Virus record (IMG/VR): IMGVR_UViG_3300015360_000163
Location: 1-27,650 of that record
Strand: one strand, 5' to 3'
From: a virus
DNA: 27,650 nt
The translations under genes and the position numbers were made by a program. This document shows positions 1 to 27,650 of the stretch, piece by piece. How positions within the stretch are numbered: the first letter of the stretch is position 1; the number at the start of each line of letters is the position of its first letter. Below the pieces are notes generated by a model that ran no database searches, was not told the origin of the DNA, and worked only from the letters and a program-made list of their open reading frames with translations.

Positions 1-963
1 CCACGCCGAGGGGGAATCCACAGTCAAGTAGGTGGTAGCCTTATTGATGGAGACATTCGCGAGCATCGTCCCATCCATGGTATCCGGGGCGGTCACATTC
101 AAGTCGTTGAACTCGATGCGGAAACGGAGAGTCTTGCCCCGGTCTCCCAGAGTGCCCGTCATACCATCTTCGGTCGCACCATAGATGGAAATGTTATTAC
201 CCGATCCCGCAAAGAGCGCGAACGAATAGGTCGTTCCATCCCCAATACCCTTCCATAGAAGGTTCGATCCATTCCACGACCCGCCCCACAGGGGGAGTTC
301 ATAGTATCCGCTCGATCCACCAATATCGGTTACCCCAAGTGCGCGATGGAACACCGACCGGGTCTGATGTGCGTCCATCGAAATGGTTCCGTAGAACGAG
401 CACAAATCGGTCCAAAACGTATTGTGCTGGGTCACCGCGCCACCCGTTCGTGACGGGGTAAAGCGGATGGTTCCTCCCGAATTGAAGAAGTACCGCGCCT
501 TATCCACGGTGGTGAATACCATCTTGAACTCATGGACAAGCTGCGTCGTCCACACCCCCGTATAGGTATCGTTCGGGGCGGTCTGGTTCGAGTAAATCGT
601 CAGCGCGTCTGCGGCGGGAACCAAACGGTTCGTGTCCAAATTGGCAACCGCCGCGACATTCCCATAATAGTACTTGATCAACTTATCCACGCCGATATCC
701 ACGGCGGTGGGCAGAGTCACGGTGGTTCCCTGATGATTCCCCATCACGACCATCGCGGACCGGAGAAGGGTCCACTCATTCGAGGCGACCATCTGTTGAA
801 GCTCACCCGTGGTTGCATCCGGCGGAGTCACGGTGGGAATGGTAATCGCGGTTTGTCCATAACCACGGTCCGAGTATCCCGGTCCATAGAGGAGTTGAAT
901 CGGATTACGCAGCGTGGTGTTGAAATCGGCTGCCTGAATCAGCGCGTCCAAATTATACGTCAT
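1..963 (-). CDS. Virion structural protein, probably tail fibre or baseplate periphery (partial, C-terminus outside window)
   Basis: An open frame of 321 codons runs from an ATG at 963 to the left edge without a stop, so the C-terminal part is missing. The start follows directly on the TAA of the upstream gene (TAAATG arrangement), indicating translational coupling in the same late operon. The N-terminus begins MTYNLDALIQAADFNTTL and is followed by a region rich in Thr, Gly, Asn and aromatic residues with little charge, as is usual for beta-rich tail proteins. I see no enzymatic motif, signal peptide or membrane segment. Its place at the end of a series of tail-fibre-like genes suggests a virion protein on the outer baseplate or fibres. 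The family is not firmly recognised, so the function is inferred from context and composition. Confidence 0.7.
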   Translation of the reverse strand, partial: MTYNLDALIQAADFNTTLRNPIQLLYGPGYSDRGYGQTAITIPTVTPPDATTGELQQMVASNEWTLLRSAMVVMGNHQGTTVTLPTAVDIGVDKLIKYYYGNVAAVANLDTNRLVPAADALTIYSNQTAPNDTYTGVWTTQLVHEFKMVFTTVDKARYFFNSGGTIRFTPSRTGGAVTQHNTFWTDLCSFYGTISMDAHQTRSVFHRALGVTDIGGSSGYYELPLWGGSWNGSNLLWKGIGDGTTYSFALFAGSGNNISIYGATEDGMTGTLGDRGKTLRFRIEFNDLNVTAPDTMDGTMLANVSINKATTYLTVDSPSAW

Positions 964-1602
964 TTATCCCACCTTAATTTCTACAAGACGCTCTTCCCAA
1001 TTCAAATCCGTTTTGAGAACGCGCCCAATCGCGGGACCCTCAGGAGAACGAGATTTTCCGTGACTATCCAAACACGCGGTTCCCACACCGGGAATCGTCG
1101 AAAGTACAATATAGTCTCCACAACGAACGGGACCAGTCACCCGACAGGGAATTCTACCAGACAGCGCGATCAAAACCGCGTTTTCCACATCCAATTCGAA
1201 ATTCTCATTCAACACGATGAAGGGATCGGTCGAAACCACTCCGATCCACGATCCGTCCCACTTCGCCATGGTGACTTCCGTATTTCCTTCGGTGTTGTAC
1301 TGGAGAATCGTTCCACACGGGTAGACGGCGTCGGCCTCGTAATACTCCGCGATATCCGCGTAATACGCCCGAAGTTTACCCAATACGACCACCCCGGCGG
1401 CGGACAAATCGAGGGTTCCTGCTGCATTCACAGTGACCGTAGCCGCATTTACGGTCGTGAATACCCCCGTGTTGGGAACTCGACTTCCGATCTGAACATT
1501 ATCGATTAGCTTGGTATTTCCACCCACCACGTTCACGTCAATCGCGGTTACTGGTCTCACGGAAAGGTCAAGCACATCCCGGGTCGCTTTTGAAATTGGC
1601 AT
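964..1602 (-). CDS. Tail-fibre-type structural protein
   Basis: This 212-residue protein starts at an ATG preceded by AGAGG seven bases upstream. A short N-terminal region with beta-repeat character (about residues 30-75, VFTTVNAATVTVNAAGTLDL) precedes a domain starting near residue 78 with the signature ADIAEYYEADAVYPCGTILQ. From memory, similar 'AD-AE-YE-D--Y-PGT' domains occur at the ends of many tail-fibre and tail-collar proteins of T4-like phages; these form compact beta domains and some neighbours are processed proteolytically. The rest (GVVSTDPFIVLNE, GRIPCRVTGPVRCGDYIV) fits that family. It probably forms a fibre tip or connector. A promoter-like TAAATA box lies 21 bases upstream, so it may head its own late transcript with the following gene. 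Confidence 0.72.
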   Translation of the reverse strand: MPISKATRDVLDLSVRPVTAIDVNVVGGNTKLIDNVQIGSRVPNTGVFTTVNAATVTVNAAGTLDLSAAGVVVLGKLRAYYADIAEYYEADAVYPCGTILQYNTEGNTEVTMAKWDGSWIGVVSTDPFIVLNENFELDVENAVLIALSGRIPCRVTGPVRCGDYIVLSTIPGVGTACLDSHGKSRSPEGPAIGRVLKTDLNWEERLVEIKVG

Positions 1603-1623
1603 CTCACATCCTCTTGTATCACC

Positions 1624-1630
1624 TATTTAG
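1624..1630 (-). promoter_or_regulatory. Candidate late promoter (CTAAATA)
   Basis: The minus strand reads CTAAATA in the 28-base gap between two structural genes, 21 bases before the ATG at 1602 and just after the TAA of the preceding gene. It matches the 3' part of the T4 late promoter box TATAAATA and recurs at other gene heads in this window (3190, 11434, 17127, 25521). Confidence 0.55.
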
Positions 1631-2548
1631 TTAAAATTCGAGAAATACGATGCTTATCCGGTCGGCGTCATATGTGACTCCACTGGTTCCGGCTAGAACC
1701 TGAATTGTACACGCAGAGGAAGATACGGCTTGGTTGTCCGGACTCACCGTGACACCGATTCCCGAACCCGAGGTAGAATCGTATCTCGCGTTGGGCAAAA
1801 TCAAGTAATTTCCGGTCCCAAACGTGGTTCCGGAGAATGTAATCGTGTACCGACCAGTAGAGAGTTTGGTCACGCTGGCGATGTTTTTTCCAACGAGGGT
1901 GGTGATTACCCCCACGGATTGGGTCCCATCGAATACGACCGCAGCGAAGCCCTTTAGGGGAAGCTGCTGTGCCCAAAAGGTCCCGTTGTACATTTCTCCA
2001 TTCCCGAACGTGGAGTTATTTCGGGTATCACCCACCACCGGGGCCGAGGGACGCTGGGCGGTGGTGCCCGAGGGGAGTCGTACGGCGTCGGTCCTTCCAA
2101 AGATAGTCGAGGCCGCCACGCCGGGACTCGCATTCGAGAATGAAACCACCGATGTGCCCAACGAGGAAATCCCAAACTGCCCCGCACCGTCCGCGTATAT
2201 CCCTGTTGTCAAATCTGCATAAACGGGCAACCCGGGTAACGTTGCGGAGGATACGGGAATCGTCACGGGTCCGAAGAGTAGTGCCCGCCACTCAGTTCCG
2301 TCCCAGTAGGATTCAACTTTGGTCGTGGAATTATACCAGAGCATCCCCGGGACCGGATTACTCGGCGCGGTGGGCTTGGCAAAATTCTCCATCAACCGAT
2401 AAACGTTCTGATTCCAAAACTGTCCATACTGGGGGGAACCCGCGCCGGGCATCTCAATCGGAAAAGTAACCCCCGTAGTGGTCGCGGGATTGATCGTGGC
2501 TACAATCGTGGCAGCGGCATTTCTAATCGTATATGCGGGGATTGTCAT
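1631..2548 (-). CDS. Tail-fibre-type structural protein with C-terminal beta domain
   Basis: The protein has 305 residues. Its ATG follows TAGGAG at six bases, and that Shine-Dalgarno overlaps the stop of the upstream gene, so the two are coupled. An N-terminal segment (about residues 38-90, YGQFWNQNVYRLMENFAKP and VPGMLWYNSTTKVESYWDG) matches the short attachment repeat seen in many phage tail-fibre proteins ('P-GMLWY-T---L--YDGT-W'). The C-terminal third (about 205-305, starting AAVVFDGTQSVG, with ITFSGTTFGTGNYLILPNAR and ending RISIVFLEF) resembles a widespread tail-fibre beta-sandwich domain with an 'NV-SVT--GTG-YTV-F' core. This points to a fibre or baseplate decoration, possibly receptor-facing. 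No catalytic motif is visible. The family call is from pattern memory. Confidence 0.72.
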   Translation of the reverse strand: MTIPAYTIRNAAATIVATINPATTTGVTFPIEMPGAGSPQYGQFWNQNVYRLMENFAKPTAPSNPVPGMLWYNSTTKVESYWDGTEWRALLFGPVTIPVSSATLPGLPVYADLTTGIYADGAGQFGISSLGTSVVSFSNASPGVAASTIFGRTDAVRLPSGTTAQRPSAPVVGDTRNNSTFGNGEMYNGTFWAQQLPLKGFAAVVFDGTQSVGVITTLVGKNIASVTKLSTGRYTITFSGTTFGTGNYLILPNARYDSTSGSGIGVTVSPDNQAVSSSACTIQVLAGTSGVTYDADRISIVFLEF

Positions 2549-2557
2549 TGATTGCTC

Positions 2558-3175
2558 CTAGACCACGCGAATACGCAGAGTGTAAATTGCTTCGATGATT
2601 CGATCCGACGCCTTTAGAATCGGCGTAAACACGAGGTGGGAGATCAACAAACCGTCTTCCATTTTCAGTCCAATTTCATCGAACGAGAACCCACTGGTGT
2701 TCAAATTGAGCGCGCCCGTATTCGACAGGGCGGGCTGACCGAATGGCTCATCCCGGTCCAGCACGCATCGAATTTCCACATCCGAGAACAGGGTTCCGTT
2801 AATGTGACGGACACTCATCTGATTTCCCACCGGGGCATTCTGAGCATCGTCCACGACCTCATAGTACACCGGGACATGCAAATCCGCAGCGCCGGTAACA
2901 TTCGGAGACGCAAACAGGATCAACCCCGCCGGGTCCACCGTGGCTCCGCCGGTACCGAAATGCATCGTGTAAATCACTCCATTAACACGATCCGCAATCG
3001 CCCGAGCCAAGAGAATGGAGAAATTCTCCTTATGGATATCGTTCATTTGATCAAGGAGAACACGCCCCGAGTCCGTCCCGATCTGAGATCGGTCCGTGTA
3101 TTCGAAAATTTTAACGTGTCCCTGAGGGGAAACGCCACCATTGTCCTTGAATTTTTCGTTTTTCGTTTCCATCAT
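2558..3175 (-). CDS. Virion structural protein, tail-fibre cluster
   Basis: The reading frame opens TTG-ATG-ATG. I take the ATG at 3175 (205 residues); the next ATG at 3172 is equally plausible because AGAGG lies seven bases before it and four before the first. The TTG at 3178 is unlikely. The sequence begins MMETKNEKFKDNGGVSPQGH and shows a hydrophilic N-terminus followed by a beta-rich body with a histidine pair region (LHVPVYYEVV, MSVRHINGTLFSDVEI) and a C-terminus rich in alternating hydrophobic residues (IIEAIYTLRIRVV). I do not recognise a named family. The stop overlaps the Shine-Dalgarno of the next gene, so it belongs to the tail-fibre operon. A TAAATA box lies just upstream. Confidence 0.68.
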   Translation of the reverse strand: MMETKNEKFKDNGGVSPQGHVKIFEYTDRSQIGTDSGRVLLDQMNDIHKENFSILLARAIADRVNGVIYTMHFGTGGATVDPAGLILFASPNVTGAADLHVPVYYEVVDDAQNAPVGNQMSVRHINGTLFSDVEIRCVLDRDEPFGQPALSNTGALNLNTSGFSFDEIGLKMEDGLLISHLVFTPILKASDRIIEAIYTLRIRVV

Positions 3176-3189
3176 CAATCCTCTGTGCC

Positions 3190-3196
3190 TATTTAG
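3190..3196 (-). promoter_or_regulatory. Candidate late promoter (CTAAATA)
   Basis: The minus strand reads CTAAATA between the TAA of the giant structural gene (3198-3200) and the next start, with 14 to 17 bases between the box and the candidate ATG codons. The gap is only about 22 bases and is largely used up by this box and the AGAGG Shine-Dalgarno. Confidence 0.55.
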
Positions 3197-3197
3197 A

Positions 3198-6100
3198 TTA
3201 ATAAATCGTTGCCGACTGCATTACCGCATAGGCGGCGGGCCAATTAACGGCTGCGTTCACGTCGGTGCCGAAATACTCGGTTCCAAATCCAATACCTTCT
3301 CCGTTTACGGGATACACGAATATGGGCGATCCGGGGATTGAGTCACCCACCGAGTAGGTGAGCGTGGACACCCCTGCCGCGAAGGTCCATAGTTTTCCCG
3401 ACCGAAGTGCGAGGATTTTCTTGGTCCCCGCGAGGGTCACCGTGGACACCCATATGGTTCCGTTCCACGTCCAAATCACATTCGTGGTGGTGTTGAGAAT
3501 TTTCAATCCCACGCGTCGGTTCACTTCGAGACCCAACGGAGAGTCGAACTGCAAATGGTTCGTAAGAACATCATCCACGACATAATCGGGCATCGCAGCG
3601 AGACTCGTGGGCGAGACCCCATTGCGGGTGTACAAATAATTCACACTGATCGTATCAGTCACCACCGGAGTGGTCAGATACAAATATCCCTTGTTTATCG
3701 TGAACGGCCCCGGGGTATCCGTCATCTGATAGGTTCCGAGTTTACCCACAGGGAACCCGCTATAGATGATTTTTACCGTATGACCCGCAATGATCGGGAT
3801 CAAAAATGTAACAATTGTTCCAGCAGTAATTGTGTAATTCGTATTGAGAACGAGGGTCGCGCCATTATCCGTGACAGACGAGATAATGTGACCGAAGTTT
3901 CCACGTAAGAACGTCTGCCCAGACATCACCGTATCGGTACTGGTTTCTAATATTTCGATTCCCACGGGGAGAACCGGAACCTGTCCAATCGTAATAGCGA
4001 AATCTCGTTCGCCGAGCGAGGTATCGTTCCGAATCAGTACCGAGGCCGAGTCTAAATTCTCGGCAACGATGCGTTCCGGAGCTTGTCCGAGATCATCCGC
4101 GACATCCCCGAATGGGATCGCATTATGATTAACGATCATTCGCGCGGCCTGATGATAATAGCTTCCCGCGTATGGAGAACCCACCACGGCGGGACCTTCG
4201 ACGAAGCCGACCGTCTGATAAATTTCTACGCGCAAGAGGGCGCTGATTGCTCCACTGAATTCCAACGTGATCGTACGTGGTCCGAGAATCCATGTATAGG
4301 TCAGACCCAAATCAGTAACATATACCTCGGAACCATCCGAGATTGTGAGTTTGAACTTCTGCTCGTACAACGACGGGGTATAATCCGTGCTAAACACGAA
4401 GGCCGTCGTGACCCCGTTACCATTTTGAGTTCCGATTTGAAACCACTCGTCCCGACCCAAATCGGTGATGTTCCAGAGATTTTTACTGAAACCGTTGTCT
4501 TCATCGAAATACGGAGTATCCCAACCATATTCGTCCTGCATATTCGAACTCAATCGGTCGAACACGAGGACCGTCTTAGACACTGCATCATCGGTGATAA
4601 TCGAATCCGCTGTATCATTTTCTTGATTAGCCACGGTCAGGATAATTTCCTTATCGCGGAGTTTCGAGTGAAAGGGCTTCACATCATTGATGTTGTTCAC
4701 CAACGCATCCACCTCGTTCGGACGAACGAAACGATCCTGTCGAAATTTATCTGATACGTGCAAATCCAAATATGAGGTCTTGAGAAACCACGAGCACTGT
4801 TCGTTCTGACGAATCATTTCGTAGAGAACCGAGAACAACAAATCGTTTCGCTCGCCCTCATTCAACAGAATTTTTACATCCTCATAGACGCGCCGAAGTA
4901 ATGTGGGATTATTATACAGAGTGGGTAACAAGCGTAGGGTTTGGTTCTCCACCCCCACTTCGGTCCATGCCCCGGACACTAGGGCATAATCCGCGTATAC
5001 ATTACCGGCCAAGTTCCACAGATCGGAGTTAGTCGTGGTAAGAACACGGACCACATCTCCTTCGAAATAAAACCCGTCATTCATACGGTAGTTTCGTTCA
5101 GCAATAGTAGGGACCGTTTCTAGAATCGTCTTTTTCTCGAATTCCTTCATCCGGTATGGGGTTCTCGTCCAATACCCCAAGGCGTTTCCGGGAAACTCAT
5201 CTACGAGTTGGAAATAACGAGTTGCGTTGGGATCATCCCGGAAGCTCTTCCGTGCAAGAATCTTGTTCACCGCAGTTAACCACACCGTAAAACCGGTTTC
5301 TACATTTTTGAAGATAGTTTGCGGTGGATACAACGCGGAGCCATGAATTTCATCCCCAACCAAGTATGGATCGGGAACCGGGTTTCCCAGTTTGTCGATT
5401 CTGGAGAAACAGTCGATAATCTTATCCTCGACCTGAATCGGAGGATTTTTGAATTTATCGTTTTCGGTGATCAGAATCCATTCATCATGACTATTACGAA
5501 GACGCGAATCGACGCCAACCGCGTATGAGTAGGTGTCTTTAATCTTTTCACCACCTGAGTAGATGAACATACTGGTCGAATTCACGGGAGCGAACCAAGG
5601 CACGCCCTCACGGGTGGGGTTTTCCAGACGACGTGCGATCTGGGCACATGTGAATTCCTTCTTGTTTTCCGTACCCGTATAAGACACGACCCAGAAATAG
5701 TACTTCCGGGTGACACGGTTGTTTTTATCAATCCCCTCGTACACCGAGTATGAAGCACTACTGGTGGGATTATTCACGAAGAACGGCTTGCCATGGACCT
5801 TTTCGCTGTCGGGAAGCTTGGAGACATACGACATCCACTGATCGGGCGGAACCGGGGATTCGATCCATTCCATTACTTCGATATGCCCAAGCTGAACCAC
5901 AATATTTCCCGTCGCCGTACCCACGGTGCTCTTGATCTTCAACTGGAGTTGCGTGGTGGTCGTGGCAATCGCATAGACCTGATGCATATTATACGCGGGC
6001 TGATCGGCTCCTGTGATCGTAATCAAGGTGGCATTATTCAGCGGACGTTGATGAACGAACGGGGCACCCGTGACGGGATCGAGGAGGTTTATCGTTACCG

Positions 6101-9100
6101 TGTCCCCCTGCTGTGTGATTGTCGCATTACAGTACTCCATCCGTCCCCACTCGGGCGCGGCCTGTTCATAGAACGGAAGAAGGCTCTTGTAATCGGAGTA
6201 TCTCGCAAGACCCAGACGCCACCACGAACGCCCAACCTTATCCGGTCCCCACGTCAAATTATTCGAACTCGGGGCCTTGGGTCCGACATTATACAGGGCA
6301 GGATCATAAAACGACCGATAGTCGATCAGCGATTCCGACTTTCGGTCATACTTGCCTTCGATGGGATCAAACAGGGTGTGATCCAACACCAATGTATTAT
6401 CATCGGTATCGCTCAATTTCAAAGTGTATGAATTTCGATAATCAATATCTCCATTTACGGTGGGGAAACGGAACGTAGAGACTAGACTATTGGTAGTCCG
6501 AGTGGGAATGATCCAACGCGTGTCTCCCGGGGTCACTCGGTTCAAATCAGGGATCACCAATGCCCGCGATCCCGCAACCGCCGAACCAAAACGAACAGTT
6601 TGAATCTTGTCGAAGAAATCCGTGTGGAATACACGAAATTGGACCTCGTCGCGGTTTTGATCGCCAAACTCAGTAAGCTTCCACAACCAATCCTCATATA
6701 CCTGAATGTTATCAAGCCCAGCGCGGGTTCCCTTCGCGAATGCATTGATCGCGCGAATGGTTCCCTTGGCGTGAATCATACCCCGATAATAATCGAACCG
6801 GGAACGCTCATCAGCGCCAAGCTGATCCATGTAGGAATCCATCGGGTAATACCCATAGAGGTTCCATGCCTGATCCCGCTTCAAGGGATCATCTATGGGA
6901 TCGATACGGTCATAGAACCGGGTGAAATCGGTCGCTTGCTTTTCAAAATTAGGCAAGAGCTTCTCTTCGCCGATAAGATGTCCCGGGGCGTCAAACTGTC
7001 CAGACCATTCCTTGGTCCGGTAGGTATCAACACGGATGGTGGGTTGGTATATTCCCAGAACCGGGTCATAGATAAGCTGTCCAAATCGGGTCCGTTGAGA
7101 GAAAAACACAACGTGCTGGGCCTCCGAAATATTGACCCGGACCCCGTATATTTCATTCTCTCCCTCAAGAACAGGAAAGTCAGTGGAGGTGATCTTAATC
7201 CCGTTGCCAATCTTTAGTACGTCCAGCTTGGGCGGCGGAATGGGTTCCCCACGCTTATTGATAACCCCATACAGACCGTTCTGAATCGACTCAACCGTGT
7301 CCAATTGCCCAAGGGTGGAATCGAAACGCGCCACAGTGAAAAACGGCGTGAAATAGAACGAATCGAAATCCGCCTGTTGAGTCACGCGCATCAATTGTGG
7401 ATTGGTAATCTCACTCAACCAAACAGCGAATTGTTTCGCCCCGGTCAGGAAGTCACGAATGTCAGAGTCATCATCGTGGTAGGTCTCGAATTTCCATCCA
7501 CGGGTGTCGAGATATCGTCCGTATCCGATCATGAAGTTCACGACCTCAGAGGCTCCCGGCAGGAAGGTTCCGTAGGGGACATCGATGTACGTGCCTGATC
7601 CTTCGGAGAAGTAGAAATAATCCACCCCACGGACGGTGAATTTCTTCATCATCGTCGAGGCATTGGAAATGGCGGTGAGAACCACCACGGTGATCGTCTC
7701 ACCACCATTGATTTGAACGACGGGATCGAGTTCAATGGTCCGCTGATCCACCGCCACGACATATTCGGAACGGATTTTCATTCCATTGATCAAAAAGGCC
7801 AGCTTGGCGGTGTCGTTAGCCTTGCCCACGGTGGGTAGGACGAGATTCTGCAAAACATACGTGCGCTGATTGATGTCAGCGGTGAAGGTTTCCTTTCTCT
7901 CCACCTGTCCACCCTGAACTGGGATCGAGGGGGTTTCGATGCGGAAGAATGGATTATTATAGTCGTATCCGAACACTCGGTATCCAGAGTCTTCACGAAT
8001 CAAATAGAGGCCCGATCCGAACTCGCTGCTTGTGGGGCGGGACTTGTATGGAATGACCGATGCATCCTCATAGGGGATTTCTGAGCCCCCCAACAAGGTG
8101 TAAACGGTTCGTTCCGGATTGATGTACCCGTAGGTTTTCCACGCCATACTGGGCTGGGTGTTCTGGACGATCTTCGCAAATCCTTCGGCGACGGAAACTC
8201 CCAAGGAGGAAATTCTGTCCGTGATCCACATGTTCAAACCGATCACGGGGCCGTTCAGGAGATGAACTTCGTTATCCGCGATGGGGGAACGGCGAAGACT
8301 CGTACGGTCGATCAGATGGGGGCTGGTGAACAGACCATTAAGATAAAACGTCTGATCCCCCCACTTCGTGGCAATCCACTCCAACGGACGCATCAAGTAT
8401 CCTGCAAGAGAACACGCATAAGCGTAATGTGAAGAGTTGTAGAATTTTTCTTCAACCGGGCCACCATCCCCAAATACCCATCCGTCGTTCAAACGGCGAG
8501 GATCGAGCGCACCTTCAAGAACGATTCCAAGCGCGATGGGATCGCGAAGCGCCCCAGCTACGTCCACCGGAATCGGTCCGAGCATCTCGAATTTGGGATC
8601 GAATATGTTCAACGGGGAATGAACTAGTCCGTTTTGGAGATCGACCCACATCGTATGAGCCGATCCATATCGGGGGGTTCCATCACCACTGGTACTTGTG
8701 GGGACGTACGTGGTTCTCCACCACGTCGGTTCAATACTATACCCGACGACTTCCCACGGATGAGAATGGGGACGCGGCGTCTTATAAAGGCGACGATAGA
8801 TACCCTTGTAATTTCCTTCCAGTCCCGAACTGGAAAAATTCCACGTGAATGGATCAGAATTATTGTAGGTGGAGTTCACAACATAGTCCATGTTGTGATT
8901 GATCACCCAGCGTTCGAATTCCCGACGTATGATCCGGCGGAATTCCGTCATCGAGTATCGGTAGGTATTCACTGGGTGATTGAACGTCTTGATCTCATAG
9001 ATGGTCAAGCCGTTGAAAAAATAGTATTTGGCGTTGATATCATCGTAGAAAACATCATCGGGAGGAATTGGAGACGTGCTCCACGTTGCCCCATTGTATT

Positions 9101-11411
9101 TCGCATATACCAGCCCCGCCAACGAAGCGTACCAATTTCCCGTCACGGGAGTCACGATCAGTGTGTAATCGGCAACGTACTCGTAAACGGAACGCGTCTC
9201 GGTCGGGTAATAATCACCGTAGAAATCCTGAACGAAGGTCTTCCCCCCATGGCGAGTGGTAACCAAACTGGATTCGGTTTTGAACGTCACGTCCACGGCG
9301 GTGTACATTTTCTGATGCAGCGCGAGCCATACGAGGTCGCGATGATCCCCGAACGACTCGATGATCGTTCCTTCGTGTCCGCGAAGGTAAACGGTGCCAT
9401 TCTCGGTGAATGTCCCGGGCACATATGTGGGACCGCACCCGGTTCGCGCGGGACTCGCCGGAACACAGATGGGCTTTAGAGCGGTATCGATGATCGTTGC
9501 GACACCCGCGCTGACTCGGGTTTCCTGATAGGTTCCCATTCCCGAGTAATAATAGGGGAAACTACTATTCCGACTGGCAAACATATCCGTCAGGATCACG
9601 TTGATGATCTGGGTCGGGGTCAACGATATTAGCTGTCCCTGACCATCAGTGAGAGACGCACGATCCCATATTTCCGTCATCCGCCGGGTGAAACGGGTCC
9701 AGAACCGGGCGTATTCCTTTTCCACGAATCGAATCGCATCAGGAATGTCCAAATTGGGGTCCTGCACCAACGCGAGAGGAAGGAGCATGGAGTGCTCGGG
9801 ATCACGAAGATGTGCCCCACGGCTGAGATTCTTGGAAGACCAACGCCACGAGTTGATACCCAGATTGTCCCCATCGGACTGTGTCCCTATCACCGAGATC
9901 ATATGATTGATCACATTGGGACGCGTAGCGGTGGTCAGAATTTGATGGTCCGGATTCGACACCATAGCTGGTGGAATTTCATAGTGGATTTGGTTATTAT
10001 CGTCCAAGCGGGAACTCAAAAACACGGGATCAGCCGAGCGGCTCCATATCGAATGATAGTTGCTAGTCTGGGAATTCTTGAACAAACGATATCCGAGGGG
10101 GCCGGTTCCCAATTCCAGATTCAACTCGAACTGAAATTCTCCGTTCTCGTCGAAGGACAGGGGAAATCCCAGAACTAGGTCATCCCGTCCGGTGCCACGT
10201 TTGTACGTGAATATCGGAGTGGACAGCGAGGGGTCGGTGATCGCGCTCGTTGAATATTGATACATCTTGAACAATGGAGACTGATTTCGGGTGGTCCTCA
10301 CGGGACCAGTTGCCTCAATACCATTCCAGAATTCTATGATGGGTCGGATTGCCTGATCACCCACACGAAGAGCGGCCTGATCCACCGGGGATAGGTCTTT
10401 CTGATTCATCCACCAATTATTCTGCGACCACGTATCCAGAGCGACATCGCTCCATTTACGAATGTCATATCGAACGGTTCCGTCCGCGACGATGCCAGTG
10501 GGAATACCCGTCGTATAGACGAGATCGGTCCACGCCCCATTAAAATACCGTCGAAATTTACGAACACTGGGGTCTTCCCATACCGTGCCCTCGTGGGGTG
10601 CAATGGGTTCCACCGGGGATACCACCACGGACTGGGATATCCATCGACCGGCTCCACTGGAGTACATCCACAGCAGCGGACGATTAAACAGGGGACCCGT
10701 TCGTGCCACGTAGACGTAGTCATTCACGCTGTAGTTACTCAGGTTGGTCGGAACGTCCTCCACAACCCGTGCAATCACCGCCACCCACGCGGAACCGTTC
10801 CATCGATATATTGAACGGGACACGTTGCTGGATAGCTCTACGAGGTCGTTCAGGGCACCCGCACCGGGAAGCGCATTCACCATCGTAGCTTCGACTCGAA
10901 TGAACGCACTTCCATCGAATTTATGGAGAACGGTCATCGATCCCGAGGCTTCCTTGGTCACGTACTCGCCGTTCACCGTAGCGTCACCCGGGGCGACCCA
11001 GTAATACCGGGAGTAGTTGATGATCTTGTCGTAATCAATCGGCGGAGACCAATTGTACATGTGCTGGGAGAACAGACGATTCTGATCCTCGACCAATCCA
11101 CCGTTCATGGCGATTTGGTTCACGAGATCACTAACGAACGCGCCCTTGGACTTTACCCGAGTCTCCGGGTCAACGTAGACGGCCCCAACCTGATACTGCT
11201 CGATTTCGCGGGCGACCCCCAGATCAGAGGCCATTCTGGGAGTGCGGGCGAGATCGTCGGCGGTGAGAATTCCGACATCCCCGATATACCCATTACGATA
11301 CTCAAACTGTTCCGGCTCGAACAGCGGATCATCGATCAAATACGTCTCACGATTGTTCAGATCGGTACGAATTGTCCGGGGGTATAAATTAAACGCACGC
11401 CGTTCTTTCAT
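3198..11411 (-). CDS. Giant virion structural protein, probably baseplate wedge periphery or fibre platform
   Basis: This is the largest gene in the window, 2,737 residues. I place the start at the ATG at 11411, which has AGGG seven bases upstream; an in-frame TTG at 11432 has no such support. The N-terminus (KERRAFNLYPRTIRTDLN, then FEYRNGYIGDVGILTADDL) resembles the start of very large structural proteins of T4-related phages that I recall only as unnamed. A motif near residue 140 (NYSRYYWVAPGDATVNGEYV) fits the same group. The body is low in cysteine and rich in Tyr, Asn, Thr and Trp, with several short 'YNGAW' and 'NG-TW' units and beta-rich 'DG/NG' modules towards the C-terminus. No protease, lysozyme or membrane signature was found. 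Lying just after gp6, it occupies the place that gp7 and gp8 hold in T4, so a wedge or tail-fibre-attachment role is likely but inferred. Confidence 0.8.
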   Translation of the reverse strand: MKERRAFNLYPRTIRTDLNNRETYLIDDPLFEPEQFEYRNGYIGDVGILTADDLARTPRMASDLGVAREIEQYQVGAVYVDPETRVKSKGAFVSDLVNQIAMNGGLVEDQNRLFSQHMYNWSPPIDYDKIINYSRYYWVAPGDATVNGEYVTKEASGSMTVLHKFDGSAFIRVEATMVNALPGAGALNDLVELSSNVSRSIYRWNGSAWVAVIARVVEDVPTNLSNYSVNDYVYVARTGPLFNRPLLWMYSSGAGRWISQSVVVSPVEPIAPHEGTVWEDPSVRKFRRYFNGAWTDLVYTTGIPTGIVADGTVRYDIRKWSDVALDTWSQNNWWMNQKDLSPVDQAALRVGDQAIRPIIEFWNGIEATGPVRTTRNQSPLFKMYQYSTSAITDPSLSTPIFTYKRGTGRDDLVLGFPLSFDENGEFQFELNLELGTGPLGYRLFKNSQTSNYHSIWSRSADPVFLSSRLDDNNQIHYEIPPAMVSNPDHQILTTATRPNVINHMISVIGTQSDGDNLGINSWRWSSKNLSRGAHLRDPEHSMLLPLALVQDPNLDIPDAIRFVEKEYARFWTRFTRRMTEIWDRASLTDGQGQLISLTPTQIINVILTDMFASRNSSFPYYYSGMGTYQETRVSAGVATIIDTALKPICVPASPARTGCGPTYVPGTFTENGTVYLRGHEGTIIESFGDHRDLVWLALHQKMYTAVDVTFKTESSLVTTRHGGKTFVQDFYGDYYPTETRSVYEYVADYTLIVTPVTGNWYASLAGLVYAKYNGATWSTSPIPPDDVFYDDINAKYYFFNGLTIYEIKTFNHPVNTYRYSMTEFRRIIRREFERWVINHNMDYVVNSTYNNSDPFTWNFSSSGLEGNYKGIYRRLYKTPRPHSHPWEVVGYSIEPTWWRTTYVPTSTSGDGTPRYGSAHTMWVDLQNGLVHSPLNIFDPKFEMLGPIPVDVAGALRDPIALGIVLEGALDPRRLNDGWVFGDGGPVEEKFYNSSHYAYACSLAGYLMRPLEWIATKWGDQTFYLNGLFTSPHLIDRTSLRRSPIADNEVHLLNGPVIGLNMWITDRISSLGVSVAEGFAKIVQNTQPSMAWKTYGYINPERTVYTLLGGSEIPYEDASVIPYKSRPTSSEFGSGLYLIREDSGYRVFGYDYNNPFFRIETPSIPVQGGQVERKETFTADINQRTYVLQNLVLPTVGKANDTAKLAFLINGMKIRSEYVVAVDQRTIELDPVVQINGGETITVVVLTAISNASTMMKKFTVRGVDYFYFSEGSGTYIDVPYGTFLPGASEVVNFMIGYGRYLDTRGWKFETYHDDDSDIRDFLTGAKQFAVWLSEITNPQLMRVTQQADFDSFYFTPFFTVARFDSTLGQLDTVESIQNGLYGVINKRGEPIPPPKLDVLKIGNGIKITSTDFPVLEGENEIYGVRVNISEAQHVVFFSQRTRFGQLIYDPVLGIYQPTIRVDTYRTKEWSGQFDAPGHLIGEEKLLPNFEKQATDFTRFYDRIDPIDDPLKRDQAWNLYGYYPMDSYMDQLGADERSRFDYYRGMIHAKGTIRAINAFAKGTRAGLDNIQVYEDWLWKLTEFGDQNRDEVQFRVFHTDFFDKIQTVRFGSAVAGSRALVIPDLNRVTPGDTRWIIPTRTTNSLVSTFRFPTVNGDIDYRNSYTLKLSDTDDNTLVLDHTLFDPIEGKYDRKSESLIDYRSFYDPALYNVGPKAPSSNNLTWGPDKVGRSWWRLGLARYSDYKSLLPFYEQAAPEWGRMEYCNATITQQGDTVTINLLDPVTGAPFVHQRPLNNATLITITGADQPAYNMHQVYAIATTTTQLQLKIKSTVGTATGNIVVQLGHIEVMEWIESPVPPDQWMSYVSKLPDSEKVHGKPFFVNNPTSSASYSVYEGIDKNNRVTRKYYFWVVSYTGTENKKEFTCAQIARRLENPTREGVPWFAPVNSTSMFIYSGGEKIKDTYSYAVGVDSRLRNSHDEWILITENDKFKNPPIQVEDKIIDCFSRIDKLGNPVPDPYLVGDEIHGSALYPPQTIFKNVETGFTVWLTAVNKILARKSFRDDPNATRYFQLVDEFPGNALGYWTRTPYRMKEFEKKTILETVPTIAERNYRMNDGFYFEGDVVRVLTTTNSDLWNLAGNVYADYALVSGAWTEVGVENQTLRLLPTLYNNPTLLRRVYEDVKILLNEGERNDLLFSVLYEMIRQNEQCSWFLKTSYLDLHVSDKFRQDRFVRPNEVDALVNNINDVKPFHSKLRDKEIILTVANQENDTADSIITDDAVSKTVLVFDRLSSNMQDEYGWDTPYFDEDNGFSKNLWNITDLGRDEWFQIGTQNGNGVTTAFVFSTDYTPSLYEQKFKLTISDGSEVYVTDLGLTYTWILGPRTITLEFSGAISALLRVEIYQTVGFVEGPAVVGSPYAGSYYHQAARMIVNHNAIPFGDVADDLGQAPERIVAENLDSASVLIRNDTSLGERDFAITIGQVPVLPVGIEILETSTDTVMSGQTFLRGNFGHIISSVTDNGATLVLNTNYTITAGTIVTFLIPIIAGHTVKIIYSGFPVGKLGTYQMTDTPGPFTINKGYLYLTTPVVTDTISVNYLYTRNGVSPTSLAAMPDYVVDDVLTNHLQFDSPLGLEVNRRVGLKILNTTTNVIWTWNGTIWVSTVTLAGTKKILALRSGKLWTFAAGVSTLTYSVGDSIPGSPIFVYPVNGEGIGFGTEYFGTDVNAAVNWPAAYAVMQSATIY

Positions 11412-11433
11412 GAATTCGCCCTGCTTGATCAAT

Positions 11434-11440
11434 TATTTAC
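11434..11440 (-). promoter_or_regulatory. Candidate late promoter (GTAAATA)
   Basis: The minus strand reads GTAAATA 22 bases before the ATG of the giant structural gene, directly downstream of a factor-independent terminator that closes the gp6 transcript. The terminator-then-promoter arrangement is good support for a new transcript start here. Confidence 0.6.
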
Positions 11441-11460
11441 CCAATTCACGGGGGCTTTTA

Positions 11461-11493
11461 TCACAAAGAAAAGGGCGACCGCTTGGCCGCCCT
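11461..11493 (-). terminator. Factor-independent terminator after gp6
   Basis: In minus-strand sense, an AGGGCG/CGCCCT stem (11472-11477 with 11488-11493), extended inward past one mismatch by CC/GG, closes a small loop and is followed by TTTTCTTTG (11472 down to 11464). It lies about 100 bases after the gp6 stop and before the next promoter-like box. The reverse orientation has no comparable T-run. Confidence 0.75.
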
Positions 11494-11530
11494 CGTCTCA
11501 ATCCCCCGCTATGGACGCTTATCTTCTCCA

Positions 11531-11585
11531 TATATGGACATTTCTCTCGAATCGTCCTCCCTATATGGGAATTTCTCTCATATCG
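11531..11585. repeat. Imperfect tandem repeat, two 24-base units
   Basis: Units at 11531-11554 and 11562-11585 match at 20 of 24 bases, sharing TATATGG and ATTTCTCTC and ending TCG. The period is 31 bases. A weaker TATGGAC echo lies near 11509. The repeat sits between the gp6 stop and the terminator, in non-coding sequence. Confidence 0.6.
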
Positions 11586-11593
11586 ACAACAGT

Positions 11594-14500
11594 TTATGTC
11601 AAACTTCCGATCCTAAGTTCGTCGTCGGACAGGCTAGATACTATCTCGATATCCTCAAGTTGGGTCGCACTCACGAATAGCTCGTCCGTCAACGATCTGA
11701 CTTGGAACAGCTTGCCGAACGCCTGTCCGTTCATCCTCGGAACGATAACCACCGACTGAATCAACGAGGCCATCTTGGAATGGATGAAAGCACAGAGTTC
11801 GGTGAAGTAGAACGACTCACCGAAATCCCAACGGGCAATATCGAAGTAATCGTCGATCACCGTCAATACCTGAGTGCGAATCTGATTATCTCCAATCTTT
11901 GCCCCGGGCATCGGAATCACCTTGATGATCGCTTGTAGCTCGGGAATCGCCTGTGGTCCAAACAACGGCTTGAACCGGGTGGAGTGGAAAATAATAGAAT
12001 CCGAGAGCATCTTGAATTGCGTGTGATCGTCAAACTGGATACGCAAAGCCTCTGGTGTGGGAGCCGTGGGCTCGTTATCCACGGTTCCATTATTACGGAG
12101 CCAGTTCCGATATGACTGATTATACGCGGTCGTGAGCAAATACACGTCGTGAATATTACCCGGACTCGGATCGATCCTCTGAGACTGGGGAGAATAATGA
12201 TACCAGATGAAACGAAGATGGTCGCGACCAACCTCCTTCTTGTACTGGGTCTGGGACGCAGCGGCACCCCACAGGTTGGTCAGTCGATTCGCCACGAGCC
12301 ACGTTGTGGTGGAGACATCATAATGAATGTCTCCATCGTTGATGGTCACTGCCAAGGCACTTCCCGCGAGGGGTTGACCCGTACTGGAACGTCCATATGT
12401 CCCCCGTGGCGAGGTGAACTGATTGATCGGGGACCAAATATCCTTGCCCAATTCCTGTGTACGCCGCCACAAAACTAGATCGGTGAAACCGTCTTGGATG
12501 ATAAGATCGCGATAGATGAAGGGATTATCATCGAATCCGTCTTGATCCAAATCGGACGGACTGATCATAACCCCGTTCGAATTTACATACCCGTCGTCAT
12601 GAAAGTATTCACCACGGACCCAGAAATCGACATCCGTGCCGATCCACTTTATATTACACCCGTTTTGGGTGATGTCACCCGGACCGGGATTGAGAATCAG
12701 GGTGCGATTACGCGGATTCGTCAACACACCCGCCGCACCCGCGAGGACGAATACGTTCAGGATACCTGTTGGCGGGGCTGTGGCAAATCGCACAATATTT
12801 CCGCTGACGATGCTCCACACTCCAAAACCCGAGTAGGGACCCACCTGCAAGACACCCTGAACCGCAGCAAGAATATTTTGTTCCAAAATATTTGGAAACG
12901 CCGATAGAGGAAAATCCGTAGTCACTCCGTTGGTGACAAAATCATACCTCTTGGTCTTGGTCAAAATTGGGTTCGTTACCGACCATATACCCACGACGGT
13001 TCCCAGTGGGGGCGCAGTCGCGAATGTGATTTTAGTCCCAAGAACATCAGGTGCCAGCGTATATTTGTCGATTTCCTGAATCACACCATCGATTGTGATG
13101 AGAACAGTATCATTGGTTTGTGACGTGGTTGGGGCATAGAATATCGTAGTCGCGCCGTTTCCGTCTTTGGCATTAATGGTAAAAATTTGTGAATCGATAT
13201 TTCCCGCATAATGCACAATAACCTGTGAACCAGTCGTGAGAGGCTCACCCATAACCAACGAGGAATTAGGACCAAAAGCGCCGGTTCCAAAGTTCAACGT
13301 GGGATTCTGCAAAATACCATCAACAAACACTAGCATGTTCGGTGCGATCACGTTCGGCTGATACAAGTCGAAATCGGTTTGACTCGGAGTGGTGATCAAA
13401 TACGAGAACACACGGATCGAGGCGGGGATCAAATCTCCAGAAATACGCACGACCGCGTTCAATCCGGTTCCCGGGGGAATACTGAAACAGACGGAATCAC
13501 CATACACGGAATGCGTAATGGTGAAATCAATATTGAATATCTGAAACACACCATTGATGCTGACGACGATTTTGTTCGGATCAAGAGTTTCCGAGGTTTG
13601 GAAACACGTTTCCACCCCGTCTCCGGTGAATTCATACGCGTTCAACTCACACGGCTGTTCTCCAGTCGGGGTCAAACCACGACGACGCAATGAAGTCTTT
13701 GCCTCATTCGATCCCAATACCTGCACGGTGTCATGTCTGACCAGACCCGTCTGGGGATCAACCACGGGATCGGAATTGATGTAGAAGAAATCCAAGTCCT
13801 TGGCTGACTCAAAAAACATCGCCAGTCCACGATCCACGATCTTCCAGCGATCTCCGTTGATGGAATCCGCAATATACTCGAAGCGGATTATCCACGAGGC
13901 ATCCTTGAACGCATTTGTAGTGTCGCCACGGAAATCCAACGCAAATACAGAATTGATATCAAGGTCATTGAAATTGATCACCTTCCACTCTTGAAGGAGC
14001 AAATCCCAAGCGAAACCAAAATTAACACCACCCGAGAGTCTCCGAATCATCTCTGACTCTTCACTCTGATTGATGCGAATCCTCATAGGAGGAAACACCG
14101 AATAGAACTTCGCATTATCTGGAACAATACCACCCAGAATGATCCCATTTGAGGCTTGCCCGTCATCGATCACTCGGACCACGTGCGCGACCGGCCCGTT
14201 GGGAGAATCATATCGGAGTACCGTATCTGCTCCGACGTATTGCATCAGACGGATACCCGTCTCACCGACCGGGACCACCACACCACCACGTCTGATATTA
14301 CCCAACCCCTGTGTGCCGACGATTGAGGTTTGGTCCCACCGGTATTCAACCGTGGTGGGAAAAAAGATTTCGTTATACAATCCGTAATATAGCTGCGTTT
14401 TGTCAGGTTTCGCCAACGCGGGCTTCACGTATTGATCCATGATCTGTTTGGTAGAGACCCGGGTGGTGTCAGCACTCACGTGGGTAACCGTCAGAGTCGG

Positions 14501-15967
14501 TCTCTGGAACAGACGCCCGTCGTTTCCGAGTTCTCGCACGCTTTCATAGAGTCCGGTCGGATCATGAAGCTTCGAGTAACGGGAATGTCCCGAGTAGGTC
14601 CGATTAACAACATGGACCTTTCGGATCGCATCATCCTTGAGGAACCAATTATTCAAGTCCTGTCCGGTGACCATACGATTCTGCGTATAGAACACCTTGT
14701 TCGCCCGGGTGCGGATATCGTCGTTGGAATCACTCGGAGCACCATTCTCCAAATCCCTAACCAATGAGAACGCCACACGTAGGTAATAAACCTGATCATC
14801 CGCTCCCACGTAGGGGAACACCGCGACCTTGTTCTGGAGCGTGTTCGTCTTGGTCTTTACCGGATTCGGGTCGGCTGTTCGTGCCCATATACGGAACGTC
14901 CCCACTGGGATTTCACCATACGCGCCATCGCCGAAGCGGATTCTGATCTGATCGTTGATCAGCGTGTCCACCTCGAATACCTTCTTGGAATTCAAGATAG
15001 CGGGATCGAAGCTCACACCCTCGCCGAATACGGTATCGACCTTGGTCCACTCTTCCACGACTTCTTCATCGGTGTTGATCTTCTGGATGAAAATATCATT
15101 GTTATTTATGTGGTTGGCGGCCAACGTGAGGGTTTGAACGACCTTCGGGGAATCAAACGATACGTCCTGACTGGATAGGCTTCCCTGCTTGATCGGCAGG
15201 AAAAATCCCGTGTCGGGGCTGGCAAATCCATTTCCGTCCTGACGGTAGAATATCCGCAGGGCGCGACGAATTCCGGGCATCAATTCGGTGTACGCCCCGG
15301 TGTCGGGATCAAGATTGGCGTTGTACATGTCAAACGCGAGCAATCCGGTGGTGCCTTCAACGGCGAACGGATAACACCCGGAATCGGGGCTGATCGAGTT
15401 GAACACGTATTGATCGGTACGGATCGATTCCGAGGTGAACGAGGCGAGGGGTTTCCCATAGGGGGTTCGGTTAGAAAACGCAGCATTCATGATCATAGTG
15501 AATTGCTCGAACCAATTCTCATTCGAGGAGTCATTCCACACGATCAATCGGTTACGAAGGTCGATACCATCAAGATCGACAATCGGCTGATCGGTCTGGA
15601 TCGAGGTAATCTTGACATCTCCCGAGGCGGACTTCACCCGGTTCACCCGATAGGCGATGTTCTGGGCCAGTTGCAACAGGCTGCCCCGGCGCTCTGCCGT
15701 GGCGAGGAAATTTTCCCTCGCGTTCAAATCTACCCGGTACGAGATATTCTGGGTGAGCCACGTCAGAACCTCGATTTTCATGACGAATTCCGAGGAGGCG
15801 ATCCAGTCGTTAAACTTGTCAGGATGATGCTGAGCCAAGTAGCTCATCACCGCCTTGATGTAGTTGTCATGATCGAACGCGCGGAAATCGACGTTCTGGA
15901 TGGCGTCGTAAATTTTGATCCATTCTTCGGAGACAAACAATGTGTTCTGGCGGCTGATTGCACTCAA
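11594..15967 (-). CDS. gp6: Baseplate wedge protein gp6-like (enlarged, baseplate J-like)
   Basis: The N-terminus shows the pattern of gp6-type wedge proteins of T4-related phages: FVSEEWIKIYDAIQNVDF, then DKFNDWIASSEFV and VDLNARENFLATAERR (residues 11-94). A baseplate J-like core follows (IRIRFGDGAYGEIPVGTFRI near 341-360; SDSNDDIRTRANKVFYTQNR near 412-431), and the gp6-like closing domain is visible near the C-terminus (DDYFDIARWDFGESFYFTEL). Between core and closing domain, residues about 790-1080 hold four related beta modules of the 'V-DGV-Q ... F--AP--G--V-V' type. The total of 1,457 residues is more than twice T4 gp6 (660). It should join wedges into the inner baseplate ring. The start is TTG at 15967, overlapping the stop of the HNH gene (TTGA); AGAGG lies nine bases before it, and no ATG fits the conserved N-terminus. 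Confidence 0.88.
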   Translation of the reverse strand: MSAISRQNTLFVSEEWIKIYDAIQNVDFRAFDHDNYIKAVMSYLAQHHPDKFNDWIASSEFVMKIEVLTWLTQNISYRVDLNARENFLATAERRGSLLQLAQNIAYRVNRVKSASGDVKITSIQTDQPIVDLDGIDLRNRLIVWNDSSNENWFEQFTMIMNAAFSNRTPYGKPLASFTSESIRTDQYVFNSISPDSGCYPFAVEGTTGLLAFDMYNANLDPDTGAYTELMPGIRRALRIFYRQDGNGFASPDTGFFLPIKQGSLSSQDVSFDSPKVVQTLTLAANHINNNDIFIQKINTDEEVVEEWTKVDTVFGEGVSFDPAILNSKKVFEVDTLINDQIRIRFGDGAYGEIPVGTFRIWARTADPNPVKTKTNTLQNKVAVFPYVGADDQVYYLRVAFSLVRDLENGAPSDSNDDIRTRANKVFYTQNRMVTGQDLNNWFLKDDAIRKVHVVNRTYSGHSRYSKLHDPTGLYESVRELGNDGRLFQRPTLTVTHVSADTTRVSTKQIMDQYVKPALAKPDKTQLYYGLYNEIFFPTTVEYRWDQTSIVGTQGLGNIRRGGVVVPVGETGIRLMQYVGADTVLRYDSPNGPVAHVVRVIDDGQASNGIILGGIVPDNAKFYSVFPPMRIRINQSEESEMIRRLSGGVNFGFAWDLLLQEWKVINFNDLDINSVFALDFRGDTTNAFKDASWIIRFEYIADSINGDRWKIVDRGLAMFFESAKDLDFFYINSDPVVDPQTGLVRHDTVQVLGSNEAKTSLRRRGLTPTGEQPCELNAYEFTGDGVETCFQTSETLDPNKIVVSINGVFQIFNIDFTITHSVYGDSVCFSIPPGTGLNAVVRISGDLIPASIRVFSYLITTPSQTDFDLYQPNVIAPNMLVFVDGILQNPTLNFGTGAFGPNSSLVMGEPLTTGSQVIVHYAGNIDSQIFTINAKDGNGATTIFYAPTTSQTNDTVLITIDGVIQEIDKYTLAPDVLGTKITFATAPPLGTVVGIWSVTNPILTKTKRYDFVTNGVTTDFPLSAFPNILEQNILAAVQGVLQVGPYSGFGVWSIVSGNIVRFATAPPTGILNVFVLAGAAGVLTNPRNRTLILNPGPGDITQNGCNIKWIGTDVDFWVRGEYFHDDGYVNSNGVMISPSDLDQDGFDDNPFIYRDLIIQDGFTDLVLWRRTQELGKDIWSPINQFTSPRGTYGRSSTGQPLAGSALAVTINDGDIHYDVSTTTWLVANRLTNLWGAAASQTQYKKEVGRDHLRFIWYHYSPQSQRIDPSPGNIHDVYLLTTAYNQSYRNWLRNNGTVDNEPTAPTPEALRIQFDDHTQFKMLSDSIIFHSTRFKPLFGPQAIPELQAIIKVIPMPGAKIGDNQIRTQVLTVIDDYFDIARWDFGESFYFTELCAFIHSKMASLIQSVVIVPRMNGQAFGKLFQVRSLTDELFVSATQLEDIEIVSSLSDDELRIGSLT

Positions 15968-16695
15968 TGCCCGTTTCCTCTATTCCATGATTTATTACGG
16001 CGGATATTCGAAACAGATTGAACACTGACCTCAAAGTATTTACCTAATATCATATCGAATTTACCCGGTTCGGGAAGAAGCTTAATAGCGTCTCTACAGG
16101 ATCGGATTTGATCTACGATATGCCAATTCAATTTCGTCATAGGATGGGTCAATATACTATCCTTAGTGTTATCACTACGTGTCCCAGAGTGAAAATGATG
16201 TGGAGCAACACAATGCTTGTTATGACAACGATGACGGGCCATGAAATTCACATCATAGGAAATGCCTTCTGTGAGGCATACCACCAGACGGTGAACATAA
16301 TACATTCTCTTTCCAAATCTAATAGTGGGATACAAATTCTTATATTTCGTGGTTGGATAAATCCAACAATCATTCTCAACAATAACTATACTCGGGAGCC
16401 ACCCAAGCACCTTATCAACCGTCATACCACGAGGTTTATAGAGAGAACTCTTCCCACGTCGTTTTGGACTATTCGCGTCATTCATATTTTCTTTTTGAGT
16501 TCCATGAATTAAATGATCCGGATTCACACATAATTTTTTTCCACAGGTATGGCGTATCACACGGCCTTCTGGAATCGGTCCTTTGGTACGCATATAGGCC
16601 GCGCGGTGGGCCGACGTAACTTTTCCTTTATAAGACGAGGTCCCATATCCGGAACTACTCACACATCCTTCCCAGAGAATGCACGGCGCGCTCAT
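15964..16695 (-). CDS. HNH homing-type endonuclease with two HNH motifs
   Basis: This 243-residue protein has a canonical HNH motif (HR at 30-31; VIRHTCGKKLCVNPDHL at 46-62, with H49, C51, C56, N58, H61) and a second copy (HR at 135-136; RHRCHNKHCVAPHH at 154-167), in which the Asn is replaced by Ala164. The C-terminus (about 188-240, ending SVQSVSNIRRNKSW) looks like the helix-turn-helix of NUMOD/IENR-type homing enzymes that reads the target site. It sits between gp25 and gp6, overlapping both by four bases (ATGA and TTGA). A free-standing mobile endonuclease is the likely reading: it would cut phage relatives that lack it and spread by repair. Its base composition is visibly more A+T-rich than the flanking structural genes, which fits a recent arrival. 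Confidence 0.87.
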   Translation of the reverse strand: MSAPCILWEGCVSSSGYGTSSYKGKVTSAHRAAYMRTKGPIPEGRVIRHTCGKKLCVNPDHLIHGTQKENMNDANSPKRRGKSSLYKPRGMTVDKVLGWLPSIVIVENDCWIYPTTKYKNLYPTIRFGKRMYYVHRLVVCLTEGISYDVNFMARHRCHNKHCVAPHHFHSGTRSDNTKDSILTHPMTKLNWHIVDQIRSCRDAIKLLPEPGKFDMILGKYFEVSVQSVSNIRRNKSWNRGNGH

Positions 16696-17057
16696 CGGTT
16701 ATCCCCTAGCGTCACAATGAAGTAGTCATCCATATTGAATTGTTCGAAACGCAGCTTGGCGATCACGAATACGCGGTGATCAGATTGCTGTATATCTAGC
16801 TCCAATAAGGAAACACGCGGATCGGACCTGAAAATCCGTTCCGCGTCTAATTTCGCCAACATCTTGGTCCGGTCATCTTTCTGAAAGAGCAAATTCGGAA
16901 TAATCGAGTAATGCAGGGGTCTTCCCACGCACTCGTATTGCTCTGTTTCAAAATGGTTCTGGAGGTCCTGTTTGACAAGATTTATTCCCGAAATCGACGT
17001 ATCGAATCCGTTTTTTACCCCTTTTGACGAAAAACCTCGGTAAATGTCTAAAGACAT
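16692..17057 (-). CDS. gp25: Baseplate wedge protein gp25-like
   Basis: I choose the ATG at 17057 (121 residues, MSLDIYRGFSSKG) because AGAGG lies eight bases upstream; a GTG at 17075 is in frame but would put that Shine-Dalgarno inside the gene. The protein has the size and pattern of the gp25/GpW-like wedge family: the central NHFETEQYECVGRPLHYSII corresponds to the family's 'l-T--GErv--P-fG' region, followed by 'DPRVSLLELDIQQSDHRV' and a beta-strand end. gp25 links wedge proteins to the tail sheath and helps trigger contraction. The stop overlaps the HNH gene start by four bases. In T4 the gp25 and gp6 genes lie together in the tail module, and here only the HNH gene separates them. Confidence 0.85.
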   Translation of the reverse strand: MSLDIYRGFSSKGVKNGFDTSISGINLVKQDLQNHFETEQYECVGRPLHYSIIPNLLFQKDDRTKMLAKLDAERIFRSDPRVSLLELDIQQSDHRVFVIAKLRFEQFNMDDYFIVTLGDNR

Positions 17058-17069
17058 TGAAAAAACCTC

Positions 17070-17097
17070 TTGCACTCCATTTCAGATCGGGCTAAGT
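17070..17097 (+). promoter_or_regulatory. Possible sigma70-type promoter for the RpoH-like sigma gene
   Basis: TTGCAC (17070-17075) and CTAAGT (17092-17097) are separated by 16 bases and lie about 70 bases before the sigma gene start. The match to TTGACA/TATAAT is only fair. It would allow early expression by host polymerase and would place the 17106-17152 dyad in the leader RNA. Confidence 0.3.
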
Positions 17098-17105
17098 CCT
17101 GTGGG

Positions 17106-17152
17106 TTAGCGCCTCCCATGACTGTTTATTTAGTGAGTCCGGGCGGCGCTAA
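17106..17152. promoter_or_regulatory. Inverted repeat centred on a late-promoter box
   Basis: Arms of 12 bases, TTAGCGCCTCCC (17106-17117) and its near-complement GGGCGGCGCTAA (17141-17152), match at 11 of 12 positions across a 23-base spacer. The minus-strand box CTAAATA (17127-17133) lies at the exact centre. There is no T-run on either side, so a terminator is unlikely. It could be an operator for a dimeric regulator, or a hairpin in the leader of the sigma mRNA. Confidence 0.6.
17127..17133 (-). promoter_or_regulatory. Candidate late promoter (CTAAATA) for gp25-HNH-gp6
   Basis: The minus strand reads CTAAATA 69 bases before the gp25 start, in the divergent gap between gp25 and the sigma gene. 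It is the only such box in that gap. Confidence 0.5.
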
Positions 17153-17167
17153 ATCGAAAGAACCCAA

Positions 17168-18040
17168 ATGGGGATTTCACAATACCGGACGGCCAAGGCC
17201 CTGTTCAGCGAGGAAGAAGAGCAGGCACTTTTCAAAGAACTCAAGGAAACCACACACCTGGCCAAGAGAAATCGAATTCTCAGTAAAATTGTTATGAATT
17301 TTACACCCCTCGTGTACAAGATTCAGCGACAACTCTCAGGATACAATTTAGACGCGGACGACCTCATCGGCGAGGGCAATCTTGGCCTCACCGAGGCGGC
17401 TTGCCGTTTCGATATTGATAACGGAAATCGTTTTTCCGCCTATGCGATTTCGTGGATCAGGGGCGTGATGATGGCATATATCACACGCAATTTCGCTATC
17501 GTGAACTACTGCACGGACGCGACCAAGAAATCCCTGTTCTTCCATTTGCGTCGGGTGATTTCTGCCGAGCAGAAGAAACAGAACTGTTTCGACATCACCC
17601 CCGCCCTGCTGGATAGCATCGCCTTCAAATTGGATGTTCCTCTATCTGAGATTCAATCCATTCTAGCGATGTTCCAAACCCGGTACGATGGACTGGATCA
17701 ACCCATTCGCAACGGTGAGGAAACCGGAACCCGACTGGATTTGGTCCAAGATCAATCCATCGATCAGGAACAATCTCTCATCGAGCGGGACCGCACCGTT
17801 CACCAACAATCTTTGATCCGGGCAGGAATGGCCTCGGCCAAGCTCAGTCCCCGGGAGATCATGATTCTTGAATCCCAGTACTTGGTGGACAATCGGGATC
17901 GGGTGACGCTTGAGGAACTCGGAGAAGAGTTGAACATCTCCAAGGAACGTGTTCGTCAAATCCGGAACAAGGCGTATATCCGTCTTTCTCGCGGAGTGAA
18001 ACGATCCGCCCGGGATATGAGAATCAATGTGTTCGCCTAA
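17168..18040 (+). CDS. RpoH-like (sigma70-family) RNA polymerase sigma factor
   Basis: This 290-residue protein is a complete two-domain group-3 type sigma factor. Region 2 (about 41-115) contains DADDLIGEGNLGLTEAACRF and FSAYAISWIRGVM, the usual core-binding and -10-recognition segments. Next to it, TKKSLFFHLRRV (119-130) resembles the RpoH box (QRKLFFNLR) of heat-shock sigma factors. Region 4 (about 225-280) ends in the helix-turn-helix LEELGEELNISKERVRQIRN. It should redirect host RNA polymerase to chosen promoters, perhaps middle or late phage genes. The ATG at 17168 is the first start after an in-frame stop at 17150; the ribosome site is weak (GAAAG). The gene lies opposite to the baseplate genes on both sides and its stop overlaps that of the spike gene by four bases, so late read-through would be antisense to it. 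Confidence 0.88.
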   Translation: MGISQYRTAKALFSEEEEQALFKELKETTHLAKRNRILSKIVMNFTPLVYKIQRQLSGYNLDADDLIGEGNLGLTEAACRFDIDNGNRFSAYAISWIRGVMMAYITRNFAIVNYCTDATKKSLFFHLRRVISAEQKKQNCFDITPALLDSIAFKLDVPLSEIQSILAMFQTRYDGLDQPIRNGEETGTRLDLVQDQSIDQEQSLIERDRTVHQQSLIRAGMASAKLSPREIMILESQYLVDNRDRVTLEELGEELNISKERVRQIRNKAYIRLSRGVKRSARDMRINVFA

Positions 18041-21000
18041 ACGTACAAGAGAGGCATCCGGGAAGTCAAAATCGTGGTCAACAGCGTGTATACCTGTTGA
18101 TTCGTGCGGGATTGACCATCATAGGTCTGGAATATCGTGGGAAGGGCCGCCGGAAGTCCTCTGACCAACTCGTCAACCGCCGTGGTGGCCGATCCGGTTG
18201 GGTCGGTTTCCACGAGTTTGACAAACTTGGCTCCCCCTTCTTGACCCATGAACATCTGCAAATATAGCTGCGGGGAGGTCGGATTCACTTCGGTCTCATT
18301 CAGGAACTTGAATGTGGCCCGGGCGTCCGAGATGTATCGGCCACACGCCTCCGCATTGATTACGGGATCGAATACTCCCGTGACGATGCCATAGTAGAGG
18401 GCCACATCATAGGAGAACTGAAACAACCCGGATTGTCCCCCGGCGGTATTCCGGGCGTTCGGGTTGAATCCGGATTCCTGCGCGCACATCGCGTACATGA
18501 ACTTGGGATCAATCGTATACTCAGTACATGCGGCATCAATAGCCGCCTTCACGCTTGCGTATACCGTAAAATCGCCCAATTGGACGGTGGTATCATTCAC
18601 CGGGGGTGTCCATCGCGTGCCGGTGTAATCCATAGCATCATTCGGAACCGTATTCATCATCGCACGTTCGTCCTGACGCCGCCGCACCACCTCGGCATTG
18701 ATGGCACCATCCACATAGACGGACTGGGACATCAACTCCTGTGCAATATCGATTCGACCATTATTCACTGCTGCGAACACGTTCTGAGACGGCCCCCGGG
18801 GGTTGCTTATGGCTTGATCATGATACGCGAAAGAGACCAGACCATCGAATTGGCCCTGTGTGATGTAGACGGTTATCTTCTCTCTGATATAATTCTCATA
18901 TACGACGAGATCGTCATCAAACAACGCATCAGCCTCTTCCGAGGTGAGATACGTCATGGTCATGGTGGCCCCACCATTGACCCATTCCTGATAGAGTTGG
19001 TCCGTCACCACCGTGCCATCGATGGTTTCTCCAACAACCACTCGATGTCCCCGTCCGATGATCACCGTGGTCAAATCGATAACCTCGGGGAATTGAGAGA
19101 GTTTCTCGTGCGAACGAATATAGTCTTTGGTCTCGTCCGTGCACTTGTACGAAGACGGGGGTGCAATTTCGCCCGGCTTTAACCACCGCTCACACACCAA
19201 CACCGGGGGTTCTTGGACGTTCTCGGTTTGATACGGCGTTGTGGTTCCACGCCAAATCGCCGCCTTCGCGGGTTCAATCCGGGACGCGGGCCAGAAATTA
19301 GCCAGAATCACACCCGCATTGAACAGGGAAGTGTTGTTGTAGGATAGATCGGTATCCGTCCACGTATCCATACCGCATCCAACCGTATCATCAGGAATGT
19401 TCGCGTACGGAAGGGCCGCACCCGAACGACGGTTATCCGAGGCGGTCGTATTCATGACCAAATTGGTCGCGCCATATTCACCGTTCCCGGTGGGACCCGC
19501 TTGGGGCGGAACTCCGGGAATCTCCAACGGACTTGCTCGTCCCGTGGTCCCCGACGTGGTAACTCCTTCACGGCCCGCCCATGGTTGATGCTGGGGAACA
19601 ATCGGCGCAAGGAATTTAGCCTTCGGGGGGTTCTTACCCTGTAAAATCTCTTCCTTCACCGGGGCATCGTACTTCTTGGTCAACTCACCAAATTTGGGTT
19701 TCGTCGCTTTCTTCACCTCGATAGGCTCAGCCGTGACATCGGAATTGATCCACAATGTCGGGGATTCGAACGACATCAATCCCGATCCCTTCGCGTAGAA
19801 TGATCCCGTGGCGGTGTTAATGATTGCGCCACCCGCCGAGTTGGACTGATCCTCACCCACGGAAATTACGTGGTTCACCCCGATCTTGACGTGGTGATCC
19901 TTCTCAATATTCTGATAGAAATGACCCAACCGGGTCTCATCCGAGTCCTTCTGGTAGAGCGCCTTAAAATCCCCATCGAACGCCCAGTGGGTCTCTTTTC
20001 CAACGGTCATACGGAAATTTTTGCGGGCGAGGAAATTGAAATCCCCCTTTGCTTCCATATTGATATTCTCGTCGGCGGTGAAGTTGAAATCCTTGCCCGT
20101 GTGGAACGACATACTATGCTCGGAGTAGAACTGAATTTTTCCCTCGTCGGTGAATTCCATCCATACATTTCCCTTGGACGTGCTGATATACACGTAGGGG
20201 TGATCCACCGAGTCGTTGAGAAGAATCTGCGACCCCCCACTGGATCGGAGTCGGATCATCTGATGGTCGGGATGGTCATCCATAACGAACTGATGTCCGG
20301 TGGAATTCACATACCGATAACGGGAAACGTCAGTTCCGAACTGTCCCCCATCCATATTGGTGTTGTATCGTTCGGTCTCGTAGTTCCAACCCGCCGTCTT
20401 GGTTCCCGTGACATAGCTTGGGGATTCGCGCTTCATCGAACTCGTTCCGGGGCCGCGATGGATATCGAGGGCTTGTCCGCCGATAATCGCGGTCCTAGCC
20501 TGTGCATGGGCGGGAATCTTGTTCGTCCGGTTCTCACGCTCCACCACTTTACCCGTCTTGGGATCGGTCACCACGGCTGATCCAAACGCATTATCATAGC
20601 CCGCGATGGCAACCGCCGGGGTGGTCTTGTCTTTCTCTTCTACTCCGTCGATGATATTCTTCGCCGCATAACCCGGACTTCCCGGAATCATTCTGCCTTG
20701 GTTGGGTTTCGCCAAACATCCCATATAAAAAGCGACGTTGGAATCCCCACCCAAGAACATGATCGCGACCTGATCACCGATTCTCGGCTGAGACCAATTT
20801 CCATAACTCGATACATCACCCCGGTAGGAGTTTCTCCCATCTACGGTGTAATCCGCACGTCTCTCATCCGATCCCATGAACGAGGACACGGGCTGACACA
20901 GAATCCAATTCCGACGTAATTCTTGATCAAATTCAAGTTGTCCGGTGCGTCGGTCGGGAACCGTGCCTCGCCAAGTCGGACTCGTCGCCGGAGAATCCAC

Positions 21001-21186
21001 CCGTCGTGAGGTATGTCCCGGAATACTCACCCATACACGACCGGCGCGTTGTTCGTCCTGATCGTCCATGACTGTTCCGATCAGCAACCCCGGGGCAAGG
21101 CCCGTTTCACTTACCAGACCACCGCCCACATTTCGAGGTCCACCCGCCGCGCGTATATTTTTGGACAGACCGTCTTCGTATGCCAT
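18037..21186 (-). CDS. gp5: gp5-like baseplate spike with GH24-like lysozyme and SLT transglycosylase domains
   Basis: This 1,049-residue protein forms the membrane-piercing spike of the baseplate hub. Residues about 33-160 fit a gp5-type OB-fold (APGLLIGTVMDDQDEQRAGR; QPRIGDQVAIMFLGGDSN). Residues about 290-490 are short alternating beta repeats (KGNVWMEFTDEGKIQFYSEH; GKDFNFTADENINMEAKGDF), the triple beta-helix needle. After a Pro/Gly-rich linker, about 688-845 resembles T4-type lysozyme (Glu694, GRGH at 711-714, TQGQFDGLVSFAYHD, RRRQDER). The position aligned with catalytic Thr26 is Ile709, and the Asp is shifted by one (Asp704). The C-terminus (about 878-1030) is an SLT-type transglycosylase with AQESGFNPNARNTAGG (Glu904) and GLFQFSYDVA. 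In T4 gp5 the lysozyme lies before the needle; here both enzymes follow it. The start overlaps the upstream stop (TAATG), implying coupling. Confidence 0.87.
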   Translation of the reverse strand: MAYEDGLSKNIRAAGGPRNVGGGLVSETGLAPGLLIGTVMDDQDEQRAGRVWVSIPGHTSRRVDSPATSPTWRGTVPDRRTGQLEFDQELRRNWILCQPVSSFMGSDERRADYTVDGRNSYRGDVSSYGNWSQPRIGDQVAIMFLGGDSNVAFYMGCLAKPNQGRMIPGSPGYAAKNIIDGVEEKDKTTPAVAIAGYDNAFGSAVVTDPKTGKVVERENRTNKIPAHAQARTAIIGGQALDIHRGPGTSSMKRESPSYVTGTKTAGWNYETERYNTNMDGGQFGTDVSRYRYVNSTGHQFVMDDHPDHQMIRLRSSGGSQILLNDSVDHPYVYISTSKGNVWMEFTDEGKIQFYSEHSMSFHTGKDFNFTADENINMEAKGDFNFLARKNFRMTVGKETHWAFDGDFKALYQKDSDETRLGHFYQNIEKDHHVKIGVNHVISVGEDQSNSAGGAIINTATGSFYAKGSGLMSFESPTLWINSDVTAEPIEVKKATKPKFGELTKKYDAPVKEEILQGKNPPKAKFLAPIVPQHQPWAGREGVTTSGTTGRASPLEIPGVPPQAGPTGNGEYGATNLVMNTTASDNRRSGAALPYANIPDDTVGCGMDTWTDTDLSYNNTSLFNAGVILANFWPASRIEPAKAAIWRGTTTPYQTENVQEPPVLVCERWLKPGEIAPPSSYKCTDETKDYIRSHEKLSQFPEVIDLTTVIIGRGHRVVVGETIDGTVVTDQLYQEWVNGGATMTMTYLTSEEADALFDDDLVVYENYIREKITVYITQGQFDGLVSFAYHDQAISNPRGPSQNVFAAVNNGRIDIAQELMSQSVYVDGAINAEVVRRRQDERAMMNTVPNDAMDYTGTRWTPPVNDTTVQLGDFTVYASVKAAIDAACTEYTIDPKFMYAMCAQESGFNPNARNTAGGQSGLFQFSYDVALYYGIVTGVFDPVINAEACGRYISDARATFKFLNETEVNPTSPQLYLQMFMGQEGGAKFVKLVETDPTGSATTAVDELVRGLPAALPTIFQTYDGQSRTNQQVYTLLTTILTSRMPLLYV

Positions 21187-24100
21187 TAGGGTCCACTTGG
21201 TAGGTTGTTATCTGTTCTTATCTTCTTCGCTTGCTTTCCAATTTCCTGTGTTAACTTAGCTGCATCATCTCGATCCGTTGAAAATTCCTTACTTTTAGGA
21301 CGTTCAACTAATTGCATGAACGCCTGCGTTACGGCGGATTGATCCTTGCCCTTCAACGCGCCATCCCATGGACGTTGCTCGGGACCAGTTCTTTCCTGCC
21401 ACGCATAATCCAACTGAGTGTACAAATCATAGGCATTTTTACCCGGATGACTAGACGCGAACGGATACAATCCGGCGTATCCATTTCCACCACGAAGACG
21501 ATCTTGGTTCCATTGCATAATACCAACACTGTCTGTGCCATCTCGGGCATCACCCTTATTTCTGGCACTGGTTTTCATTTGACTCTCACCAATCATATTA
21601 CCGACGACACCATTGGCTTGGGCTTCGGTAAGTCCTTTGTTCATAAAGTACGCACGAGCGACAAGAATCTTCTGTTCTCTCGTTAGGGGCTCGCTCGATA
21701 GGGTTGTGTAATCACCACTATTACGGGAATTAAAATACTCATCGGCCTTCTTCACGTCTTCCGTAGTGAGGGGACGACTAAGCTGTGCTCCTCCCACCCC
21801 AGCGGAATTCGTTGGTCCATTTGGAATGCCACTCGTCTGCTCCGGGGTGGGACGCCCCTCATCGGGCGAACCCAACATGGAGGGATCACCCGCCTTGAAA
21901 TAGACCCGGTTGGGACCGAATTGAAACAGTTCCTCCGCGAAATTCAAATTGGCAATCTTGACCGCATCAACTTTCTGGAGAAACTTACCCCCCGAGAACG
22001 TGGAGGTCACCTTTAGGACTTCGTAGAATCCCCCGATAATATGCGGATGCTTGTTCAATCCATCGGCGAAGAATTTCGGACCCATATAATCATCCTGATT
22101 GGGAACATTCATTCTCAGAAATATTACACGGGAGGATTGTGGTTGAATTTTCACGTCGGCGGCACCCGATCCAGACACACCAGCACTATCTGTGAGAGGA
22201 TTGATACGGGCACTTGCGTAGGGAGACATCAACCAGATTGGATCGCCCTTGATGTTCATCCCCTCCAGACGGAGCATATCATTCTCGAAATGATCGTTCT
22301 CGTAGTACAGGTATTTCATCAACCTATTACGCTCCGACGACTGACTCATCATCGGATCAACATCCGGGGCGGTGTTCATCGAGCCCATATTGAAAATCGT
22401 GTACGGGTTGGAACCATCAAATATCGCCGAGGCTTCCTGAATTCTGTTCTTCTCCCCGAACAACTGTTTCATCAGACGGTCCACCCCGGCGTCTCCAATG
22501 AGCTTGCTCGTGTTCGCATAGGGGTTCGAGGCAGGAGCATTCGTGAGTTTACCACGCGTTGCCTGTCCGTTTTCCGCACCTTTCCACAAAGGGACAAGGT
22601 AGAAATTCTTGAACTGCAACGGGAGATCGAGAATCTCCGTATTCAAACCGGTCCAAATATAGTTGTAGATGCGTGTGAGCATCCCATACTTGATCAAATT
22701 CCTGACCCGTTGTAGCTGATTTTCCGGACGGGCGACTTCCTTCACCTTGGAGGGTTCGTCACTCGTGAATGCTTTATACGTGATATAGGGTTCGATCAGA
22801 TACTCTAGTGTGATCTTCTTGTAATCGTTCAAATCACGATCACCCGCCCCGACATCGGGGGGCGCAGTGACACCCGAGGCGTTGTAATACTTCGCATTGA
22901 AGCGGATGCTCATATGCGTACGCGGGACCAAGAAATTCTTATTCGCATCATCATCCACCAACCATAGGTCTCGCAGTTCGGCGGAATCCGCAAACGCAGC
23001 GTTCAACAAATCTAGTACCGATGAGCCGCGCGCGGAATTCACCACGGCTGCCGCTGAGGGGTTCGCTCCCTTGAGACTTCCAATTTTTGTAGACAGGCGG
23101 GATTCCGCCCCAGCACCCAAACTTGCATCTCGGACCCACTGGGGGGCGTAGAATTTGTAATCCCTCACGATTAGGTCTTTACTGGAGTCCAATCGCATCT
23201 TGGGAAGAACCGTTTCAAGGGAATCCAAGAAATCACCAATGGTGCCCCCAGTGTTGAGGTTTCCACTCTGTGTTTTCATCGAGGCCGCATCCAGCACGGT
23301 ATCCTCGGGCCGGAACGCAACTCCACCCATGGGGACGAAATCCACATCATACATGGTTCCATTGGCGGTGAGTTCCGCTGAAAGCGACGTTATATACATG
23401 TAATAACTCAACGGGGTTACCGTGGTCGCGGCCTTGTTGTAGTCGTTGTACACGGGAATATTCTCCACCCATGTTCCAATCGCCACCGAGCTATCGTTCT
23501 TGTCGTACATCTTGTAACCGGAAAACCACAAATCCACACGGTAGATCGCCCGCGCGTGATTCACGAATCGGTATCCCTGATCAAACGCCAACCGCTTGAT
23601 ATCCTCGACCAGTTTGAATCCATGAGGTTCGGCGATTCTCATCTTCATGGTTAGCATCTGAGAGATACTAGAGTTGGTCAACGAGGGGGCCATCGTGTTT
23701 TCCATCACGATCTCAGAAATATTGTAATAATTACGGGGATCGGCGAGGAAAGTGGATTCCAACAAAACGTTCGCGATGTCACCCGTACCGGTCACGTCGG
23801 TTCCCCCGTCCGAGAACAACGTGGCATTCTGTCGATTTCGAAACACCTCACCGGTGCTCGCTAGGGTGACAGACTTGTCCTTACGGGTGTCAATGGTCAT
23901 GTCATTGAGGTTGACTCCCCCGATCTCTCCATCTTTGATCAAGGCGGATTGCGCGATGGCGGCTTCCTTGAAGGGAACCATCGAAAGTGCGACGTGATAC
24001 TGGACATTAATATAATCGGAGAGAATGTTCTCCCCGATTTCACGAATCGCATTCGCAGAGTCAATCACCCCGAGTGGCGGGGTCGCCACACTCTTATCTC

Positions 24101-24314
24101 CGATAAGTCTACGGAGGGTATCTGTTTTCTGGGCGATATCGGCTTCCAACAAAGAACGTTCGCCCGGATCAGTGGTCCTATTGAGTAATCCGAGATTTTG
24201 TTCCAAGAATAGGATGGCCCGGGATAAGGTTGCCTTCGATCCGGGCGGGGTTCTTGCTAATTCCCGATTGGCCCTATGGATCACATCTCTCGCAGGACGG
24301 ATGACATCGCTCAC
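21186..24314 (-). CDS. Baseplate hub-type structural protein with C-terminal tail-lysozyme domain
   Basis: The protein has 1,042 residues and starts at a GTG (24314) that overlaps the gp53 stop (GTGA), with GGAG eight bases upstream. The first 800 residues are structural; an N-terminal helical part (about 1-120) is followed by beta-rich sequence, and the segment FYEVLKVTSTFSGGKFLQKV (763-782) is typical of hub proteins next to the spike. After a Pro/Gly-rich linker (about 808-848), residues 880-1035 match the phage tail lysozyme family: KILVARAYFMNKGLTEAQA, then NGVVGNMIGESQ with the likely catalytic Glu910, and DSVGIMQWNQDRL. It probably builds the hub that holds the spike and helps local digestion of peptidoglycan. 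T4 gp27 is the positional analogue, but I see no clear sequence match to it. Confidence 0.8.
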   Translation of the reverse strand: MSDVIRPARDVIHRANRELARTPPGSKATLSRAILFLEQNLGLLNRTTDPGERSLLEADIAQKTDTLRRLIGDKSVATPPLGVIDSANAIREIGENILSDYINVQYHVALSMVPFKEAAIAQSALIKDGEIGGVNLNDMTIDTRKDKSVTLASTGEVFRNRQNATLFSDGGTDVTGTGDIANVLLESTFLADPRNYYNISEIVMENTMAPSLTNSSISQMLTMKMRIAEPHGFKLVEDIKRLAFDQGYRFVNHARAIYRVDLWFSGYKMYDKNDSSVAIGTWVENIPVYNDYNKAATTVTPLSYYMYITSLSAELTANGTMYDVDFVPMGGVAFRPEDTVLDAASMKTQSGNLNTGGTIGDFLDSLETVLPKMRLDSSKDLIVRDYKFYAPQWVRDASLGAGAESRLSTKIGSLKGANPSAAAVVNSARGSSVLDLLNAAFADSAELRDLWLVDDDANKNFLVPRTHMSIRFNAKYYNASGVTAPPDVGAGDRDLNDYKKITLEYLIEPYITYKAFTSDEPSKVKEVARPENQLQRVRNLIKYGMLTRIYNYIWTGLNTEILDLPLQFKNFYLVPLWKGAENGQATRGKLTNAPASNPYANTSKLIGDAGVDRLMKQLFGEKNRIQEASAIFDGSNPYTIFNMGSMNTAPDVDPMMSQSSERNRLMKYLYYENDHFENDMLRLEGMNIKGDPIWLMSPYASARINPLTDSAGVSGSGAADVKIQPQSSRVIFLRMNVPNQDDYMGPKFFADGLNKHPHIIGGFYEVLKVTSTFSGGKFLQKVDAVKIANLNFAEELFQFGPNRVYFKAGDPSMLGSPDEGRPTPEQTSGIPNGPTNSAGVGGAQLSRPLTTEDVKKADEYFNSRNSGDYTTLSSEPLTREQKILVARAYFMNKGLTEAQANGVVGNMIGESQMKTSARNKGDARDGTDSVGIMQWNQDRLRGGNGYAGLYPFASSHPGKNAYDLYTQLDYAWQERTGPEQRPWDGALKGKDQSAVTQAFMQLVERPKSKEFSTDRDDAAKLTQEIGKQAKKIRTDNNLPSGP

Positions 24315-24622
24315 TGCAACAACTCCGCAATATACGAGGGTGAGGGGATGAAAATTCTCCGCCCCTTTCGAAACTCGAATATCAGGTCTTGATATCCGTT
24401 TCGCACGGGAACCACCCAGAACAGATCGGCGTCCCCATAATAGTCGAATGCGAAATTATCCGGACGAAGATGATATTTCTGTTCAGTGATCACGGAGACC
24501 GTGTCCAAGGGGTGGGCCTCGATCCGACGATGCACATAAAGGTCCATGAACCGCCCGTTAAACTTGGTGAACCGGTACAAGGAGTGATTATCATAACTGG
24601 GGGAATAAACAGGAATGGTCAT
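24311..24622 (-). CDS. gp53: Baseplate wedge protein gp53-like
   Basis: This 103-residue protein has the family signature DYYGDADLFWVVPVRNGYQD followed by FRKGRRIFIPSPSYI, the 'YG-----W-i---N---d----l--G--l-iP' pattern of gp53/LysM-like small wedge proteins. T4 gp53 (196 residues) is longer; the short form is common in related phages. It completes the wedge so that wedges can assemble around the hub. The ATG at 24622 lies three bases after the upstream stop (TAA-TAC-ATG), with only a weak GGGA ribosome site, so translation is probably coupled. The stop overlaps the next start by four bases. Confidence 0.78.
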   Translation of the reverse strand: MTIPVYSPSYDNHSLYRFTKFNGRFMDLYVHRRIEAHPLDTVSVITEQKYHLRPDNFAFDYYGDADLFWVVPVRNGYQDLIFEFRKGRRIFIPSPSYIAELLQ

Positions 24623-24625
24623 GTA

Positions 24626-25513
24626 TTATCCCGTAAGAGGCACGGTGGGAATATCAAGAGGAATGGCTGGAACACTCACGGCGGGTGCGCGCGGTGCAGC
24701 CCCAGAATTTGCCAGCGATCCCGATCCCGTCAGTGCCTCTCCCGGGGGCATCACATCATGGAAAGAGCGATTCGACGACCTGTCCAACATCGCACCCGAG
24801 CGGTAGTCGTCGAGGGACCAATTGATCCAATACCGGGGAGAATGCTGCACGATCAATGAGATCGAACTCACGACAAATTTAATCGGCAACCATGTGGCCG
24901 ATCCCAACGCCCGTGGCGAGCCCTCGGAAACCAACGAACAGGAATTCCATTCCGGACTTCCCGGGTTGGGCACCCCCACATAATCCTGATCTTCCGGAAA
25001 AGTCCAATCCGCCCGCTGATACAGCACGGGGACCTGATTATACGCATAATTCCCATACGCGGAAAACCACATCGGACTCGGGGGACGACCCCGGATGGCT
25101 CCAGCCGAGCGGGCCTTACCGAAATCCATAAACGAGTAGCTCCGGAGAAAGTGCAACACCGCGAGCGTGTAGACGGCATTCGCGAACGTGTCGCAGACCC
25201 ACGTGCAATTCGACAAGGTGATCTGCACGTTATCCGTGGCCTGATACACGTTGTACGCCTCATTCGAGTGGACCATCTCCATCGAATTATATTTGACGCT
25301 CACCCCTTCGCCGATGGTCGGCGTGAACGGGAAAACCAACCCCCCGGTCTTGATGATGGGCCACATCGCACTCTTTTCGTTTGCGGTTCTCGCCAACAAG
25401 GGGAGATCGAACGGCACCAACCGCGCCGCATACTGCTCAATCACAGAACCCGCCTGTTGGGGGTTTGCGGCGAATCGCGAGGAAAGGGCGTCTGTAATTC
25501 TTGAAACTGCCAT
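24626..25513 (-). CDS. Baseplate/tail-tube-associated structural protein
   Basis: The protein has 295 residues and starts at the ATG at 25513 (MAVSRITDALSSRF). A central conserved-looking region (about 50-160) carries MWPIIKTGGLVFPFTPTIGE, NAVYTLAVLHFLRSYSFMDF and PMWFSAYGNYAYNQVPVLYQ. I recall this pattern from structural proteins of T4-related phages encoded beside gp53 and the hub, possibly cap or tube-initiator proteins comparable to gp48/gp54, but I cannot assign it more precisely. The C-terminus (about 255-295) is Pro/Ala/Ser-rich and looks disordered. No Shine-Dalgarno is visible before the ATG, and a late-promoter-like box lies only seven bases upstream, so the mRNA may be leaderless. 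It heads the late operon that runs leftwards into gp53, hub and spike. Confidence 0.72.
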   Translation of the reverse strand: MAVSRITDALSSRFAANPQQAGSVIEQYAARLVPFDLPLLARTANEKSAMWPIIKTGGLVFPFTPTIGEGVSVKYNSMEMVHSNEAYNVYQATDNVQITLSNCTWVCDTFANAVYTLAVLHFLRSYSFMDFGKARSAGAIRGRPPSPMWFSAYGNYAYNQVPVLYQRADWTFPEDQDYVGVPNPGSPEWNSCSLVSEGSPRALGSATWLPIKFVVSSISLIVQHSPRYWINWSLDDYRSGAMLDRSSNRSFHDVMPPGEALTGSGSLANSGAAPRAPAVSVPAIPLDIPTVPLTG

Positions 25514-25520
25514 GATCGAC

Positions 25521-25527
25521 TATTTAC
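25521..25527 (-). promoter_or_regulatory. Candidate late promoter (GTAAATA) heading the hub operon
   Basis: The minus strand reads GTAAATA seven bases before the ATG at 25513. If transcription starts a few bases downstream of the box, as in T4, the message would have almost no 5' leader. The box lies in the 106-base divergent gap shared with the gp55-like sigma gene; the remainder of that gap is A+T-rich with no convincing plus-strand promoter. Confidence 0.5.
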
Positions 25528-25619
25528 ATATAAAAAGGATTGATTTAGAACATAGATATCTCTACATATGGTACGGATTTCCAAACCCTCGGACAACCCC
25601 TTGGGTGGAACGGAATCAC

Positions 25620-27203
25620 ATGGAACCCAAGAATCATTACGCGAAGAAATCAGACCTCATCGAGCAGATCACCAAGTCGAAGGCGATTCGGAAGAAGTAC
25701 CCCAAACGGAGTCCTTCTGAGTGCCTGACTCCGAAATTGATCGATATGATCGAGCAAATCGTGTACAAATTTGGCGAGCTTCCAAACTGGAGAAATTACT
25801 GCGTTGATGAAACGACCGAGTGTTTGACCCGGCGCGGGTGGACCACAATGGATGATCTTTCCACCGACGATATGATTCTATCGTCCAAGGACGGTATTCT
25901 TACATGGTCCAAGGTAAAATCCGTATATCGGGGAAATTTCGACGGCAACATGTTCCATATGACCTCCCGTGGGTTCGACGCCTTGGTGACCCCCGGTCAT
26001 AAATTTTTGACCACCGAGGGAATCAAGCCGGTTGAATTACTTCGTGAACGAGACAAACTCGTTATGATGAGTCAACCAGTGGAAAATTCGCAATTACCCG
26101 AATACGATGACGCGTTCGTTGAATTGGTCGGTTGGACTATAACCGAGGGAAATTATCATCGTCCTACAGATCGTAACTATACCAGAGTGATCGTCCATCA
26201 AAACGAAGGTAAAAAAGCGAATCGGATTCGTGCATGTCTTGAAATTCTCAAATCTAAGCACGGTGAGACGTATCGTTCTCAATTGGGACATACCCTAATC
26301 GGGTTCACTCTATCAAAAGAAATGGGAAATCGTTTGATCAACGTTGCTCCAAATCGCGTCCCCACATTGGATTTTATTCTGAGTTTGTCCCAAACTCAGA
26401 GGGAAATTCTCATCAACACCATGGTTGATGCCGATGGTTGGCGCGCATACGGAAAATACATGAACTACGGTCAAGTATGTAAGGATCACGTGGATGCATT
26501 TATCGTGCTGTGTACTCTCGCGGGATATCGTACCTCCACTCGTCTCAAAGAACCAAACGGATACGGTAAAAAACCATTTCATGTTGTCCGGATTTTTACA
26601 TCAAGGACTCATCACAACGTGGTTGAAAAAATTGATTTTCATGGTGGGAAAAATTCCAACCGTGTGATTGGAGAAGATAAGTCTCATTACCCAAATTATC
26701 CCACAGTTCCTTATCGGGGCCGGGTGTGGTGTCCGGAAACAGAATTTGGAGTGTTCGTAGCCCGTCGTAATGGTTTCGTGTACCTGACGGGAAACTCATA
26801 TATTGAAGATATGAAAGCCTCCGCGTTTATGGCGGTCTGCCACAATGCGTTGAAATTCGATCCCGAAAAGTCGAACGAGCCCTTCAACTACTACACGATG
26901 ATTGCGAATCGCACTTTCCTGACCTTCATAGAGGCGGAGAAGAAGCAGCGTGACATTCGGGACGATTTGATAGAGGCTCACTCGTTTACCGGTCATATGA
27001 AGACCGCCGGGGACGCCAACGGGATCAAAACCTCATTTGCGCGGCAATCCCTCCATGAGACGACCCAGTTGGGTCCCTCCTTGGATGGCACCCGTCGTAT
27101 TCCAGTGAAGCGTGGCCGTTTTCGTCGTCGCAAGTCCACCGTGTTGGATGGAATTCCCCTACACACGATTGATTCCGAGCCGCCTCCGGTGATCGAGGAT
27201 TAA
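25620..27203 (+). CDS. gp55: gp55-like late-transcription sigma factor interrupted by an intein
   Basis: The 527-residue precursor joins a late sigma factor to a protein-splicing element. Residues 1-60 (MEPKNHYAKKSDLIEQITKS ... GELPNWRNY) and 393-527 (SYIEDMKASAFMAVCHNALK, KFDPEKSNEPFNYYTMIA) together give a 195-residue protein, close to T4 gp55 (185). They carry the gp55/sigma region-2 pattern '--Y---M---A------ FD--K--NPF-YY-qIA---F'. The intein occupies residues 61-392. gp55 directs polymerase, with the sliding clamp, to TATAAATA late promoters. The tail after residue 460 is basic (KRGRFRRRK) and then acidic (IDSEPPPVIED); whether it binds a clamp is unknown. I chose the ATG at 25620 because the homology starts there and GGAA lies six bases upstream; the open frame extends further left only through the divergent structural gene. 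Confidence 0.88.
   Translation: MEPKNHYAKKSDLIEQITKSKAIRKKYPKRSPSECLTPKLIDMIEQIVYKFGELPNWRNYCVDETTECLTRRGWTTMDDLSTDDMILSSKDGILTWSKVKSVYRGNFDGNMFHMTSRGFDALVTPGHKFLTTEGIKPVELLRERDKLVMMSQPVENSQLPEYDDAFVELVGWTITEGNYHRPTDRNYTRVIVHQNEGKKANRIRACLEILKSKHGETYRSQLGHTLIGFTLSKEMGNRLINVAPNRVPTLDFILSLSQTQREILINTMVDADGWRAYGKYMNYGQVCKDHVDAFIVLCTLAGYRTSTRLKEPNGYGKKPFHVVRIFTSRTHHNVVEKIDFHGGKNSNRVIGEDKSHYPNYPTVPYRGRVWCPETEFGVFVARRNGFVYLTGNSYIEDMKASAFMAVCHNALKFDPEKSNEPFNYYTMIANRTFLTFIEAEKKQRDIRDDLIEAHSFTGHMKTAGDANGIKTSFARQSLHETTQLGPSLDGTRRIPVKRGRFRRRKSTVLDGIPLHTIDSEPPPVIED
25800..26795 (+). mobile_element. LAGLIDADG intein inside the gp55-like sigma factor
   Basis: This is a 332-residue intein (precursor residues 61-392). 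It begins with Cys61 in CVDETTECLTRRGW (block A) and has ALVTPGHKFL (block B, T124 and H127). The homing endonuclease repeats are VELVGWTITEGN (about 167-178) and LINTMVDADGW (264-274). It ends VWCPETEFGVFV and RRNGFVYLTGN (blocks F and G), followed by Ser393 as the first C-extein residue. The usual penultimate His is Gly391, as in many phage inteins ending 'TGN'. All residues needed for class-1 splicing otherwise appear present. The acidic residues in both LAGLIDADG copies (Glu177; Asp270/Asp272) suggest the nuclease is active. Composition is more A+T-rich than the exteins. Confidence 0.9.
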
Positions 27204-27217
27204 ACAGGAATGATGAA

Positions 27218-27400
27218 ATGACCCTCATAGAGAAATTACTGGAACGCACGACTCTTCGCTACATGGGCGATTGTAAATGTGGTAATTGTCAACTTGTGCC
27301 GCGAGAATTGATCGCCGAGGCCGCCAACACCCTTGCGTCTCAGGCGGTGCTGTTGGATAGGAAACCAGAGACAAAGAAATTTCTAGATTCTGTCTCTTAA
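27218..27400 (+). CDS. Small protein with CxCxxC motif, unknown function
   Basis: This 60-residue protein starts at an ATG 14 bases after the gp55-like stop, with AGGA eight bases upstream, so it is probably co-transcribed. The sequence MTLIEKLLERTTLRYMGDC is followed by CKCGNCQLVPRELIAEAAN. The Cys pattern (C19, C21, C24) looks like half of a metal-binding site, and small phage proteins with 'C-CG-C-LVPREL--EAA' are familiar as accessory, unnamed genes. A zinc site would need a fourth ligand or a dimer. The stop overlaps the opposing gene by 18 bases. Function unknown. Confidence 0.65.
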   Translation: MTLIEKLLERTTLRYMGDCKCGNCQLVPRELIAEAANTLASQAVLLDRKPETKKFLDSVS

Positions 27401-27610
27401 AGTCTGTCTCATATCCTGAATATCATCGGGATCAATAGGTCCCATAAATGGCGAAACCCCAACGATATCATCCGCGATAACATTCGGAATGACCCTTCGT
27501 AGTATCGGAAGAATTTCTCCATCAAGTTCAACGAGGGTTTTAATTCCCTCACTTAACGAGGTGGACGTTTCAAGGACGTTCATTATTTCTTGATCAGTAA
27601 TTTTCCTCAT
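27383..27610 (-). CDS. Small acidic protein of unknown function, tandem paralogue copy
   Basis: This 75-residue protein (MRKITDQEIMNVLETSTSLS at the start) is mostly helical and acidic, ending GPIDPDDIQDMRQTLRDRI. Its ATG overlaps the stop of the gene upstream (ATGA). That partial neighbour ends in nearly the same sequence (IDPDDIQDMRQNL), so the two are tandem duplicates. The copy here carries a few more residues at its end because a GAGACAGA unit is repeated. It converges on the Cys-motif gene with an 18-base overlap. I recognise no family. Confidence 0.6.
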   Translation of the reverse strand: MRKITDQEIMNVLETSTSLSEGIKTLVELDGEILPILRRVIPNVIADDIVGVSPFMGPIDPDDIQDMRQTLRDRI

Positions 27611-27650
27611 AGATTCTGTCTCATATCCTGAATGTCATCTGGGTCGATAA
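27607..27650 (-). CDS. C-terminal end of an upstream paralogue (partial)
   Basis: Only the last codons are in the window, reading IDPDDIQDMRQNL and then TGA. The match to the end of the following gene (IDPDDIQDMRQTL) at protein level and 31 of 36 bases at DNA level shows it is a duplicate copy. The four-base ATGA overlap marks a coupled pair. Confidence 0.6.
   Translation of the reverse strand, partial: IDPDDIQDMRQNL
27613..27648. repeat. Direct repeat, second copy at 27401-27436
   Basis: 36 bases match 27401-27436 at 31 positions, with a period of 212 bases. The repeat is the 3' coding end of the duplicated small genes. A 12-base AGATTCTGTCTC unit is also present at 27386 and 27611. Confidence 0.7.

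Follow-up and report, generated by a model that had tools for sequence, protein, structure and literature searches.

We identified, at positions 25620-27203 on the plus strand of the window (the whole 27,650-nucleotide stretch of DNA analysed, from IMG/VR virus record IMGVR_UViG_3300015360_000163), an open frame for a 527-aa precursor which very probably represents a late sigma factor of the T4 gp55 type, encoded by a tailed phage and interrupted by a class 1 homing intein. Computed results support the identity of the exteins, the fold of the intein, its catalytic residues, an insertion site shared exactly with its relatives, its patchy presence and its transfer between gp55 genes. Since the intein is patchily present, keeps its endonuclease conserved and moves between diverged gp55 genes, the evidence, which comes from sequence comparison, favours reading it as a homing parasite of the gp55 gene over reading it as a timer of late transcription. 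We took the ATG at 25620 as the start of the precursor in preference to the TTG at 25251, which would give an ORF of 650 aa, because the additional upstream stretch lies antisense to the gene at 24626-25513. The identical 527 residues are encoded by two further contigs with different IMG numbers, which agree with the window across the gene.

Near its end, at positions 27480-27650, the window diverges from two otherwise near-identical records (L002 and L003). Past this point L003 has a short inverted segment that disrupts an nrdB-like frame, and a copy of a 9-base repeat is present in L002 and absent from the window. The divergence may reflect either a join made in assembly or a genuine rearrangement, and therefore the genes beyond it on an overlapping contig (G002) may not follow the window. 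That contig encodes a 726-aa thymidylate synthase of the ThyX type (L038:2177-4360, minus strand) with an HNH-bearing insert, which resembles another intein according to PHROG matches to thymidylate synthase and HNH, the junctions being placed by eye.

The original prediction had assigned the interrupted protein to the gp55-type late sigma factors, and comparison of the joined exteins with gp55 profiles bore this out. Once joined, the N-extein (residues 1-60; 25620..25799, plus strand) and the C-extein (residues 393-527 and the stop codon, containing the remainder of sigma region 2; 26796..27203, plus strand), which are contiguous in intein-free homologues, matched PHROG_234 'late sigma transcription factor' over residues 3-146 with an E-value of 3.1e-24, and PHROG_12791 with an E-value of 5.8e-20. 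In the unjoined precursor, the C-extein alone matched the same two families (PHROG_234, 1.2e-17, residues 390-477; PHROG_12791, 5.2e-13, residues 392-458). The Pfam Sigma70_r2 match was weak and under cut-off, both for the joined exteins (E 0.0047) and for the precursor (residues 392-441), and the NCBIfam matches were only to intein-bearing composite models or to sigma models under cut-off. Because the joined exteins, searched as one sequence against the PDB, returned nothing meaningful, linking the protein to T4 gp55 in the PDB required a profile of its relatives; the profile built from 23 intein-free relatives matched T4 gp55 (7d7c_F) with an E-value of 7.1e-11. The sigma fold was compared through the model of an intein-free relative, L040 (mean pLDDT 80.6); Foldseek ranked 7d7c_F first for this model (E 8.9e-3, probability 1.00, TM 0.40 on the target), the other listed rows having a probability of 0.28 or less and none reaching an E-value of 0.001. 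The T4 late promoter word TATAAATA, an element of T4 that may not be this virus's, showed no excess on the two strands of the window (13 one-mismatch sites versus 13.6 expected), so that a different element may be recognised by the window's gp55; in L003, too, a T4-type late promoter was not enriched.

The junctions had been placed between Tyr60 and Cys61 and between Asn392 and Ser393, and they were confirmed by intein-free homologues that are continuous at this site. When we scanned with a gp55 C-extein, the intein was present in 4 and absent from 76 of the best 80 loci, which were ordered by their similarity to the extein of a single carrier and are not a population estimate. These 76 loci run through the site as N-W-R-G-Y^T-Y or variants thereof, where the caret marks the insertion point (67 were recognised by pattern, and nine, reading NVRGY^TY, by eye). 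Five named phages are also intein-free at the site, where they read Y^S-Y, Y^T-Y, Y^M-F or Y^I-F.

In the alignment of the relatives' profile to T4 gp55, the site lies between T4 Tyr63 and Thr64, and T4 gp55 has two extra residues just past it. Since the helices that flank the insert in the precursor model are residues 38-51 and 394-412, we place the intein in the H2-H3 loop, immediately preceding H3. In T4 gp55, Glu70, Asp74 and Glu77 on H3 touch the beta-prime clamp helices of RNA polymerase, according to the available part of PMC7892883. The first of these three acidic contacts, Glu70, corresponds to the seventh residue after the site. Reading the alignment by eye, the window has Asp, Ser and Met at the three clamp-contact positions, hence its polymerase interface differs from that of T4. 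Thus, the original prediction was right that the intein interrupts sigma region 2, the part contacting the polymerase clamp helices, but wrong in putting it at the start of the region, as the site falls after about 19 of the 71 Pfam Sigma70_r2 positions.

Residues 61-392 (332 aa; 25800..26795, plus strand) had been called an intein from the sequence, and structure comparison substantiated this. In the AlphaFold model of the precursor (built from an alignment of 12 sequences; mean pLDDT 76.0), these residues matched the solved inteins TliVMA (7qsu; Z 24.6, rmsd 4.0, 298 residues aligned) and PI-PfuI (1dq3; Z 22.7), and the HINT fold was recovered through matches to the mini-inteins Npu DnaB (4o1r, Z 16.4) and gp41-1 (6qaz, Z 15.6). 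It was structure comparison that decided the identity; searching the PDB with a profile of the aligned inteins gave weak results, and the Pfam intein model gave only a match under cut-off (E 0.012). The residues also resemble the intein of Synechococcus phage B23 gp289 (see below).

We counted residues over 67 distinct inteins of the family, leaving out at each position those cut by a contig end. Residue 1, Cys61 in the window, is Cys in all 64 distinct inteins that reach it, and the residue preceding the intein is Tyr in 64 of 64. Splicing block B (Thr124-Pro-Gly-His127; 25989..26000, plus strand) has its Thr in 65 of 66 and its His in 66 of 66, and the block F cysteine at F:4 (Cys371; 26730..26732, plus strand) is Cys in 66 of 66. 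At the C-terminal splice junction (Gly391-Asn392 followed by Ser393; 26790..26798, plus strand), the final Asn and a Thr or Ser at +1 occur in all 66 distinct inteins, and the penultimate residue is Gly in 63 of them, the window lacking the usual penultimate His. This His is not defining for class 1, because class 1 phage inteins with a penultimate Gly splice; according to the available part of Kelley et al. (PMC5050341), the class 1 Bethlehem RDF intein, with a penultimate Gly, splices completely, and changing this Gly to His slows splicing. We assign the window intein to class 1 and predict, from its residues, that it splices. Separately, we considered class 3 on account of the F:4 Cys and a G:5 Thr. 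Class 3 inteins are defined by having no nucleophile at residue 1 and a Trp at B:12 of the WCT triplet (PMC5050341, available part); this assignment was rejected, since, wherever it could be read, Cys1 is invariant, and B:12 is Phe, with Trp at B:12 in 1 of 66 distinct inteins.

The homing endonuclease domain (residues 160-331; 26097..26612, plus strand) aligned in the model to I-DmoI (4una, Z 14.9), and it contains two LAGLIDADG motifs, namely, LVGWTITEG with the acid Glu176 (26124..26150, plus strand) and LINTMVDADG with the acid Asp272 (26409..26438, plus strand). The acid of motif 1 is present in 62 of 64 distinct inteins (61 Glu and one Asp), the Asp of motif 2 in 63 of 64, and both acids are kept in 60 of the 62 full-length distinct inteins; L178 has lost both and L017 one. 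The dN/dS of the endonuclease is 0.11-0.15 in 9 of 11 comparison rows and near 0.48 in the other two. Homing is probably not active everywhere, because some inteins lack the endonuclease (L023 and L041) or its acids (L178 and L017).

The two inteins without an endonuclease are natural mini-inteins at the gp55 site, one of 138 aa (L023:4193-4606) and one of about 151 aa (L041:1-447), the first two residues of the latter falling off the contig as judged against L159; one of their gp55 hosts is B23-like and the other resembles that of L159. A second intein of 317-325 aa is found later in gp55 region 2, after Lys/Arg-Asn and before the host Cys of a Cys-Phe pair, in L122 (L122:3650-4624), L169 (L169:3635-4585) and L173 (L173:3644-4615), the last being the same contig as L013 (L013:5219-6190), where this second intein ends in Gln in place of Asn. 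These second inteins gave only short, weak matches to those at the first gp55 site (best E 0.028), and that of L013 has three relatives among phage records, the best of which lies in a ribonucleotide reductase and is 27% identical. Odd C-termini occur in L173 (Ser-Ser-Asn) and L017 (Thr-Phe-Asn). As full, endonuclease-lacking and doubled states are all found at one gene, the life cycle of an intein can be traced within one protein family.

The intein is not peculiar to the window: many metagenomic contigs and one named phage carry an intein in gp55. A scan with the precursors of the window and of Synechococcus phage B23 returned 22 loci, 15 of which are gp55 genes with an intein at the same site (two of the 15 being contigs of the window's own virus). 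When IMG/VR was scanned with nine inteins, the best 80 of 136 relatives, which include near-copies of one another, were all in gp55 at the same site (77 were recognised by pattern, L180 and L198 on visual inspection, and L141 by the N-side of gp55); 78 of the 80 show both sides, L141 ends one residue past the junction, and L197 shows the C-side only. The intein-carrying contigs include ones of 360 kb (L008), 259 kb (L183) and 230 kb (L124). Matches to gp55 occur in 564 annotated phage records and matches to the intein in 148; a single record, Synechococcus phage B23 gp289, covers at least 80% of the precursor, and with the B23 protein as query one annotated record again reaches this coverage.

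A tree of 109 gp55 sequences (57 of the 88 carriers, namely those with sufficient extein, 45 of the 76 intein-free loci, the five named phages, L034 and L035) implies at least 18 changes of intein state, at least five of them forced by starred branches; many forks in this tree are unresolved, and several rows, including the window, sit on very long branches. The gp55-site intein is patchily present, widespread in IMG/VR and not a singleton. Related inteins were also seen in other phage genes (L019-L022 and L024-L026). Judged by eye, portal-like proteins are among their hosts, the L022 host is a very large structural protein and that of L025 is phosphoesterase-like. In cellular genomes we found nine relatives of the intein (L199-L207), all in MAGs and 23-29% identical, none with gp55-like flanks by eye; several of them have the common flanks GFQ^CPFTN, which resemble those of an anaerobic ribonucleotide reductase.

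Between gp55 types whose exteins are less than 30% identical (229 of 1596 pairs), the inteins average 45% identity, where the extein identities span only about 135 residues; slower change of the intein alone could give a higher intein than extein identity. Stronger signs of movement are given by 32 pairs with exteins more than 80% alike yet inteins less than 60% alike, and by the synonymous changes. Intein dS is 0.08-0.74, versus an extein dS of at least 1.17 or saturated, in 9 of 11 comparison rows, which were chosen by low intein divergence and of which four are near-duplicates; the remaining two rows show divergence throughout. Where residues are identical, synonymous codon differences are significantly fewer in the intein than in the extein in 10 of 12 pairs picked for similar inteins, several of which share members; of the remaining two, L138/L150 showed no difference and L126/L127 was uninformative. 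In L193/L195, such differences number 4 of 323 in the intein versus 124 of 203 in the extein, and the intein DNA is 99.4% identical with flanking 30-nt stretches that are 70% and 77% identical. As this pattern is not produced by vertical descent, the intein was transferred between diverged gp55 genes. No co-converted flank was found around L193/L195, nor a clear tract overall; in three other pairs just the first 30 nt downstream are raised, with an identity of 0.90-0.97, for which protein conservation could be an alternative to co-conversion.

From these data we infer splicing, DNA cleavage and the inactivity of the unspliced precursor. In the proposed cycle, Cys61 would attack the bond after Tyr60, Ser393 would take over the N-extein and Asn392 would cyclise, yielding a sigma factor of 195 residues and a free LAGLIDADG endonuclease of 332 aa. 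The endonuclease would cut intein-free gp55 genes at the conserved stretch coding for N-W-R-G/N-Y^S/T-Y, and repair of the cut gene would copy the intein in, such that the intein may persist through homing plus precise splicing. An intein kept by movement and precise splicing would leave a scarless host protein, so that a regulatory benefit would be unneeded.

The original prediction had proposed instead that splicing could set the timing of the late genes. On this view, an intein that splits region 2 immediately ahead of the helix gripping polymerase would keep the precursor inactive until splicing, and might act as a post-translational switch: unspliced gp55 would be unable to bind polymerase, and late-gene expression would start at a moment set by the splicing rate, by redox state or by some other cue. 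Consistent with such conditional splicing are the closeness of the site to the Glu70 clamp contact, the invariance of Cys1 and the block F Cys where seen, the existence of the two mini-inteins and the argument of Kelley et al., in the available part of PMC5050341, that phage inteins may tune splicing. However, with 76 of the best 80 gp55 relatives free of the intein, phages of the same type manage without it, the endonuclease is both conserved and mobile, and the penultimate-Gly phage intein tested in that work splices completely. We consider conditional splicing improbable, and a role in late-gene timing is not favoured in view of the patchy presence, the conserved endonuclease and the transfer between diverged gp55 genes. 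It is also unlikely, in our judgement, that a homing intein additionally gates late transcription, the phages of L023 and L041 having domesticated it as a late-gene delay or cell-state sensor.

Alternatively, the insertion could be degenerate and incapable of splicing, leaving a broken gene and late transcription served by another factor, as the odd C-termini of L173 and L017 and the missing penultimate His of the window might suggest. But no nucleophile is missing from the window copy, whose frame is open, the catalytic residues are near-invariant in the 67 distinct inteins, and the same 527 residues recur on the two further contigs, making a degenerate insertion very improbable. A chance or assembly artefact, in which an intein gene was misassembled into gp55, has a nearly negligible probability even though every carrier seen except B23 is a metagenomic contig, since the window record and the two contigs agree across the gene, the arrangement is also that of the named phage B23, and the same codon boundary recurs across the loci of the best 80 intein relatives. 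A homing intein in a gp55-type late sigma factor accordingly remains our preferred reading.

The expectation that no intein had been reported in a gp55 homologue held within the open-licence literature, where we found no published report, while one may exist elsewhere; the available parts of PMC3185647, PMC5259590, PMC6669764, PMC13282480, PMC7824862, PMC5418858, PMC9026906, PMC6690015, PMC6145125, PMC8425127, PMC12613952, PMC6070864 and PMC10452541 report none. The analysis thus adds an intein host for which we found no published case, the sigma factor by which T4-like and jumbo phages read their late promoters. The occurrence of near-identical inteins in diverged gp55 genes is a sign of recent transfer between phages with otherwise divergent genes, and the gene offers a testable case of whether an intein splitting a sigma factor before its polymerase-gripping helix affects late-gene timing.

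Among named phages, the likeness is to gp289 of Synechococcus phage B23 (MN695335, b23_0289), which like the window's protein is a gp55-type sigma factor with an intein at the identical site; the two inteins are 42-43% identical and the exteins 28%, and the B23 locus has 32% GC versus 51% for the window. A search of phage records found no locus closely related to that of B23. The B23 record describes a hypothetical protein with the note 'phage T4-like gp55' and leaves the intein unnamed, so that in other records gp55-intein genes may go unrecognised or be labelled hypothetical. The inteins of the mycobacteriophage RDF (metallophosphoesterase) and of the Gordonia phage TerL and portal proteins are about 22-30% identical over the full intein length, and that of the Nepal RDF, at 26% identity, likewise ends in Thr-Gly-Asn; they differ in host protein, which is a recombination directionality factor, a terminase or a portal instead of a late sigma factor. 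TliVMA, PI-PfuI and PI-SceI share with the window intein a splicing domain with an inserted LAGLIDADG endonuclease (Z 19-25), but just 10-18% identity, and their host proteins are archaeal or yeast. T4 gp55 (7d7c), finally, is homologous to the window's protein in sigma region 2 and is likewise a late-promoter factor, but it has no intein.
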